Shown here piece after piece: positions 1 to 64,000 of a DNA stretch of 64,000 bases; the first letter of the stretch is position 1; each line of letters opens with the position of its first letter. The DNA lies in the NCBI RefSeq assembly GCF_021190955.1, contig NZ_JAIOAO010000005.1:372001-436000 (forward strand), read 5' to 3'. The notes beneath the pieces are model-generated. The model was not told the DNA's origin and ran no database searches. It saw nothing but the letters and a program-made list of their open reading frames with translations. Position numbers and translations under genes: made by a program. This DNA comes from Parachryseolinea silvisoli (GTDB taxonomy: Bacteria > Bacteroidota > Bacteroidia > Cytophagales > Cyclobacteriaceae).

Positions 1-307
1 ATAAATGCATCGTTTTGAAAAAACGGGGCACCTCCGTGTACACAAAATTCTCTTTGAGCAATGCAATTGTTTTTTCCATACCATCTTCTGCCACAAAATA
101 TCCAACCCCCCTTTTGTTGAAGATGATTCCTTTTTCCTGCAAGAAAATATAGGTTTTCACAACGGTATTGGGATTGACTTCAATTTCAACAGCCAGATCG
201 CGCACGGATGGAATTCGATCGAGCGCTTTCCACTTTCCGAGCAAAATATTCTCGCAGAACGTGTCAGCAATCTGTAGGTAAATAGCCTGGTCTCCTCGAA
301 ATTCCAT
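1..307 (-). CDS. GntR-family (YtrA-type) regulator, 3' end cut by window
   Basis: About 102 residues are visible, starting at 307, and the reading frame is open to the window edge. The N-terminal part is a GntR winged helix: a DQAIYLQIAD start, the IPSVRDLA helix and the NPNTVVKTY recognition helix, followed by a GVGYFV wing. The shortness of the linker after the wing and the neighbouring ABC genes match the YtrA subfamily, whose members repress their own ABC operon. The start lies one base after the stop of the upstream membrane gene, so it is the third gene of that operon. A palindrome upstream of the operon (1919-1946) is the likely binding site. The C-terminal part is outside the window. 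Confidence 0.88.
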   Translation of the reverse strand, partial: MEFRGDQAIYLQIADTFCENILLGKWKALDRIPSVRDLAVEIEVNPNTVVKTYIFLQEKGIIFNKRGVGYFVAEDGMEKTIALLKENFVYTEVPRFFKTMHL

Positions 308-308
308 G

Positions 309-1070
309 CTATACCTCTTTTTCTTTTAACCCCAGGTATGTTACAATCCAGCACAACGGTGCAAGTGTCCACCAGAATAGAAATTTAACAATTTGCCAAC
401 CGGTGTGGGCTTCGATCGAATCCAGTATTTCACAGTGTCCTGCTGTGCACTCGTGATCCACGAGAAAAGAATCTCGCATAAGAAAATAGGAGACAATACC
501 GATGATCAGAGTGAACAATACCAACACAAATATTGTCTTGGCAAAAACATAACCTTTGAAATGCGCAGCCGCCACGAGGAAAATTCCCTGCAGCACGAAG
601 TAGTATTGGATGACCGTCACTGAATATTCCCCGAAAGGCTCAAAGGGCTGGAAAGTAATAGGGCCAAACAGCAACGCGGCAATCGGATTCACGATTACAG
701 TATAGAGCCAAAAAACAAGCGTATAAAGCATAACCCAACCCACCGAAGTGAGGAGCCACATGCTTAGAAATTTTTCAAAGGTCGATGCCGGGAGAGTGAG
801 GTAGTTTGAGCGTCTTAAGGAGCTCGACAAATCCATAAATGCAAGACTACTTAATATGAAACCACCGATCATCATCGAAGCAGCATAGTTCTCATGGTGA
901 TCGTACACCAGGCGAATATCACTGACGATGATATCAAGCAATAATCCAAACAGAATAAGCATTCCCAACGTAATCACCAGCATCATTCCGATAGCTCTTC
1001 GACTGCGGAATAGTTCCAGCTTCAGCAACAACCAGAATCGCGAGGCCACAAAATAATTCTTCAATTCCAT
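309..1070 (-). CDS. ABC transporter membrane protein of the GntR operon
   Basis: A 253-residue integral membrane protein with about six hydrophobic segments (near residues 28-50, 65-85, 100-125, 155-175, 180-200 and 230-248). It has no ATP-binding motifs. It sits three bases after the ABC ATPase gene and one base before the GntR gene, so it is the natural permease partner of that ATPase. In YtrA-type systems such pairs are thought to act in export or envelope stress; no substrate can be read from this sequence. Sequence similarity to a named family was not recognised beyond the general ABC-2 type permease pattern. Confidence 0.8.
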   Translation of the reverse strand: MELKNYFVASRFWLLLKLELFRSRRAIGMMLVITLGMLILFGLLLDIIVSDIRLVYDHHENYAASMMIGGFILSSLAFMDLSSSLRRSNYLTLPASTFEKFLSMWLLTSVGWVMLYTLVFWLYTVIVNPIAALLFGPITFQPFEPFGEYSVTVIQYYFVLQGIFLVAAAHFKGYVFAKTIFVLVLFTLIIGIVSYFLMRDSFLVDHECTAGHCEILDSIEAHTGWQIVKFLFWWTLAPLCWIVTYLGLKEKEV

Positions 1071-1073
1071 ACC

Positions 1074-1910
1074 CTATGCGCTAAAAACCTCTTTGATTTT
1101 CTCCCTGCTATGGATCACCGCATTAAAAAGGATCTCAAGATTTATGTTGGTTTCCCCCCCGGCATCATTTGGCCTTACAACAGTATATCCGCCAAACGTT
1201 GGTTCTGCATAAACAATATTCTTTTTTCCATCGATCTCTTTTTCTTTCGACACTGTCAGCTTTTTCGAAATTGTTTCATAGTGTTCAAAAAAGACAACCT
1301 GTCCTTCATCGAGTATGATAATCGGATCAATCAAATTTTCCATGTCGCGAGCCTGATGTGTCGAGATAATAAATGTTCGGTTTTCATCGATTGCATTGGC
1401 AACAATTTTTCTAAACTGGCTTTTAGAAGGAATATCGAGACCATTCGTGGGCTCATCGAGTATCATTACCTTACAGTCTGTCGCCAAGCCGAATGAAAGA
1501 AGAAAGTTTTTTTTCTGGCCGTATGATAGCGTTGATAGTTTCTGATTTTTATCAAGACCGAATCCGCGCAGGTATTCGTCAAAAAGAATTTCATTGAATC
1601 GGGGATAGAACCTGCTATAGAGCATTTGATATTCACGCAGCGAGCTCGAGGGTAGAAAAAATTCCTCGTTAACGATGAAGATTTCACGGAGAAAATCGGG
1701 ATATCGCTGTTTCGCCTTGAAGCCCAAAACCTCTATGTTTCCTTTTGCCGGAAAGAGAAGACCCGCTATGAGCTTTAGAAGTGTTGATTTTCCCGCCCCG
1801 TTTTTTCCCAGTAAACCGTAGATATTGCCACCGGAAAGAGAAAGATCCAGGCTGTCAAACACGTCCCGCTTTTCAGGATAAGAAAACGCAATCTTGTCTA
1901 TTGTTATCAT
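1074..1910 (-). CDS. ABC transporter ATP-binding protein
   Basis: A 278-residue ATPase. It shows a Walker A motif GLLGKNGAGKST near residue 33, an ABC signature LSYGQKK near 128, Walker B VMILDEPTNGLD near 150 and an H-loop in STHQARD near 184. The last 80 residues form an accessory domain without a recognised family. It is the first gene of the operon ATPase-permease-GntR, with gaps of only 1-3 bases. Upstream lies a TAnnTTTG promoter box and an 8+8 bp palindrome, so repression by the downstream GntR protein is likely. This arrangement matches YtrB/YtrA-type modules of Bacteroidota and Firmicutes. Confidence 0.9.
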   Translation of the reverse strand: MITIDKIAFSYPEKRDVFDSLDLSLSGGNIYGLLGKNGAGKSTLLKLIAGLLFPAKGNIEVLGFKAKQRYPDFLREIFIVNEEFFLPSSSLREYQMLYSRFYPRFNEILFDEYLRGFGLDKNQKLSTLSYGQKKNFLLSFGLATDCKVMILDEPTNGLDIPSKSQFRKIVANAIDENRTFIISTHQARDMENLIDPIIILDEGQVVFFEHYETISKKLTVSKEKEIDGKKNIVYAEPTFGGYTVVRPNDAGGETNINLEILFNAVIHSREKIKEVFSA

Positions 1911-1918
1911 GCCGTGTC

Positions 1919-1946
1919 GTAGTGTACTATGTTGCTAATACACTAC
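1919..1946. promoter_or_regulatory. Palindromic operator of the GntR/ABC operon
   Basis: Perfect inverted repeat GTAGTGTA (1919-1926) and TACACTAC (1939-1946) separated by 12 bases, lying directly between the -7 box and the first start codon. YtrA-type GntR proteins bind such spaced palindromes, and the operon itself encodes one. Binding by this GntR protein is inferred. Confidence 0.65.
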
Positions 1947-1953
1947 AAACATA
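1946..1953 (-). promoter_or_regulatory. Bacteroidota-type -7 box of the GntR/ABC operon
   Basis: On the minus strand the bases read TATGTTTG, an exact match to the TAnnTTTG element used by the primary sigma factor of Bacteroidota. It touches the operator palindrome, so a bound repressor would cover the transcription start. No clear -33 TTG was seen. Confidence 0.55.
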
Positions 1954-2030
1954 ACGGGATTTTGCCGATTTGGTTGTCGCGGCTTTAAATTTTCCTTAAC
2001 TAATTGTCTTCCATTGCATTACCTAAGCCT

Positions 2031-2044
2031 GTGATGTAAATCAC
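2031..2044. promoter_or_regulatory. Candidate Crp/Fnr-type box or hairpin
   Basis: GTGAT-GTAA-ATCAC matches the TGAT-N4-ATCA core of Fnr/Nnr sites. With flanking CCTG and CAGG it can also fold as a hairpin (one bulged base) after the stop of the upstream minus-strand gene. It lies about 88 bp upstream of the ABC operon -7 box, which is not a classical activator position. Confidence 0.35.
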
Positions 2045-2130
2045 CAGGGAATTTAGTGATCCAAATGAGTTGAATAGGTATAACCCAATAGATCAGCAGG
2101 GGGATAAATCAGCTGAAGTGCCGGCGTGGA

Positions 2131-3069
2131 TCATATCTCGCCGATTTTTTGAAGATGGCCTGTGGGGGTAATCAGCATCAATTTTGACTTCGCTTCCGGC
2201 ACGGTGTATTTCAAACTCATTTGATACGTCAATTGTACCGTCGGCTCGGACACTACCGGATTGACAACCACATCGTATGGGCTGTACGGCACCGCTTCGT
2301 AGTATTTGGACGGTGACGGTTCTACGGAATGAAACTTTCCACTCTCGATGTCATCTTTTTTCATCGCGCTCAGCGAGGGCCTTGATACGGAGCTATAGCT
2401 TCCGTAGCGCGTTTGAGGGAGGACTGTCGCGAAGTCGTCATCAAATACCTTTCGCAGTGTATCCAACCTTATGCCCATGCTTTCGAGATATTTTATGCGG
2501 ACTTTCATCGTCTCCACGCATTGTGTGCGGAGTTGCTCGTAGTGCTTCTTTACATTACTGAGAAAGTAATCCACTTTCACGAGATCGTAGATCTCTGCCT
2601 GGGCAGCGGCTGTCACAATCATATTCAGATCGGACGCGGTGTGATAGGTTATCGTCACGTTTTTTTGCAGTTCGAATCCGTCGGGGACTTCGTTGTAAGT
2701 CCTGCTGAAGACCCTTTTTAACACGCGGATGTCGTATTTGGGTACCAGGGAGATCATATCGGTGTGAACGACCAACGTATCGCGTTGCTGCCGGCGCAAG
2801 GCGGCCCGGAAGCGGTTGATGCGCAAGGTCATGAGTGAATCGACACTGGCGGCGGTCTCCCCTACCTGGGTTACATTAAAGAATGCAACGAAGGTATCGG
2901 CTTTGGCGTTGAGCAGACCGCTAATGGTGAGTGTGATCTGGCCGTCACTGATCACGGCCTGAGGCCGATGCTCCTCCGGTGCCGTCTGATGATAGCGACT
3001 ATTTCCAGAAACCTGAGAGAACAGCGCGGTGCTCGTGCAGATCAGAAGAACGAATAGCATATACTTCAT
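2131..3069 (-). CDS. Exported SIMPL/DUF541-like protein
   Basis: A 312-residue protein with a cleavable signal peptide (MKYMLFVLLICTSTALFSQ). The middle part follows the pattern of SIMPL (DUF541) domains: early beta-strands, a tyrosine-rich segment with a KNVTITYHTASDLNMIV strand near residue 140, then a helix rich in charged residues with a VETMKVRIKYLESMGI segment near 187. SIMPL proteins are periplasmic or membrane-attached and of poorly known function. The C-terminal 100 residues have no recognised domain. The gene stands alone between an unrelated cyclase gene and the GntR/ABC operon. The family call is an inference from pattern and could be wrong. Confidence 0.55.
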   Translation of the reverse strand: MKYMLFVLLICTSTALFSQVSGNSRYHQTAPEEHRPQAVISDGQITLTISGLLNAKADTFVAFFNVTQVGETAASVDSLMTLRINRFRAALRRQQRDTLVVHTDMISLVPKYDIRVLKRVFSRTYNEVPDGFELQKNVTITYHTASDLNMIVTAAAQAEIYDLVKVDYFLSNVKKHYEQLRTQCVETMKVRIKYLESMGIRLDTLRKVFDDDFATVLPQTRYGSYSSVSRPSLSAMKKDDIESGKFHSVEPSPSKYYEAVPYSPYDVVVNPVVSEPTVQLTYQMSLKYTVPEAKSKLMLITPTGHLQKIGEI

Positions 3070-3182
3070 AGCAGTTGAATTTGATAGAGTTCAATACTAT
3101 GAAATGATTAAAGCAATTGCAGCCTGGACTTAGTGAACCCTCCATTTGACTGAGTGAGCACGGTCGGAAAGATGGGCAGGCT

Positions 3183-5099
3183 TCACCCACGTACCCTCTT
3201 CATCAATGCTTCGTACCGTGGATCGACTCTCAATTCTTTGAAAGCGGGGTACTCCAGATATAACGCTGGTGTCGAGGTTCTTTTCTTTAAACTTTCCTCG
3301 ATATAGTAAAAAGCCTTATCAAAGTCACCCAGGCCATACCAAATTCCTGCAAGATCGTTATCTAACACTACGCCGGGTTCTTCCCGTTGACGTTGTTCTA
3401 TTTTGCGAATGCATTCCAATGCTTTTTCACGCTCCCCTAATTTCCCGTATGCGTAACCTACCCCCATCAATCCTTTTAATGGATGGTTTGTGAGGCGATG
3501 TGTTTCTAAAAACAACGGTAGCGCTTTTGCCCATTCGCCTTTCATGCCGGTGCTCCATGCTTTTAATTCGATACTGATGCGCATGGCAGGATCCATGGTC
3601 AGGAGTTTATCGGCCTGAAGAATCGCATCATCATACCGTTCATTCATAACGTAGATATTTCCCAGGTGGTGCGTAATAAACGGTGAGAGTGGATCAAGTT
3701 TGGTGGCTTCTTCCATCACTACGATGGCTTTCTCTTTCTTGCCTACAATAACATAGTAGTAGGCCAGCGATTGATATGCGTTTGTCGCCGTAGGATTAAG
3801 GTGTATGGCTTTTTGTAAGGCATCGTGTGCTTTTTCCCATCTCCACTCATAATACAAATACGCTGCAGCCTTCGCAATGTAGCCTTCGGCAATAGTAGCA
3901 TCCAGGTGCAGGGCTATGTCTGCATGTTTATGAACAAGCTCAAATGCCTTTTGGGGCAACATCTGTCCCGTAGAACCCAGGTGTGTATAGGCACGGGCAA
4001 TCATTGCGTGTGCTTGCGCATAAGAAGGTTCGAGCGTTAGGGCATTTTCAAAATATACAATGGCCTGCCGGGTATCCGCTGGCGTTATTTTATTGAAAGC
4101 ATGAAGGCCTTTAAGATAGAGGGTATACGCTTCAATATTTTTAGTGCCGGTCCTGGACGGGCTTTCAGCGTGATCCGGTGACAAATTCTCCCGGAGCCTA
4201 TTGGCAATGATGTTGCTGATCTCATCCTGTATTTCAAAAATATCTGTGAGATTGCGATCATAGTTCTCACTCCAAATATGATAGCCATCGGCGGCATTAA
4301 TTAACTGCGCCGTTATACGCAGGCGATTTCCCGATTTCCGAACACTTCCTTCCAGTATTTTGTCAACATTCAATTGAACACCGATATCCCGTACGTCGAT
4401 GCTTTTTCCTTTGAAAGCGAAAACAGAAGTTCGCGAAGTCACCTGGATATTGTCTATTTTCGTAAGCGTGTTCAGTATCTCTTCTGTAATTCCATCGCTG
4501 AAGTATTCATTGTCGGGGTCAGCGCTCATATTGACAAAAGGAAGAACGGCAACACGGTTTACGGGCGTCTTCGTCTTTCCTTTTAATGCTGCCCGCGATG
4601 GAACAACAATGCCATCATTCGTAATGGCAAAAACGCAAATCGCTTCTTTTACGTTTTTGAATTCGAAGAAACCCAATTCCAACGTAGTGATATCGTCCTG
4701 GTTTTTAATTTCTTCATATACCTTGCCGGAAATAAGAACGCTGCCTGGTGTAGCGGCCGATTCGATGCGCGACGCTATATTCACGCCATCGCCATAGATG
4801 GATTCGTCTTCCACGCTCACATCACCAATGTGTATGCCGATGCGGACCTCAACACGAGGTTCTTCTTGTAATTGCGTTTGTATTTTTATGCCACAGGATA
4901 CAGCCTGACGGGCGCTGTTGAAAATGACCAGTGAGCCATCGCCATAGTTCTGGAGTATTTTTCCTTCGAAGGTTTGAACGGCGCCTGTCAATATGTCTTT
5001 AAATCGTTTCCGCTTCAACCGGGCAAGTTGTTCGTTTTCCTGCATGATGGCCGTGTACCCGGTAATGTCTGCAAATAGAATGGCTGCCAGTTGACGCAT
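3183..5099 (-). CDS. Class III adenylate cyclase-like protein with TolB-like and TPR domains
   Basis: I start the protein at 5099 (638 residues) because MRQLAAILFADITGYT is the usual first line of this family; the frame is open 32 codons further upstream. Residues 1-170 are a class III nucleotide cyclase domain with metal-binding Asp residues in FADITGY and YGDGSLVIF and the transition-state Asn and Arg in NIASRIE. Residues 190-330 match the TolB-like/FlgO N-terminal domain (FSDGITEEILNTL, KILEGSVRKSG). Residues 340-638 are TPR repeats. There is no membrane segment, so it is probably cytosolic. Such proteins are common in Bacteroidota and rhizobia; ligand and output are unknown. Activity as a cyclase is likely because the catalytic residues are present. 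Confidence 0.88.
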   Translation of the reverse strand: MRQLAAILFADITGYTAIMQENEQLARLKRKRFKDILTGAVQTFEGKILQNYGDGSLVIFNSARQAVSCGIKIQTQLQEEPRVEVRIGIHIGDVSVEDESIYGDGVNIASRIESAATPGSVLISGKVYEEIKNQDDITTLELGFFEFKNVKEAICVFAITNDGIVVPSRAALKGKTKTPVNRVAVLPFVNMSADPDNEYFSDGITEEILNTLTKIDNIQVTSRTSVFAFKGKSIDVRDIGVQLNVDKILEGSVRKSGNRLRITAQLINAADGYHIWSENYDRNLTDIFEIQDEISNIIANRLRENLSPDHAESPSRTGTKNIEAYTLYLKGLHAFNKITPADTRQAIVYFENALTLEPSYAQAHAMIARAYTHLGSTGQMLPQKAFELVHKHADIALHLDATIAEGYIAKAAAYLYYEWRWEKAHDALQKAIHLNPTATNAYQSLAYYYVIVGKKEKAIVVMEEATKLDPLSPFITHHLGNIYVMNERYDDAILQADKLLTMDPAMRISIELKAWSTGMKGEWAKALPLFLETHRLTNHPLKGLMGVGYAYGKLGEREKALECIRKIEQRQREEPGVVLDNDLAGIWYGLGDFDKAFYYIEESLKKRTSTPALYLEYPAFKELRVDPRYEALMKRVRG

Positions 5100-5303
5100 G
5101 GCCAAAAATACATAAAATTGCGCAGAGGTTTTAACGATCGCCATCGACACGAGTCCAGCCAGTGAGTGCGTCATCGGAGAGCTCAACGAGCTCATAGCGT
5201 GGCGGCGTGGTCAGCCTGTGATCCTCCGGCGAGCGGCATTCGCCTCTACGAGTTTGCATGTTGCGATGCCTATGCGCTTCCGCAGGTTCCATAATGTCGA
5301 CGC

Positions 5304-7889
5304 TTATTCCGATCTCAACTGATCGACGGGATTCGCTAACGCTGCTTTGATGGTTTGAAAGCTCACCGTCAATAATGCAAAGCCCACGGCTATCACGAGC
5401 GACAACACAAAAGCCCACGCGTTATCGAACAATTCAATGCGATTGGCGAAGCCCTGAAGCCACTGGTCCAACGCATAGTAGGCAATCGGCCAGGCGATCA
5501 ATCCGGCGATCAGCACCAGCTTGATGAAGTCGTTTGATAAGATCGCCGCCAGGTGAACGATCGTTGCCCCCAGGATTTTCCGAATACTAACTTCCTTCGC
5601 GCGTTGCGTCACGACGAAGGCAATCAAACCAAACAAACCAATACACCCAATGGAAATAGCGACGACTGAAAACGATGTCAGCAGCCGCGACATCTTCGTC
5701 TCCTCCTTGTAAAAGGTCGCAAGCTGGTCATCCAGGAAGGCGTATGTAAAGTAATTTCCAGGGAAAGCTTCCCGCCAGTGTTTCTCGATGGCAGCAATAG
5801 TTTCTGCAGCATGACTCATGTCGATTTTAACAGAACCCTTGGCAAAGTAGCCTGTGCTGGTAAGGATGACGGGATGCAGCCCCTCATGCAGCGTTACGGT
5901 CTGAAAATCACGTACAACGCCGATGATCGTCGCTTCTGTGGACCAGTACGTAATTTTCTCGCCGATGGCTTCCTGTGGATCATCCATTCCGATTTCGTGT
6001 ACGAGTGATTCATTTACGATTACATATTTCCCCGATTGATCAGGGATGTCAAGGGTGCCGGCCAGCCGCTCGATCTCAAACATGCGCAGATATGTGGAGT
6101 CTATATATTTAATTTCAGCTGACCGCTCTTCGCCCATAAACGAGGAGTGCTTCAGGTTCGCCCACCATTTGTTGATGGTAGCCGAAGGAGTGTTTAGCGA
6201 AAAGCTGACATCTTCCACCGTGGCCTGTGTCAATAAACTATTTTTTAGGGAAGAAAGTACGGACGCCCGGGAATCAGGAAGATCAAAAGTCACCACGGCG
6301 TCCTTGTTAAATCCAAGTGGCTTTGACAGGAAGTGGTCGGTCTGACGGATGACAATAATCGAACCTATAACAAGTACCTGCGAGATAAAGAATTGAAACG
6401 TGATCAGCCCTTTGCGAACGAATAACCCGGTCGTTCCATGGAAAGCTGATCCCTTTAAAGCCGTGACCGGGCGGTAACCCGACAGTATGAACGCGGGATA
6501 AAATCCTGACAAGAAGGTGACGCCAACCACTACCATAGAAAGGAATACGAAAGTGTCCCGGTCGAGCAGCGCATCAGAACTTAACGGAATTCCAAACAGA
6601 GGCTCAGAAAAGCGTATCATCTGACTGCAAACGAGCATGGCGAATGATACGGAAGCGCCGGTTATGAGCAACGTCTCGATCAGAAACTGTACCACGAGAC
6701 TTCTTCGCGTACTTCCCAATGTCTTGCGCACTCCAACCTCACGGGCGCGCCGGATCGCTTGCGCGCTGGCCAGGTTTATGAAGTTGATACAGGCAATGAT
6801 TAATACAACCAATCCGATAATGCCCAAGGTGTGGATGGTGGTGCGAGAGATTACGCGCTGATTGAAATTGCCGATATTAAAATGAATATCGGCAAGCGGT
6901 TGGGTAAAAAAGGCGGTCGTCTTTTGTTGTTCCTTGTCGAGTGTTCGCTCTATCATTTGCTTCAACCCGGGGTCGATGGCCGCGGCATCAGCACCTTCTC
7001 GGAGAGAAAAATAGGTTTGCATGAATGAGTTCGTACCGGCGTCGAGATTTTCAGTAAGACCCGAGTCGGCTCTATTCTCCAACGTAGCAAACGATAGCGC
7101 GATCCGGATGGGAAAATCTGTATTCACGGGAGGATCTGCCACAATACCTGTGATGGTGAAATCAGAGCCGTTGTTAACGCTAAGCACTTTCCCCATCGCA
7201 TCTCCCTTAAAATATTTCTCCGCAATAGATTGAGTGACCACCGCATGCCGGGGTTGAGCAAGCGACCCCGGGGTACCGTGTATCCATTGAAAATCGATCA
7301 TCCGGAAAAACTCGGGTTGAACAAGATATGTATTGGTTTCGCGAAACAACTCATTATTCATCTCCACATTGGATTGCTCGGGATTCAGTTTCAAAACAAT
7401 GGCCACCTGCTCCATTTCCGGAAAGTTCGTTCGAAGCGCTGCCGCGAGCCCATAGGGCGTTCCCGTATCGGCGTCAGCCGGATCTCCTTTGTTCACGCGA
7501 TAAATGCGATCGGCCTTCGCGTGGTAGCGATCATAGCTTAGCTCGTAGCTAACGATAAGATAAATGAACAATGCACAGGCAATACCCAATACCAGGCCCG
7601 CCACGTTGATCGCTGTAAGTCCCTTATGGCGCGAAACATTACGCAACGCTACCTTCACATAATTTCTGTACATACCGTATGGGTGAGGTTGATAATAATT
7701 TTTAAAGGACTTCATGAACATGGGACGAAAATGTCTCAAAACACTCCAGGTGAAAAACCAGTTTGCCCTCCGCGAAGAAATCGCATACTGTTTCAGGAAG
7801 ATTTCCGCCAGGTCACCTTCGATCTCATCGATATACTCTTCCCGGCAAAACCAGCGAAGAAAACGAAGTGCTCGTTTTGGGGGCTGCAT
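5304..7889 (-). CDS. FtsX/MacB-type ABC permease with N-terminal prefix domain
   Basis: An 861-residue permease. Residues 1-65 are the cytosolic prefix domain found in Bacteroidota permeases (CREEYIDEIEGDLAEIF). A first transmembrane helix (about 95-115) is followed by a MacB-like periplasmic domain, three helices with the FtsX motif RAREVGVRKTLGSTR (about 383), a second periplasmic domain, and three C-terminal helices with RAKEVSIRKILGA (about 768). The protein ends in NPVDQLRSE, as usual for the family. Such permeases work with a separate ATPase, which is not adjacent here. They are often PadR-controlled; a palindrome sits over the promoter but no PadR gene is in the window. The 204 bases after its stop, up to the cyclase gene, hold no gene. 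Confidence 0.93.
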   Translation of the reverse strand: MQPPKRALRFLRWFCREEYIDEIEGDLAEIFLKQYAISSRRANWFFTWSVLRHFRPMFMKSFKNYYQPHPYGMYRNYVKVALRNVSRHKGLTAINVAGLVLGIACALFIYLIVSYELSYDRYHAKADRIYRVNKGDPADADTGTPYGLAAALRTNFPEMEQVAIVLKLNPEQSNVEMNNELFRETNTYLVQPEFFRMIDFQWIHGTPGSLAQPRHAVVTQSIAEKYFKGDAMGKVLSVNNGSDFTITGIVADPPVNTDFPIRIALSFATLENRADSGLTENLDAGTNSFMQTYFSLREGADAAAIDPGLKQMIERTLDKEQQKTTAFFTQPLADIHFNIGNFNQRVISRTTIHTLGIIGLVVLIIACINFINLASAQAIRRAREVGVRKTLGSTRRSLVVQFLIETLLITGASVSFAMLVCSQMIRFSEPLFGIPLSSDALLDRDTFVFLSMVVVGVTFLSGFYPAFILSGYRPVTALKGSAFHGTTGLFVRKGLITFQFFISQVLVIGSIIVIRQTDHFLSKPLGFNKDAVVTFDLPDSRASVLSSLKNSLLTQATVEDVSFSLNTPSATINKWWANLKHSSFMGEERSAEIKYIDSTYLRMFEIERLAGTLDIPDQSGKYVIVNESLVHEIGMDDPQEAIGEKITYWSTEATIIGVVRDFQTVTLHEGLHPVILTSTGYFAKGSVKIDMSHAAETIAAIEKHWREAFPGNYFTYAFLDDQLATFYKEETKMSRLLTSFSVVAISIGCIGLFGLIAFVVTQRAKEVSIRKILGATIVHLAAILSNDFIKLVLIAGLIAWPIAYYALDQWLQGFANRIELFDNAWAFVLSLVIAVGFALLTVSFQTIKAALANPVDQLRSE

Positions 7890-7911
7890 CTCGAATAGTA
7901 TTTCGGCTTTT

Positions 7912-7965
7912 ATTTACTTAACAAACGTAAATATAATCGATTAGTTTCATTTTTGCTAAGTAAAT
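7912..7965. promoter_or_regulatory. Promoter and palindrome upstream of the FtsX-type permease
   Basis: An inverted repeat ATTTACTTA (7912-7920) and TAAGTAAAT (7957-7965), nine perfect bases per arm with a 36-base spacer, encloses a minus-strand TACGTTTG box (7922-7929), an exact TAnnTTTG match. The whole unit lies just before the permease start. ACTTA/TAAGT half-sites are plausible for a PadR-like repressor. Confidence 0.55.
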
Positions 7966-7995
7966 GGCATTTTTTGAAGCGCCAGGACAAATTGA

Positions 7996-8475
7996 CTAAA
8001 GCGCGAGTAAACCTTCTAAGTCCAAACTTTTGCTGTACATGGTTATTTTGCCGTTGTTATCGTACCATTCTTCCCGGGGACGGTCCCAGTACAGTTCAAC
8101 TCCGTTCTTGTCGGGATCGTCGAGGTAAATGGCTTCTGATACGCCATGGTCTGATGCCCCTGTTATAGGGTATTTTGCCTGTATCAGGCGGCGTAAAATA
8201 GCCGCGAGATCTTTTCTCTCAGGATAAAGAATGGCTGTATGATATAACCCGGGAGCGCGTACGGGCGCCGGGCCGCTATCTTTACTGTGCCAGGTATTTA
8301 AACCTATATGATGATGATATCCTCCTGCTGATATGAAGGCAGCCTGATCGCCATAGGTGTTCATCAGCTCAAAGCCTAATAAACCGCAGTAAAACTCAAG
8401 CGAGCGTTGCAAATTGCTTACTTTTAAATGTACGTGACCGATGCCGGTTTGAGCGGGTATGATGTAGTTGTCCAT
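7996..8475 (-). CDS. VOC-superfamily dioxygenase/glyoxalase-like protein
   Basis: A 159-residue protein of the vicinal oxygen chelate fold, resembling the CatE-type catechol-2,3-dioxygenase-like group. Candidate metal ligands are in GIGHVHLKV near residue 14-16, His79 in LYHTA and Glu127 in GVELYW. A YHHHIGLNTW segment near 53 is also typical of the CatE-like proteins. It lies 70 bases after the pirin gene on the same strand, so the two may be co-transcribed; both are mononuclear-iron cupin/VOC enzymes often tied to aromatic or quinone metabolism. The substrate is not known. Length is that of a shortened (single-module pair) member. Confidence 0.85.
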   Translation of the reverse strand: MDNYIIPAQTGIGHVHLKVSNLQRSLEFYCGLLGFELMNTYGDQAAFISAGGYHHHIGLNTWHSKDSGPAPVRAPGLYHTAILYPERKDLAAILRRLIQAKYPITGASDHGVSEAIYLDDPDKNGVELYWDRPREEWYDNNGKITMYSKSLDLEGLLAL

Positions 8476-8545
8476 GAGTCAAAATAAGTAGTGAGTTCTT
8501 TTTCGGTTTGATCAGCTTTGTAGAAAAACCTGTATCGGCGCCGGC

Positions 8546-9430
8546 TTATTGTGTTTTAGATCTTTGTTTTTCGTAATCGATCTTTCCGTAATCGCCATTA
8601 TAAAAATCCCGGTAGGCGTTGGCAATATCCAGCTTGGAATTCATGACAAATGGCCCCTCTGCGAAGACGGGTTCCTGATAGGTTTCGCCGCCAAACAATA
8701 AAAGGTCACAGGCTTCGGTGTTTGGGTTGCGGATTTCCAAACTCCCTTCCTTTCTGTCGAACTCGACAAAGTCACCATCGTTGAAATTTTCGTCGTTGAT
8801 CGTGGCAGACATGGTGGGCAAATAAGCAGCTACCTCCAGTTTATCCGCAAAGTTGACAGTAAAAACGGTATCCTGCTCCAGATGGATATGATACAGGAAC
8901 TGTTCTGAATAATCAGGTATCGGAGAGCTTAGATCCTCAAAAGAACCAACGATAACTTTGATCCAGCCACTTTTATCTGGTAAAGCTTTGTACGGCACTT
9001 CATTGCCTTCAATAGCCAAATATTCCGGCTTTTCGGCTTTGATCTTTGCCGGCAGGTTGATCCAGAATTGAAAGGCATGGATCAGTTTGGAATCCGTCCG
9101 GGAATCATAATTCAACGTTTCATCGTGAATGATCCCCTTCCCTGCCTTCATCCATTGAATTCCGCCCGAATGAACGATGGCATAGTTCCCGGCACCGTCG
9201 AAATGTTCGTCCTCGCCATTCAGGATGTAGGTCAACGTGGCAATGCCCCGGTGCGGATGAGCGCCGGTACCTTCCTTATTGATCTTAGTCTGGATCGTAG
9301 GAACGATATGATCCAGGAATACAAATGGACCCACAGCATCCGCGTATCTGTTAGCCAGTATACGGTATATTCTAAGGTCGCCTATATCTGCCCTTTGTCC
9401 CTTGGTGGAAAAGCTGCTTTTCTTTTTCAT
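8546..9430 (-). CDS. Pirin family protein (bicupin)
   Basis: A 294-residue bicupin. The iron ligands typical of pirins are visible: His58 and His60 in GAHPHRGIATLTY, His102 and Glu104 in GIIHDE, along with the GGIQWMKAGKG motif. A Pirin_C region begins around residue 170. Some pirins have quercetinase activity and others act as redox-sensing regulators; this sequence does not decide which. The gene points away from the Crp/Fnr gene; the 307-base gap between them carries a remnant of a flavin-dependent oxidoreductase gene. The VOC gene follows on the same strand. Confidence 0.92.
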   Translation of the reverse strand: MKKKSSFSTKGQRADIGDLRIYRILANRYADAVGPFVFLDHIVPTIQTKINKEGTGAHPHRGIATLTYILNGEDEHFDGAGNYAIVHSGGIQWMKAGKGIIHDETLNYDSRTDSKLIHAFQFWINLPAKIKAEKPEYLAIEGNEVPYKALPDKSGWIKVIVGSFEDLSSPIPDYSEQFLYHIHLEQDTVFTVNFADKLEVAAYLPTMSATINDENFNDGDFVEFDRKEGSLEIRNPNTEACDLLLFGGETYQEPVFAEGPFVMNSKLDIANAYRDFYNGDYGKIDYEKQRSKTQ

Positions 9431-9465
9431 AACATTTATTGTGAACGATTTAAATTTCTGTTGTT

Positions 9466-9570
9466 TTAGATGGTGGTTATCAGCCGTTTTCTGATCTGTG
9501 GGATCACTTTCGAACCGATCATTTCAACGGCCCGCATGGACTGCTAATGGGCTTTTTGCGCCTGGAATAA
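9466..9570 (-). pseudogene. Remnant of the C-terminus of a luciferase-like (LLM class) oxidoreductase
   Basis: The minus strand in frame reads LFQAQKAH, a TAG stop, then QSMRAVEMIGSKVIPQIRK and a normal end at 9466. This is the standard C-terminus of LLM-class flavin-dependent oxidoreductases (QxMRAVEMIGxxVIPxI). Upstream the frame is closed by TGA and no further family sequence is seen, so only about 34 codons remain. It suggests a deletion that removed most of a flavin enzyme gene next to pirin. The match is by recognition and not by search. Confidence 0.6.
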
Positions 9571-9737
9571 TCACTCTGTTTGTTTGTGATAACACAAATT
9601 TCATGATCCTGGCAGATCAGAAAGATGATGTATGTAGCAAAAAAATGTAGATAATTGTCGATAAATTCCCGACGCCGCAGGTGCCACGCTATGCGACGAT
9701 CGATAAATATTTAATCTTAAAAGATACGAGAGGTTTT

Positions 9738-10322
9738 ATGCACAACGCTTTCTTTGACTATCTGAAGAAATTCAGTTCTGAACCGCTTTCAGACGAGGAA
9801 AAGGCACTGATCAGACGGATATTTATTCCGTCCAAATTAAGAAAAAGACAATTTTTACTGCAGGCCGGGGACCAGTGTAAATATTTTGCATTTATCGTAA
9901 AAGGTGCGATGCGGATGTATTCCGTTGATGACGGAGGCGTTGAACACATCGTCCGGCTGGGTATTGAGGACTGGTGGATGGGTGATCGCGAAAGTTTTGT
10001 AGAATTCACGCCAAGCCGCTATCATATCGATGCCTGGGAGCACTGCGAGCTGCTTAATGTCACCCTGGAGGGCACGCTTGAATTGCAGGAAAAAATACCT
10101 GCGTTCTGTACGATGAAAATGAAGCTTGACGAGCGGAATATGATGGCCAACAACCGACGTCTTACCTCCACTATAAGCTCCCTGGCCGATAAGCGTTATA
10201 CCGATTTGGCAGAATGCTATCCTGAACTTATTGAACGTTTTCCGCAGCACATTATCGCATCCTATCTCGGCATCAATAAGGATACGCTGAGCCGTGTCAA
10301 ACGGCAGCACAATCTGAAATAG
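9738..10322 (+). CDS. Crp/Fnr-family transcriptional regulator
   Basis: I use the start at 9738 (MHNAFFDYLKKF, 194 residues); the frame is open 19 codons further up. Residues 20-130 are a cyclic-nucleotide-type beta-roll (ILRRK-like SKLRKRQFLLQAG, VKGAMRMY). The C-terminal helix-turn-helix is IIASYLGINKDTLSRVKRQ. The N-terminal cysteines that bind the Fe-S cluster in true Fnr are absent, so this is the common Bacteroidota type of unknown ligand. It could be the protein that reads the Crp/Fnr-type boxes at 10375, 11688 and 11711, but that link is an inference. An AT-rich hairpin followed by T residues closes the gene. Confidence 0.88.
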   Translation: MHNAFFDYLKKFSSEPLSDEEKALIRRIFIPSKLRKRQFLLQAGDQCKYFAFIVKGAMRMYSVDDGGVEHIVRLGIEDWWMGDRESFVEFTPSRYHIDAWEHCELLNVTLEGTLELQEKIPAFCTMKMKLDERNMMANNRRLTSTISSLADKRYTDLAECYPELIERFPQHIIASYLGINKDTLSRVKRQHNLK

Positions 10323-10349
10323 ATCCTTTTCTTCCTGCCCTTGCGAGAA

Positions 10350-10375
10350 AGTAGATTTTTATCTACTGCTTTTTG
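10350..10375 (+). terminator. Putative terminator after the Crp/Fnr gene
   Basis: Hairpin arms AGTAGAT (10350-10356) and ATCTACT (10361-10367) with a TTTT loop, followed by GCTTTTT. It begins 27 bases after the stop. The stem is AT-rich, so it is a weak candidate. Confidence 0.45.
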
Positions 10376-10419
10376 TGATAAATATCATCTTTCTCTTTTC
10401 GCCCGGTTGCAGAGATTTG
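10375..10419 (+). promoter_or_regulatory. Candidate Fnr-type box and -7 element of the YjdI/OsmC operon
   Basis: GTGAT-AAAT-ATCAT (10375-10388) has the Fnr core TGAT-N4-ATCA. A weak -7-like GAGATTTG lies at 10412-10419; centre-to-centre distance is 34 bp, equal to the spacing before the nos cluster, which would put the box near -41. The -7 match is poor, and the 5' leader would be about 90 bases. Confidence 0.4.
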
Positions 10420-10513
10420 CGTGTCAACTTATAACAAATGTCACGCAAGGCGAGCCTGACTCGCTATATGTGCCCTTTTGTAGGTTTCGGCATCAATCTG
10501 TAAAAAGCACGCT

Positions 10514-10750
10514 ATGGAAGTACTTAAATATCCGAACGGGGAAATAACGATCCTGTGGAAACCAAAAACATGTATTCATGCCGGCATCTGTGTCAGGACG
10601 CTGCCTCAGGTCTATGACCCGAAGGCGCGACCCTGGATACGTCCTGAAAATGCGACGACTCAGGAGCTGATCAACCAGGTCGCCAGCTGCCCTTCCGGGG
10701 CATTGACCATTATAACTGACGATGCCGAAAACGAAACTAAAGCACAATGA
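10514..10750 (+). CDS. YjdI-type divergent 4Fe-4S mono-cluster protein
   Basis: A 78-residue protein of the Fer4_19 (YjdI) family. Cys20, His22, Cys26 and Cys59 are the conserved metal-site residues (TCIHAGICV and VASCPSGAL). The family is thought to hold a single iron-sulfur cluster; its partner is unknown. The stop codon overlaps the next start in ATGA, which indicates translational coupling. In many Bacteroidota the gene travels with OsmC or GNAT genes, in line with a role in redox or stress chemistry. It begins about 190 bases after the Crp/Fnr gene, and a Crp/Fnr-type box lies in that gap. Confidence 0.88.
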   Translation: MEVLKYPNGEITILWKPKTCIHAGICVRTLPQVYDPKARPWIRPENATTQELINQVASCPSGALTIITDDAENETKAQ

Positions 10751-10878
10751 AAAATACCACACCAGTTTTTAAAGGCCGTGCTTACGACGAGGTGCAGCAA
10801 TCCCCTTATATAAATATAGCGTTCAGACGCCAACCCGCGCAATACGAGGATGTCCAAGAAAAGGACTGGCATCAATGA
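10747..10878 (+). CDS. Small 43-residue protein coupled to YjdI and OsmC genes
   Basis: The frame starts with the ATG that overlaps the YjdI stop (ATGA) and ends with the TGA that overlaps the OsmC start (ATGA). Two such four-base overlaps in a row make it a likely real gene. The product is 43 residues, soluble and charged, with the core GRAYDEVQQSPYINIAF and a WHQ end. I do not recognise the family. It could be an independent small protein or the shortened relic of a longer gene, for example an acetyltransferase often found here, kept because it couples translation. Confidence 0.6.
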   Translation: MKNTTPVFKGRAYDEVQQSPYINIAFRRQPAQYEDVQEKDWHQ

Positions 10879-11288
10879 AATACATGTTGGAAGCACCGGT
10901 AAGGGGGGCGATCGGCATCGAAAAATTCAAAACAGCCATTCACTGGAGAAATGGTGTCCTGATCGCGGACGAACCTGAAAAACTGGGCGGTAAGGATCTC
11001 GGGCCGGATCCATACACGCTCTTACTGTCATCCCTTGTTTCCTGCACACTGGCGACACTGCGGATGTATATTGATCATAAAGGTCTGGAGATCCCGGAGA
11101 TTGAGGTCGAGGCCAACATGTTCCAACGGATCGAGAACAACGGTACGGTCCTGCGTATCGACCGTAAGATCGACTTGAAGAATTTGGTTGATCCGGAGCT
11201 ACAAGAAAGGCTGATCCGGGTGGCTGAGGATTGCCCTGTATCCAAGATCTTAAAAGGAAATATCACCATCCAGACGGAACTTAAGTAA
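10875..11288 (+). CDS. OsmC/Ohr-family protein
   Basis: A 137-residue member of the OsmC fold. The two reactive cysteines are visible: one in LVSCTLATLRMY near residue 57 and one in EDCPVSKIL near 119. OsmC-type proteins reduce organic hydroperoxides through this cysteine pair. It is the last gene of the YjdI-small ORF-OsmC operon and overlaps the preceding gene by four bases. The subgroup is nearer to the YhfA/redox-disulfide branch than to Ohr, judged from the DPYTLLLSSL sequence, and the substrate is unknown. Confidence 0.9.
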   Translation: MKYMLEAPVRGAIGIEKFKTAIHWRNGVLIADEPEKLGGKDLGPDPYTLLLSSLVSCTLATLRMYIDHKGLEIPEIEVEANMFQRIENNGTVLRIDRKIDLKNLVDPELQERLIRVAEDCPVSKILKGNITIQTELK

Positions 11289-11301
11289 GAGGGCAAGTCA
11301 A

Positions 11302-11367
11302 ATGGAATTAAAGATCCTCGTGTTGCCGGGGCTATTGTTCGCAGTAGCGTTGTCCCACGCACAGTAA
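11302..11367 (+). pseudogene. Orphan signal peptide, probable decayed gene for an exported protein
   Basis: The frame encodes a textbook signal peptide (MELKILVLPGLLFAVALSHAQ) and then stops. In the same frame downstream to about 11520, short stretches such as LYTDLTAF and NFLNEYILPRLY are broken by TAG and TAA codons, which resembles an eroded outer-membrane or secreted protein. The remainder of the 11289-11687 gap holds no other gene that I can support. No family was identified. Confidence 0.35.
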
Positions 11368-11687
11368 TTCAGGCCTGCTGCGGTACGACGAGGGTCGTTC
11401 CGGTTTAAAAGACTGTATACGGACCTTACCGCTTTTAACAAGTGTACCCTTAACGTTACCTATAAAGATCGTTAGTCATAAAACTTCCTGAACGAGTATA
11501 TCCTGCCCCGTCTTTACTAAAATACGCAGGGCATAATTTTTAGCCAGCCAACCATTCAAACTATATAGGATAAAGTTATCAAGACAACCCATTTTATTTG
11601 GGCATTCTTTCCAAATCACCTACATTCCAATATCCATCGAAGGTATCTGGCATATCCGCCCCAGCCTGATTCTAAAAAGACTACGTA

Positions 11688-11701
11688 TTGACTTAAATCA
11701 T
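11688..11701. promoter_or_regulatory. Upstream Fnr/Nnr-like box of the nos cluster
   Basis: TTGAC-TTAA-ATCAT matches the TTGAY-N4-RTCAA consensus at nine of ten defined positions. It lies 23 bp (centre to centre) above a second box. Two sites would fit cooperative activation by Crp/Fnr-type regulators. Confidence 0.55.
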
Positions 11702-11705
11702 CCTC

Positions 11706-11729
11706 GCCTTATGATTTGAATCATAAGGC
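11706..11729. promoter_or_regulatory. Perfect palindrome with central Fnr-like box before the nos cluster
   Basis: Arms GCCTTATGATT and AATCATAAGGC are perfect over 11 bp with a two-base centre. The middle 14 bp (11711-11724, ATGAT-TTGA-ATCAT) carries the TGAT-N4-ATCA core of Fnr sites. Its centre (11717.5) is 34 bp from the centre of the -7-like box at 11748-11755, i.e. about -41.5 from the predicted start, the class II activator position. Confidence 0.65.
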
Positions 11730-11747
11730 ATGCGTTGTTTGCTACCG

Positions 11748-11755
11748 TACTTTAG
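11748..11755 (+). promoter_or_regulatory. Candidate -7 box of the nos cluster
   Basis: TACTTTAG matches TAnnTTTG at all but one defined base. It predicts a start near 11758-11759 and a leader of about 44 bases before the cytochrome start codon. A degenerate core promoter suits an activator-dependent gene. Confidence 0.5.
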
Positions 11756-11802
11756 GCTGTGAAAACGAGACTTTCCAATATTCAACCACGAACTGCAAAA
11801 CC

Positions 11803-12291
11803 ATGAAAAAACTATTTTCGATTCTCATCATCAGCGTATTGTTTATTGGCTGTGGGCCCGAAAAACCAAAAGAAAAGACGGAAAATGAGGATGACTCCTA
11901 TGAGTCTATACACGATGAGGCCAAAAATGCCATCGCCGAAAATGCGAACGAGGGGAAAGGAATAGGTCAGGTAAAAGAAGTTAAATTAAATACTCCCCTC
12001 GAACAAGAGCGCATTCCCCGGGGCCTTGCCATCTACGAAATGAAATGCCAGGCATGTCATAAACTTGATGACCAGCGCGTGGTGGGCCCGGGTTGGAAAA
12101 ACGTAACCAAGCGAAGAAAGCCAGAATGGATCATGAACATGGTCACCAATGTAGACATGATGCTGGAGAAAGACCCGGAAGCCCAAAAGCTGCTTGAACT
12201 CTGTCTGATGCGCATGCCGAATCAAAACGTATCTATCGGAGACGCCCGCGACATCCTCGAATTTATGCGCCAAAACGACGGCGAAAAGTAA
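11803..12291 (+). CDS. Lipoprotein c-type cytochrome of the nos cluster
   Basis: The true start is taken at 11803 (MKKLFSILII), giving 162 residues with a lipobox cysteine at position 17 (VLFIGC). The acidic linker (residues 20-60) is followed by one heme site, CQACH at residues 82-86, and a MPNQNV segment near 146 that likely supplies the axial Met. Lipid anchoring and the position directly before nosZ fit an electron donor to nitrous oxide reductase in the clade II clusters, which carry small cytochromes in place of NosR. The first gene of the operon, it follows the double Fnr-like promoter; nosZ starts 23 bases later. Confidence 0.9.
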   Translation: MKKLFSILIISVLFIGCGPEKPKEKTENEDDSYESIHDEAKNAIAENANEGKGIGQVKEVKLNTPLEQERIPRGLAIYEMKCQACHKLDDQRVVGPGWKNVTKRRKPEWIMNMVTNVDMMLEKDPEAQKLLELCLMRMPNQNVSIGDARDILEFMRQNDGEK

Positions 12292-12314
12292 TATTCAATC
12301 TTACTATCTACTAT

Positions 12315-14303
12315 ATGTCCATGAAAAATAAAGTACTGTGGGGAATGGCTGGAATCTTTATAGCTTTTTCTCTTTCAAATTGTAGACCAAACGTACCTGG
12401 TAGCGTCGCTACCGGCGATGCCGCGTCTAAAGTCTACGTGGCGCCAGGAAAATATGACGAATTTTACAATATCGTATCCGGCGGATTTAACGGCCAGATC
12501 GGAATCTATGGCATCCCGTCCGGAAGGTTATTTCGCATCCTACCGGTATTCTCGTTAAGCCCCGAAAGCGGCTACGGATTCAGTGAAGAGACGAAGCCGA
12601 TGTTGAACACGTCGCATGGATTCGTGCCTTGGGACGACCTGCATCACATTGCCCTTTCTACAACAAACGGAGAGCATGATGGCCGATGGGCTTTTGCCAA
12701 TGGCAACAATACACCGCGCGTAGCCCGCATTGATCTTAGAACATTTCGAACCGCGGAAATCCTCGAACTCCCGAACAGCGGCGGAAATCACTCCTCCCCT
12801 TTTATTACAGAAAACACAGAATATGTTATTGCCGGTACACGGTTTAGTATTCCAATCGGTGACAACAAAGATGTACCGATCAGTACGTACAAGGAAAATT
12901 TTAAAGGGACAGTTAGTTTCATCCACGTTGACTCTGTGTCGGGACGCTTGAAGATCGCGTTCCAACTACTCACCCCCGGTGTAAACTTTGATCTCGCGCG
13001 GGCCGGTAAAGGCCCGTCGCACGGATGGTTTTTCTTCTCCTGCTATAACACAGAACAAGCCTATACCCTGCTGGAAGTAAATGCCTCCCAAAAGGACAAA
13101 GACTTTATTATGGCTGTAAATTGGAAAAAAGCAGAAGAATATATCAAAGCCGGTAAAGGGAAAAAGACCAATGCAAAATACGCGCACAATGTCTATAGTG
13201 ACGAGACCCACTCGGCCACCTCAACCATTCTCACAGAAGTACTCCAGTTAGACCCGGCAGAATTAAAGGATATCATTTACTTCATTCCATGCCCTAAATC
13301 GCCTCACGGCTGCGACGTAAACCCTTCGGGCGAATATATCGTCAGCAGTGGAAAGCTGGCCGCGCTTATTCCTGTTTTCTCATTCGCGAAAGTGATGAAA
13401 GCGATTGAAAATAAAGATTTCGAAGGAGATTTTGCCGGAATTCCGGTGATTAAGTATGAGTCAGCCCTTCATGGCGAAGTAAAGAAACCAGGACTTGGAC
13501 CTTTGCACACAGAGTTTGACGAGAAAGGAAACGCCTACACGTCGATGTTCGTGTCTTCTGAAATTGTAAAATGGAATGTGGAAAGTCTCGAAGTACTCGA
13601 CAGAGTTCCTACCTACTATTCTATCGGACACTTGTCTATACCTGGCGGCCCTACCCGTAAGCCCCATGGCAAATACGTGATTGCTTATAACAAGATCACA
13701 AAAGACAGGTACCTGCCCACCGGCCCCGAGTTAACGCAGTCGGCACAGATCTATGACATCTCCGGCGACAAAATGCAATTGCTGTTAGACTTCCCGACCA
13801 CGGGCGAGCCACATTATGCCGAAGCGATTCCGGCAGAAATGTTAATGCCCAAATCCACCAAGATATTTAAGCTGGAAGAGAATAAACATCCGTATGCGGC
13901 GCTTGGAGAAGGTAAAACAAAAGTAGAACGCAAGGGAAAAGAAATACATGTATACATGACCGCCATACGTTCACACCTTACCCCTGACAACATCGAAGGA
14001 ATACGCGTTGGCGACGAAGTGTACTTCCATGTTACCAACCTGGAACAGGATTGGGACGTGCCCCACGGTTTCGCAATAAAGGGAGCCTTAAATTCAGAAA
14101 TCCTTATTATGCCAGGTGAAACACAAACTCTAAAATGGTTGCCGCTCACACCGGGTATAACACCTTTCTATTGCACGGACTTTTGTTCAGCCCTTCACCA
14201 GGAAATGTCAGGCTATGCAAGAGTATCTCCCGCGGGCAGCAAAACAGAATTAAAATTTTCAACCGGAAAAATCGAACCCCAGGCCAGCAGTGCCGGGCAG
14301 TAG
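12315..14303 (+). CDS. nosZ: Nitrous oxide reductase, clade II (Sec-type)
   Basis: A 662-residue protein that reduces N2O to N2. A lipoprotein-like Sec signal (lipobox ending at Cys23) replaces the twin-arginine signal of clade I, which is the hallmark of clade II. Residues 40-510 are the seven-bladed propeller; the His residues of the CuZ site are seen in DDLHHIAL (near 113), in the GEHDGR segment and in SGGNHSSP. The C-terminal cupredoxin domain holds the CuA ligands Cys620, Cys624, His628 and Met631 (FYCTDFCSALHQEM). The protein is full length with no damage visible. A second possible start lies two codons in. It is followed by a stem-loop and the accessory genes. Confidence 0.97.
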   Translation: MSMKNKVLWGMAGIFIAFSLSNCRPNVPGSVATGDAASKVYVAPGKYDEFYNIVSGGFNGQIGIYGIPSGRLFRILPVFSLSPESGYGFSEETKPMLNTSHGFVPWDDLHHIALSTTNGEHDGRWAFANGNNTPRVARIDLRTFRTAEILELPNSGGNHSSPFITENTEYVIAGTRFSIPIGDNKDVPISTYKENFKGTVSFIHVDSVSGRLKIAFQLLTPGVNFDLARAGKGPSHGWFFFSCYNTEQAYTLLEVNASQKDKDFIMAVNWKKAEEYIKAGKGKKTNAKYAHNVYSDETHSATSTILTEVLQLDPAELKDIIYFIPCPKSPHGCDVNPSGEYIVSSGKLAALIPVFSFAKVMKAIENKDFEGDFAGIPVIKYESALHGEVKKPGLGPLHTEFDEKGNAYTSMFVSSEIVKWNVESLEVLDRVPTYYSIGHLSIPGGPTRKPHGKYVIAYNKITKDRYLPTGPELTQSAQIYDISGDKMQLLLDFPTTGEPHYAEAIPAEMLMPKSTKIFKLEENKHPYAALGEGKTKVERKGKEIHVYMTAIRSHLTPDNIEGIRVGDEVYFHVTNLEQDWDVPHGFAIKGALNSEILIMPGETQTLKWLPLTPGITPFYCTDFCSALHQEMSGYARVSPAGSKTELKFSTGKIEPQASSAGQ

Positions 14304-14331
14304 GACCAAATTCATAGTTTGCAGGTTGAAG

Positions 14332-14368
14332 GCGTCCCGATTAAATCCTCGGGGATTTGACGGGGCGC
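14332..14368 (+). other. Intercistronic stem-loop between nosZ and the accessory genes
   Basis: Outer arms GCGTCCC (14332-14338) and GGGGCGC (14362-14368, one G-U pair) and inner arms AAATCC (14343-14348) and GGATTT (14353-14358) around a TCGG tetraloop. No T-tract follows, so it is not a standard terminator. It may stabilise the nosZ message or lower downstream expression. Confidence 0.45.
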
Positions 14369-14393
14369 TCATTGAAAAACATCTTAATGAAGA

Positions 14394-14981
14394 ATGAAAA
14401 ATTTAAAGCCCATCTCCAGAATTGCCATTGCGTTGTCAGCCTTACTGATGGTGTCGGCCTATTTTTTGCCTTTATGGAGAATTCTGATGTGGGCGCCGCA
14501 ATACCCTGAATGGCTGGGTTTAAAAATCTGGATAAATAATATAACCGGCGATTTAAACACCATCAACGCCTTGAACCATTATATTGGTATGAAGCACATC
14601 AAGGTCGAGATGTTTCCCGAGTTTAATTATCTGCCGTACATTGTCGCCGGCATCATTGGTTTCGGCCTATTGGCTCCGATCATTAACAAGCGCTGGAGCC
14701 TGTTCGTGTACCTGGGTTTACTCATCGCCGCAGGTGTCGGCGCGATTGTAGATTTTTATTTATGGGGATATGACTATGGACACAACCTCGATCCTACTGC
14801 TGCTATTCAGGTTCCTGGAATGTCCTATCAGCCTCCCCTAATAGGCACGAAGCAGCTTCTAAATTTTACTGCATTCTCTGGTCCCGACGTTGGCGGCTGG
14901 GTATTCATCGGCTCGGCTATTATCGTTGCGATGGTGATCGTATTTGAAATAGTCATTAACAGAAAAAAAACAACGACATGA
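14394..14981 (+). CDS. Membrane protein of the clade II nos cluster
   Basis: A 195-residue protein with four predicted transmembrane helices (about 10-30, 80-97, 103-121 and 165-187) and a periplasmic loop between the first two. The loop holds LNHYIGMKHI, whose His, Met and His residues could bind copper, and a second loop holds Tyr, Asp and His residues. A protein of this kind between nosZ and nosL is common in Bacteroidota nos clusters, but its function is unknown. Its stop overlaps the nosL start by four bases (ATGA), so it is translationally coupled. A role in copper delivery or in electron transfer is inferred only. Confidence 0.8.
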   Translation: MKNLKPISRIAIALSALLMVSAYFLPLWRILMWAPQYPEWLGLKIWINNITGDLNTINALNHYIGMKHIKVEMFPEFNYLPYIVAGIIGFGLLAPIINKRWSLFVYLGLLIAAGVGAIVDFYLWGYDYGHNLDPTAAIQVPGMSYQPPLIGTKQLLNFTAFSGPDVGGWVFIGSAIIVAMVIVFEIVINRKKTTT

Positions 14982-15403
14982 AACCATTCGTATTTGCTTT
15001 ATTCTTATTCCTTATCGGCTGCGCAGCTGAACCAGAGCCATTGGCGTATGGAAAAGATCAATGCCATGCCTGTAAGATGACGCTTATGGATCGCAAGTTC
15101 GGAGCAGAACTGGTGACCAAAAAGGGCAAGGTCTACAAATTTGACGATATCAACTGCCTGTTCAACTTTTACAAAGGTACGGACGTGAGCAAGGAAGACT
15201 ATCAGCATACACTGGTGATCGACTTTTCGCAGCCCGAAAAACTCATCGATGCACAAAAAGCATACTTCCTAAAATCCAGCGAAGTGATGAGCCCGATGGC
15301 AAGCGGCGTTGCAGCTTTTGAATTTCAAAATTCAGAGTTGACTACAAACTGGCAAGCCACTCCATTAACCTGGCAAGAGCTGGAGAAACAATTCGGCGAA
15401 TGA
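14978..15403 (+). CDS. nosL: NosL copper-chaperone lipoprotein
   Basis: A 141-residue lipoprotein with lipobox Cys15 (FLIGC). The NosL copper-binding region is QCHACKMTLMDRKFGAEL (Cys29, Cys32, Met34 nearby), and the rest follows the NosL fold (KFDDINCLF, the PLxWQE end). NosL delivers Cu(I) for the CuZ site of NosZ. It overlaps the previous and the next gene by four bases each, so the accessory genes form one tightly coupled unit. Confidence 0.93.
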   Translation: MKPFVFALFLFLIGCAAEPEPLAYGKDQCHACKMTLMDRKFGAELVTKKGKVYKFDDINCLFNFYKGTDVSKEDYQHTLVIDFSQPEKLIDAQKAYFLKSSEVMSPMASGVAAFEFQNSELTTNWQATPLTWQELEKQFGE

Positions 15404-16650
15404 AGATCATTGTTTTTTGTTCTGTTCTGGTTTTTACACTGGCTTATGCCGAGGCACGAACGTACAGGGTCAGTAAACAAGGAAAAATCACTACGCTGAA
15501 GGAGGCCGTTGCGCTAAGTGACCATGGAGATACCATTATTATTGAACCTGGAATTTATAAAGAGGGCAATGTAATTATAGAGAAATCTCTGACAATCCTG
15601 GGAAATGGTTTACCAACCATGGATGGAGAGCATAAATACGAAATATTTACCATTCACGCGACCAACGTTACGGTCAGTGGAATCCGGTTTATTGACACCG
15701 GTGTCGCCAACATTAACGATCTGGCGGCAATTAAAATTTTAGACTCAAAAGGAATCAAAATTCAGCACAATAAATTTGAAAACACGTTTTTTGGGATCTA
15801 CCTCGCAAACACAACCTCCTCGCTGATTGAAAAAAACACGTTGTACTCACATGGGATTGCAGAAAATCAGATCGGCAATGGCATCCATTTATGGAAATGT
15901 GAAAACATAACCATAAACAAAAATAATATAAAGGGGCATCGCGATGGAATCTACTTCGAATTTGTCACAAATTCCCTCATCACCAACAACCATAGCGAGG
16001 GGAATGTGCGTTATGGATTGCACTTCATGTTTTCACACAATGACGAATACTACAACAATACATTCCTGCGAAATGGCGCAGGGGTTGCTGTCATGTATAC
16101 AAAAAATGTAAAAATGATTGGGAACACCTTTGACGAAAACTGGGGATCCTCCGCGTATGGCCTGCTGCTGAAAGACATTCGGGATAGCGAGGTAACAAAC
16201 AATACATTTTTTAAGAACACAATCGGCATTCACCTGGAGGGTGTGAGCCGTACAAACTTTACCGAAAATACCTTTACTGAAAACGGCTATGCCGTAAGAC
16301 TTCAGGCCAGCTCCGATGACAATGTTTTTAACCGGAATAATTTTTCCGCTAACACCTTTGATATGGCAACCAACGGTTCGTTGGTTCTAAACCAAATCAA
16401 TGGAAACTATTGGGATAAGTATCAGGGATATGACCTAAACAAAGATGGTATTGGAGACGTACCCTTCCGCCCGGTGAATATGTATGCCATGATCGTGGAA
16501 AGAATACCAGCGGCTATACTTCTATGGAGAAGTTTTTTTGTTTTGCTTATTGACCGCGCAGAGAAAGCCATTCCCGTTGTAACGCCCGAAGACCTGAAAG
16601 ATAGTTCGCCTTCTATGAAACCCTATGATTTCGCTGCAACAAGTAAGTAA
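15400..16650 (+). CDS. nosD: NosD, periplasmic beta-helix maturation factor
   Basis: A 416-residue protein with a signal peptide (residues 1-20) and a long right-handed beta-helix (roughly residues 30-345) of repeated N-N-x-hydrophobic coils (NxxxGIYL, GIHLW, GLHFMFSHNDEYYNN). The HFMFSHND motif is typical of NosD. A C-terminal hydrophobic stretch near residues 369-385 may anchor it in the membrane. With NosF and NosY it forms the ABC machine that matures the CuZ centre. It overlaps the nosF gene by 26 bases. Confidence 0.95.
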   Translation: MKIIVFCSVLVFTLAYAEARTYRVSKQGKITTLKEAVALSDHGDTIIIEPGIYKEGNVIIEKSLTILGNGLPTMDGEHKYEIFTIHATNVTVSGIRFIDTGVANINDLAAIKILDSKGIKIQHNKFENTFFGIYLANTTSSLIEKNTLYSHGIAENQIGNGIHLWKCENITINKNNIKGHRDGIYFEFVTNSLITNNHSEGNVRYGLHFMFSHNDEYYNNTFLRNGAGVAVMYTKNVKMIGNTFDENWGSSAYGLLLKDIRDSEVTNNTFFKNTIGIHLEGVSRTNFTENTFTENGYAVRLQASSDDNVFNRNNFSANTFDMATNGSLVLNQINGNYWDKYQGYDLNKDGIGDVPFRPVNMYAMIVERIPAAILLWRSFFVLLIDRAEKAIPVVTPEDLKDSSPSMKPYDFAATSK

Positions 16651-17353
16651 ACATTTCGGGAAACTTTCCGTCCTGAGTGAAGTTAATTTCAATCTGGAGA
16701 AAGGAAACTCATATGCCCTGGTCGGCCCCAATGGCTCCGGAAAAACAACGCTTATAAAATCCATCCTTGGCATGGTAATACCTTCCCTCGGAAAGATCCT
16801 TGTTGACGGCGAAGATATCAAAGACCATTGGCGATACCGTGAAAAGATCGGGTACATGCCACAAATTGGGCGTTATCCGGAGAATATGCGGATCGGCCAG
16901 CTTTTCGACATGATGAAAAATATTCGCGGCAATACAGCAAATACCGATGAAGAATTGATAAGGGCATTTAACCTCCACAAAATAGTAGACAAAAGAATGC
17001 ATACACTATCAGGCGGCACGCGGCAGAAGGTTAGCGCAGCGCTTGCGTTCCTATTCCACGCTCCTATCCTGATCCTCGACGAACCAACTGCCGGACTTGA
17101 CCCGGTTTCGGTAGAGATACTCAAGGAGAAAATAATACAGGAAAAAAACGCGGGTAAACTGTTCATGATCTCGTCGCACATATTGAGCGACCTGGATGAA
17201 TTATCCTCCCACATCATTTACTTGTTTGAAGGAAAAGTCGCGTACCACGACACCATCGAAAACCTGAAAGAACAAACCCAGGAAAGCCGACTGGGTAAGG
17301 CCATGGCCTCTTTCATTAAAGAAAAGGCATTCACGCACGCTATACCCGATTGA
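16625..17353 (+). CDS. nosF: NosF, ABC ATPase for CuZ maturation
   Basis: A 242-residue ATPase with Walker A GPNGSGKTT (about 34-42), signature LSGGTRQK (about 129), Walker B LILDEPTAGLDP (about 153) and the H-loop ISSHILSDLDEL. It starts inside nosD and ends one base before nosY. It energises the NosDFY complex that acts on NosL-bound copper. No sign of damage. Confidence 0.95.
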   Translation: MISLQQVSKHFGKLSVLSEVNFNLEKGNSYALVGPNGSGKTTLIKSILGMVIPSLGKILVDGEDIKDHWRYREKIGYMPQIGRYPENMRIGQLFDMMKNIRGNTANTDEELIRAFNLHKIVDKRMHTLSGGTRQKVSAALAFLFHAPILILDEPTAGLDPVSVEILKEKIIQEKNAGKLFMISSHILSDLDELSSHIIYLFEGKVAYHDTIENLKEQTQESRLGKAMASFIKEKAFTHAIPD

Positions 17354-17354
17354 C

Positions 17355-18122
17355 ATGCCACGTATAATCAAATATATTTTTTACGACATTTTAAGAACAC
17401 GGTTCATCCTCCTGTATACCGTTTTCCTGTTTGTCTGCACGTTTGCGCTCTACCAGCTCGATAGCGACACCGGTAAAGTGATTATGAGTCTGATGAACGT
17501 GGTCCTGATGGCCATTCCGCTTGTAAGCATTGTATTCACCACCATCCACTTCTATAATTCATACGAATTTATTGAATTGATGCTGGCACAGCCCGTGAAT
17601 CGAAAAACAATCTATCTCAGTGAATACCTCTCGGTGGGGCTGTCGCTTTGTTTCGCCTATTGTATTGGCATTGGTCTACCGATTGTCTTTTACGGCCTGG
17701 CCCCCGGGAGTCTTACACTGTTGTTCACCGGCCTAATGCTTACACTCGTGTTTGTCTCCCTCGCCTTCCTTGCCTCAGTATTAACACGCGACAAAGCAAA
17801 GGCCATCGGACTTGCGCTGCTCTTCTGGTTTTACTTCTCCCTTATTTTTGACGGACTCTTGTTGTGGATCATCTATACGTTCGGAGATTATCCGTTGGAA
17901 AAAGTCACCGTTGCCCTCGTCGCGTTTAATCCAATTGACCTCGCCAGGATCATGATGCTCCTTCAGTTGGACATCTCTGCCCTCATGGGGTATACCGGCG
18001 CTTTTTTTCAGGATTTTTTCGGGAGCCATATCGGAATTGTCTTCTCGGCCGGCGTTCTGTTGTTATGGATCCTCGTTCCACTCATTCTTGCGACAAAAAT
18101 ATTCCTCAAAAAAGATCTTTAA
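17355..18122 (+). CDS. nosY: NosY, ABC permease for CuZ maturation
   Basis: A 255-residue membrane protein with six hydrophobic segments (about 18-36, 44-66, 96-118, 125-147, 153-176 and 228-250) and the LAQPVNRKTIYLSEYLS segment of NosY proteins after the second. It forms the membrane part of NosDFY. It is the last gene of the nos unit. The 174 bases up to the ldhA-like gene have no gene, only a short GC-rich repeat directly after the stop. Confidence 0.93.
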   Translation: MPRIIKYIFYDILRTRFILLYTVFLFVCTFALYQLDSDTGKVIMSLMNVVLMAIPLVSIVFTTIHFYNSYEFIELMLAQPVNRKTIYLSEYLSVGLSLCFAYCIGIGLPIVFYGLAPGSLTLLFTGLMLTLVFVSLAFLASVLTRDKAKAIGLALLFWFYFSLIFDGLLLWIIYTFGDYPLEKVTVALVAFNPIDLARIMMLLQLDISALMGYTGAFFQDFFGSHIGIVFSAGVLLLWILVPLILATKIFLKKDL

Positions 18123-18296
18123 GCCGGTCCTGCCGGACGAGCCGATCTATTCAGTTTCCCAATACAAGTCACTTCTGAAATTCGAGGCACGCACTTTACA
18201 TGATTGCGGCGTAAAAAAGTTGTTTTCAGATCTTTTAACATATTTAATAACTATTTTTACTATCAAACCATCTGATATCCTATCCCCACTGCCGCA

Positions 18297-19289
18297 ATGA
18301 AAATCGCTGTGTTTAGTACATATTCGTATGACCAGGAATTTCTCATCCGATATAACACAGGTCATACGTTAAGTTTTTTTTCTGTCCCCCTACACGAGCA
18401 GACGGCATCCCTGGCCAGCGGCTGTGATGCGGTTTGTATCTTCGTTAACGACGCACTGACGTCCACCGTATTGGAACTCTTGCACCGGCAGGGCGTGCGT
18501 TTGATTGTACTCCGATGTGCTGGTTTTAACAACGTTGACATCCCAGCCGCCACTGCACATGGAATGCCGGTTGTGCGGGTACCCGCGTATTCACCCGAAG
18601 CGGTCGCTGAGCATACCATGGCCCTGATTCTTACCCTCAATCGTAAAACACACAAGGCTTATAACCGCATACGAGAAGGGAATTTTTCGCTTGAGCGCAT
18701 GATGGGATTCAATCTGCACGGCCGCAAGGTTGCTGTCATCGGAACAGGCAGGATCGGTAAAGCATTTTGCCGTATCCTTAAAGGCTTCGGCTGCCATATA
18801 CAAGCCTTTGATATTTACCCAGATTCAGACCTCGTCGCTGAGGGTATTTTGTATAGTCCCTTAACAGAAGCGTTATCCGGGGCCGACATCGTCTCGTTGC
18901 ACTGTCCACTGACAGATAGCACAAGGCATTTAATCAACACAGAGACTCTAAAATTATTTAAGCCGGGCTCGATGCTGATCAATACCAGCCGGGGTGGATT
19001 GATTAACGCCGCCGATGTCATTAAAGCACTAAAGAGCCGCCATCTTGGCTATCTTGGGTTAGATGTCTATGAACAGGAAAGTAAATTATTTTTCCAGGAT
19101 TTGTCTGAAGACATTATTGAAGATGATCTGATCATGCGACTTATCTCTTTCCCAAATGTACTAATCACTTCTCATCAGGGTTTCTTCACTCAGGAAGCGA
19201 TGGAACAGATCGCCATTACCACTTTCGCAAATATCGACGCATTTTCAACGGGGGGCGAACTTATAAATCAAGTGAGGATTTCTGAATAA
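18297..19289 (+). CDS. ldhA: D-lactate dehydrogenase-like 2-hydroxyacid dehydrogenase
   Basis: A 330-residue D-2-hydroxyacid dehydrogenase of the fermentative LdhA type. The NAD-binding motif is VIGTGRIGKAF (about 142). The catalytic Arg is in NTSRGGLIN, the Glu in LDVYEQES and the His in ITSHQGFFT, followed by the AMEQIAITTFANI end typical of D-LDH. It reduces pyruvate to D-lactate with NADH, in line with life under low oxygen next to the N2O reductase cluster. It is convergent with the hybrid sensor gene. Confidence 0.85.
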   Translation: MKIAVFSTYSYDQEFLIRYNTGHTLSFFSVPLHEQTASLASGCDAVCIFVNDALTSTVLELLHRQGVRLIVLRCAGFNNVDIPAATAHGMPVVRVPAYSPEAVAEHTMALILTLNRKTHKAYNRIREGNFSLERMMGFNLHGRKVAVIGTGRIGKAFCRILKGFGCHIQAFDIYPDSDLVAEGILYSPLTEALSGADIVSLHCPLTDSTRHLINTETLKLFKPGSMLINTSRGGLINAADVIKALKSRHLGYLGLDVYEQESKLFFQDLSEDIIEDDLIMRLISFPNVLITSHQGFFTQEAMEQIAITTFANIDAFSTGGELINQVRISE

Positions 19290-19333
19290 GTGTCCCGAAA
19301 TAGGCAGATTCAAAAGTGATGATTCTTGTTAAT

Positions 19334-22300
19334 TCATCCCTTCGATTGATGAGCTTCGATAAACTCCGATGGAGACATTTCGAACTCTTTTCTGAACTCT
19401 TTGCTAAAATACTTACGGTCGTTAAATCCAACGGAAAACGCCACGTCGGCAATGGACATTGATGGCTGCTTCAAAAGCTCGGCGGCTTTTTTCAATCGCA
19501 TTTCTTTAATAAGGTCAGCAACGGAATAGCTCGTAAGGGCTTGTACTTTCTTATAAAGGACAGACCGGCTCATGCCAATTTCAATGACCAGTGCATCGAC
19601 ATCAAATTGCGGATCATCCATTTTTGATTCGATGATAGCCATCAGTTTACCAATAAACTGCTCCTCCGGCGAATTTGATGTTACAGAAATCCTGGTGGGT
19701 TGAAGAATCAGCTGTTGTGAAAATTTCTCACGCATAATCTCCTTCGCCGTGAGGAGATTTTTTATGGTGAGTTCGAGTATTTTCGTATTGAATGGCTTCG
19801 AGATATAGGCATCGGCGCCCGTAGCCAGACCTTGTACATGGTTCCCAACAGACGAACGAGCCGTCAGCAGGATAACCGGAATATGATTTGTATTCTCTGT
19901 GGACTTAACCGACGCGCACAGTGCGAGCCCGTCCGTACCCGGCATCATGATGTCGCTGATGATGAGGTCAGGTATGTTCCGCTCCATGGACAGGAGTGCA
20001 TGCGATCCGTTAGCGAACTCGATGATATCGTAGTTTGGTCTTAAGGTATCGACTATAAATGACCGAACTTCGTCATTGTCTTCCGCTATCAAAATGGTTG
20101 GTTTTACCTGCGTTGTACGGGGTATTTCCAAGACATCGCCCGGCACAGGATCCGTAAACGACCCGATTTCCTGATAATCATCCGAACAAAATGACTCAGA
20201 GACGATCTGGGTCTTATCAAAATGGTCTACCCCTTTTTTTAGCGACACCGTAAATGTAGTACTGCCAGCTTTTTCGTCGGTCCAGGTATTGCTGTTAAAA
20301 TGCAACATACCCTTGTGGAGCTCCACAATAGTCTTTGAAAGCGCCAGCCCTATTCCGCTGCCCATGTTCTGCCTGCCGGAGTCGTCAACCTGATAGAAAT
20401 TCTTAAATAATTGGTCCTGATGAGCTTTGGGAATTCCTTTGCCGTTATCAGAAACATGAATATCGACCCATTCGTGGCGGGATTCGATACGTAAAATAAT
20501 CTTACGATGATCTGGGGTGAATTTAAACGCATTGGAAAGAAGGTTGAAAACTACTTTTTCAAGTTGATTTGAATCGAAGTAAAGCCATATCGATTCTTCA
20601 TCACTTAAAAATTCATAAGCAATGTTTTTGTCGTCCGCAAGCCCCTGGAAGTATTCGAATATCTTTTTGCAAAAGGGGACGATGTCTTGTTGCGATATAT
20701 AGAGTGACATATGCCCCTCTTCGGCTTTTCGAAAGTCCATGAGTTCCGTGACAAGCTTCATGAGTCGGGAAGCGTTATTCCTGATCAAGAGAAGTTGCTT
20801 GCTGGCGAACCTTTCATTGGAAAGACCATCCATGAGTTTCTGCACCGGGCCAAGAATGAGCGTAAGCGGGGTTCGGATCTCATGCGAAATATTCGTAAAG
20901 AAATTCATTTTCATTTGGTACAACTCCTGCCTCCGTTCATTCAGAAGATGTTCCATTTGCAATTCAGCCAGCATTCGCCGGCGATATCCCATAAGGGCCA
21001 GCACGGCCGTTACGAATCCCATTGCCAGCAAAAAATAAATGGCATAAGCCCACCAGGTTCTCCACCACGGCGGCAGCACGGTTAACGCTACTTCTCTGAT
21101 TTCTGCACCCCAGCGCTTACCATCGTTCGATGTCTTGATGTAAAGTCTATAGCTTCCCGGCTGGAGGTTGGTGAAATTAACAATCCGCTGATTGCCAAGG
21201 GGCCGCCACGTTTCGTTACCCCGTAGCCCTCCAAGCTTGATGGCATATTGGCTCTTTTCCGAATTAATATAATTAAGCGCCGCAAACTTAAAACTAACAG
21301 AGCCCTGGTCGTAGTTCAACGTTATTTTATCAACCCGCGTGGGTGACTTTGCTATTGGAGACTCTCCACCGATGGGAACGCTTTTATTGTTGATCAATAT
21401 TTCCGTTAACACAATCGTTGCTGGACTGGTGTTTGTGATCAATTTGTCGGGAGAAAAAATAGACAGCCCATTCGTTCCGCCAAATGCCAGCTCATGCGTT
21501 TGAAGAGACAAACCACAGGCGTTAGAAAATTGATTGCACGGCAATCCGTCGGATGATTTGTATACCGTAAAGTAGAAATCATCAACATCAAATGGAGTCC
21601 TGAATTTCCGAAACGACAATTTCACAATGCCCATATCGGTACTAAACCACAAGTTCTGATCCTCGTCTTCCGTGATCGCGTGAATGAAATTATCGGCAAG
21701 CCCCAACAGGTCAGTGATGGGATAGAATTCGTTTGTTTTTACATCGAAGTAATTTAGCCCGCTTTCGGTGCCAATCCACATCCTGCGCTTCGAGTCAATA
21801 AAAAAGACTGTGACGTGATTATGACTTATACGACTTTGAATGTCTCTACTTCGTCTATACAAATGAGTAAACGCTTTCTTTTGGGTATCGTAGTACGACA
21901 AGCCATTCTGAGTGCCTACCCAAATATTTTCCAATGAATCTTTCAGGAGTGCCGTGACGAAATTATCTGCGACCGATCCGGCACCGCCTTCATTTAAGTA
22001 TGAAAGAAGTGTTTGCCCGTTGCGAAAGAATTTCAATCCGCCCCCGTTGGTACCAATCCATGCACCATCGTCATCCGGCAGTATTGTATTGACTATCTTT
22101 TCGCCGAGTCGCCCCTGCCTGATTGGGATATCAAAATGTGTGATCTTTCCGGAGGATTTTTGTAAGACGCTTAACCCCTCCAGGGTGCCTATCCATAGGG
22201 TTTCTCCATCGTCGGCCAGTGACTTGATACCGTTGTTGATCCTTCCCTTACGCGGCGACTTGACCGAATAGTGCGTGAACGAATCTAATTTTCTATTGAC

Positions 22301-23464
22301 ATGACTTACGCCGCCGCCATACGTACCCACCCAAAGGGAACCATCAGAATCTTCCACCAGCGCGCTAACCAGCGGGTGCAAAAAACCCTTCGGACCAACT
22401 GCTTCTCCGATATTGTTAAAGTTTGAATTTCCGGAATAAAAGAAATCAATACCGCCAGAGAAGGTGCCTACCCATACACATGATGCGCGATCCTTCATCA
22501 GACACCGCACGGCGTTATCGCTGATCGTATTCGTGTTGGTTGATTCGTGTAAATAGTTGGTAAACTGATTGTTTGTGGTATTCAACTGACTGATGCCATT
22601 CTGTGTCGCAAACCACAACGTGTTGCTATCATAGATCAGAATATCCTTGATCCAATCGGACGATAAGCAGTTGGCGCAATTCTCTTTGAATGCGTATGAC
22701 TGTATTTCATTTCTGGCAGCATTGAACCGAAAGACGCCGGATGTTTCTGTACCAAACCACAGGTCGCCATCGACTGTTTGCCGGATAACGACAACTTTTG
22801 TTGACTGGTGCAGTTTGCTGGCCTGAATAGCATCGGGCAAAGGCAGCATTTTTCTCGAAACCGGGTCAAACCTGTTCAACCCGCTTTTCGATCCAACCCA
22901 CAATTTTTGTTCGTTGTCTATATATAAGGAGTATACTGCCTCGTTGGCTATTGAAATGGTCTCCGTTATTGAGGCGTCTTCCAGTGTTTTAGTGGCTTTA
23001 TTCAATTTCTTCAGGCCTGCGAACGTACCGATCCACAGGTTTTTCCGGCCATCCTCGGCAATAGCGGAAATGTAGTTCCTGCCGCCTTTTGCCTTGACGA
23101 TGTCAATTGATTCAAATGTTTCAAGATCGCGATCGAAGCGATTTAGTCCATGCGCAGTGGCCACCCAGATGGATTTTTCGGTGTCCATAAAAACGGCATT
23201 AACGCGATCATTGCTGATGCTGCTTGTATCTGAAACGCTATGAATGAATGTTTTGAACTCATAACCGTCATAACGTGTAAGGCCTTTCAGATTACCGAAC
23301 CAAATAAAACCCTGATCGTCCTGCAGGAATGCCGAAACCGGGCTTTGCACCAGTCCTTCGCGATAAGAAAGGTGCTTAAAATTGACAAGGCCTGTTTGCG
23401 CGCCCAGCAAACCGTACCGGAGCACTGTGATCAGTAATACGAGGTAATATTTACTCCTGGCCAT
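19334..23464 (-). CDS. Hybrid two-component system protein (one-protein sensor-regulator)
   Basis: I take the start at 23464 (MARSKYYLVLLITVL); the frame is open ten codons further up. Numbered from that upstream end (1386), domains are: signal peptide, about 14 two-component propeller repeats (30-750, pattern WIGTxxGLNxFD), Y_Y_Y domain (760-825), one transmembrane helix (about 832-855), HisKA with NFFTNISHEIRTPL (His near 870), HATPase with DNGKGI and GSGIGLAL, a receiver with Asp in ISDIMMPGTDG (1130-1252) and an AraC HTH (last 100). All key residues are present. Such proteins sense carbohydrates in the periplasm and switch on utilization loci. No such locus is directly adjacent; the nearest is at 34-51 kb, which has its own AraC gene. 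Confidence 0.95.
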   Translation of the reverse strand: MARSKYYLVLLITVLRYGLLGAQTGLVNFKHLSYREGLVQSPVSAFLQDDQGFIWFGNLKGLTRYDGYEFKTFIHSVSDTSSISNDRVNAVFMDTEKSIWVATAHGLNRFDRDLETFESIDIVKAKGGRNYISAIAEDGRKNLWIGTFAGLKKLNKATKTLEDASITETISIANEAVYSLYIDNEQKLWVGSKSGLNRFDPVSRKMLPLPDAIQASKLHQSTKVVVIRQTVDGDLWFGTETSGVFRFNAARNEIQSYAFKENCANCLSSDWIKDILIYDSNTLWFATQNGISQLNTTNNQFTNYLHESTNTNTISDNAVRCLMKDRASCVWVGTFSGGIDFFYSGNSNFNNIGEAVGPKGFLHPLVSALVEDSDGSLWVGTYGGGVSHVNRKLDSFTHYSVKSPRKGRINNGIKSLADDGETLWIGTLEGLSVLQKSSGKITHFDIPIRQGRLGEKIVNTILPDDDGAWIGTNGGGLKFFRNGQTLLSYLNEGGAGSVADNFVTALLKDSLENIWVGTQNGLSYYDTQKKAFTHLYRRSRDIQSRISHNHVTVFFIDSKRRMWIGTESGLNYFDVKTNEFYPITDLLGLADNFIHAITEDEDQNLWFSTDMGIVKLSFRKFRTPFDVDDFYFTVYKSSDGLPCNQFSNACGLSLQTHELAFGGTNGLSIFSPDKLITNTSPATIVLTEILINNKSVPIGGESPIAKSPTRVDKITLNYDQGSVSFKFAALNYINSEKSQYAIKLGGLRGNETWRPLGNQRIVNFTNLQPGSYRLYIKTSNDGKRWGAEIREVALTVLPPWWRTWWAYAIYFLLAMGFVTAVLALMGYRRRMLAELQMEHLLNERRQELYQMKMNFFTNISHEIRTPLTLILGPVQKLMDGLSNERFASKQLLLIRNNASRLMKLVTELMDFRKAEEGHMSLYISQQDIVPFCKKIFEYFQGLADDKNIAYEFLSDEESIWLYFDSNQLEKVVFNLLSNAFKFTPDHRKIILRIESRHEWVDIHVSDNGKGIPKAHQDQLFKNFYQVDDSGRQNMGSGIGLALSKTIVELHKGMLHFNSNTWTDEKAGSTTFTVSLKKGVDHFDKTQIVSESFCSDDYQEIGSFTDPVPGDVLEIPRTTQVKPTILIAEDNDEVRSFIVDTLRPNYDIIEFANGSHALLSMERNIPDLIISDIMMPGTDGLALCASVKSTENTNHIPVILLTARSSVGNHVQGLATGADAYISKPFNTKILELTIKNLLTAKEIMREKFSQQLILQPTRISVTSNSPEEQFIGKLMAIIESKMDDPQFDVDALVIEIGMSRSVLYKKVQALTSYSVADLIKEMRLKKAAELLKQPSMSIADVAFSVGFNDRKYFSKEFRKEFEMSPSEFIEAHQSKG

Positions 23465-23653
23465 TATAGTAAAGTTCATAGGCTGCGGATACAACTCAAG
23501 TTAAGCAAATTAGAAATTCATCCCAATGGCGGCTATCGATCAGGACGTTTGCCCCCCTATTCCCAGACGAATTTCACCCCTTTCCAGCCCGGTCATCTGC
23601 CATATTTGTACAAGCAAAACCAAATAAATTGGTCAATTCAAATCTAAATCTAT

Positions 23654-23878
23654 ATGACACATCAATCCAACTGGCCTGCCACCACAAAAGTGAATTTGAA
23701 GGCGGGCTTCCGAATTCATCTTCTTGTTTTTCTGCTTGTAACACCGGTCCTGTGGCTTGTCTGGTACCTGACCGACAGAACTTATCCGTGGCCTCTCTGG
23801 TCAACGCCAGCATGGGCAATCGGTATACTCTTTCATTACCTGGGCGCATTTGTTTTCCGAAAATCAGCAGACAATTAA
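23654..23878 (+). CDS. Small 2TM-domain membrane protein
   Basis: A 74-residue protein with two hydrophobic helices (about 20-41 and 52-70) joined by a Trp/Pro-rich loop; the FRIHLLVFLLV and WPLWSTPAWAIGILFHYLGAFVF pattern matches the 2TM domain (PF13239), often fused to kinases. Here it stands alone, 11 bases before the cupin gene and divergent from the hybrid sensor. It is the first gene of the seven-gene run ending at 28371. Confidence 0.75.
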   Translation: MTHQSNWPATTKVNLKAGFRIHLLVFLLVTPVLWLVWYLTDRTYPWPLWSTPAWAIGILFHYLGAFVFRKSADN

Positions 23879-23888
23879 TACCCGTCGC

Positions 23889-24470
23889 ATGAACGAACAG
23901 CCAAGGACATTCAAGCGCATCGTGACAGGCCACGACGCCGATAGGAAGGCCATTATTATTCCCAACCTGCCACCTATGACTACGCGGCTTATAGGCGGGC
24001 CCGGTGGTCCTACTCTCTTTGAAGTATGGCACACGGCAGAAACACCTGCTTTGATCACGGCACAGCCCGGCTCCTCAGACGAAGATGGTCTGGTGCTGGC
24101 ACCACCGGGAAATGGGACCCGGATACGGGTTATCGAATTCCCTCCGGAAGGCGATGAGATACGACAACTTACGGGGGCAGATGCCCAGGCTAAATTCAAA
24201 TCCATGGGGAGCGAAAGCGCTTCAACTTCACAGGCTGGCGCCCCTCATCCATTAATGCATCGCACGCAAACCGTGGATTACGGCATCGTGCTCGAAGGCG
24301 AAATAACGATGGTTCTCGATCGCGGTGAGACCTCCCTCCAGGCCGGCGACGTCATTATTCAAAACGGTACGAACCATGCCTGGGCTAACCGGTCGGGAAA
24401 GATCTGCCGTATGGCATTTGTCCTGATCGACGGCAGGTTCTCTGATGAAATTGCACCGGAAAAAAAATAA
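23889..24470 (+). CDS. Cupin-domain protein
   Basis: The start at 23889 gives 193 residues. The cupin core is in the C-terminal half: HRTQTVDYGIVLEGEITMVLD and GDVIIQNGTNHAWANRSG, with a potential metal-binding set of His, Asp/Glu and His residues. The N-terminal half (GPGGPTLFEVWHT) is of the type seen in uncharacterised fungal and bacterial cupins. It lies 10 bases after the 2TM gene and 4 bases before the carboxymuconolactone-decarboxylase-like gene, so they are almost surely co-transcribed. Function is unknown; an aromatic or lactone substrate is inferred from neighbours. Confidence 0.85.
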   Translation: MNEQPRTFKRIVTGHDADRKAIIIPNLPPMTTRLIGGPGGPTLFEVWHTAETPALITAQPGSSDEDGLVLAPPGNGTRIRVIEFPPEGDEIRQLTGADAQAKFKSMGSESASTSQAGAPHPLMHRTQTVDYGIVLEGEITMVLDRGETSLQAGDVIIQNGTNHAWANRSGKICRMAFVLIDGRFSDEIAPEKK

Positions 24471-24474
24471 AGCT

Positions 24475-25044
24475 ATGCGCCTCGAACCATTACCACCCGA
24501 TACGCTTGGTGTAGACGTCCGTCACGTGCATGACGAGATAGCCAATCTCATTGGCCGGAGTCAAAGCCAGGTAACCATGATCGACGAGCAAGGAGCATTG
24601 CTTGGGCCATTTCCGCCGATGTTACATTATCCGAAGTTTGGCGTCCCGGCGTTAAGCTTTATACGTACGCTGGACATTCACGCGACACTTGAAAAACGAG
24701 TACGTGAAGTAGCCATTCTCACGATTGGGGCAGCGTTTGGTGCGCGCTTCGAGCTATATGCACATGAGATCATGGCTATGGCGTTCGGCCTTCCCGCCAG
24801 TGCTATCGCAACGCTGGCCGCAGGGGGAAAGCCTCATGGATTGAACGAACAGGAAACCGTTGCCCATGACATCGCCATGGCGCTGGCAAGGGGACGCGTT
24901 GTTCCCGACGCAACCTATCAATGGGCTGTACACCTGCTCGGGCGTGAGGGTGTGGCCGAGCTTTTCTTCCTGATTGGCGGCTATAGTTTTCTTGCTATGA
25001 TCTTGAACGGTTTCGATATGCCGGCCCCCGACACGATCCGATAA
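24475..25044 (+). CDS. Carboxymuconolactone decarboxylase-family protein
   Basis: The start at 24475 (MRLEPLPPDTLG) gives 189 residues. The family helix is REVAILTIGAAFGARFELYAHEIMA (about 79-103, shown by its ELYAHE motif); the AhpD-type CxxC is absent, so it is not a peroxide-reducing type. The ELYAHE form is the more frequent one in decarboxylase-like members. Its role probably lies in the chemistry of a lactone or aromatic compound. It follows the cupin gene by four bases, and the alpha/beta hydrolase gene follows after 58 bases. Confidence 0.87.
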   Translation: MRLEPLPPDTLGVDVRHVHDEIANLIGRSQSQVTMIDEQGALLGPFPPMLHYPKFGVPALSFIRTLDIHATLEKRVREVAILTIGAAFGARFELYAHEIMAMAFGLPASAIATLAAGGKPHGLNEQETVAHDIAMALARGRVVPDATYQWAVHLLGREGVAELFFLIGGYSFLAMILNGFDMPAPDTIR

Positions 25045-25102
25045 TCATCCATCGGCAACAGAGTTTTACCAAGACGTTTATGAAAAACAAAAACTTAAAA
25101 AA

Positions 25103-25912
25103 ATGGAAAAGACAATCTTAGCGCTGTTATCGACAGCATTTATATTATCTGCATTTGCAACGTATACGGGAGATGAGGACAACACTGCCGCTACAAACAC
25201 GTATGTGCTGGTGCACGGCGCGTGGCAAGCGCCTTATGTGTGGGATGCTGTGCGCACCGACCTTGTCAATAAGGGTAACCAGGTGATCATCGTTCAATTG
25301 CCGGGTCATGGCGATGACAACACGCCGCCTCAGAGCCTGACCCTCGATGTTTATAGTAATAAGGTTATCGAGGCCGTTTCAGAAACGAAAGGCAACGTGA
25401 TACTGGTGGGACACAGCATGGGGGGAATGGTTGTGACAAATGTGGCAGAAAAGATTCCCACAAGAATCCGCAAACTGGTTTATATCGCCGCGTTCCTTCC
25501 GGCTTCCGGACAGGCGCTAACAGACCTGGCTTATTCGGATCCTGATTCCCAGCTAGGCCCCGCGTTGGTTCCCTCGGCCGATAAATTAACGCTTGACGTT
25601 TTGAATAACAAGGTAACCGATCTTTTTGTAAGCGATGGTTCACCGACCGACAAAAAAAGGGTAATCGAAAATTATCGCCCGGAACCCGCCATTCCGTTCT
25701 CCAACAAAGTTAGTCTGACGGATAATCATTTCGGCACCGTCAGTAAGGTCTATATCAAGACGCTTAATGACGTTGTGATCTCACCGGGCCTTCAAGACCG
25801 GATGATCACGGTGGCAGGTATAAAAACCGTCTATCAGCTCAAAACCAGTCACTCGCCTTTTCTGTCCAAACCGCACGATGTGTCAGATCTATTGCTCAAG
25901 ATTGCGCGATAA
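25103..25912 (+). CDS. Exported alpha/beta hydrolase
   Basis: A 269-residue hydrolase with a short signal-like N-terminus (MEKTILALLSTAFILSAFA). Catalytic Ser105 is in VGHSMGGMV, the oxyanion hole in LVHGAWQAPYVW, the acidic residue near 215 in LNDVVISP and the His near 254 in TSHSPFLS. It resembles the methylesterase/hydroxynitrile lyase-like branch (plant MES and EstC-type). It likely cleaves a small ester or lactone outside the cytoplasm. It belongs to the gene run with cupin and ABM monooxygenase. Confidence 0.9.
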   Translation: MEKTILALLSTAFILSAFATYTGDEDNTAATNTYVLVHGAWQAPYVWDAVRTDLVNKGNQVIIVQLPGHGDDNTPPQSLTLDVYSNKVIEAVSETKGNVILVGHSMGGMVVTNVAEKIPTRIRKLVYIAAFLPASGQALTDLAYSDPDSQLGPALVPSADKLTLDVLNNKVTDLFVSDGSPTDKKRVIENYRPEPAIPFSNKVSLTDNHFGTVSKVYIKTLNDVVISPGLQDRMITVAGIKTVYQLKTSHSPFLSKPHDVSDLLLKIAR

Positions 25913-25989
25913 CATTTGTGGCCGGATTGAGAAGGACGGCAATCGGTTGATTGTACACCCGGTAACTCGGAAGGATCATTTTACGCAAC

Positions 25990-26787
25990 ATGGAAACAAG
26001 CATGCCAATATCATTTTCAAGAAAACACACGGCGATTATTTTAACGATGCTATTCCTGCTGTGCTCGTCGAACCTGAAAGCACAACATTCCGACGACGCT
26101 GCCGTGGGAGGATCTATACGGGATCACGCTAACAACAATGACTTCGTGGTGAGGCTAACCCGGTATGACGTTAAACCGGACCACCAGACTGCATTCCGCA
26201 AAGTTGTGAGTGATTATGTAGTGCGTTCCCTGGGCCAGGACAGCAACGTTCTATCGGAAGCATATTATGAGCAGGAAGATCCATCAGTGTTGTGGATCAT
26301 CGAAAGATGGGACAGTAAAATTGAGCTGGAGAAGGCCTGCACGAGCCCGTCCTTCAAAGCCATCGAGTCGTTGGCGAAAACCGCGCTGTCAAAACCAGCA
26401 GAAAGAATCGATGTAAAAGACCTGGAACCGATCGCTAAACAGCAGTGGCGTAGTGTCGTCAAAAAAACAGATGATCCGATTACCATTATGCTGTTTGTGG
26501 ATGCCAAAGCAGGAACTGAGCACAATTTTAAGACGGTCTATCACACGGCCATGCCACAATTTCGCGGTGAGCCGGGTGTTGTCACCTATCAGCTTTCACA
26601 GTTGGAAGCCGATAGCACGCAGTTTGTTACGTATGAAAAATTCAGGAGTGAAGATGCCTTTCAGTACCACCTGAAATTTCCACCGATACAGCCTGTGATC
26701 GACTACCTTAACACCAGCATAAAAAAGCAACCCTTTCAGAGCGGCCTTCACAGGCTTATCGAATTCGCGCCCCTTATCCGGAAATAA
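25990..26787 (+). CDS. Exported tandem ABM-type monooxygenase-like protein
   Basis: A 265-residue protein with a signal peptide (cleaved near residue 32, after LCSSNLKAQ). Two antibiotic-biosynthesis-monooxygenase (ABM) modules follow: residues 48-130 (VVRLTRYDVKPDHQTAF and ILWIIERW-like repeats) and 155-255 (ITIMLFVDAKAGTEHNFK, TYEKFRSEDAFQYH). Such small dimeric alpha-beta barrels act on quinone-like or polyketide substrates without a cofactor. A secreted tandem form is unusual. It lies between the alpha/beta hydrolase and DJ-1-like genes. Confidence 0.82.
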   Translation: METSMPISFSRKHTAIILTMLFLLCSSNLKAQHSDDAAVGGSIRDHANNNDFVVRLTRYDVKPDHQTAFRKVVSDYVVRSLGQDSNVLSEAYYEQEDPSVLWIIERWDSKIELEKACTSPSFKAIESLAKTALSKPAERIDVKDLEPIAKQQWRSVVKKTDDPITIMLFVDAKAGTEHNFKTVYHTAMPQFRGEPGVVTYQLSQLEADSTQFVTYEKFRSEDAFQYHLKFPPIQPVIDYLNTSIKKQPFQSGLHRLIEFAPLIRK

Positions 26788-26834
26788 CATTATTGTCTCA
26801 ACCATCATTACTTGCAACAATAAGAACGAAACAT

Positions 26835-27650
26835 ATGAAAACAATAAATCAATTTATTATAACAGGTATTATCGTTATGCATGCTGTCTCTAACACGCTG
26901 GCCCAGGTTAAAGTAGCCACCGGCCAAATCAAATCACATGAACTGGAAGTACTGAATCAATTGACTTCTCCCTCTGCGGTTGTCAATATGCCGGTATCGC
27001 AGTTGCTTAATGCTCCCGGAAATGAGGCGTTGAGAGCATTCTTTTTTACTCCTGTAGTGAATAGATCCGTGTTAAAAGGCAAGAAGATCGCTGTACTGGC
27101 CGCTGATGGTTTCGAAGAGATAGAACTATCGGGACCGGTATGGTACTTCAGGGAACTGGGCGCCCAGGTGGAAGTCGTTGCCCCCAAATTCAATCCGGCT
27201 CCTGAGAGATACGGGCTTAGCACACCTGAAATGGCAAAGACACATATTATGGCCATTCAATACTTACAACCTGTAGGCTGGATTAAGTTCGACCGAACCG
27301 CGGACCAGATCAAGGTCAGTGATTACGATGCAGTTTTCATCCCTGGTGGCGCCTGGAATCCGGATAACTTACGATTCGACAAAGACGTAATCCGTTTCAT
27401 CCAGGATTTCAACAAGTCGGGAAAGTTAATTGCCGCGATCTGCCACGCGCCTGTTGTGCTGGCCTCCGCTGATATCCTTAAAGGGAAAAAACTTACGGGT
27501 TACTGGAATATCCAGGTTGATTTGAAGAATGCAGGCGGTACGGTGCTGGAAGAACCTGTAGTGATCGATGGAAACCTCATCACCAGCCGCCATCCCATAG
27601 ATGTCGCTGATTTTTCGAGGGCAGTTGAAAACTGGCTGACCAAGCACTAA
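26835..27650 (+). CDS. Exported DJ-1/PfpI-family protein
   Basis: Start at 26835 (MKTINQFIITGIIVMHAVSNTLAQ signal peptide), 271 residues. The DJ-1/PfpI domain runs from about 85 to 265: KKIAVLAADGFEEIELSGP carries the conserved Glu, AAICHAPVVLASADI has the reactive Cys and its adjacent His, and the fold ends in ITSRHPIDVADFSRAVENWL. Family members act as glyoxalase-like, chaperone or peptidase-like proteins. A periplasmic form suggests a role in removing reactive carbonyls. It is the sixth gene of the run. Confidence 0.9.
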   Translation: MKTINQFIITGIIVMHAVSNTLAQVKVATGQIKSHELEVLNQLTSPSAVVNMPVSQLLNAPGNEALRAFFFTPVVNRSVLKGKKIAVLAADGFEEIELSGPVWYFRELGAQVEVVAPKFNPAPERYGLSTPEMAKTHIMAIQYLQPVGWIKFDRTADQIKVSDYDAVFIPGGAWNPDNLRFDKDVIRFIQDFNKSGKLIAAICHAPVVLASADILKGKKLTGYWNIQVDLKNAGGTVLEEPVVIDGNLITSRHPIDVADFSRAVENWLTKH

Positions 27651-27729
27651 GCCTAAGGACAAAACCCACATCGGATGACGCCGAAGACTGCCTGGGATAG
27701 AGAACATCAACGCATTAAACTTATAGGAC

Positions 27730-28371
27730 ATGAAAGCCTTAGTTATCGGCGCCACCGGTGCAACGGGTAAAAACCTGGTTGATATCTTACTACTTGACGT
27801 GGACTACACAGCCGTTGTGATATTTGTTCGTGCTGCCACCCAGCGAAGTCACTCCAAACTTACGGAGATACTCACTGATTTCGACAACCTGGAAGCGGTA
27901 TCACCATTTGTCCATGGAGATGTTTGGTTTTCATGTCTGGGAACAACGCTGAAGACAGCCGGCTCCCGAGACAGACAGTGGCATATCGATTTTGAGATAC
28001 CGTTTAAGTTTGCTGAGGTTGCCAGACGAAACGGCGTTTATAGTGCCGTATTATTGTCCGCGTATGGAGCGAAAGCTTCCAGCCCTCTATTTTATTCCAA
28101 GGTGAAGGGTAAATTGGAAGATCAAATTGAGAGCCTTGCATTTAATCAATACATTATATTCAAGCCTGCCATGCTATTGCGAAAGAATACCGACCGATCG
28201 GGCGAGCGGTTAAGCGCACTGCTTCTAACCCTTCTGAACGGGCTGGGTCTATTCAGAAAATTCATGCCACTACCCACATCGTTGCTCGCTGAAAAAATGG
28301 CAAAAGCTCCCAAAATTCTCTCTCCAGGACTACACATCATCATGCTTGACAAAATCCGTGATTTTAGTTGA
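27730..28371 (+). CDS. NAD(P)-binding SDR-like protein (HTATIP2/NmrA-type)
   Basis: A 213-residue protein with a Rossmann motif at the very N-terminus (VIGATGATGKNLVDIL) and a VKGKLEDQIESL region in place of a classical YxxxK. It matches the short atypical SDR group called HTATIP2-like or NAD(P)H-binding proteins. It is the last gene of the run, 79 bases after the DJ-1-like gene, and its stop is just before a perfect 17-bp terminator stem. Confidence 0.85.
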   Translation: MKALVIGATGATGKNLVDILLLDVDYTAVVIFVRAATQRSHSKLTEILTDFDNLEAVSPFVHGDVWFSCLGTTLKTAGSRDRQWHIDFEIPFKFAEVARRNGVYSAVLLSAYGAKASSPLFYSKVKGKLEDQIESLAFNQYIIFKPAMLLRKNTDRSGERLSALLLTLLNGLGLFRKFMPLPTSLLAEKMAKAPKILSPGLHIIMLDKIRDFS

Positions 28372-28385
28372 TGCGATCAGGCTAA

Positions 28386-28437
28386 CTGGCATTTAAAAGC
28401 CCATTACACTTTGCGTAACAGGGCTTTTAAATGCCAG
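28386..28437. terminator. Bidirectional terminator stem with 17-bp perfect arms
   Basis: CTGGCATTTAAAAGCCC (28386-28402) and GGGCTTTTAAATGCCAG (28421-28437) are perfectly complementary around an 18-base loop that can itself pair TTAC with GTAA. A-run/T-run symmetry (AAAAGCCC...GGGCTTTT) serves both convergent genes, the SDR-like gene on plus and the SDR gene on minus. Confidence 0.85.
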
Positions 28438-28451
28438 CGTTCATTCCGCCT

Positions 28452-29219
28452 TCATTTAGCGGGTGTCATGTTGGTTACGCCGCCGTCAGTGAGGATTTCA
28501 GAGCCCAGCATAAATGCCGAATCGTCCGAAGCCAGAAAAACTGCTGTCTTTCCAATATCCGAAGGCTGGCCGATGCGACCGACAGGGATTCCATCGACCC
28601 ACCATTTCTTGACTCGCTCCACCTCTTCCCTGGGTATAAATTTCCCAAAAACCGGTGTTTCGACTGTGCCGGGAGACAGGACATTTACCCGGATGCGCCG
28701 ATCGAGCAAATCCAATGAAAACCCCCTTGCAAAAGCAATGACCGCAGCCTTAGCAGCTCCATAAAGTGATAACGAGGGGTATGCACGATGCCCGGCATTT
28801 GACCCGATCAGGATTATCGAACCACCATCTTTCATGTACGGTAATGCTCTATGAACAGTGAAGTAAACACTCTTCAGGTTAAGGTCCATCGTCTTGTCAT
28901 AGTCCGACTCTCCAATGACTGCAACGGAACCCAACTGAGCGCCTGTTGCCGCACCTCCGGCATTCGCTACTACGATATCAATCTTGCCAAACTTTTTTGT
29001 GGTCTCGTTAAAAACCCGCTCCAGATCATCTTGTTTGGTTACATCGGCACGAATTCCTACAAAGCGCTCGCCTAACTGAGCAACCGAGCTATCCAGCGTT
29101 TCCTGTGTTCTTCCCACGATTGCACCAACGGCACCTTCGCTTGCAAATGCTTCGGCGATACCGAAACCTATGCCGCTGTTACCCCCGGTAACGACAGCAA
29201 CTTTACCTTTTAACTTCAT
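28452..29219 (-). CDS. Short-chain dehydrogenase/reductase
   Basis: A 255-residue classical SDR: TGGNSGIG cofactor motif (11-18), NAG near 86, catalytic Ser140, Tyr153 and Lys157 (YGAAK), and the PSDIGKTAVFLASDDSAFMLG end with a DGG motif. Substrate is unknown; NADPH use is favoured by the Arg37 after the second strand (GRTQ). A composite palindrome upstream (29275-29325) suggests strict control, perhaps by the AraC protein encoded upstream or by a Crp/Fnr-type regulator. Confidence 0.93.
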   Translation of the reverse strand: MKLKGKVAVVTGGNSGIGFGIAEAFASEGAVGAIVGRTQETLDSSVAQLGERFVGIRADVTKQDDLERVFNETTKKFGKIDIVVANAGGAATGAQLGSVAVIGESDYDKTMDLNLKSVYFTVHRALPYMKDGGSIILIGSNAGHRAYPSLSLYGAAKAAVIAFARGFSLDLLDRRIRVNVLSPGTVETPVFGKFIPREEVERVKKWWVDGIPVGRIGQPSDIGKTAVFLASDDSAFMLGSEILTDGGVTNMTPAK

Positions 29220-29274
29220 AGTCTAATTTTTTTCCGACCCAAAGGTGGGGCCATCTGTGTCAACATGGCGAGGA

Positions 29275-29325
29275 CATTTGATACAAAAATTACGTGATAA
29301 ATGTCACAGACACTTGTATCAAATG
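29275..29325. promoter_or_regulatory. Composite palindromic operator upstream of the SDR gene
   Basis: A 12-bp perfect inverted repeat CATTTGATACAA (29275-29286) and TTGTATCAAATG (29314-29325) surrounds, almost at the same centre, GTGAT-AAAT-GTCAC (29294-29307), a Crp/Fnr-type box. It lies in the 176 bases before the SDR gene. Two proteins, or one dimer and its tetramer, could bind. Confidence 0.6.
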
Positions 29326-29395
29326 CGTATTGTCTACCGACATCTGGCATCGATGTTTTCACCCATCCATCGGCCTGGATAAGCCCGCTCCTCCG

Positions 29396-30304
29396 TTAAT
29401 TAAAAGATTGCCTGAATTCCAAAGGTGAAAGATTGGTCTTAGTCTTGAAGAATTTACTAAACGATTGGGGATGTTCAAATCCTAATTGATAGGCTATTTC
29501 ACTGACCGAAAAATCTGTCGTTGAAAGTTTCTCTTTCGCCTTCTCCATCAGTTTGTCATGGATGTGTTGTTGCGTACTTTGTCCTGTTAACGATTTTAGC
29601 AAGTTGCTTAAATAGCTTGATGAAACATTTAATGTGTCTGCAATGTATTGAACAGATGGCAATCCCTTTGTTACCAAATCATCACTATTGAAATAGTCCG
29701 AAAGCAGTTCTTCCAAACGATTGAGAATTTGGTGATTTGATTTTTTCCGAGTGATGAACTGACGATTATAAAAACGTTCGGCATAGCTCAGTAAGGTTTC
29801 CAAATGAGCAATGATGATGTTCTGACTAAAGCTATCAATGTTTGAGTGGTATTCATGCTTAATATTCTCAATGATCTCATTCATGACAGCCTCTTCTTTA
29901 TCCGAAAGGAATAACGCTTCGTTTGTAGAATAATGAAAATACTCGTACTGTTTAATCTTCTTTGCAAGGGTTGTATCCCACAAAAAATCGGGATGGATGA
30001 ATAGCATCCATCCTTCGAGGTTGTCAGGCACTCCGTTTTCCTCCCCGCGCAAAATCTGTCCAGGCGACATAAAAGCCATCAGTCCTTCGTCAAAATCATA
30101 TTTCTGTTGGCCGTAAAAAAGATTGTCGCAGCCTCTCTTCATCGATACAACATAAAGGTCGAACGTAACGGCCTTGATATTCGGATCATTTTTCAATCCT
30201 TTAAGATCAATGATACCGATAAGCGGATGATGTGGCTTTGGAAGCTCCATCAACCGGTGTATTTCCGCGATGGATTGTATTCTGTATGGTTTTGTATTTG
30301 CCAT
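29396..30304 (-). CDS. AraC-family transcriptional regulator
   Basis: A 302-residue regulator. The N-terminal cupin-like part (residues 20-150, GLMAFMSPGQILRGEE) is of the AraC_binding type; the C-terminal 100 residues hold two HTH motifs (SVQYIADTLNVSSSYLSNLLKSLTG and SVSEIAYQLGFEHPQSFSKFF). It is the last gene after SDR and DoxX-like genes (gaps of 13 and 44 bases), and all three look richer in A+T than the flanks. It may control its own operon and the SDR gene downstream. Confidence 0.92.
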   Translation of the reverse strand: MANTKPYRIQSIAEIHRLMELPKPHHPLIGIIDLKGLKNDPNIKAVTFDLYVVSMKRGCDNLFYGQQKYDFDEGLMAFMSPGQILRGEENGVPDNLEGWMLFIHPDFLWDTTLAKKIKQYEYFHYSTNEALFLSDKEEAVMNEIIENIKHEYHSNIDSFSQNIIIAHLETLLSYAERFYNRQFITRKKSNHQILNRLEELLSDYFNSDDLVTKGLPSVQYIADTLNVSSSYLSNLLKSLTGQSTQQHIHDKLMEKAKEKLSTTDFSVSEIAYQLGFEHPQSFSKFFKTKTNLSPLEFRQSFN

Positions 30305-30348
30305 TCGTTTTCGTCATTAAAATTGAACGTTTTTTCAGCCAAAAACAA

Positions 30349-30711
30349 TTATCCTTTATGTCCGAGAAGATATGGGAATGGGTGTTTTAGCCAAATCAAT
30401 ACCAATGGCATAGCGAGGAAGGGGATTTCTATCAACGCCATTCTTACATTTCCCGCGCTTAACGACAATGCCATGATTATCAAAATAATGATCGCGTGAA
30501 GCATATTGCTGAGCAAAAACGTTTGTGGAAAAAACAACATCAATCCGATCGTGATTGACAACGCCCCGAAGTATGGCACCATGGTTTTGGTGATCCCTAA
30601 TTCGGTCATCATTTTTGCCTGTTCGGGCTTGAGAGGGCGAAAAGCATCCCAACCGTGCCTGAAGCTTAGGAATGCTGAAATCAACAGAAGTGCAATGCTT
30701 ATGATTTTCAT
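30349..30711 (-). CDS. DoxX-like small membrane protein
   Basis: A 120-residue protein with four hydrophobic helices (about 3-17, 47-62, 67-88 and 92-110), the FRHGWDAFRP segment and a general DoxX/DoxD pattern (TELGITKTMVPYFGALSITIGLMLFF). Members are of unclear function, sometimes linked to oxidoreductases or thiosulfate metabolism. It lies between SDR and AraC genes in one operon. Confidence 0.7.
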   Translation of the reverse strand: MKIISIALLLISAFLSFRHGWDAFRPLKPEQAKMMTELGITKTMVPYFGALSITIGLMLFFPQTFLLSNMLHAIIILIIMALSLSAGNVRMALIEIPFLAMPLVLIWLKHPFPYLLGHKG

Positions 30712-30724
30712 TCTATTCCAATTA

Positions 30725-31510
30725 TTAACTTTTTTGACTATTCAAGTTTTTAAATTTCTCAAATTCTCTATGGCCTACATTCATAATGAATTCAGGTGCA
30801 ATTCTGCTTACGAATTTTACAATAGCCGTTAAGCCCGGTTTGATTTCCAATTTGTCTTTCAAAAGGCCTTTAATAGCAGCGCTTACCATCCTATCTACAT
30901 CCATCATCTGGCCTGGGTTAGGTTTTAACACCCAGTCATTTTGGAGATTCGTATTAACGCCGGGCGGTATCACTTCAAATACTTTTACATTTGTCTTCTC
31001 AAGTTGCAGACGCAACGCTTTTGTATAAGCGTGAACTCCTGATTTTGAAGCACTGTAGACAGGCGCCGAAGAATAGGGCATAAAAGCAATAGCGGATGAA
31101 ACATTTACAATCGCAGCTGATTTGGCTTTTAACAAATGTGGCAAAAACCGATGCACCATTTGGATTGTACCTGAAAGATTGGCATTGATTTCACAGGTAA
31201 TATTTTCCAAGCTCAGTTCGGCGTCCCGCAAGTCTATTAGACGCATTTGTCCTGCGTTGTTAATGATCATGTTTAAATTGGGAAACGCCTCTGTGACTTG
31301 CGCATAAAGTTGTTCAATGTCATTCGGTTCGCTTACATCGCTTTGAAAGATCTGAATTTTCGGAAATTGCTTTTTTGCCTGTTCCAGCTTGAAAATATCT
31401 CTACCTGTAATAACGATGTTCGCCCCATGGTCAATGAGTTGTTTTACAAACTCTAAACCAATTCCGCTTGTTCCGCCGGTTATCAGGATTGTGCTGTTTT
31501 TTAATTCCAT
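30725..31510 (-). CDS. SDR-family oxidoreductase (DltE-like)
   Basis: A 261-residue SDR with TGGTSGIG (11-18), NNAG near 84, Ser139, Tyr152 and Lys156 (YSASKSG). The FxVIPPGVNTNLQNDW segment places it in the DltE/YciK-like group with a C-terminal extension. It is the first gene of a three-gene operon with the DoxX-like and AraC genes. Confidence 0.9.
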   Translation of the reverse strand: MELKNSTILITGGTSGIGLEFVKQLIDHGANIVITGRDIFKLEQAKKQFPKIQIFQSDVSEPNDIEQLYAQVTEAFPNLNMIINNAGQMRLIDLRDAELSLENITCEINANLSGTIQMVHRFLPHLLKAKSAAIVNVSSAIAFMPYSSAPVYSASKSGVHAYTKALRLQLEKTNVKVFEVIPPGVNTNLQNDWVLKPNPGQMMDVDRMVSAAIKGLLKDKLEIKPGLTAIVKFVSRIAPEFIMNVGHREFEKFKNLNSQKS

Positions 31511-31782
31511 TTCTTTTAGAATTATTTATGAATGTCCGTTGCAAAAATTCTACCCTTTAAGTTTCCAATGACTGGGCGGCTGCTAAAACACCGAACATGC
31601 TTAAGATTGGTGTACGTGTTATATCGTGGTGCCTTTTTACGAATTCCCATCTTTGTGTTTTTGTTGTACAAAGTTGGAATGTATCCAGGCAGCGGACTTA
31701 GCCGAATCTACTTTTGTTGTAGCCTAATTTGTTCGTCGTATTTATGCGCCGGCAACACATATTTCACTACCAAAACGCATCG

Positions 31783-31829
31783 ATTTTCACTTAAGTGAAA
31801 ATTTAGCGTGAGGATTGCACAGACCTTTG
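31783..31829 (+). promoter_or_regulatory. msrB promoter with perfect 20-bp palindrome
   Basis: ATTTTCACTTAAGTGAAAAT (31783-31802) is a perfect palindrome. Exactly 19 bases later lies GACCTTTG (31822-31829), a near match to TAnnTTTG, giving a start near 31832. The same pair with the same spacing occurs before the DUF308-like gene. The rest of the 31511-31872 gap (362 bases) contains no gene I can support. Confidence 0.7.
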
Positions 31830-31872
31830 ATGCGATAAATCAAGTGTCATTTCTTTTAAAAATTATTAAACC

Positions 31873-32394
31873 ATGAATAAAGCTATTCTATATACCACGA
31901 CATTGCTGCTGATCGCATTAAACGGCTTCGCCCAAAATGAAAAATCAGTCCGTGGTCACGAGAACAATCCGTGGTATTCAACTACAGATACGACCCGGTT
32001 GCAGGTAAGCAATACAGAGTGGAAAAAGGTGCTTTCCGCCGATCTGTATGCTGTTGCACGGGAAAAGGATACAGAGCGCCCGTTTACCGGACAATATTGG
32101 AAGAGCACAACCCGGGGCACCTACTATTGTGCCGTCTGTGGCAACCTGTTGTTCCGGTCTGATAGCAAGTTTGCCAGTACCTGTGGCTGGCCCAGCTTCT
32201 ACGAGCCAGGCCGGATAACAGCCGTTCGCTATCAATCGGATGATTCAGAGGGGATGCTGCGAACGGAGGTGTTATGCGGCCGTTGTGATTCCCACCTCGG
32301 TCACATCTTTGACGACGGGCCACCGCCTACCCATAAACGGTTTTGTATGAATTCCATTTCACTGGACTTTGAGCCGGATGGCAAAAAGCATTGA
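31873..32394 (+). CDS. msrB: Exported peptide-methionine (R)-S-oxide reductase
   Basis: A 173-residue MsrB with a signal peptide (residues 1-20, cleavage after NGFA). Zinc-binding pairs Cys86/Cys89 and Cys135/Cys138 and the resolving Cys104 (ASTCGWPSF) surround the catalytic Cys158 in RFCMNS, so it is the zinc-containing, two-cysteine type. It repairs oxidised methionine in periplasmic proteins. A palindromic operator shared with the next gene marks it as part of a small regulon. The regulator is not in the window. Confidence 0.95.
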   Translation: MNKAILYTTTLLLIALNGFAQNEKSVRGHENNPWYSTTDTTRLQVSNTEWKKVLSADLYAVAREKDTERPFTGQYWKSTTRGTYYCAVCGNLLFRSDSKFASTCGWPSFYEPGRITAVRYQSDDSEGMLRTEVLCGRCDSHLGHIFDDGPPPTHKRFCMNSISLDFEPDGKKH

Positions 32395-32422
32395 GGCCAA
32401 GCCGGCGTAACATTTTCCAGCA

Positions 32423-32469
32423 ATTTTAACTTAAGTGAAAATCAGACAACGTGGAAATCGGGAACTTTG
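32423..32469 (+). promoter_or_regulatory. Second copy of the palindromic promoter, before the DUF308-like gene
   Basis: ATTTTAACTTAAGTGAAAAT (32423-32442) differs by one base from the msrB palindrome. GAACTTTG (32462-32469) again follows after 19 bases, giving a leader of about 22 bases. It begins 29 bases after the msrB stop, so the two genes have separate but equally built promoters. Confidence 0.7.
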
Positions 32470-32494
32470 CCCCAACAATCAAAATCATCAGATC

Positions 32495-33082
32495 ATGAAC
32501 ACGACGAATGAATTAAATACGATAGAGACCGCTCAATTTGTACAGACGGCAAGGGGCCTTCGGACACTTTATTTCGTGCGTGCCGGCTTTTCGATACTGT
32601 GGGTGATCGTAATGACAACGGCTGGCAAAACAAATGCAGCACTGGCCGATGTGCTATTCATTCTTTATCCGGCCTGGGACGCTCTTGCTACCTGGTTTGA
32701 CATCAGGGCTACTCCTCCTTCAGTACCCAAAACACCGCAGTTCATTAACCTGGCCATCAGCGTTGGCACGACCGTAGCTGTTGCCCTGGCACTGAAAGCA
32801 GGTGTACCCACCGCGTTAATGGTATTTGGCGCATGGGCAATCATAACCGGCGTTATCCAACTTATATTAGGGTTGACACGCCGCAAGGCGCTTGGCGGAC
32901 AATGGCCCATGATCATCAGTGGAGGACAATCGACTATCGCCGGTATATCCTTTATCGCACTAGCCCACGCACCTACAATGGGTATCAGTAGCCTGGTTGG
33001 CTATGCAGCGTTCGGCGCTTTTTACTTTGTCCTTTCGGGTATCCGGCTTTCAAAAACGATTAAGGCCTCGCAGGCTTCATAA
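32495..33082 (+). CDS. DUF308/HdeD-like membrane protein
   Basis: Start taken at 32495 (MNTTNELNTIETAQF), 195 residues. It has six hydrophobic helices from about residue 25 to 185 with glycine-rich turns (ALGGQWPMIISGGQSTIAG). This matches the DUF308 (HdeD-like) pattern of stress-induced membrane proteins. Its promoter copies that of msrB, so response to oxidative or electrophile stress is inferred. A strong terminator follows at 33105. Confidence 0.7.
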   Translation: MNTTNELNTIETAQFVQTARGLRTLYFVRAGFSILWVIVMTTAGKTNAALADVLFILYPAWDALATWFDIRATPPSVPKTPQFINLAISVGTTVAVALALKAGVPTALMVFGAWAIITGVIQLILGLTRRKALGGQWPMIISGGQSTIAGISFIALAHAPTMGISSLVGYAAFGAFYFVLSGIRLSKTIKASQAS

Positions 33083-33104
33083 TAACGCTGCTTACGAATG
33101 AACT

Positions 33105-33126
33105 ATGCCGGCGGCCGGCATTTTTT
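33105..33126 (+). terminator. Intrinsic terminator after the DUF308-like gene
   Basis: ATGCCGGC (33105-33112) and GCCGGCAT (33114-33121) form a GC-rich stem followed by TTTTTT. It lies 22 bases after the stop and before the next plus-strand gene. Confidence 0.8.
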
Positions 33127-33170
33127 AATGTTCCTGCTATCGCACCGGATCAATTCATCCTTTACTATCT

Positions 33171-34169
33171 ATGAAATTTAAAATTATAGTAGTCGTCATG
33201 CTGTTAAGCAGCGCCTGCGCCTATGCACAAAATATGTTCAATATGTCCAGCCTTCCTCCGGCTGACACAATGCGGGAAGAAGCTCAGGAACTGGCTATTC
33301 GTTACCCCTCTCTCCGTCAGGTCTCGATCACTGCCAGTATTTTTGGTTCTGGGACTTTCGACTCAGACTTACATGAAAAGTCTTTTGCCAGCGGCAAAAG
33401 CCAGAACGCACGTATCAGTTCCTTTTTCGCGATACCCATAACCCAGTGGAACGGCAACGTGATCAGCGCCACGATTTACCATAATCAACAGTTTTTTAAC
33501 GTAAGCGAGGTGAATAATCCGTTACCTGGAACGCCGGTGAGCAATGGTGATTTCAACGAAAGCACACTTGGCTTATCGCTCAACTTTTCGAGAACCGATG
33601 CCATTTTCCATACACCAGTAGTATACTCTGCTGTCTTCACCGCCATCTCCGATAATTTGAAAAGCGTAAAACGATTCAACTTTAATGGCAGTATAGTCTT
33701 TCCATTAAAGCATACGGCGGATGTTTCTCTTTCTTTGGGGGCATTGGTCCAGATCGATCCTTCTGCTCCGTTTCCGGTACTACCCCTTGTTAACTATTAC
33801 CGGCGATTGACCAACACCGGGTTACACCTGATACTCGATTTGCCACAAAGCGTGACATTGAAGCAGCCCGTATCAAAAAATGCCTGGATCTATGTTGGAA
33901 GTACAGCCAATACCTTCACGTCGTTTTATCGACCGAACAACCCGTCACTGCCTGAGCATTTTAGCTATAATACCATTGAGTTTAAAAGCGGGCCGGGAGT
34001 TGAATATCTCTTCGGAAAATTCCTGATGTTGGGCATCAGCGGTGGTATCAATACGATCGCTTCGGCCGCCTTCATTGCAAAAGCGGATCAGTACCATGAT
34101 GCGTTCGTGAAGAATACAAACAAGGCTTCGCCTTATGGCGAGCTTCGGATCTCACTGTTGCCGTTTTGA
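33171..34169 (+). CDS. Exported beta-barrel-like protein of unknown function
   Basis: A 332-residue protein with a signal peptide (cleaved near residue 20, ACAYAQ). The rest alternates short hydrophobic strands and turns, with a C-terminal strand ending in a phenylalanine (LRISLLPF), as in outer-membrane beta-barrels. It resembles the DUF6268-type OMP-like proteins of Bacteroidota, but I cannot confirm this. It is convergent with the last gene of the polysaccharide locus, six bases away. Confidence 0.65.
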   Translation: MKFKIIVVVMLLSSACAYAQNMFNMSSLPPADTMREEAQELAIRYPSLRQVSITASIFGSGTFDSDLHEKSFASGKSQNARISSFFAIPITQWNGNVISATIYHNQQFFNVSEVNNPLPGTPVSNGDFNESTLGLSLNFSRTDAIFHTPVVYSAVFTAISDNLKSVKRFNFNGSIVFPLKHTADVSLSLGALVQIDPSAPFPVLPLVNYYRRLTNTGLHLILDLPQSVTLKQPVSKNAWIYVGSTANTFTSFYRPNNPSLPEHFSYNTIEFKSGPGVEYLFGKFLMLGISGGINTIASAAFIAKADQYHDAFVKNTNKASPYGELRISLLPF

Positions 34170-34175
34170 TATATT

Positions 34176-37100
34176 TTAATGAACCCGGTAATCGTACGTT
34201 TGAATGGTAACAGGACCTAACAACCCTGATGCCTGCAACTCGGAAGAAGCTGTATACGGATTAAAAACTGCCCAGGTTTTCCGTTCTTTTTCGGGCAACT
34301 GTTGATCACCAATCAACCGGTTCATCCAATTGTTGACGACTTCTACTTTCAATTTATTCTCTCCCTGCTTCAAAAACGCAGAAATATTCAGCCGGTACGG
34401 ATATGTCCACACGCCACCTGCATAGTGGTCGTTCACATACACCTTACCCAGCGCCATGACATGACCGAGGTCAATGTACGTTTGTTGCTGCGGTACAGCG
34501 GAAATTTGGAGAATGGTCGTATAGGTTGCGGTTCCGGAAAAATATTTGATCGCCGCATCCGAAGAATTTCTCCAGTCATAGAGACTATCAAAACGAACAG
34601 TGCCTTCCGGCGCCGATAATCCTTTGAACGTTACTTCCCAGGGCGATGTCACCGTACTGATTACGCGACCGGCGGGAAAATTCCGATCACCTTTTTTCGA
34701 TTCGACTTTTGCTCCGCTAAACACAATGAATGCGCTTCCGAACGGCTCAAGCTCCAGCGGAACGGTTGTCGTTCTCCCGTCGCGGGTATATTCAGGCAAT
34801 ACACGCATTTCACCGGTGAGCGCATCCCATACTTCCGGATTTCCGTTCACCACGCGGAATGTGGCGTTGAATGTTACTTTTCTTTCCTGCTGATTGGAGA
34901 TGTAATAGACATCATAGTCGCTTACCGTGCGATGAATGAACCGCACATCCAATGCGTTATTGTCGACGTTGCAATCCGGCAAAACAGACAGTACACTGAA
35001 AACACTTTCCAGCGTTGCCTCCTCGCCGAACACGTAGCCCTTACCGAGCTTCTGATAGCCTTTGGGAGCGACATTCTTCCATAGCGCGTCCGACAGCTTC
35101 TTTACTTCTCGATCGGCGTGCGGATAGTTTACGAGGCTGGGCGAATATTGTGGGGCGGGTCCCAGAACAACCAGCCCTTGCCGGACCATATCTTTAATTT
35201 TATTCACCAGTACGGGACGCATGGTATTAAGTTTAGGTAAGATCAGTACGTTGTATTGCATTCCACTGCGGAGCAAAAGTTTTCCCTCTTTTACAGATGC
35301 CTGATTGAGCAATACTTCGCCGTTGATATAATCAAACGAATATCCTTTTGGCAAAACAGGATCGCACACGCCTGTCATCTTAGGCGCATCCTCACCGATG
35401 AAATAGGCCACATCGGCACTATATCTCCCCTGCTGAAGCATGAAATTAGTACGTTTGAGGTATGCCGCAAAAACATCAAACTGCTCAAACCACGTATTCT
35501 TACGGTTGAACTCATTTCCAAACCATGCGTTCATTCCAGGCCACCGGTCTTCATACGGTTGATGTACATACACATGTAACAATGTGCTGTTGATGCCTTC
35601 GGTAAAAAAACGGTCACCACGTTGTTTCATCATGTACGGAGTTCTTCCAAAAGTTCTTCCCGCAGCAGTAAAAGACTCCGCCCAAATTTTACGCTTGCCA
35701 TAAATATGCCCGCTGGAGGAGGCTGCTTTGTTTTCGATGTCGCCCAACGCACCTTCACTCCAGAACTCCCCGCTGATCTCATCCGACTGTCCGCCGTATT
35801 GCAAAAATTCCCCCGGGAATCCCCAGTGCCCATAGTTCTCCAGCCAGGTCCTGAGACCATGTTTATGCGCTACTTCACGCAGGCCGCCAACATAATCGTA
35901 TGCCACGCGGTCCGCAATCAATCTACGTAAGTCCCAAAGAAAACGATCGGAGATATCAGGGCTGCCCACCACTGTTCCGCTCAACACAGGTAAGTACGGA
36001 GTAGGGTCATAACCATATACCTGTTTGAAACGGTCTGCCATATCGTCCGTCCAGTTCTGGCCCCCGGTTTCATAGCTATCTTCTACAATCAGCTTGAAGG
36101 ATCTTCGATCTTCGGCAGGCACCCTGCGCAGTATCTCGCCGATGAATGCATCAAAATGGTAGGCCGCGTGTTTCTTACTCATCTTATCCACCTCTAAGCC
36201 TGTTGCTTCGGGTGATGCCGGAGCATTTGTGACCTGGGTAGTAAGCATCGCCGTGCGCAAAATCTTCCATTTACCAGCAGGTACATCCCATTCCAGTTTT
36301 CCGTTTTTGAACCTGGAGGTGATGTCAACTACCTTGTCTGCTGCAACCACCAGAGAAGGATCGGAAACCTTCGCCGGTTTGCCCCACAGGTAATCCTTCC
36401 ACAACGGTAGCGGCGATTGAAACATCTTCGCCAGTGTTTTCTCCGGATAGCGCTCCACCACCGGCTGGGAGGACAACCGAACATCGATGGTGGCGCTCAC
36501 CGGATCCACAACAACGAGGCGATAGTTTGTTGTTTTGACCTCCGGCAGGGAAATAACAATGGGTGCCAGCGGATCGAATCCTACGTTTAAGGCCGTATTG
36601 CTCCGATTGATGGTAATGTGTGTAAGCAATTTGTATTCCTGACCATCTTTATAATACACATCTGCAGCATTTACGGTGGGTGCATCTACACGGAGCACCA
36701 AACTGCGCATGGGATTTTTCCCGCTCACGTCAAAAGTAAATATTCGTTCATGCGTATCGCTTTTTGCAATGCTGGCCTGATAGCTTTCACCGTTCGCCGG
36801 AAGCCGCCAGGCAATCACTTTCACATCTTGTGCATGTGCGCCTACCACGGGCAGGTCCTGATTGATTTTTGCAGGACCCTCCACCACCACTTCTGACGAT
36901 GCCAGGTAACGCATACTCTGCGCCGGTTTGATCCAGGGCCCGCCCGACTGACTCCAACCCGGACAGTTGAACAAGCCTATTTCAATATTCAATTCGGTAG
37001 CTCTCTTTAACGCTGCATGAAGGATCTTCCACCATTCGTCCGAAAAAACTTTGTGCGCTCCATAAGGAGTGCCTTCATTCACAATGTTGCTGCCAATAAA

Positions 37101-37331
37101 TGCCCGGTTGATACCGGCTTTTTTCATGGCATCGAGATCCTTGATGACGCCCTCTTTGGAAATATTGTCGGAGATCCAATACCAATAAACACCCAACTGT
37201 ACGCTATCCGGCACGGTACGAAATCCAGCCCGCACGGCCGTGAACGAAAAGTCCTTTTGGGCCTTAGTATTTGTGTAAAAAAGTAAAAACAGCACGCATG
37301 CTAACAATGTCGCTCTATAAATCATATGCAC
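34176..37331 (-). CDS. GH106-like alpha-L-rhamnosidase (distal copy)
   Basis: A 1051-residue exported protein (signal peptide to about residue 24; a start two codons in is equally possible). The N-terminal catalytic barrel matches GH106: VYWYWISDNISKEGV, GLFNCPGWSQSGGPWIKP (near 119-136) and the DSYETGGQNW motif (about 418-427), with a candidate second acid in AESFT. C-terminal beta-sandwich domains (NHYAGGVWTYPYRLN, NWMNRLIGD) follow. The family inverts alpha-L-rhamnosyl linkages in pectin or arabinogalactan side chains. It is the last gene of the susC operon; a related copy lies 4 kb upstream. Confidence 0.85.
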   Translation of the reverse strand: MHMIYRATLLACVLFLLFYTNTKAQKDFSFTAVRAGFRTVPDSVQLGVYWYWISDNISKEGVIKDLDAMKKAGINRAFIGSNIVNEGTPYGAHKVFSDEWWKILHAALKRATELNIEIGLFNCPGWSQSGGPWIKPAQSMRYLASSEVVVEGPAKINQDLPVVGAHAQDVKVIAWRLPANGESYQASIAKSDTHERIFTFDVSGKNPMRSLVLRVDAPTVNAADVYYKDGQEYKLLTHITINRSNTALNVGFDPLAPIVISLPEVKTTNYRLVVVDPVSATIDVRLSSQPVVERYPEKTLAKMFQSPLPLWKDYLWGKPAKVSDPSLVVAADKVVDITSRFKNGKLEWDVPAGKWKILRTAMLTTQVTNAPASPEATGLEVDKMSKKHAAYHFDAFIGEILRRVPAEDRRSFKLIVEDSYETGGQNWTDDMADRFKQVYGYDPTPYLPVLSGTVVGSPDISDRFLWDLRRLIADRVAYDYVGGLREVAHKHGLRTWLENYGHWGFPGEFLQYGGQSDEISGEFWSEGALGDIENKAASSSGHIYGKRKIWAESFTAAGRTFGRTPYMMKQRGDRFFTEGINSTLLHVYVHQPYEDRWPGMNAWFGNEFNRKNTWFEQFDVFAAYLKRTNFMLQQGRYSADVAYFIGEDAPKMTGVCDPVLPKGYSFDYINGEVLLNQASVKEGKLLLRSGMQYNVLILPKLNTMRPVLVNKIKDMVRQGLVVLGPAPQYSPSLVNYPHADREVKKLSDALWKNVAPKGYQKLGKGYVFGEEATLESVFSVLSVLPDCNVDNNALDVRFIHRTVSDYDVYYISNQQERKVTFNATFRVVNGNPEVWDALTGEMRVLPEYTRDGRTTTVPLELEPFGSAFIVFSGAKVESKKGDRNFPAGRVISTVTSPWEVTFKGLSAPEGTVRFDSLYDWRNSSDAAIKYFSGTATYTTILQISAVPQQQTYIDLGHVMALGKVYVNDHYAGGVWTYPYRLNISAFLKQGENKLKVEVVNNWMNRLIGDQQLPEKERKTWAVFNPYTASSELQASGLLGPVTIQTYDYRVH

Positions 37332-37370
37332 TTATTCTCCCATTAACATCTTCATCGACGTAACCGTGAT

Positions 37371-39908
37371 TTACTTCAACATGATTGTAATTTCATTTGG
37401 AGCGTCGCCTGCTTTATACTCAAACACCAAAGTCCCTTCCGGCGTGCTCTTGATCCGTTTTAGCGTTTTATTATTCTGCAGTACGGTGTAATAACTGCTT
37501 TGCCTGAGCGAATTGACCTGATACACTAATACGCCAGAACCTCCAACCCGGGACGACTGGATAAAAACCACTTCGCTGGGTTCGCATTTTTTAATATCCA
37601 GCGTAAGGTCATTCTTCGGTGACGCCTTCAGCTGTAAGGAAGCCTTGTCGGCATTACCCTTAAAATACGACACCTCATTACCCGTGTTATAAAAACCAAA
37701 GTCTGTGTTGGAGACTATCTTAAACTGACCATTCGATATGGCATACCTGTTCACATCCAAATCAATGGTCAGTTGCTGATTACGATAGTTGTATTTTAGC
37801 TGCGTTCCGGCCAGGTCCGGAGTAGTATGTGGGTCCAGATAGAACCGGTTGTAAAGCGGGTTGATTCCATAAATTGCCTGGTACAGTCCAACAACCGAAA
37901 GAGCATTTCCCGAGAGAATATCGTCTCCGCGCCCATCTTGTTGGGCACGTCCATAGCGCTGAAACGCCAAGCCGTCTTTTGCATATTGCGTCAATACTCT
38001 TTTTACATACTTGAGGGCAATCTCAGGCTTATACGACGCATAGGCCCTGGCGGCGACCGATCCCCACGATAAGAAGATGTCGCCATTCTCATAGTTTGGA
38101 AACGGAAATTGCCAGTCGTTGCCTTCGCCCGGTGCATAGCTGTACAAGGAGATCGGCCAGAAGAAAAGATTCTCCTTTTGCATTTGCGCCTCTATAGTGT
38201 CCAGTATCGTTTTGATCCGCGTTGGGTCGTCACAAATACCGTAGGCAATAGCCATGAAATTTACAGGTGTGACCATGTTCGTACCGTGAATGGAGCCATC
38301 CTTATCCCGCCAGTGTATGTAACAATTCCTTTCAGCATCCCAGAAACCTCCGGATGAGGTGGGTTTATTGAAGCTCGCCTTTAGCTTTTCCGCAAACGCC
38401 ATGTAGTACTTTTCTTTTACGGTGTTGCCCAATTGTTTTTCAACACCCGCCCACAAAACAAGAGCCCGATAAAGTTTGGCATTGACGAAGGCGTTTTCAT
38501 ACGCCGCCCAGATAATATCGATCCAATCGCTCCCTCTTTTCTGTTTATGGCTGTCTGTCATCATCTCTACCAACCCGTTGTCATCGCTGTCGCGGCCCAC
38601 AATCCAGTCCAATGCTTTTTCGCTGGATTGCTGATGTGTCTTCACCCACTGCAGGTCACCATTCTGATCATACAATTCGGCTACGTTTATCACAAAGTCG
38701 GGGTTGGAATCCAACAGGTATCCCCACTGCGCCTCGTAGAAGCCTTTGTCTGTATATCCCTGGGGCATAGCATCCTCATTGGAATATGCCCATCGCGGCC
38801 ACACTCTCCCGTCGGGCTTTATGGCATTATCGCGATAATAGTCAAGACACTCTCTATAACCGGTTAAATAGTTATCGTCATTGATACCGAGGCCCATTTG
38901 CGCAATGTATTGCTCGTGCAAGCAAATGGGGCCATACGGCGTATGCCAGCTATTGCCGCCAAAATGTTTTTTTCCAATCACACCAATGCGGGCAATGGTG
39001 TTCAATACGGCGCTGACCTGTTCCTGATCGATGCCGACCAGTTTACCCCTGCCGAATTTCTTGTTAAAATCAAAGTATGATAGCGTGATGCTCTGTGTGC
39101 TTTTCCCTGCACCAATCTCCACCGGCGCCCATACATCGGTTGTGTCGCGCACATACATTCTCCTTTTTGTGTCTGGATCAAACCGCGGCTGCATTTCTGT
39201 CGACGACACTCCGACTGTGTACACCAACTTATCGTCCACCGCCCGGCTGTAATCCATGGCGATCTGTTTGCCTGGCGCGGATACGGAAACCGTGAGTCCG
39301 TTGCCGGTCTTGCTATTCCAAAACTCGGATGTGCTGCTACGCACGCCGTAGGTATCCCGCTTCTTGTTGAAAAGATAGAACCAAGCCAGCCCGCCATAGT
39401 CCTGGTAAGCGCCCTCCCACGTATTGATAGCATCGAACCTAAAAACAGGGGACCCGAGATCTTCCGCTATAACTGCTTTCGAGGTGGTCCGGTCTATATC
39501 GAACCGAATGTCGTTGGCGCTGATGGTGAATGTCCAGGTTTCCTCTATGGCAAGACCCTGGCCGCCATACGATATTCCTTTCAGTATAATAGTATTACCG
39601 GCTATCGTAAGGGAGGGGTCTGCCGGCAACGTCAACGTAGTGTACTGTGAGACCTTTGTTCGAATCAGGGAATAAATACCCGCATCGCCCTGTATGACCT
39701 GCTGGCCATTGACGATTGCCTGTGATACGTTTGCTCTTTTGTTATAGTCAAGGGTAAGGGTAATCTTCTCGTTGCCAAAAACAACCTTCTTTGCACGTGC
39801 ATCGTTGTTGATTTTTGATTGTGCCAAACATTCACTGACTGAGCCAATACAAATAACCAGATAAATAAGACGACGTGTGAATAAATTCCGTTTTGTGATG
39901 ACGACCAT
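37371..39908 (-). CDS. Six-hairpin (alpha/alpha)6 glycosidase, exported
   Basis: The start at 39908 (MVVITKRNLFTRR signal peptide) gives 845 residues; the frame is open 15 codons further up and overlaps the previous gene. A beta-sandwich N-domain (residues 35-300) precedes an (alpha/alpha)6 barrel (about 310-700, with HTPYGPICLHEQY, GRDSDDNGLVEMMTDSHKQKRG and WGYLLDSNPDF). Candidate acids are the Asp/Glu residues in DSDDNGLVE and in the QDGRGDDILSG region. A C-terminal domain ends in EITIMLK. The class includes GH78, GH63 and related glucosidases; I cannot assign the GH family. It is co-transcribed with the polysaccharide locus. Confidence 0.75.
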   Translation of the reverse strand: MVVITKRNLFTRRLIYLVICIGSVSECLAQSKINNDARAKKVVFGNEKITLTLDYNKRANVSQAIVNGQQVIQGDAGIYSLIRTKVSQYTTLTLPADPSLTIAGNTIILKGISYGGQGLAIEETWTFTISANDIRFDIDRTTSKAVIAEDLGSPVFRFDAINTWEGAYQDYGGLAWFYLFNKKRDTYGVRSSTSEFWNSKTGNGLTVSVSAPGKQIAMDYSRAVDDKLVYTVGVSSTEMQPRFDPDTKRRMYVRDTTDVWAPVEIGAGKSTQSITLSYFDFNKKFGRGKLVGIDQEQVSAVLNTIARIGVIGKKHFGGNSWHTPYGPICLHEQYIAQMGLGINDDNYLTGYRECLDYYRDNAIKPDGRVWPRWAYSNEDAMPQGYTDKGFYEAQWGYLLDSNPDFVINVAELYDQNGDLQWVKTHQQSSEKALDWIVGRDSDDNGLVEMMTDSHKQKRGSDWIDIIWAAYENAFVNAKLYRALVLWAGVEKQLGNTVKEKYYMAFAEKLKASFNKPTSSGGFWDAERNCYIHWRDKDGSIHGTNMVTPVNFMAIAYGICDDPTRIKTILDTIEAQMQKENLFFWPISLYSYAPGEGNDWQFPFPNYENGDIFLSWGSVAARAYASYKPEIALKYVKRVLTQYAKDGLAFQRYGRAQQDGRGDDILSGNALSVVGLYQAIYGINPLYNRFYLDPHTTPDLAGTQLKYNYRNQQLTIDLDVNRYAISNGQFKIVSNTDFGFYNTGNEVSYFKGNADKASLQLKASPKNDLTLDIKKCEPSEVVFIQSSRVGGSGVLVYQVNSLRQSSYYTVLQNNKTLKRIKSTPEGTLVFEYKAGDAPNEITIMLK

Positions 39909-39946
39909 TGCTTTATCAACTTTAGTTTCCTGATCAATATTATTTA

Positions 39947-41395
39947 TTAGCAAACCTGATTTACTTCAATGTTGAGTAGCGCCCCCAGCTTCTTTATTTT
40001 AGAAGTGATGTGCCCCACTCCCACAGCGCAATGATGCGCAGGCCCGTAGTTATTCCATTCCTCCACAAATTTTCTCGCACCAATGGAAAACCTGTAGCGA
40101 CTATTGGTATTTCCGATCTCGAGGATGGGTCCCTTTACGGATTCGCCCTCCGCGCACAGCAGCATGAGTTTTCCATCCACCTTTTCGACCACCGAGAGCA
40201 ATGTGATCGCCCCGTGCTTCACCGACATTTCCACGGAAAGGCCCTTCCCTACTTTACCGTGATAAACATATAACGGCCTTACCTTTGTTTTGCCTTCCGC
40301 TATCTGGATGTGCCCCGGGCCATCGTGCCCCATCAATACAACATCGTCGTGATAGTCCATGGCGTAGTATTCTGTAAATGAACCGCCCACGTGAAAAGCA
40401 TCCAGAATCTTCATTGCCTGGGCGTTTTTTACCTCATACTCCCCTGCCACCGGAATACCTCTTGCCGTCAACAAAGAATTTCCCAGGATGACGGAGCTCA
40501 TGGTGTCTTCATTGCCATTGCCTGTCCCCTTATGGTAATACGCCATTGACCCAAGTTTATACCGATCTACCAGTAAATCCAGGGCAAGTGAAGTTTTCGC
40601 CGCACGCTCCAGCTCTTCACGCGGACAATCGGACTGAACATCAAATGCTTTCTCAAAATATTTTACGCGTTCTTCAATTTGCGCGGCAGAAACTTTCTCG
40701 CGCAGAGAAGACAACTCATCCACTTCGATGATCTCGATGTGCCCGCCAAAGGTGGCACAGTGAAGCGTGAGATTTGAATAAATATCGAGCATACCGCCGT
40801 AGTAGTTTCCCATCAGCCCCAGACGGTTGTGGCTCATGGTGTGAACCACACGTGCGGCGTCTATCCAATCCCCTACCTCTTTCCAGGCATAGGGATCATC
40901 GTGCAACATTCCGGTAACCTGGAAGAATAAAATATTGGCCCGTCTGAATACGCTGGCAATCTCCGGCACGGGGCACGCCGAGCAGTAGGCCAGCCACTCG
41001 CCTGTCATCTTCGTACGGTCTTTGAGGCTGTTGAATTGCTTATAGTCAATGGATGCCTCTGGTGACAGGTTCAAAACAATGACAGGCACTTTAGCACGCT
41101 GTATCACCGGCAACACGGTGGACGACAAAGCATAGGTGGTTACATACAAAAAGATCACATCTACATCTTCCCGTCTGAATTGATGTCCGCAATCCACGGC
41201 CTTCTCGGGGGTGTCCACCAGGCCGAGATTCACCACTTGTGCGCCGTAGCTTGCTATTTTACTTTCTACAACTTCTACGTAGCCTTCCAGTCGCTCCCGT
41301 AAACCTGGAAATTGACACCAATAGGCTTCAAGTCCAATACCAAATAATCCTACTTTAAATGGGTATTCCTTTAATTCCATCATCTCAACGTTCAA
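39947..41395 (-). CDS. L-fucose/L-arabinose isomerase-family protein
   Basis: A 482-residue cytosolic protein (a start two to five codons in, MMELKEYPF, is also possible). It shows the arabinose/fucose isomerase pattern: VGLFGIGLEAYWCQF, YVTTYALSSTVLPV, LLVDRYKLGSMAYYHKG and GHDGPGHIQIAEG, with Glu and His residues of the metal site. The family converts aldoses to ketoses. Lying inside a glycosidase operon, it probably processes a released pentose or deoxyhexose such as arabinose, fucose or rhamnose. Gap to the upstream GH106 gene is three bases. No kinase or aldolase is near. Confidence 0.85.
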   Translation of the reverse strand: MNVEMMELKEYPFKVGLFGIGLEAYWCQFPGLRERLEGYVEVVESKIASYGAQVVNLGLVDTPEKAVDCGHQFRREDVDVIFLYVTTYALSSTVLPVIQRAKVPVIVLNLSPEASIDYKQFNSLKDRTKMTGEWLAYCSACPVPEIASVFRRANILFFQVTGMLHDDPYAWKEVGDWIDAARVVHTMSHNRLGLMGNYYGGMLDIYSNLTLHCATFGGHIEIIEVDELSSLREKVSAAQIEERVKYFEKAFDVQSDCPREELERAAKTSLALDLLVDRYKLGSMAYYHKGTGNGNEDTMSSVILGNSLLTARGIPVAGEYEVKNAQAMKILDAFHVGGSFTEYYAMDYHDDVVLMGHDGPGHIQIAEGKTKVRPLYVYHGKVGKGLSVEMSVKHGAITLLSVVEKVDGKLMLLCAEGESVKGPILEIGNTNSRYRFSIGARKFVEEWNNYGPAHHCAVGVGHITSKIKKLGALLNIEVNQVC

Positions 41396-41398
41396 CTA

Positions 41399-44300
41399 TT
41401 AAAAATGGCTTTGTTCAATGGTGACAGGCCCTATAAGTCCTGATTTAAAAAGTGGGTCGTCTTTACTAAAGTGTCTGAAGGTGCTGAATGTATATCGCCC
41501 GCTTGTGCGGCGCGCATTGTTCAACAGCCATTCAGGCCATTGATCATGTTGTATTCCATCATCCCGCAGTTGCTCATCGCCGATCAGGCGGTTAGGCCAC
41601 AGGTTAGCAACTTCTATCTCCAACAAGTTCTGCTGTTCTTTTACAACTTCACTGATATCCACCTTCCAGGGCGCCGTCCACACAGTGCCTACCTCCTTAC
41701 CGTTGAGTCGGATCCGCGCCAGCGCATTCACCTCCCCTAAGTTCAGGAACAATCGCTCACCTTTCTGCAACTTTGTGTTGACCGGCAAATCAAATGTTTT
41801 TGTATATACTGCGATACCCGAATAATACTTGACCCCGTTTTCCGGTCGCAGTGTCCAATCCTCCAAACGATCAAATGACAGCGTTCCCGGTCCTCCCCAG
41901 GCCTTATCAAATGACACCGTCCAGCGGCCATCTATAGTTGTCACTACCGTAACGGTGGGAAAGTTCTTAGCCTGCACAGGCTTCTTATTGCTCTTTTCAA
42001 AAACAATAAAAAAACTCTGATAGGGTTCAAATTGTAATGGAACGGTAATCTGGTTTTCCTTTTTTGAAAACTCGGGGAGGTCGTATGTTTTCCCCGTTAA
42101 GGGATCCCACAACGAAGGAGCTCCTTCAACCGTTCTGAATGTGCCATTGGTTTGGAGCCGCTTGTCCGTGCGATTCGACACAAAGTAAATATCCCACGCG
42201 TCAGACGCACGGTGTGTGTACCGGATAGCAGGATCGGATTTGAAATCCGCCGGTATGCCAGCAGCCGCCAACAGTGCTGCCGTCACATCATACAAAGGAT
42301 AGAGGTTATCCGTTTTAGATGTCACTTCACCTCCCCAAATAATTTTCCCGTTGCCATAGCTACGCATAATCTGCGTGGCAGGTATGTCGGACGATCCCCA
42401 AAGTTCATTTGCTAAAGATCTTATCGCTGCATCACACTGCGGATAGCCGGCTAAGCCGGGTGCTTTCTGTGGCGGACTGCCAACAACGGTTGCGCCGGAG
42501 TCAACAAGTGACGTAATTTTCTTCAGCAAGGCCGGCGTCATAGTTTCCCAGGCGGGAAGCACCAGTAAGTGATAAGACGCTCCACCCGGAAACGTAACCT
42601 TATGATCTTTTACGGAAGCCCTGTATAATTGTCCGGGCGAGCACCCGTCGAAATTGTAGGCTTTTCTATCGGGCAAAAAAGCATCTCCCGACAAGGCAGA
42701 CGCCGGCGCCCGAAAAATGTGCGGGGCACCTTCCGGTGTCAGGTATAGAATGTCCGCCACGGCTTTACCCTGACGCAATAAATACTGGCATCGTGCTATG
42801 TATTGATGATAGGCATCAGCCATGGTCCACCAGGTTTGGTTCCTGTTCCATTGCACGCCATACGGCCCCATCGTCATGCCCGGTTTTAGTTTGTCATCCA
42901 GCGGCTGATGTTGAAAGGTATGATAGAAGAATTTGTTTACACCGGCTGCAAACGCCCAGTCACCCTGGTTTTTCATGGAAGCGGGATGTTGCCGCCAGCC
43001 GTCTACCGCAGTAAACGCTTCCGCAGCAACAATAGACTGACCGTTGACATGCGCAAGGGAAGCAGCCTGGATACAACTAAAGGAAGCGTTATACCCGCCG
43101 GGGCTCCAGAACTCACACATGGGCACGTCGGCAACGGCGCCAAGCTCCAGATCGGCGGTAGGATTCATATCATAGGGCTCTATCGACAACCCCAGACCGT
43201 TTCGGTGACTATATCTTCTTAGATGCTTAGCATGGTTCTCCACGATCAATTCCTGCGATGTTTGCCGCAAATCCCACAAGAACCGCTCACTGATCTCCAC
43301 ACTCTCCACGATCTTACCGGCATATACCGGATAAAATAAAAGCGGGTCATAGCCCCTTCGCTTCATAAACTCGTTTCTGAATCCCACGCTCCAGTTTTGC
43401 GCGCCCATTTCCCAGCTATCCATGTGCAGCATAGTCAATCCTCCCCGGGTGGATTTGTTTCGCGGGCCGATCTTTTGAAGAAGCGTGCCGGTGAATTCTT
43501 TCAGGTGAGCATTAAACGCCGTGGTATCGAACTTGTCGCACTCAAAGCCCAGACCTGGCAGCGGCGCCGGACGGGTAGCAGCGCCGTTATTCCTGCGCCC
43601 AAAACGCATCACGACCCACTTGCCGGGTGGCGCTTGCCACAACAGCCTTCCATCAGCGTCTAATTTGCCGGTGAGGTCTATGATACGGTTCTTTTCAATC
43701 ACCGCGCCCGCGGCCGAAATGGGGTAATTTGCTTTAGAGGGAAGATATTCTTTTACGCCGGCCTGCGAAGTATACGGTGCCCGGTAATACAGCGCTTTTT
43801 CGTCAACGTCTGCCAGCGTATAACGATCCGGCGACGGGAACGCCAGCACGGCGACATCTTCATAAAAATCCATCCATTCCTTTTTCAATTCCGGTGTAAA
43901 GACATCTTCACCAAAAAATGGGCGCTTCGGCAGGGATACCGGCAACACGATTGGTTTCTTCACCGATCCGTCAACTTCCACGCTACTGCTTACCAGATGC
44001 TGCATGGATTGCGATGGCTTTACCCAGGGGCCTCCGCTGCCTGTCCAACCGGGACCAACCCCCAATGTCATTTCTATTCCCAGACGTTCGGACTCGTGCA
44101 CCGCATGTGCAAATAATGTCTTCCACTCTTCACTTAGAAAGTCAACTTTGCCGCGGGGGATGCCAACATTTACTTCCAGGAACAAAACACTGCCAATCCC
44201 CTCCTTCTTCATCGATTCGAGATCAGCCGTCATGCCTTCTTTCGACAGGTTACCATCCATAAAATACCAATACACTCCGGGCCGGGCATCCTCCGGCGGA

Positions 44301-44434
44301 TGGAGGAATTGCTCTTTCATCCTCCGGAGGTCATCATGACGTTCTCGTCCGCCAAAACCGAGCAGTAAAAGGAATATCACGAGGACGGCGCTCTTCACCA
44401 GGTAGAGCATCTTTCTATAAATTAATTTAATCAT
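41399..44434 (-). CDS. GH106-like alpha-L-rhamnosidase (proximal copy)
   Basis: A 1011-residue exported protein with an uncleaved-looking hydrophobic N-terminus (residues 10-28). It carries the same blocks as the distal copy: VYWYFMDGNLSKEGM, GVGPGWTGSGGPWVKP (near 125-140), HMDSWEMGAQNW (about 337-348) and AAEAFTAVDGW, with a C-terminal sugar-binding-like domain (WTAPWKVDIS, NLWPNRLIGDEQ). The pair is diverged, so the two enzymes likely act on different linkages of one polymer. The start overlaps the GH39-like stop by four bases. Confidence 0.85.
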   Translation of the reverse strand: MIKLIYRKMLYLVKSAVLVIFLLLLGFGGRERHDDLRRMKEQFLHPPEDARPGVYWYFMDGNLSKEGMTADLESMKKEGIGSVLFLEVNVGIPRGKVDFLSEEWKTLFAHAVHESERLGIEMTLGVGPGWTGSGGPWVKPSQSMQHLVSSSVEVDGSVKKPIVLPVSLPKRPFFGEDVFTPELKKEWMDFYEDVAVLAFPSPDRYTLADVDEKALYYRAPYTSQAGVKEYLPSKANYPISAAGAVIEKNRIIDLTGKLDADGRLLWQAPPGKWVVMRFGRRNNGAATRPAPLPGLGFECDKFDTTAFNAHLKEFTGTLLQKIGPRNKSTRGGLTMLHMDSWEMGAQNWSVGFRNEFMKRRGYDPLLFYPVYAGKIVESVEISERFLWDLRQTSQELIVENHAKHLRRYSHRNGLGLSIEPYDMNPTADLELGAVADVPMCEFWSPGGYNASFSCIQAASLAHVNGQSIVAAEAFTAVDGWRQHPASMKNQGDWAFAAGVNKFFYHTFQHQPLDDKLKPGMTMGPYGVQWNRNQTWWTMADAYHQYIARCQYLLRQGKAVADILYLTPEGAPHIFRAPASALSGDAFLPDRKAYNFDGCSPGQLYRASVKDHKVTFPGGASYHLLVLPAWETMTPALLKKITSLVDSGATVVGSPPQKAPGLAGYPQCDAAIRSLANELWGSSDIPATQIMRSYGNGKIIWGGEVTSKTDNLYPLYDVTAALLAAAGIPADFKSDPAIRYTHRASDAWDIYFVSNRTDKRLQTNGTFRTVEGAPSLWDPLTGKTYDLPEFSKKENQITVPLQFEPYQSFFIVFEKSNKKPVQAKNFPTVTVVTTIDGRWTVSFDKAWGGPGTLSFDRLEDWTLRPENGVKYYSGIAVYTKTFDLPVNTKLQKGERLFLNLGEVNALARIRLNGKEVGTVWTAPWKVDISEVVKEQQNLLEIEVANLWPNRLIGDEQLRDDGIQHDQWPEWLLNNARRTSGRYTFSTFRHFSKDDPLFKSGLIGPVTIEQSHF

Positions 44435-45906
44435 AATTCAACGACGGCCACTGAGAATGGCTCCAGTACAATTTTCCCATCTGATACCATGGCGCTACCG
44501 GGAGGGTTTTCGCCCGTAGTTATGTCTACATAATTGATCTTCGCTGCACCGGTTGCTTGCGGTAGCGTCATCTCCACACGTGTATTCTTCTTGTTGATCA
44601 GTAAGATTTTTTTACTGTTCAATCCGACAAATCCCTGGGTAGCGACACCCGGCACATTGGAATTCGTTTGTACAAGTTTGTCGCCGGGATGAAAGTTATC
44701 GATCAACAGTTTCAACACCCAGTACCTGGCATTGCCGTTGCCGTTTTGCCAGTTTACCATGCTTACGTCCGGAAATTGGGATGGATAGCCCACCAGTTGC
44801 GACTCCCCCACTACATCAATGCCCATTTTTGTCAACTCCAGGAAAAGATGGGCATACAGGGCACCCGCGAGGTTCCAATAGTTATTGTCGATTGGACCAG
44901 ACACTTCGGGGCCACGCAGAATAACACCCAATTCGTTTATCATGGTAAAACACTGTGGGGACAGTCGCTTCCGGATGTTCTCAATATAACGCACCCGGTC
45001 TAAAAAAGCATCGGCCTTTTCAAAGAACGTATATTGATAGGATTCGAGTGTTTGTCCTTCAAATGACGGAGTGGAGTAATGATGGTACGAGATTCCTTCC
45101 ACGGTAACACCGCGTTTGTGGTTTTTGGCATTCAGGAAGTATTCAAAATATTCCGGGCTGTTACTGAAAGCGACGGAGATTCCTACAAATTTTGTTTCCG
45201 GAGAGATCTTTTTAAGCTCCGAGACAATGGCATCATACATCGCGGTGTACAACGGTGGTGAGATGTTGTGCTCCAGGTCCGGTTCATTCAGTACTTCCCA
45301 GTAAGGTATTTTATAGTAATGTCCCGATTTATGAAATTTCCCCAACTCATCTGTGAACCCACCCTGGGTGTACCAACGGAAGACCCGCACATAGTAGTCC
45401 GCCAGTTCTTTCATCGAAGGATCTCTAAGTTTTGTTCCCTGGTTGTAGCTCCAGGTGGTTTTATAGGGATCTTCAGGATACGGCACCTTGTTCTCTGTCT
45501 CCCACATCCATGCAGGCGTTGTACTAAAATTAATGACAACGGGATGTCCCTTGGTCGCTTCTATCACAGCCTGCATGGTACTATCCAGATATGTAAAGTC
45601 CCAAAATGTTTCTGTCCTGGTGGGCGGACGCAATTCGGCGACAGCCATTTTAGGATAGGGAAACCACGGAACATAACGCAGATAATCGGCCTGGAGATCT
45701 TTCAATGCTTTGAACACGCTTTTGTGGATCGGTGAACCAGGCCTTACCATCGGGTTCTCTACCAATTGAAGCGTGGGAGTAGTTTTAGAGATTAGCTGTG
45801 TCTTACCCCAATCTGCGGTAACAGTATGCTGTGCATGACTATGCGCAGGAAACAAACCAATCGCCAACAGCACCGGCAAAATAATCTTGTTACTATTTTT
45901 TCTCAT
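44431..45906 (-). CDS. GH39-like glycosidase (beta-xylosidase/arabinosidase-type)
   Basis: A 491-residue exported enzyme (signal peptide MRKNSNKIILPVLLAIGLF to about 25). It has a clan A TIM barrel: acid/base Glu208 in YWEVLNEPDLEH and a candidate nucleophile Glu325 in TMINELGV. A C-terminal beta-sandwich follows (residues 400-491). The pattern YVPWFPYPKMAVAE and the NEP triad fit GH39, although other clan A families cannot be excluded. It acts on the polysaccharide imported or bound by SusCD. The gap to susD is 25 bases. Confidence 0.78.
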   Translation of the reverse strand: MRKNSNKIILPVLLAIGLFPAHSHAQHTVTADWGKTQLISKTTPTLQLVENPMVRPGSPIHKSVFKALKDLQADYLRYVPWFPYPKMAVAELRPPTRTETFWDFTYLDSTMQAVIEATKGHPVVINFSTTPAWMWETENKVPYPEDPYKTTWSYNQGTKLRDPSMKELADYYVRVFRWYTQGGFTDELGKFHKSGHYYKIPYWEVLNEPDLEHNISPPLYTAMYDAIVSELKKISPETKFVGISVAFSNSPEYFEYFLNAKNHKRGVTVEGISYHHYSTPSFEGQTLESYQYTFFEKADAFLDRVRYIENIRKRLSPQCFTMINELGVILRGPEVSGPIDNNYWNLAGALYAHLFLELTKMGIDVVGESQLVGYPSQFPDVSMVNWQNGNGNARYWVLKLLIDNFHPGDKLVQTNSNVPGVATQGFVGLNSKKILLINKKNTRVEMTLPQATGAAKINYVDITTGENPPGSAMVSDGKIVLEPFSVAVVEL

Positions 45907-45931
45907 GGTCTTGATGTGAAGCTCAATCTTA

Positions 45932-47431
45932 TCAATTATAACCTGTATTCTGGCTCAACTTCGTATTGATCCTTCTTTCACTGGCTGGGATGGGAAACAA
46001 TACCTCATACGGACTAAACTGATAGTCGCCGGGGGTAAAGGGAATGCCGCCCCGGTCGGTAGTGGGGTTGCTCTTCTCTATCGCAGCATAAGCATTCAGA
46101 AAGGTTGCCATCGCTTCCGGTGTTTTGGTTCTCTTCAAATCAAACCACCGATGATTCTCAAAGGCTAGCTCAACCCTTCTCTCTTTCAGAACGGCCTCGC
46201 GGAATGACACTTCATCCAAGCCGCTTAATTCCTCCAGATCGGCACGATCGCGAATAATATTCACATAACCATACGCCTCTGTGCTGGGTCCTTTCTCTTC
46301 TTCATTGATCGCTTCGGCCAACATCAACAAAACATCGGCATACCGTAACACCGGCCAATTGTCGTTGGTGATGCCACGAATGGTGTGCGGATGGTTGTAT
46401 TTATTTATAAACGGAACGGATACCCATTCATTTGCCTGATTCAAGTATCCCTCCTTTAACGACACCTCTTTGCGGAGGTCGCCGGGCTCATAGGCGGCAA
46501 TCATATCGCGTGATGGTATATTCCATCCCGCACCATTTTGCCCGGGAAAATTGATGACCGATCCATCGGAATAGAGGGGCGCAAAAGTATAGATAAAATT
46601 ACTCCCTTCTCCCTGTGTATTGTCGCCCTGAAACTGAACATCGAAAACAGACTCAGCATGATTCTTATTCTGAGGATCAAAAACATCAGCGTAATTAGGT
46701 AATAATGAATACCCCAATGACAAAACCTGGCGGAGTGTGGCGATGGCGTCACCATATTCTTTTAGGGTCAGTTGCACTTTCCCCAACAGTGTCAGGGCCG
46801 CACCTTTGCTGGCTCTTCCTTTGTTCGTTGCATTATAGCTCGCGGGCAGGGCGTTCACGGCAAAGTCAAGATCACTTCGGATCAGCTCATACACGTTATC
46901 GACTGGCTGCCGCTCAAACGCGTACGCCTCTGCGGGAGTTTGCAACGGTTCGGTGATAATGATGACTTCTCCAAAATACTGGACCAACAGAAAATAATAA
47001 TACGCCCGGATGAATCGAAGCTCGCCTTCATATTGCGCTTTGAGCGTCGCATCAAATGTTGCTTCGGGAAGTTTTACCAGCGTCGTATTAATATTTACCA
47101 TGGACAGATATATGCTGCTATACAGGGTGGAAATAGTGGGTGTGCCTGAATTGACCTGCCAGAACTCCAGTGCTTCGATATCGGGTCCTTGCCCGCGATC
47201 ACCGGTATTAAAATGAAGTGTTGTATTATCGGTAATAAACTCGTTGTACCGCCATTGACTCAGGATGATCCCCTGAAGTTGTCCATAGACACCGTTCACG
47301 GCTTGCTGCACCTGCGCTTCGGTTTTATAGAAACCGGACGCTACCAACGTGGCCGGATCGGTCTTATTAAGAAAGTCGTCACCGCACGATAGCAGGCAAA
47401 GCACGACGAGTATACACGCTATATATTTCAT
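45932..47431 (-). CDS. susD: SusD/RagB-type glycan-binding lipoprotein
   Basis: A 499-residue lipoprotein with lipobox Cys16 (LCLLSC). It matches the SusD/RagB family: tetratricopeptide-like helices in the N-terminal half (AQYEGELRFIRAYYYFLLVQYFGEV) and the C-terminal RWFDLKRTKTPEAMA and LFPIPASERRINTKLSQNTGY ending. It captures oligosaccharides at the outer membrane surface and delivers them to SusC. It lies 25 bases after susC. Confidence 0.96.
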   Translation of the reverse strand: MKYIACILVVLCLLSCGDDFLNKTDPATLVASGFYKTEAQVQQAVNGVYGQLQGIILSQWRYNEFITDNTTLHFNTGDRGQGPDIEALEFWQVNSGTPTISTLYSSIYLSMVNINTTLVKLPEATFDATLKAQYEGELRFIRAYYYFLLVQYFGEVIIITEPLQTPAEAYAFERQPVDNVYELIRSDLDFAVNALPASYNATNKGRASKGAALTLLGKVQLTLKEYGDAIATLRQVLSLGYSLLPNYADVFDPQNKNHAESVFDVQFQGDNTQGEGSNFIYTFAPLYSDGSVINFPGQNGAGWNIPSRDMIAAYEPGDLRKEVSLKEGYLNQANEWVSVPFINKYNHPHTIRGITNDNWPVLRYADVLLMLAEAINEEEKGPSTEAYGYVNIIRDRADLEELSGLDEVSFREAVLKERRVELAFENHRWFDLKRTKTPEAMATFLNAYAAIEKSNPTTDRGGIPFTPGDYQFSPYEVLFPIPASERRINTKLSQNTGYN

Positions 47432-47456
47432 ATCTCTTTGGAGTTAAAATATTAAT

Positions 47457-50400
47457 TTAGAATTTAATACTGGCACCCATGGAAAGTGTACGGGGCAATG
47501 GATAAGCCTCCTCGTCAAAGCCGGGTTGTGTGCCTTCCCGGATGTTAACCTCCGGGTTTCCTCCGGGATAGTCCGAAATCAAGGCCAGGTTTTCGGTATT
47601 GAGAAACACTCTGACGCTGCTTAACATCGCGATCTTTGAAAAGGTATATCCAATGCTGACATTCCGTACCCACATGTGGCTCGCGTCGTGAACATAGCGT
47701 GAATTGGATTCACGCTCCCATTTCCAGGTGTTTGAGGTGGGCCCTACTCCATCGCCACGGTCAGTAGCAGATCGCCACCGGTTTACCCCGGATTGCAAAA
47801 CATTAAAGACGCCATCCATATTCATGGTTGTCGACTCGATGTTCCGATAGAGGTCGTAGTTTTGCGCCCCGGTAAAAAGAATGTTCATATCAAATCCCTT
47901 GAAGTCTCCGCCCAGGGTCAGACCCCAGGTAAAATCAGGGTTTGGATTACCGATCTCTACCATATCCCGGTCGTCGGCAGCATAGGATATGGCGCCATCG
48001 TTATCGTGATCCAGGTATCTGTAAACGCCCGGGATGGCGCCGTCCTGCGTAGGTGATGTAGCAATCTCTTCTTCCGTATTAAATATGCCGAGCACCTTGT
48101 AACCGGTGATCATGCCGATCGGTCTTCCCACCCGCGATACGCTCAGGCCATCATAAAAGGTGCCTTGCCAGATCGCATCGTTTCCGCCCCGGATGGCCAG
48201 AACCTTGTTACGATTAAAGGAGATATTAAAGCTGCTATGGAAATTGATCTCGTTAATCCTGGTTCGGTAGTCGAGTGCCAGCTCCAGTCCTTTGTTTTCC
48301 ACTTTTCCAATATTTGAGAAAGCGTTGTTGAAGCCGGCAATAGCGGGAATCTGAACGGACAAGAGCATGTTGTCTGTCGTGCGATGATAATATTCCGCCA
48401 GAAGCGTCAGCTTATTGTCGAATAAAGACAGGTCCATCCCTATGTCTGTTTGCCTGGACTGCTCCCATCCCAGGTCGGCATTGGCAAACGATCCCAGTAT
48501 TTTTCCATTCACCAGGTTATTTCCTATAACATAATTGGAGGAGACCATCGCCGCCAGGCTTGGGTAATTTCCGATGTTGTTGTTACCCGTGACGCCAAAG
48601 CTTGCGCGCAGTTTTAGATCTGTGAGCCAGGATACGTCAGGCATAAACGATTCTTCGCTGATTCGCCAGCCGACCGAGGCTGCGGGAAAGCTCCCCCATT
48701 TGCTATTGATACCAAAGCGTGAGCTTCCTTCTCTGCGAAAAGAACCGGAGAATAGATATTTATCCTTAAAAGAATAGTTCACGCGACCAAAGTAGGCCAA
48801 TAAGCTCCAGCTTGCTTCGTCTGATGAAACATCGCGGGTTTTCGCCCCATCCAGGATCTGCACAATATCGTCAGCAAACGTATTTCCTGTTCCCGTTATA
48901 ATTTTCTCCGTATACTCTTGCGCGGTATATCCCAGCAGGGCCTCAAAAGAATGATTACCGATTTTATGGGAGTATGTTAAAAGCTGATCGGCTGCAATGT
49001 TGTTGGATTTGAAATACTCCTCCAGCTTCGAAGCCGGCTGTGGTGGCGGCTGACTGAATCCGGTACCGGCCAGCGTAGAGGGCCTGAATTCCATCCGTTC
49101 GTTATTGACCAGGGTCGCACTAACCGACGACTTGAATTTGAAGTGTTTCAGGAATGACAGCTGCACATAACCATTCGTCAGTACGTTGGTTTGAGTAAGG
49201 TGCCTGTCCATTTCATGCAGTTCCTGAACAGGGTTGGCCGTTCCGAAAACACCATTGGTTCCGCCAATGTAAGCGTTGAAAGAACCGTCATCCTTATACA
49301 CCGGATACCGGGGGTCTGCCCAGAGCGCACGGCCGATCAAACCATCGCGGTAATTCGTGCTGGCATAGCGGTCTGTGAAGTTAGCCCCGGCGATGTTCCA
49401 TCCTACCGAAATAAAATCATTTATCGTTCCGTCCATGTTGGCCCGAACGTTGTAACGTTTCAGACCTGTCTTGATAATAAGACCCTCCTGATTCAAATAC
49501 CCAGCTGAAATCAACGACCTGAACTTTCCGCCGCCGACAGCAGCGGACATATTGTAATTCTGAAATGCAGCATTCTTATTGGTGATCTCCTTCAACCAAT
49601 TCGTAGAATACCGGGTCTCTTCCGGATTTCGAAACTCTTCAGGAATTTCTCCGGGATCCGGCTCCCGGTTTTCATTATACCGGATCCGGTCGATAAAGCT
49701 CTCCTTCTTAAATTGCGCAAACTCCACGCCGTTCATCATTTTCGTGCTCCTCGAATCAGGGAGACTCTGAATGCCCGTATTGACATCAAACGTTAAACTC
49801 ACCTGGCCGCTCCTGGCCGATTTGGTAGTGATCAGAATAACGCCATTCGAGCCTCTTGCTCCGTAAATAGCCGTTGAGGCAGCATCTTTCAACACCGTAA
49901 TGCTTTCAATATCCGAGGGATTCAGGCTTTGGCCGATAGCGGTTCCAACGGGAAATCCGTCCACCACATACAACGGTGCACTTCCCGCACCCAGGGAGCC
50001 AACACCACGGATGGTTACTTCCAGTTCCGCACCAGGCCTTCCCTGGGTTTGCCTGACCTGCACACCGGGAGCCTGTCCCATCAGCAAACGCCCGGCATTG
50101 GAAACAGGCGGATTACCAATAGCGCGCATGTCGATGACGGATACGGCAGAAGTAATCTCGGCCTTCCGTGAAGTACCATAACCGACAACGACGATCTCTG
50201 CGAGGGTTTTCTCGTCGACGGAAAGACTTATGTCAAGGACTGTTCTTCCGCCAACATTCACTTCCCGGGAAGCATATCCAATAGCGGAAAAAATCAGGAT
50301 ACTGTTTGCGTCCGGAACTTCAATGGAGTACCTGCCATCACTATCCGTCGTGGCTCCGGCGGTAGTTCCTTTAATAAGAATATTGACGCCAGGCATGGAC

Positions 50401-50537
50401 ACCGCATCGGTAGAATCGCTGACGGTTCCCGTTACGACAACCTGGGCCTGCGATGCAAAGGGAAAATAAAGCGCCGCGATAAGTAAGAAAGGTACTCCGT
50501 GCTTCCTGAGTGTAGCCAGTAAAATTTCTATTTCCAT
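47457..50537 (-). CDS. susC: SusC/RagA-type TonB-dependent outer-membrane transporter
   Basis: A 1026-residue protein: signal peptide (to about 32), carboxypeptidase-regulatory-like domain (35-110), TonB box AEIVVVGYGT near 117, plug with SVIDMRAIGN and the GQAPGVQV and IRGVGSLGAGSAPLYVVDG motifs (about 130-200) and a 22-strand barrel ending in SMGASIKF. It imports oligosaccharides and is the first gene of the locus. A 255-base divergent gap separates it from the AraC gene. No frameshift or truncation is seen. Confidence 0.97.
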   Translation of the reverse strand: MEIEILLATLRKHGVPFLLIAALYFPFASQAQVVVTGTVSDSTDAVSMPGVNILIKGTTAGATTDSDGRYSIEVPDANSILIFSAIGYASREVNVGGRTVLDISLSVDEKTLAEIVVVGYGTSRKAEITSAVSVIDMRAIGNPPVSNAGRLLMGQAPGVQVRQTQGRPGAELEVTIRGVGSLGAGSAPLYVVDGFPVGTAIGQSLNPSDIESITVLKDAASTAIYGARGSNGVILITTKSARSGQVSLTFDVNTGIQSLPDSRSTKMMNGVEFAQFKKESFIDRIRYNENREPDPGEIPEEFRNPEETRYSTNWLKEITNKNAAFQNYNMSAAVGGGKFRSLISAGYLNQEGLIIKTGLKRYNVRANMDGTINDFISVGWNIAGANFTDRYASTNYRDGLIGRALWADPRYPVYKDDGSFNAYIGGTNGVFGTANPVQELHEMDRHLTQTNVLTNGYVQLSFLKHFKFKSSVSATLVNNERMEFRPSTLAGTGFSQPPPQPASKLEEYFKSNNIAADQLLTYSHKIGNHSFEALLGYTAQEYTEKIITGTGNTFADDIVQILDGAKTRDVSSDEASWSLLAYFGRVNYSFKDKYLFSGSFRREGSSRFGINSKWGSFPAASVGWRISEESFMPDVSWLTDLKLRASFGVTGNNNIGNYPSLAAMVSSNYVIGNNLVNGKILGSFANADLGWEQSRQTDIGMDLSLFDNKLTLLAEYYHRTTDNMLLSVQIPAIAGFNNAFSNIGKVENKGLELALDYRTRINEINFHSSFNISFNRNKVLAIRGGNDAIWQGTFYDGLSVSRVGRPIGMITGYKVLGIFNTEEEIATSPTQDGAIPGVYRYLDHDNDGAISYAADDRDMVEIGNPNPDFTWGLTLGGDFKGFDMNILFTGAQNYDLYRNIESTTMNMDGVFNVLQSGVNRWRSATDRGDGVGPTSNTWKWERESNSRYVHDASHMWVRNVSIGYTFSKIAMLSSVRVFLNTENLALISDYPGGNPEVNIREGTQPGFDEEAYPLPRTLSMGASIKF

Positions 50538-50792
50538 AGGTCGTTTGGTTTATCTTTTTTGATCTTGGTTGGAGCGCGTCTTAGAGGATCGGATAAAAGG
50601 GATATCAATACCGTTGCCTGCAGGGTACTTTATAATTATTAGCGATAAAACCGCTTGCCGTATAGTTTCAATCGATATAAGTATATATTTTCATGCAACC
50701 GTTATTAAATTCAATGATGTAAATTGAGCGTAACGTAACGTCACAAAACATGAATATTTTGATTATCCATTTATCCTTTTTGCTTAACGACC

Positions 50793-51695
50793 ATGCCTGA
50801 GATCTATCGCAAATACCTGAACGAAGGGGAACATGGAACGGAGGACCAGACCGACTGGGGAATCTCCGTGCTTACCGTGGGACACAATATTCATAAGGCC
50901 AATACGCACTATCCGGATAAATCGCACCCCAATTCCTATTACTTCAATTGGGAGGAAGGCAGAACCTTAAAAGAGTTTCAATTAGTGTACATCTCCAACG
51001 GGAATGGGGTCTTTGAGTCAGAACTGTCCGGCACAACTATGGTAGAAGCTGGAACTGCGTTTCTTTTATTTCCCGGTGTCTGGCACCGCTTCAGACCATC
51101 GGAAGAAACCGGCTGGGAAGAATTTTGGGTAGGCTATCGGGGCAGCTATGTGGATTATTTAATGGGGCAACCTTGTTTTAAACCCACTGCACCTTTCATT
51201 CAGATCGGGATGAGCGCTGAGCTGATGAGTGTGTTCATCAAGCTTATCGAAACGGTAAAATACGAAGGCGTGGCATATCGCCAGTTTTCTTCGTGCCTCA
51301 TTAGCCAATTACTCGCTATTGTATATGCTTCTGCCATTAACAGCGATGCACAACGTCAAAATCAGAATAAGATAATTCATCAGGCAAGATTCAGGATCCA
51401 CGAAAATGTTGATAAGAATGTTAACCTGGAACAGCTCGCGAAAGAGCTCGGGGTAAGTTACCCCTGGTTCCGACGGGTCTTCAAGGAGATAATGGGGGTC
51501 TCGCCGGGGCAATACCATATTAATCTGCGCGTTGAAAAAGCCTGTACGCTACTAAAGGAAACAGATCTTACGGTCGCAGAAATTGCGTTTCATCTGGGTT
51601 TCGAATCAGAATTCTATTTTTCGCGTATTTTCAAGAAAAAGGTCGGGCTTCCGCCTAAAAAATACAAGCTCAGTATCAGGCCGAATGCAAAATAG
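50793..51695 (+). CDS. AraC-family regulator of the polysaccharide locus
   Basis: A 300-residue AraC protein. N-terminal cupin-type sugar-binding part (residues 30-150, VEAGTAFLLFPGVWHRFRPSEETGWEEFWVGYRG) and C-terminal double HTH (ELGVSYPWFRRVFKEIMGVSPGQYH and LTVAEIAFHLGFESEFYFSRIFKKKVGLPPKKY). It is divergent from susC, which strongly suggests that it senses a released sugar and turns the susC operon on. It is convergent with the next lipoprotein gene. Three CGTAA/CGTCA-like repeats lie at 50730-50745 in the shared gap. Confidence 0.92.
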   Translation: MPEIYRKYLNEGEHGTEDQTDWGISVLTVGHNIHKANTHYPDKSHPNSYYFNWEEGRTLKEFQLVYISNGNGVFESELSGTTMVEAGTAFLLFPGVWHRFRPSEETGWEEFWVGYRGSYVDYLMGQPCFKPTAPFIQIGMSAELMSVFIKLIETVKYEGVAYRQFSSCLISQLLAIVYASAINSDAQRQNQNKIIHQARFRIHENVDKNVNLEQLAKELGVSYPWFRRVFKEIMGVSPGQYHINLRVEKACTLLKETDLTVAEIAFHLGFESEFYFSRIFKKKVGLPPKKYKLSIRPNAK

Positions 51696-51717
51696 TGCGT
51701 GTCTATCATTAGAAAAA

Positions 51718-52635
51718 CTACCGGCAATCGTACGTATAACCACCGATCGGAAAACCCTGTTCATTATAGTCGTACGTCGGGGAGGTATTCGTATCGGCTT
51801 CGTTGCCCCGAAAAAGCGAGAAGTGTATCGTCACTGGATTATTCTCGCTCAACGAAATAATAATCGCCTGCCAATTACTATTAATGACATACCCCCAATC
51901 CTCCTGCACAAATTTCCAGTATTTCGACATAACGCTGTAAGGAGAAGGCTTATCGTCATAGGTGACGTCTATCTCCGTCTGAACATCCTGTTTATAAACA
52001 AAATAGCTTTCAGAAGGCACGTTGACGTTATACACCCCCTCGCGGAATAGTAAATATTGTTTTAAGTGGGTTACATTGTCGTTCGCATCATAGGTAAGTT
52101 CAAGTACGGTGTGATACAGTTGCCGGCTATAAATTTCCTGCACCGAGCCGCCGATCAGGTCATGGTGGTACGTTATGACGTTTAACCTTTTTTTATCGTC
52201 GTACCCAAAACTCAAGAGGGTATCCGCCGTTGAATTGTAATCTGGTCTGCCATCGCCATACTCCTGGTGCTCATCCCTAACCATCCATTCGGGTTGTCCG
52301 TCATAAAAATTTCCCGTGCCCCCTTGAAAATGATTTGTTATTTCAACCAGGTTTCCGGAGTGGGTATACGCATAGTGCGTTTTATCACGATCAACGGTTT
52401 GCGTAAACGGCCCATAGCCCGGATAACCAAACTCATATTTGCGCGTTGTCAGCTCACCGGACTGATTGTATTCAAAGGTTTGCGTCGTCCCGAAATAGCT
52501 GGGCGCGCTCGTAATGATGCACGGCGAGGTGGTTGCCGGATTAGGGGTATCATCGTCACCATTGCAGCCGTGCAGCAACACAACACCGCCGATCACCACG
52601 GCACATTTCAGAATAGACAAATGTTTGATTCTCAT
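51718..52635 (-). CDS. Lipoprotein with YD/RHS-like segments, function unknown
   Basis: A 305-residue lipoprotein (lipobox VVLLHGC, Cys24). After a Thr/Pro-rich linker, repeated motifs of the type YDANDNVTHLKQY, FEYNQSGELTTRKYEFGY and YDDKKRLNVITYHH recall short YD or RHS repeats found in small lipoproteins of Bacteroidota. It has no HTH, enzyme or binding motif. It is convergent with the AraC gene (22 bases) and follows the OmpA gene. Function is unknown. Confidence 0.6.
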   Translation of the reverse strand: MRIKHLSILKCAVVIGGVVLLHGCNGDDDTPNPATTSPCIITSAPSYFGTTQTFEYNQSGELTTRKYEFGYPGYGPFTQTVDRDKTHYAYTHSGNLVEITNHFQGGTGNFYDGQPEWMVRDEHQEYGDGRPDYNSTADTLLSFGYDDKKRLNVITYHHDLIGGSVQEIYSRQLYHTVLELTYDANDNVTHLKQYLLFREGVYNVNVPSESYFVYKQDVQTEIDVTYDDKPSPYSVMSKYWKFVQEDWGYVINSNWQAIIISLSENNPVTIHFSLFRGNEADTNTSPTYDYNEQGFPIGGYTYDCR

Positions 52636-52758
52636 GTTCGGCTTTTGAGCATAAAATACGGGCTTAGATGGTACACCCGCAATTACCCTTTTGGGTAATA
52701 ATGATACAGTCCTCGTTCACGCCGCCACCTTCCCGTGCCCGGAGCGCCCACCTAAAGC

Positions 52759-52791
52759 AAAAAAAAAGTGAACAGCACGTGCCATTCACTT
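52759..52791 (-). terminator. Intrinsic terminator after the OmpA-type gene
   Basis: On the minus strand, arms AAGTGAA and TTCACTT (52766-52772 and 52785-52791) are followed by nine T residues (complement of the A-run 52759-52767). It lies 37 bases after the stop at 52828. Confidence 0.75.
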
Positions 52792-52827
52792 CCAACTAAC
52801 TCAATAACCGGACCTATCTTCAGACAA

Positions 52828-54327
52828 TCATTTCAATATCAGCTCCAAAGCAACCCGTCTATTCTGGGCCCTGCCCGCTGCCGTACCATTAGTGGCAATG
52901 GGTTGTTCTTCGCCATAACCGACTGCTTCAATACGATCTTCCGAAACGCCTTTACTAACAAGGTATGCTTTTACGGATTCTACACGTGCCTGTGAAAGTG
53001 TCAGATTCGTGGCATTGCTTCCGCTGGCGTCTGTATGTCCACCCATCTTCAGCTTGTAGTCTTTATACTCCTCCAATATACTCACGACTTCATTAAGCAT
53101 GGGAAAAGATGACGGTTTCAGAACCGCTTTTCCGTTTTCAAACGCAATGCCACGGGTAGCAAAATTCAATCTCTTTTTTACTTCTTCCTTTATCTCGGGG
53201 CAACCATTGGCGGAGCCTTCACCCTTCGATGTGGGGCATGCGTCCAGATTATCCGTTACACCATCACCATCCGTGTCGGCCGGGCAGCCAACTTCATCTA
53301 CTTTAATTCCTTTCTCCGTATTGGGACATTTATCCGCAGAGTCTTGTACACCATCGCTATCGCTATCGGCACAGCCCTGGAATATATCAAGTCCAGCGAG
53401 ATTAGGACATTTATCCTTCGAATCTTCTATGCCGTCGCCATCCGTATCGGGACAACCGGCAAAACGTGTGACGCCAGGCACGTCGGGACAAGTATCATCT
53501 CCGTCCGCTACGCCATCGCTGTCCTTGTCAGGACACCCGGCAAGCGCCGTTGTGCCGGCGAGCATTGGACATTTGTCGAGGTAGTCGGCCACGCCGTCGG
53601 TATCAGTATCTACGGGACATCCTTTTGAGTCTACTTTCGCCGTGGTGGGGGTATCGGCGCATTTATCCTTGCGATCCGCTACGCCGTCATTGTCGACGTC
53701 CAGCGGCTTACGGAGGTTAAATATAAGCCCCGCGCTGTGCTGCAGGTACAAGTCATTTCCGCCACGGTCAACGCCGTCCCAGGCGTCGTAGAGCGGTGCA
53801 TTTATAGTGTTGGCCACTTCGAGGCCCACCCGGTCGTTGAACTGAAACAGAATACCGACACCTGCGGCGACGTTAGCCTTTATTTCGCCGTCGGTAATGG
53901 GCGATGAGCTTGACTCCATAAATTGTTTGGAATCGATATACGTACCTCCGATGCCCGCCACCAGAAATGGCGCAATAGCGGCCTCTTCTTTTAGCAGATA
54001 GCCGTTATTCAGTTTGTATTTCAATTTCAGATTGACCGTGTAGAAATCCGCATCCACACCAACCGTTGCTAAATCATTTTGATGACGCACCTGATTGAAC
54101 GAAACCTTCTCCACTAAATTGAACGAAGGGTTGAGGTATTGTTGTAACGATACGGCACCACCTACCTGTTTGTAGTTAAAATCATAAAAATGATGTTGAT
54201 TGTCATTTAGGTCGCCATCATATTCAGACATGGTGACGTGGAACCCTATAGCGCCGCTTTGCGCTCGCGCGTGATGGCAGGTGATGAATAAGATCACACT
54301 GCCGATCAGTAGTAATTTTTTTCTCAT
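52828..54327 (-). CDS. OmpA-family outer-membrane protein with thrombospondin type 3 repeats
   Basis: A 499-residue protein: signal peptide (to about 23), an N-terminal OMP-like barrel (25-205), then seven or so acidic calcium-binding thrombospondin type 3 repeats (DxDxDGVxDxxDxC, about 210-380) and a C-terminal OmpA domain that binds peptidoglycan (GGHTDASGSNATNLTLSQARVESVKAYL, NRRVALELIL). Such proteins tie the outer membrane to the cell wall. It is separated from its neighbours by a terminator and a 335-base gap. Confidence 0.93.
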   Translation of the reverse strand: MRKKLLLIGSVILFITCHHARAQSGAIGFHVTMSEYDGDLNDNQHHFYDFNYKQVGGAVSLQQYLNPSFNLVEKVSFNQVRHQNDLATVGVDADFYTVNLKLKYKLNNGYLLKEEAAIAPFLVAGIGGTYIDSKQFMESSSSPITDGEIKANVAAGVGILFQFNDRVGLEVANTINAPLYDAWDGVDRGGNDLYLQHSAGLIFNLRKPLDVDNDGVADRKDKCADTPTTAKVDSKGCPVDTDTDGVADYLDKCPMLAGTTALAGCPDKDSDGVADGDDTCPDVPGVTRFAGCPDTDGDGIEDSKDKCPNLAGLDIFQGCADSDSDGVQDSADKCPNTEKGIKVDEVGCPADTDGDGVTDNLDACPTSKGEGSANGCPEIKEEVKKRLNFATRGIAFENGKAVLKPSSFPMLNEVVSILEEYKDYKLKMGGHTDASGSNATNLTLSQARVESVKAYLVSKGVSEDRIEAVGYGEEQPIATNGTAAGRAQNRRVALELILK

Positions 54328-54662
54328 ATGTTGTTTGTTTATCCTAGTGATGACGCGTTCTCATCGCTCAGGGCTTGCGGGCCTACTCCGCATCAATCCG
54401 CTTAGAACTCTCGTCATTACAAAGATTGCAACTATGCCCGGGAAAACGATTATACAATGATAGTGGATTGTTATATGAATCACGTTTCGTATACCATCCA
54501 TCTGTAAACTATGCAAATCGCGCCAATCGTTCTATAACTGACACAACCAGTACGTACTCTACTTTAGCATATTGCGCGGCATACAAAACTTTGAATCACC
54601 ATTCTTGTCCCGGCCACCAATTTTACTATAGCAATTCAGCAACAATTTCACGATTCACGACT
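54328..54662. other. Gap without a gene before the small cupin gene
   Basis: A 335-base stretch between two divergent genes. An open frame from 54375 reaches into the cupin gene but has an unusual composition with many Ser, Tyr and Asn residues, so I treat it as 5' non-coding. A weak AATCTTTG box may serve the OmpA gene. Nothing else was seen. Confidence 0.5.
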
Positions 54663-55010
54663 ATGAACAAAGAAGAAATTGAAAGGGGCGACCGCTTTAT
54701 GCTGGCCGATGCAGTGGAGTACGCCACCGATTCCATTACCTCCCGACCAATTCTCAAAAAGCTGTCCGGAACGATTGTTGCAACTGCTTTCGACGCCGGC
54801 AAGAACCTACTGGAAAGAACCTCGCCGTTTGACACGTTGATCCAGATAACCGAGGGTACCGCACAAGTTTTCATTGAGTCCAGAGCCATCACGTTGAAGG
54901 TCGGCGAAGCGATAGTCATTCCCGCCCATATGCGTAGCTCCATGGCGGCGATCGCACGCTTTAAAATGGTTGTAACAACTATCAAGAGCGGATATGAAGA
55001 CGTCTCCTGA
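54663..55010 (+). CDS. Small cupin protein
   Basis: Start at 54663 (MNKEEIERGDRFMLADAV), 115 residues. The cupin core (FDTLIQITEGTAQVFIESRAITLKVGEAIVIPAHMRSSM) is of the RmlC type without the usual metal-binding His pair, so it may bind a ligand rather than act as an enzyme. Comparable small cupins occur alone in Bacteroidota. It is followed after 107 bases by the desaturase gene. Confidence 0.75.
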   Translation: MNKEEIERGDRFMLADAVEYATDSITSRPILKKLSGTIVATAFDAGKNLLERTSPFDTLIQITEGTAQVFIESRAITLKVGEAIVIPAHMRSSMAAIARFKMVVTTIKSGYEDVS

Positions 55011-55117
55011 TATGGGGAGCCTTACAAAATATTGGGGTTGGAATGATTTTTACGTGAACGAACGATAAACAAGATCGGGCTGTTGTAATAGACAGGTAGC
55101 ATAGAAACCCCACTGGA

Positions 55118-56188
55118 ATGACTTATTCTTTTGACAAAACACAAAGCCAATTTTTCAGCGTATTGCGAAAACGCGTAGATGACTATTTTACTGAAAACAA
55201 AATTCATCCTACTGGGAACAAGATGTTGTTGATCAAAAGCGCATTGCTGCTTTTTACAGCGGTGACGCTGTATGGTACGCTAGTATTTTTTACACCTGTC
55301 GCCTGGGTGGCAATCGTTCTTTGTGTTCTGCTGGGATTGAACCTCGCGCTGATAGGATTCAACGTGATGCACGATGGCGGACACCAAAGTTTCTCAAGAC
55401 ATCGCTGGGTTAATATCCTTGCAGCTCATTTCCTCAATGCCCTGGGTGGCAATGCCTATTTCTGGCAGGTAAAGCACAATGTCAATCATCATACGTTCAC
55501 GAATGTCGAGGGAATGGATTCGGATATAGATGTCAAGCCGTTTATGCGCATGCATGACGGTCAGCCCCTACGTTCGTACCACCGTCTACAGCATATTTAC
55601 TGGATATTTCTATATGGCATTTCTTATCTGGCGTGGGTATTCTACGAAGACTTTCAAAAATATTTCGATGGCCGGATCTCGCCAAACTCGCCTCGAAAAA
55701 GATTACCAGTAGGGCAGCATGTTATCTTCTGGGCAACAAAGGTGCTTTATGTGCTATTCTATATAGCATTTCCAATTTTCTGGTTAGGTTGGCTGCCGTG
55801 GCTGATAGGTTTTTTAGTCATAACGTTTGTTTGTGGCGCCGGTATCAGCATCGTGTTTCAGCTGGCGCATGTTGTTAAAGGAACTCAGTTTTTCTCTGCC
55901 GGGGCAGAAGGCCAGCGGTACGATTGGGCTGTCCATCAGGTACGTTCAACTGCTAATTTTGCTACCGGCAACAGGTTTCTCTACTGGATACTGGGAGGGC
56001 TTAATTTCCAGGTGGAGCATCACCTTTTTCCGCGCATCAGTCATGTTCATTACCCGGTCATCGCCGGTTATGTGAGGCAAACCTGCCTCGAATACGGCAT
56101 TGCTTATCAGGAGTACAAGACTATGTGGTCGGCATTCGTCTCCCACATCACCCACTTGTATAGCCTGGGGCGACCTGCAGTGCAATAG
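55118..56188 (+). CDS. Membrane fatty acid desaturase
   Basis: A 356-residue desaturase with the three histidine boxes of the linoleoyl-CoA/delta-6 type: HDGGH (85-89), HNVNHH (120-125) and QVEHH (298-302). Two pairs of transmembrane helices surround them. The third box QxxHH is characteristic of front-end desaturases; there is no fused cytochrome b5 domain. It introduces a double bond into acyl chains and could adjust membrane fluidity. Confidence 0.9.
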   Translation: MTYSFDKTQSQFFSVLRKRVDDYFTENKIHPTGNKMLLIKSALLLFTAVTLYGTLVFFTPVAWVAIVLCVLLGLNLALIGFNVMHDGGHQSFSRHRWVNILAAHFLNALGGNAYFWQVKHNVNHHTFTNVEGMDSDIDVKPFMRMHDGQPLRSYHRLQHIYWIFLYGISYLAWVFYEDFQKYFDGRISPNSPRKRLPVGQHVIFWATKVLYVLFYIAFPIFWLGWLPWLIGFLVITFVCGAGISIVFQLAHVVKGTQFFSAGAEGQRYDWAVHQVRSTANFATGNRFLYWILGGLNFQVEHHLFPRISHVHYPVIAGYVRQTCLEYGIAYQEYKTMWSAFVSHITHLYSLGRPAVQ

Positions 56189-56230
56189 TGCACCCTGTAG
56201 AAATATTGGTAACGTGCATAAATTTATATC

Positions 56231-56830
56231 ATGAAATTGTACATCAAGTACATGGTCAGCTTGCGTTGTAAGTTGGTGGTAAAGGAGGAGTTGAAGCGGC
56301 TCGGACTGCACGAGGTGGCCGTCGACCTTGGTGTAGTAGAGATTTCAGAAGATATCACAGACCAACAACGGCTGGAATTACGAGAACGACTGCTAAAAAC
56401 CGGACTGGAGTTGCTTGACGATACTAAAACCCTTTTGATCGAGCGCATAAAAAACGTAATCATCGAATTAATCCATTATTCCGACGGGCAGCTTACTGTA
56501 AATAACTACCCGGAGTACCTGGGCGAGAAACTTCAATGTGATTACACGTATTTATCCACTATTTTCTCGGAGATCAAAGGCATTACTATCCAGCAATTCG
56601 TTATTTTACATAAGATCGAGCGCGTAAAAGAGCTACTTTTGTACGACAAACTGAACCTGACCGAAATATCCTACAGGCTAAATTATAGCAGCGTAGCGCA
56701 TTTATCGAACCAGTTTAAAAGCGTCACCGGCCTTACACCATCGTACTTTAAGAAGATGGAAAAGGCCAGGAGCAGCAATCTTGAAAAGGCCAATCTCTAC
56801 CCTGCCCGGCCTGAAAAAAAGCAAAAATAA
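56231..56830 (+). CDS. Short AraC-type regulator A (paralogue pair)
   Basis: A 199-residue protein. The C-terminal 100 residues are an AraC HTH (LNLTEISYRLNYSSVAHLSNQFKSVTGLTPSYFKKM). The N-terminal part (MKLYIKYMVSLRCKLVV) has no cupin domain and is too short for a sugar-binding fold; it may be a small ligand-binding or dimerisation module. It is closely related to the gene at 57435-57995. The gene ends before a strong terminator shared with the response regulator. Confidence 0.9.
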   Translation: MKLYIKYMVSLRCKLVVKEELKRLGLHEVAVDLGVVEISEDITDQQRLELRERLLKTGLELLDDTKTLLIERIKNVIIELIHYSDGQLTVNNYPEYLGEKLQCDYTYLSTIFSEIKGITIQQFVILHKIERVKELLLYDKLNLTEISYRLNYSSVAHLSNQFKSVTGLTPSYFKKMEKARSSNLEKANLYPARPEKKQK

Positions 56831-56898
56831 AGTCGCCGGCCTGGTCGCCCAATATTAGCCCGGGAACGTATAGGAATACTGTAATGAACCCTGTCTAT

Positions 56899-56933
56899 AA
56901 GCACCCCCGGAACATTCCGGCGGGTGCTTTTTT
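56899..56933. terminator. Strong bidirectional terminator
   Basis: AAGCACCC with GGGTGCTT and inner CCGGAA/TTCCGG (one bulged C) form a long stem from 56899 to 56929; GCTTTTTT follows on plus and an A-run precedes on minus, so it can stop both the AraC gene and the response regulator gene. Confidence 0.85.
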
Positions 56934-56941
56934 ACTATTGC

Positions 56942-57328
56942 CTACAGTCCCATGTTGACAGCTTGTTCTACCTCCGCGCGAAGAGAACTCTCGTCATGTG
57001 ATTTTACTATAAAGGTTTTCGCGCCGTTCTTCAGTGCTTCTTCACGCTTCTCCAAAGATGAGCTCAGCACGGCCACGGGAACATTTTTAATCAACGGATA
57101 TTTGGCTTTTTCTTTTAAGAAGTCCAGACCATCCATGATAGGCATATAATAGTTCACGAAAATAATAGAAGGAAGCACCGGCATGAAACGAAGCTTTTCA
57201 ATGGCCTCTCTGCCATTAACGGCAACATCGGATAGCCAAACGTCATCAATGTTCCGGAGGGCAGCCATGAAAAACTCCAGATCGTCCTGATCATCTTCTA
57301 TGAGAAAAATGTTCCGTACTTTTGGCAT
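56942..57328 (-). CDS. Single-domain response regulator lacking the phosphoacceptor Asp
   Basis: A 128-residue receiver domain. The acidic pocket (LIEDDQDD, residues 9-16), the Ser/Thr switch (VLSSS) and the conserved Lys (FIVKS near 109) are present. The residue that should carry phosphate is Asn59 in FVNYYMPIMDG, clearly coded as AAC, in place of Asp. It therefore probably works without phosphorylation or as a partner protein. It has no output domain and lies between two paralogous AraC genes. Confidence 0.9.
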   Translation of the reverse strand: MPKVRNIFLIEDDQDDLEFFMAALRNIDDVWLSDVAVNGREAIEKLRFMPVLPSIIFVNYYMPIMDGLDFLKEKAKYPLIKNVPVAVLSSSLEKREEALKNGAKTFIVKSHDESSLRAEVEQAVNMGL

Positions 57329-57434
57329 AGGAGTAGTATACCGTTAAAAAGGCACTACAAAGATATAGGCTAATATAGCCCACGCGGTTACAGCCGGACG
57401 GGAGATCATTACATAGTTCACGCACGGACCAACG

Positions 57435-57995
57435 CTACAAATTTTCCAGATTTTGTTGTCGCGTGTGTGTCACTTTCTTAAAATAAGAAGGCGTAATACC
57501 GGTAACTTTCTTAAATTGGCTGGATAAATGTGCCACGCTGCTATAATGCATCTGATAAGAAATCTCTGTCAGGTTCATTTCATCATATAATAACAACTCT
57601 TTCACCCGTTCAACTTTATTAAGAATGATAAACTGCTGAATGGTCACACCATTAACCGCTGAAAATACATTCGAAAGGTATGTGTAGTCATATTGCAACT
57701 TTTCGCTAATGTAATCTGAATAATTTTGTAGTGGCAGCTCTTTAGAGTAGTGGATCAATTCGGTAATCACGTTTTTGATCCGTTCCACCAGTATGCTTTT
57801 GGGATCCTCCAGCAACTCCAGGCCCGACGTCAGTAGATTGTTGCCCAGCCTTGACCGTTGATCTTCTGTAATATCGCCTACTACCTCCGCTACACCCAGG
57901 TCGACCACCACGTCACGAATCCCCAGCCGCCTCAGCTCTGCCATCACAATTAGCTTGCATCGGGGACTGACCATATATTTGATATATAATTTCAT
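57435..57995 (-). CDS. Short AraC-type regulator B (paralogue pair)
   Basis: Start taken at 57995 (MKLYIKYMVSPRCKLIV) because it matches the start of the sister gene at 56231; the frame is open 51 codons upstream. 186 residues. Same build as its paralogue: an N-terminal 60-residue module and a C-terminal AraC HTH (MNLTEISYQMHYSSVAHLSSQFKKVTGITPSYFKKV). The two genes are in opposite orientation around the response regulator. A Crp/Fnr-like ATGAT-GCCC-GTCAA lies at 58059-58072 upstream. Confidence 0.9.
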   Translation of the reverse strand: MKLYIKYMVSPRCKLIVMAELRRLGIRDVVVDLGVAEVVGDITEDQRSRLGNNLLTSGLELLEDPKSILVERIKNVITELIHYSKELPLQNYSDYISEKLQYDYTYLSNVFSAVNGVTIQQFIILNKVERVKELLLYDEMNLTEISYQMHYSSVAHLSSQFKKVTGITPSYFKKVTHTRQQNLENL

Positions 57996-58171
57996 ACGCA
58001 ATGTTATGTTCTTCCTACCCAACAGTAAATTGATCTGCGTGCTACAATGAGGTAAATAATGATGCCCGTCAATTGCACAAAATATATGCGTGAAATATGT
58101 AACAGTTATCCATTCCGCTGTAATATCTATTCCAACAAATCCGTGCATATTACGACAACAATCGCCCCGTT

Positions 58172-58495
58172 ATGAATGACCACGTGAACGCTCATCAGAA
58201 GTTGGAGATTGGTACATTTAGTGCTGCTGAATTTCCGGCGCTTGCGCGGGAATTAGCCGGAATAAAAGCACGGATGAGCAATATATCCTGTGTAGACAAG
58301 GCCGTAATGATAAGTTCCTTTGCCCGGCACCATCAGATTCAGGCCAGTTTGGTTCACCTAAATCCGGAAGTTGCAAAGATTATTTCCTCAAAAGGCGCTT
58401 GTCACCAGCTGGAGGCCGTTTATGCTGATTACAAGGAACAAACTGACTTTGTGTTGTCGCTTGACCAATACCTGGTGACACACTTTAACAAATAA
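58172..58495 (+). CDS. Hypothetical 107-residue protein
   Basis: A soluble, mainly helical protein of 107 residues (ELAGIKARMSNISCVDKAVMI, CHQLEAVYADYKEQTDF). I do not recognise the family. It is eight bases before a 59-residue gene, so they form a two-gene unit divergent from the AraC gene. The gap contains a Crp/Fnr-like box but no clear promoter. Confidence 0.6.
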   Translation: MNDHVNAHQKLEIGTFSAAEFPALARELAGIKARMSNISCVDKAVMISSFARHHQIQASLVHLNPEVAKIISSKGACHQLEAVYADYKEQTDFVLSLDQYLVTHFNK

Positions 58496-58503
58496 ACGAG
58501 ATT

Positions 58504-58683
58504 ATGAATACGTCCAGTAAAGACAACATCTACCCGGTCGGCACCTTCGTCACAGCCAAGATTAATCCCAGCCTGCCGCTGGTGATCCATCAGTACTATC
58601 AGCGTATTTACTACTGCGCCGTAGTAAATGACCCGGCGCATAAACAGTTCGCGTACTTTGAGCGCGAGCTTACCCAGTCTTAA
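58504..58683 (+). CDS. Small 59-residue protein with YYQRIYYC motif
   Basis: A 59-residue frame from ATG at 58504 to TAA at 58683. The sequence runs YPVGTFVTAKINPSLPLVIHQYYQ and then RIYYCAVVNDP and KQFAYFERELTQS. The ordered, aromatic-rich composition, in-frame position eight bases after the previous gene and a terminator afterwards argue for a real gene. It looks like a small conserved Bacteroidota protein, but its function is not known. Confidence 0.6.
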   Translation: MNTSSKDNIYPVGTFVTAKINPSLPLVIHQYYQRIYYCAVVNDPAHKQFAYFERELTQS

Positions 58684-58754
58684 ATTACGGCCGTGAACGT
58701 CATGCCAGGCTCAATTTGCCCTGGCAACCGGTACCCGCGCAGGAACTATAAAAA

Positions 58755-58777
58755 GATCGGCCTAAAGCAGGCCGATC
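58755..58777 (-). terminator. Intrinsic terminator after the sigma factor gene
   Basis: GATCGGCCT (58755-58763) and AGGCCGATC (58769-58777) pair around AAAGC. On the minus strand TTTTTAT follows, so it ends the sigma factor gene; the plus-strand gene before it may use the same stem. Confidence 0.8.
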
Positions 58778-58795
58778 GTTGTTATCTCAGTTCTA

Positions 58796-59659
58796 TTAAC
58801 CCAAATAGGATTTTAATTTCCCACTTTTGGCTGTATGTCTTAATCTTCTGGTTGCCGATTCTTTTATCTGTCGTACACGCTCGCGCGTGATATTAAATTT
58901 ATCGCCGATCTCTTCCAGGGTTAGAGATTCTCTACGGTTCAATCCGAAATACAAACTAATCACTTCTGCTTCCCGTGTAGTCAGCGTCGCCAGTGATCGC
59001 TGTACTTCCTGAATAAGCGACTCCGCCATCATCGCCGATTCGGGATTCGATTCGTTCACATCCGAAAGGACATCGAGCAAACTACCCTCCTCGCCCTGGA
59101 AAAACGGCGCGTCGACCGATACCTGGCGACCCGCTATTCTTAAGCTATCTGTAATTTCATCGGTGGTGACACCGATAGTCTCGGCCACTTCCTCTGTGGA
59201 GGGTTCACGCTGAAATTTCTGCTCAAGATGGGCAAAAGTTTGGGATATTTTCGTGAGTGAACTAATACGGTTTAATGGCAATCTTACGATTCGTGACTGT
59301 TCCGCAAGTGCCTGCATAATGGATTGGCGAATCCACCAGACTGCGTAGGAGATAAACTTGAATCCCCTTTTTTCATCAAACCTGCCTGCCGCCTTGATCA
59401 GACCAAGATTACCTTCGTTGATAAGATCCCCCAGCGAGAGTCCATTGTTTTGGTATTGTTTAGCCACGGACACCACAAAGCGAAGATTTGCTTTGGTCAG
59501 TTTTTCCAACGCCGCCTGGTCACCCTCTCTTATTCTCTTGGCAAGCTCCACCTCAACCTCAGCCGTAATCAGATCTACTTTCCCTATTTCTTGTAAATAT
59601 TTATCCAGAGATTGACTCTCCCGGTTTGTAATCTGTTTACTGATCTTAAGTTGTCGCAT
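58796..59659 (-). CDS. rpoD: RpoD-family sigma factor (primary-type)
   Basis: A 287-residue sigma factor with regions 1.2 ([18 protein letters not shown]), 2 ([32 protein letters not shown]), 3 ([13 protein letters not shown]) and 4.2 ([28 protein letters not shown]). This is the short Bacteroidota form without the long 1.1 segment; such proteins recognise TTTG-type -33 and TAnnTTTG -7 promoters. It stands alone with a 370-base gap upstream, and whether it is the housekeeping copy or a second one cannot be told here. Confidence 0.92.
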
Positions 59660-60030
59660 GTAAATTGATTTGATGAATAATACGTAGACAGCCTTGATTC
59701 GGCAACCTGCTTATCAAGGTGAATTAAGGAAAAACAAAAAATTCTGGGGAGAATAAATTGATTGAAAATCCAGTTTCGTTTGAAAGATAGTCATTATAAG
59801 TGAGAAACTTACTAATATTCTCAATAAGGGTTGCCCATCGAAACGAATAACACATCTTGAGTTTGGTTATGGCAATGGAAATTTGTATCTTGAGAGACTA
59901 TTAATAAAGGCACGAGTACATCCTACCATGTCAACACGCTCTTAGCACGCTGGAGACGTTCGCAATCCGGTTACCCCCGGGCACTCTTTTATTTTCCATT
60001 TATTATAATCTACTAAATCCACTTCCATCT
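59660..60030. other. Divergent gap between sigma factor and methyltransferase genes
   Basis: A 371-base AT-rich stretch without an open frame I can support. A TATCTTTC sequence on the minus strand is close to a -7 box for the sigma factor gene, but no -33 partner was found. Confidence 0.4.
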
Positions 60031-60852
60031 ATGCTTGTTGTCAACAAGGTCATTTCCGTGTTCAAAAAATTCTCCTGGTTCAAAAGGTTCAATGCTAAAG
60101 TGACGTATGAAGTCCTGGCAAAATATATTCCTGCTGCCGACTGGCATTTTATGAATTATGGCTACATCCCCGATACCAAAGAAACTGAAATCAACATCGC
60201 TCCTTTTGAAGTAAAAGACCAGCAGCACTCCGCCAATATGTACCATTACCTTGCCTGTAAAGCTACTTTGACTGGAAAAACAGTTTTAGAGATCGGTAGC
60301 GGTCGGGGCGGTGGCGCCCGATATACCGCCGGCAACTTCAATCCAGTTCGGTACGTCGGACTTGATATTGCCAAAAATGCAGTTCATTTGGCGCGCAAAC
60401 TTCACATACTCCCGAACCTGTCATTTGTACAAGGTAGTGGCGAGTCATTGGCCGTAGAGAACAACTCCATTGATGTTGTCATGAACGTCGAGTCCTGCCA
60501 CGGCTATGGCAATGTGAAAACCTTTTTAAGCGAAGTTCTCCGAACACTCAAGCCGGGTGGACACCTTCTGCTGGTTGATTTCAGAAACTCGGTGGAGAAT
60601 ATGGATTTATTTAAGCAAGAATTAAAAGACTCGGGGTTGACCCTATTAAGTGCGGAGAACATCAGCGCCAACGTGGTTGCCGCCATTGAATCAGACGATG
60701 GATCTAAGAGAGCCAAAATTGAGTCACTTGTGCCTCGCCGATACCAGAAGTTATTTTGTGACTTTGCAGGTGTGGTGGGATCAAGATTCTATACCACGTT
60801 AAAAGATGGAACAAGACCGTACTACAGGTTTGTTTTGGTAAAGCCATCCTGA
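60031..60852 (+). CDS. SAM-dependent methyltransferase, phthiotriol-dimycocerosate-methyltransferase-like
   Basis: A 273-residue class I methyltransferase. SAM motif I is VLEIGSGRGGGARYTAG (about 90), motif II VGLDIAKNAVHLAR and a post-I QGSGESLAVENNSIDVVMNVESCHGYGN block; the LRTLKPGGHLLLVD strand and the long C-terminal extension match the PMT-like family that O-methylates lipids. Acceptor and pathway are unknown. Confidence 0.85.
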   Translation: MLVVNKVISVFKKFSWFKRFNAKVTYEVLAKYIPAADWHFMNYGYIPDTKETEINIAPFEVKDQQHSANMYHYLACKATLTGKTVLEIGSGRGGGARYTAGNFNPVRYVGLDIAKNAVHLARKLHILPNLSFVQGSGESLAVENNSIDVVMNVESCHGYGNVKTFLSEVLRTLKPGGHLLLVDFRNSVENMDLFKQELKDSGLTLLSAENISANVVAAIESDDGSKRAKIESLVPRRYQKLFCDFAGVVGSRFYTTLKDGTRPYYRFVLVKPS

Positions 60853-60913
60853 TCGTGAGCTTTTTTAAACACCACCATCTAATCGATATCCCATTGTTTG
60901 TCTTTGGAACCTG

Positions 60914-60928
60914 CCGCGTTCAACGCGG
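60914..60928. repeat. Short GC-rich hairpin between convergent genes
   Basis: CCGCGTT and AACGCGG are perfect around a single base, flanked by GGAACC and GGTTCC-like sequence. It lacks a T-tract, so a terminator role is only possible. Confidence 0.4.
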
Positions 60929-60948
60929 TTCCCAGGCACAAGAACCAT

Positions 60949-61458
60949 CTATTGCCGGATCAGTTTATAGGTTTGCTGAACTTGCCACGGTCCACCGTCG
61001 ACCTGTTCAATAAGCGAAATGGCGTCAAATCGTATGACCTTCGGTAATTCATAGGAACGGATCTCCTCAAAGATCGCATCGTTACAGGTTGAATTTCGCG
61101 GGTGCATGAGCGTAATATGTGGTTCCATTTCCCGTGGATTATTTGTTATATCCTGCAATAGTATTTGTCGCACACGATGAAACTCTTCGCGGCCCGCGAC
61201 GGCCGGAAGCAATACACCCTTCCCCCCTTCTGAAGGTGCTATATCACCGAACCTGATCGTAAGCGGTGGTTGCTGGAGCGTAGTGAGTTTTTGCAAAACC
61301 TGATCGAGCGATGTAAGCTCGTCTTCACGGCAGAGTGTGACGTGGCTGTCTATTATTGCCCGCTGCGCGGGGTTATAGTGACTACGAATCGATTCGATAA
61401 CAGTCGCATCGGGATGAGGCACAAACATGGTAAGCTGTCGGCGAATCGATGGAAGCAT
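60949..61458 (-). CDS. 2'-5' RNA ligase-like (2H) phosphoesterase
   Basis: A 169-residue protein of the 2H phosphoesterase group, with the two HxT/S motifs SHVTL near 38 and PHITLMH near 112. The group acts on 2',3'-cyclic or 2'-5' phosphodiesters of RNA; the actual substrate here is unknown. The start lies near a short T-rich leader, and the gene is convergent with the methyltransferase gene. Confidence 0.85.
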   Translation of the reverse strand: MLPSIRRQLTMFVPHPDATVIESIRSHYNPAQRAIIDSHVTLCREDELTSLDQVLQKLTTLQQPPLTIRFGDIAPSEGGKGVLLPAVAGREEFHRVRQILLQDITNNPREMEPHITLMHPRNSTCNDAIFEEIRSYELPKVIRFDAISLIEQVDGGPWQVQQTYKLIRQ

Positions 61459-61561
61459 ATATGCGTAAGATTACATCCACAAGATAGGACATCGGCAGCA
61501 AACCATCGTATGCAGCCTGTTTACCGGCGCCCGTCATGGAAAAGACAGGCGCCGATACTCA

Positions 61562-62035
61562 TTACCGAGCTTCTGCAACTTTCTCCCACGGCCTGAGCAC
61601 ATCGGCCGGCGTGCGAAAGGAGATGTTAAACCGGTTATACGTATTGGTGGTCGTGATCGTCAGCGTGAGGTCGATCAATTCCTCTTCCGAGAAGTGGTTG
61701 GTGGCCGTTTCATATACCTCATCAGGAACGTGTCCGTCGCGGATATTGGTCACGGCTTCGGCCCAGGCCAGCGCGGCGCGCTCGCGTTCCGTGTAAAAAG
61801 GAGCCTCACGCCAGGCGTTCAGAACGTACAGCCGTTGTTCAGTTTCGCCGCTGGCGCGCAACATCGCGGTGTCGGCATTCAGGCAGAAGGCGCAGCCGTT
61901 TAGTTGCGATACACGGAAGTTCACCAGCTGCAGTAGCGACGGCTCTACCGTGGACTTTGACAGGTAGCCGGAGAGGTTGAATAACAGTTTGACGACGTTG
62001 GGGCTTTTCTGATAGAAATTTGTTCTTTGTTTCAT
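61562..62035 (-). CDS. AhpD-like carboxymuconolactone decarboxylase-family protein
   Basis: A 157-residue protein with Cys48 and Cys51 (NGCAFCLNADTAM), the pair used for peroxide reduction in AhpD-like enzymes. The usual proton-relay His four residues after the second Cys is replaced by Asp55. It resembles the alkylhydroperoxidase-like group with LNAWREAPFYTERERAALAWAEAVT. Function may be redox-related, but the missing His weakens that. Confidence 0.85.
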   Translation of the reverse strand: MKQRTNFYQKSPNVVKLLFNLSGYLSKSTVEPSLLQLVNFRVSQLNGCAFCLNADTAMLRASGETEQRLYVLNAWREAPFYTERERAALAWAEAVTNIRDGHVPDEVYETATNHFSEEELIDLTLTITTTNTYNRFNISFRTPADVLRPWEKVAEAR

Positions 62036-62255
62036 GGTATTATGAGATTATATACATCACCATAATGACCCGACATGGTGGAATTGGACATTGCTGTTGC
62101 TTTTTTCTCGCCATACACCGCCCGTACCTGACAGCCCGTATTAAACAAGCTACCCGCCTGCCTATGCTTGTGCGGGAAATCACAATAATTTTTTACGTTA
62201 ACAGTCACTTTGCGATGGAATTCTGTATTCACGACCGGTTTTTACTCGATGCGCT

Positions 62256-63083
62256 ATGGACATTGGAATTGTCGGTCTGATCATTATTCTTATAACCATT
62301 ATCGTCTCGTACAAAGGGTTAAAAGACGATCATTTCTTTACTACCTATGCCTTCAATACCAGCCATATTCTCGTCCAGAAGGACTATAAAGGCTTGGTAA
62401 CATCGGGCTTCCTGCACGGCAGCTGGAAACACCTGCTGTTTAACATGTTTTCGCTTTATTCGTTTTCAAGTCTTGAATATGCTGTCGGCCCTGTAGATTT
62501 CCTGCTGCTCTACATGACCAGTCTCATCGGTGGAAACCTGCTGTCGCTTTATATGAACCGCCTCAATAGCCAATATACCGCCGTGGGGGCGTCGGGGGCT
62601 GTTTGCGGTATAATCTTCGCTTCCGTTGCCTATGACCCGGGCATCGAACTGGGACTGATCATGGTTCCGGGGGTATCTATTCCAGGGTGGCTTTTTGGAC
62701 TGATCTATGTAGTTATCACAATCTACGGTATCGGTGCCAAGAACGACAACGTCGGCCACGAGGCCCATCTCGGTGGAGCAATAACCGGTGAATTGTTGTT
62801 GATCGGTCTCTACCCTGAAAAGATGTTCAACAACACCCTGCCGATTTTGCTAACGCTGGTTCCTGCACTCATTTTTTTATTCCTGGTCCACCGACGACCA
62901 GCCTATGTCGTAACCGGAAGCTTTGTACACCGCAACTTCGGCGAAACGAAAGACGACCTTTACAACCGTCAGAAGCGGCAACGGCAAGCCGAGCTTGATA
63001 GTATCTTGGAGAAAATACACACCTCTGGTTTTGACAGCCTTACTATAAAAGAAAAAAACCGACTGGATAAGCTCTCCCGCTAA
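62256..63083 (+). CDS. Rhomboid-family intramembrane serine protease
   Basis: A 275-residue membrane protein with six helices. Catalytic Ser113 is in VGASGAVCG, the His171 partner in HEAHLGGA, and the HGSWKHLLFNMFSL motif is in the second helix. A charged C-terminal tail (residues 230-275) includes LKEKNRLDKL-like sequence. Cleaves membrane proteins within the bilayer; no substrate is evident. Confidence 0.92.
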   Translation: MDIGIVGLIIILITIIVSYKGLKDDHFFTTYAFNTSHILVQKDYKGLVTSGFLHGSWKHLLFNMFSLYSFSSLEYAVGPVDFLLLYMTSLIGGNLLSLYMNRLNSQYTAVGASGAVCGIIFASVAYDPGIELGLIMVPGVSIPGWLFGLIYVVITIYGIGAKNDNVGHEAHLGGAITGELLLIGLYPEKMFNNTLPILLTLVPALIFLFLVHRRPAYVVTGSFVHRNFGETKDDLYNRQKRQRQAELDSILEKIHTSGFDSLTIKEKNRLDKLSR

Positions 63084-63354
63084 CATCACCACAAACCCTT
63101 TTTCTCTATCTCCGTCGTGAAAACCATACTCACCCTGGGTTCGGCAAAGCCATGAAAACGACAGATAAGAAGAACAGAAACGGCTTGCAAGATCTGTGCA
63201 ACAAAATCACATCCTTCATTAAGCCCTAATCGAAACCGCCCTTGGACGAATGTTCTCTGGGCCACCATCTTGGCCGTACAAGTATTGAAGGGCGGGGGGA
63301 AAGTATCTGCGCAATAAGTTAAGGTGAATGGTAACAATGACATGTTAAAAAAAC

Positions 63355-64000
63355 CTACTCACGAGGCGCTCCTATGCGAACTGACGTCATGTTCAGCGAT
63401 CCGGCAACGAGCGCATCGTTGAAAAAACTGACATCGTCGTCCTTCTCCTGGAGCGCTAATGTATAGAGCAGCGGCAAGTAATGTTCTGGCGTTGGAATGG
63501 ATAAATCAAAAGCCTTACCCTGTTTACGGAATTGCACAAGTGAGGTATGATCACCCTCGAGGATAAACTGCTTCATCTTCGCATTTGCCTCCTGGGCCCA
63601 GTCATATCCATAGCCAGGCACATCCATTTTGTCCCACGCTACCATGCGCAGGTTGTGCACCATGTTGCCGCTACCGAGGATCAGCACCCCTTTGCGGCGC
63701 AGTGCCGTCAGCTCTTTGGCCAGGGCATAGTGGTACTCCGCCGGTTTGCTGTAGTCCAGGCTAAGCTGGATCACGGGCACGTCGGCTGCCGGATACAGGT
63801 GCTTCAGCACGCTCCAGGCGCCGTGGTCGAGGCCCCACTGCTGGTCCAGGCCGACCGTTGTTTGGGTAATAGTTTTCTGTGTTTCAACGGCCAGTGCGGG
63901 ACTGCCGGGCGCAGGGTACTGCACGTCAAAGAGTGCCTGCGGAAACCCACCGAAGTCGTGGATCGTCTGGGGTTTGTCCATGGCAGTAACAAATGTGCCT
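63355..64000 (-). CDS. YgiD-type class III extradiol dioxygenase (DODA), N-terminus cut by window
   Basis: About 215 residues of the C-terminal part are visible, continuing beyond the window edge (GTFVTAMDKPQTIHDFGGFP reads on). Motifs GLDHGAWSVLKHLYP, PVIQLSLDY and GSGNMVHNLR contain the conserved His and Asp residues of the LigB/DODA family. Such enzymes open catechol rings; YgiD is a 4,5-DOPA dioxygenase-like protein. The complete gene starts outside the window. Confidence 0.9.
   Translation of the reverse strand, partial: GTFVTAMDKPQTIHDFGGFPQALFDVQYPAPGSPALAVETQKTITQTTVGLDQQWGLDHGAWSVLKHLYPAADVPVIQLSLDYSKPAEYHYALAKELTALRRKGVLILGSGNMVHNLRMVAWDKMDVPGYGYDWAQEANAKMKQFILEGDHTSLVQFRKQGKAFDLSIPTPEHYLPLLYTLALQEKDDDVSFFNDALVAGSLNMTSVRIGAPRE

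Follow-up and report, generated by a model that had tools for sequence, protein, structure and literature searches.

The window, a 64,000-nucleotide stretch of the Parachryseolinea silvisoli genome, contains a gene for a methionine-R-sulfoxide reductase of the MsrB type followed by a gene for a membrane protein of the DUF308 family, each preceded by a 20-bp palindrome and a −7 promoter box (Table 1). An earlier note on this DNA had described the palindrome as perfect before msrB and as having one mismatch before the DUF308-like gene, with 19 nt and a GAnnTTTG element following in both cases and 640 bp between the two promoters, and the coordinates confirm this description. If the −7 box spans −12 to −5, the predicted transcription start (+1) of msrB lies near 31834 and that of the DUF308-like gene near 32474. 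The N-terminus of the msrB product resembles a signal peptide as judged by eye. The 332-aa product of orf332, farther downstream, gave no match to Pfam; the gene is possibly associated with the regulon described below, given that its homologues occur in the same clusters and that one of them, at locus L113, has a site of its own. Matches to the hairpin-plus-T-run consensus, by which the terminator-like feature was found, number 5 in the region against 2.0 expected.

Table 1. Promoter elements and genes at the msrB locus, with the candidate regulator gene. Positions are those of the window unless a contig is named.
Feature	Position	Strand	Remarks
Site 1, ATTTTCACTTAAGTGAAAAT	31783-31802		Perfect 20-bp palindrome; half-sites TTCAC / GTGAA; centre 31792.5; upstream of msrB
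−7 box, GACCTTTG	31822-31829	+	19 nt past site 1
msrB, methionine-R-sulfoxide reductase, 173 aa	31873-32394	+	PF01641 (SelR/MsrB), 2.1e-47; TIGR00357 above cut-off
Site 2, ATTTTAACTTAAGTGAAAAT	32423-32442		20-bp palindrome with one mismatch; half-sites TTAAC / GTGAA; upstream of the DUF308-like gene
−7 box, GAACTTTG	32462-32469	+	19 nt past site 2
DUF308-family membrane protein, 195 aa	32495-33082	+	PF03729, 26.6 bits, cut-off 25
Terminator-like hairpin and T run	33105-33121	+	3' of the DUF308-like gene; consensus match alone
orf332, 332-aa protein	33171-34169	+	Signal-peptide-like N-terminus (by eye)
P0001, 195-aa Crp/Fnr-family protein	C5:1490882-1491466		Same genome, outside the window

The two palindromes are the sole matches to the motif at three or fewer mismatches in the 64 kb, against a mean of 0.01 in 100 dinucleotide shuffles, and the 19-nt spacers behind them are dissimilar. 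Only site 1 has TTTA just 3' of the palindrome (31802-31805), a weak candidate for a −33 element. On the minus strand (31756-31802), facing the SDR gene at 30725-31510, site 1 has a weak −7-like sequence, GAAATATG, at nearly the same spacing; two-way matches were likewise seen for palindromes in G002 C112 and in G507, and site 1 is possibly bidirectional. An AraC gene (29396-30304, minus strand) lies near the window sites as well. Its 60% identical paralogue, at positions 3640-4551 (+) of locus L142, is directly upstream of the pair of membrane protein and regulator genes on contig C5 described next, and further AraC genes stand behind a few sites in relatives.

Throughout the 7.95-Mb genome (13 contigs), the palindrome occurs at three places at three or fewer mismatches (0, 1 and 2 mismatches). 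This count is weak evidence alone, because a backward-read control yields similar matches in the same genome (two forward and two reverse), and it is the position and neighbors of the third copy that carry weight. The earlier note had proposed that the regulator gene be sought beside a further copy of the palindrome, and that approach succeeded: the third copy, on contig C5, lies upstream of the Crp/Fnr-family gene P0001, with 19 nt between it and GAAATTCG. When core and −7 box were combined in one pattern and one mismatch was allowed, a further site emerged before the gene for a 161-aa membrane protein immediately upstream of P0001. A pattern with a free centre, which gave 16 matches against 11 control matches over seven genomes, detected, on contig C8, an operon in which OsmC is joined by a second regulator (TTTCACCCAGGTGAAAAT, 19 nt, CATGTTTG), and the CCAG-centred site of this C8 type is also present in genome G002. 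The P. silvisoli genome thus holds four TTAA-centred sites and one CCAG-centred site in total. A match on C7 at one mismatch has TTGAC half-sites and lies upstream of another Crp-like gene.

P0001 contains an N-terminal domain of the cNMP-binding type (PF00027, 31.5 bits against a cut-off of 27.5, residues 33-122). No Crp-type helix-turn-helix model of Pfam matched it at E ≤ 0.1; residues 7-192 align to PDB 3dn7 (phmmer, E 5.3e-24), and its SLSRIRK helix aligns with the recognition helices of other Crp/Fnr proteins. The window has a Crp/Fnr paralogue of its own (9720-10307, +, PF00027), which was rejected as the regulator because no copy of the site lies near it in the window. This protein shares 26% identity with P0001 across 184 aa, and its helix, NKDTLSR, is not of the Pro class defined below.

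We collected 55 loci that encode relatives of P0001, with 69-82% identity in the best segment; they come from Chitinophaga, Niastella, Taibaiella, Pedobacter, Mucilaginibacter, Dyadobacter, Larkinella, and other genera, and sites accompany them. In these loci, which are related by descent and whose counts are to be read with that in mind, the core TTnACTTAAGTnAA has 75 exact matches and 99 at up to one mismatch, whereas 14 shuffled palindromic controls gave 0-2 and 0-10, respectively. At least one core match at up to one mismatch was found in 53 of the 55 loci, compared with 1 of 22 paralogue loci (32-44% identity) over a comparable stretch around the gene. One of the two loci that lack a core match, L098, has a site with an altered centre, 19 nt from CAACTTTG, once the four centre bases are left free; the other, L123, has an orthologue, and leaving the centre free revealed no site there. 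Palindrome and −7 box are conserved across the set, while the 19-nt spacer scarcely is (at most 0.44 bits per column). The Dyadobacter loci (L085, L091-L094, L102, L108, L115, L117, and L118) mostly have TTAGG/CCTAA as site centre, L092 having an unchanged copy as well and L091 a copy with CTAAAG.

The association between motif and regulator was also apparent across whole genomes. In a family set of 245 genomes, with no more than one mismatch allowed, the combined motif was present in 8/8 genomes with an orthologue (at least 71% identity; partial in G206) and in 27/237 without, at 49 places against 9 for the control. A post hoc restriction to GT(G/T)AAA flanks turns these figures into 8/8 and 0/237, and the unrefined 27/237 is the figure we report. 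Among 395 genomes of a phylum set, the extended motif was found in all three with an orthologue (E ≤ 1e-60, the P. silvisoli genome included), compared with 11 of the 392 without, and in the two new orthologue genomes no more than about 200 bp separate a copy from the orthologue. The 11 genomes without an orthologue hold 12 places, which is control level (11), and 6 of the 11 have a TTGA-type site. Only matches at up to one mismatch carry weight, because looser patterns were no commoner than their controls. The combined pattern at up to three mismatches was discarded on this ground (48 matches against 96 for the control in seven genomes of the genus), and the bare 16-mer TTTnACTTAAGTnAAA failed as a genome marker, being found in 11 of 59 relatives, as was its backward control. 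Nor can the core motif serve to mark a P0001-type regulator alone, as paralogues use TTAACTTAAGTCAATG-like sites with the same spacing.

In the 55 loci we counted the genes behind the sites. Homologues had to reach E ≤ 1e-15 and cover 60% or more of the query; a site had to lie no more than 230 nt upstream and contain at most one mismatch, and a −7 box had to match at least five of six bases at +19. DUF308 homologues occur in 42 of the 55 loci, and site, 19-nt spacing, and −7 box precede 41 of these 42; site and −7 box precede all seven homologues of the 161-aa membrane protein, all seven of OsmC, and three of four of msrB; the fourth msrB, in L113, has its start at base 2, and the DNA upstream of it falls outside the locus. 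The regulator gene itself is preceded by a site in 36/55 loci, and by a site with a good −7 box at +19 in 24/55, which rules out autoregulation as a universal rule. Homologues of orf332 are present in 5 of the 55 loci, with site and −7 box in one of the five (L113). None of the four AraC homologues has site and −7 box, the lone thioredoxin homologue has no site, and no homologue of the G002 peroxiredoxin reached the threshold in these loci; the peroxiredoxin was consequently dropped as a target within this set. In L109 and L135, msrB, DUF308, orf332, and the regulator gene are consecutive, and all but orf332 have a site in front; each of these clusters corresponds to that of the window with the regulator gene added. 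In G002, a run of peroxiredoxin, thioredoxin, and msrB genes stands behind a site with GACCTTTA as −7 box, and the genes for DUF308 and the regulator lie next to each other in convergent orientation, each with a site of its own, the regulator's having TATTTTTG at 18 nt, not 19. This recurrence in other genomes (core matches, DUF308 homologues, and the L109 and L135 clusters) lends support to the claim of the earlier note that msrB and the DUF308-like gene belong to a small regulon.

The promoters share a fixed architecture. Of 158 site-orientation rows we kept 109, those in which an ORF of 120 aa or more begins no farther than 120 nt away, and dropped the other 49. In these 109, GAnnTTTG, at five or more of six bases, is found at offset 19 in 89 and at no other offset from 8 to 44 in more than four. 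At the first base of the −7 box, 61% have G and 17% have T. TTTG was found 17-25 nt upstream of the −7 box in none of the 109, and these promoters therefore have no −33 element of the TTTG form. G at the first −7 base together with the lack of TTTG would fit activator-dependent promoters. At E. coli class II promoters, the dimer site of CRP or FNR is centred at −41.5. In Flavobacterium psychrophilum, the sigma-A box TAnnTTTG is reported at −12 to −5 (PMC9723704); the palindrome centre lies 29.5 nt before the start of the box, and on that numbering it is therefore placed at −41.5. The predicted promoters would thus match class II promoters in their centre at −41.5 and in the constant 19-nt spacing to the core promoter.

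A second link between sites and regulators comes from the recognition helix. The site form at the orthologue loci, where it is enriched, is TTnAC-TTAA-GTnAA, which conforms to the Crp/Fnr type TTnnn-N4-nnnAA. A comparative study from 2005 reported that residue 181 correlates with a half-site base, Pro181 occurring with GTAAC and Gln181 with TTAAC (PMC1274295). We tabulated 23 helices, from L028 and from the 22 of 29 new family-set loci that have a Crp/Fnr frame in the 3-kb locus; 10 of 33 input loci were dropped for want of such a frame past 1e-6, among them L050, which has a 240-aa product that looks Crp-like by eye. Residue 184, equated with CRP Glu181 by eye from the helix alignment, is Glu in 14 rows, and all 14 have a TTGA half-site; none of the nine rows with Gln (five) or Pro (four) has one, all being TTCAC or TTAAC, the rows not being independent by descent. 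Base 3 of the half-site was N in the search pattern and was therefore not selected by the search. P0001 has Pro at 184, paralogues have Glu or Gln, and four of the 22 tabulated Crp/Fnr frames are P0001 orthologues. In many rows the site lies 3' of the regulator's end rather than upstream of the gene, and in L150 and L166 some 1.1 and 0.7 kb, respectively, separate the Crp/Fnr gene from the site.

A sister branch consists of four Pro-class paralogue loci, on C8 of P. silvisoli, on C35 of G002, and at L059 and L060, in which half-sites and spacing are kept and the centre is of the CCAG or CTGG type, differing from the TTAA of the P0001 branch. The −7 boxes at 19 nt are CATGTTTG on C8 and on G002 C35, TAGGTTTG in L059, and CAGCTTTG in L060. 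At L059 and L060, whose paralogues are at 41-44% identity, the centres read CCTGGG and CCCAGG and the spacing is unchanged. The two kinds of centre may possibly reflect a split in specificity after duplication. On C8 (L136, positions 2960-4062; compare L137, L059, and L060) the regulator gene follows an OsmC gene. Other Crp/Fnr paralogues, at L149-L151, L158-L170, L172, and L173, are accompanied by TTAACTTAAGTCAATG-like, TTCAC, or TTGAC sites with 19-nt spacing, in many cases between the 3' end of the regulator and the next gene, and these sites apparently belong to several parallel, unnamed regulons.

CRP proteins that respond to cAMP carry the phosphate-binding motif GELG...R(S/T)A. A motif of the form GELG...RxA was not seen by eye in the consensus ENQFVVSFRSFI, and P0001 scores 18 bits against the NCBIfam CRP model, the cut-off of which is 266; the signal for P0001 is thus probably not cAMP. 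The oxygen-sensing FNR subfamily has an iron-sulfur cysteine cluster near the N-terminus, and P0001 lacks such a cluster, its cysteines being Cys48 and Cys95 alone. When 50 of the 55 orthologues were aligned with P0001 (five without the FFNMQ anchor were left out), all 51 sequences had Cys48 and 50 had Cys95, the remaining one having a gap there. Cys95 is also Cys in the four rows of Pro-class paralogues, the C8 paralogue combining the Pro184 helix class with both cysteines, and is another residue in the remaining 20 rows of the paralogue alignment. A thiol switch is therefore possible, and P0001 may act through Cys48 and Cys95 in this way or independently of a ligand, as the Crp homologue CrpPg of Porphyromonas gingivalis is reported to do (PMC12040651).

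The window palindromes are very probably the sites of P0001 as a dimeric Crp/Fnr regulator, most likely one that activates in the class II manner. The dimer, centred at −41.5, would replace the −33 element and would contact RNA polymerase where the −7 box is weak (GAnnTTTG, not TAnnTTTG). It would thereby switch on msrB, the DUF308-like gene, the 161-aa membrane protein gene, and its own gene, and in relatives the orthologues would also switch on OsmC and the run of peroxiredoxin, thioredoxin, and msrB. The sequences themselves show the sites, the constancy of their spacing, the genes that follow, the link with this regulator, and the covariation with its recognition helix; from these we infer that P0001 binds, that it activates and does not repress, and that it serves the repair of oxidative or electrophile damage. 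More tentatively, and as a conjecture we hold more doubtful than probable, a distinct ‘Pro184’ subfamily of Crp/Fnr proteins in Bacteroidota might sense oxidants or electrophiles directly through a Cys48-Cys95 thiol switch and serve as class II activator of a dedicated envelope repair regulon (exported MsrB, peroxiredoxin-thioredoxin, OsmC, DUF308, and the 161-aa membrane protein), a sister branch having shifted to CCAG centres with the same spacing.

Repressors usually tolerate varied positions of their sites, and this bears on the alternative that P0001 represses, its dimer lying over the −33 region and blocking RNA polymerase until released by oxidants or electrophiles. A site over the −33 region is capable of repression too, the TTTA behind site 1 is at least a weak −33 candidate, and the authors of the study on CrpPg of Porphyromonas gingivalis assume a possible repressor role for that protein (PMC12040651). 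Against this, the exact 19-nt spacing, the centre at −41.5, the absence of TTTG, and the frequent G for T all resemble activator-dependent promoters, and we regard repression as unlikely. The C8 paralogue, which is 61% identical to P0001 and encoded behind OsmC, could share the window sites but is decidedly unlikely to be their main binder. It shares the Pro184 class and both cysteines, and its operon has a TTCAC-CCAG-GTGAA site 19 nt from its −7 box; however, the centre of its own site and those of the L059 and L060 sites differ from that of the window sites, and TTAA-centred sites are found at the C5 gene and at its orthologues, including those of G003 and G005, where only the orthologue was detected.

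Regulators of the HxlR, MarR, or PadR type can control oxidant defence, and an operator for one of them, as the earlier note envisaged, would suit an AT-rich palindrome near redox genes. That part of the note found no support and is highly improbable: the site accompanies a Crp/Fnr gene, it has the TTnAC-N4-GTnAA form, base 3 of its half-site tracks the Crp/Fnr recognition helix, and its centre would fall at −41.5, all of which argue for the regulon of a Crp/Fnr subfamily instead. Chance similarity, or recent duplication of promoter DNA between sites only 640 bp apart, is of negligible probability, as next to no window matches are expected by chance, the two spacers are dissimilar, and the layout recurs in other genera with a spacer that is scarcely conserved. 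With P0001 as the favored regulator, an orphan palindrome becomes a regulator-site pair open to direct testing, and the DUF308 and 161-aa membrane proteins, otherwise uninformative, are tied to antioxidant genes. The covariation of residue 184 with base 3 of the half-site offers a means of matching orphan Crp/Fnr paralogues to their sites.

A term search of open-access PMC full texts found no description of the P0001 regulon, which leaves room for an account in subscription journals or regulon databases; the family itself is well known, and the regulon and the subfamily are apparently undescribed. The only solved sequence related to P0001 at E ≤ 0.01 is that of PDB 3dn7, a cyclic nucleotide binding regulatory protein, whose helix, TPEYLSEIRK, is of the Glu class, whereas that of P0001 is of the Pro class. 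P0001 is comparable by description with two Crp-family proteins reported to bind DNA without cAMP, CrpPg of P. gingivalis (PMC12040651) and DdrI of Deinococcus radiodurans (PMC11253593); the term ‘msr’ is absent from the main text of the CrpPg paper. In the 2005 study (PMC1274295), HcpR2 combines Pro181 with GTAACnnnnGTTAC and NssR combines Gln181 with TTAACnnnnGTTAA, whereas here Pro184, the counterpart of residue 181 by eye, goes with TT(A/C)AC-TTAA-GT(G/T)AA. NssR is described in that study as controlling a globin gene in nitrosative stress, and the genes behind the present sites are msrB, OsmC, DUF308, and others. With the class II CRP and FNR promoters of E. coli, the predicted promoters have in common a dimer centre at −41.5, and they differ in the core element, which is a −10 box of the TATAAT form there and a −7 box of the Bacteroidota type here.
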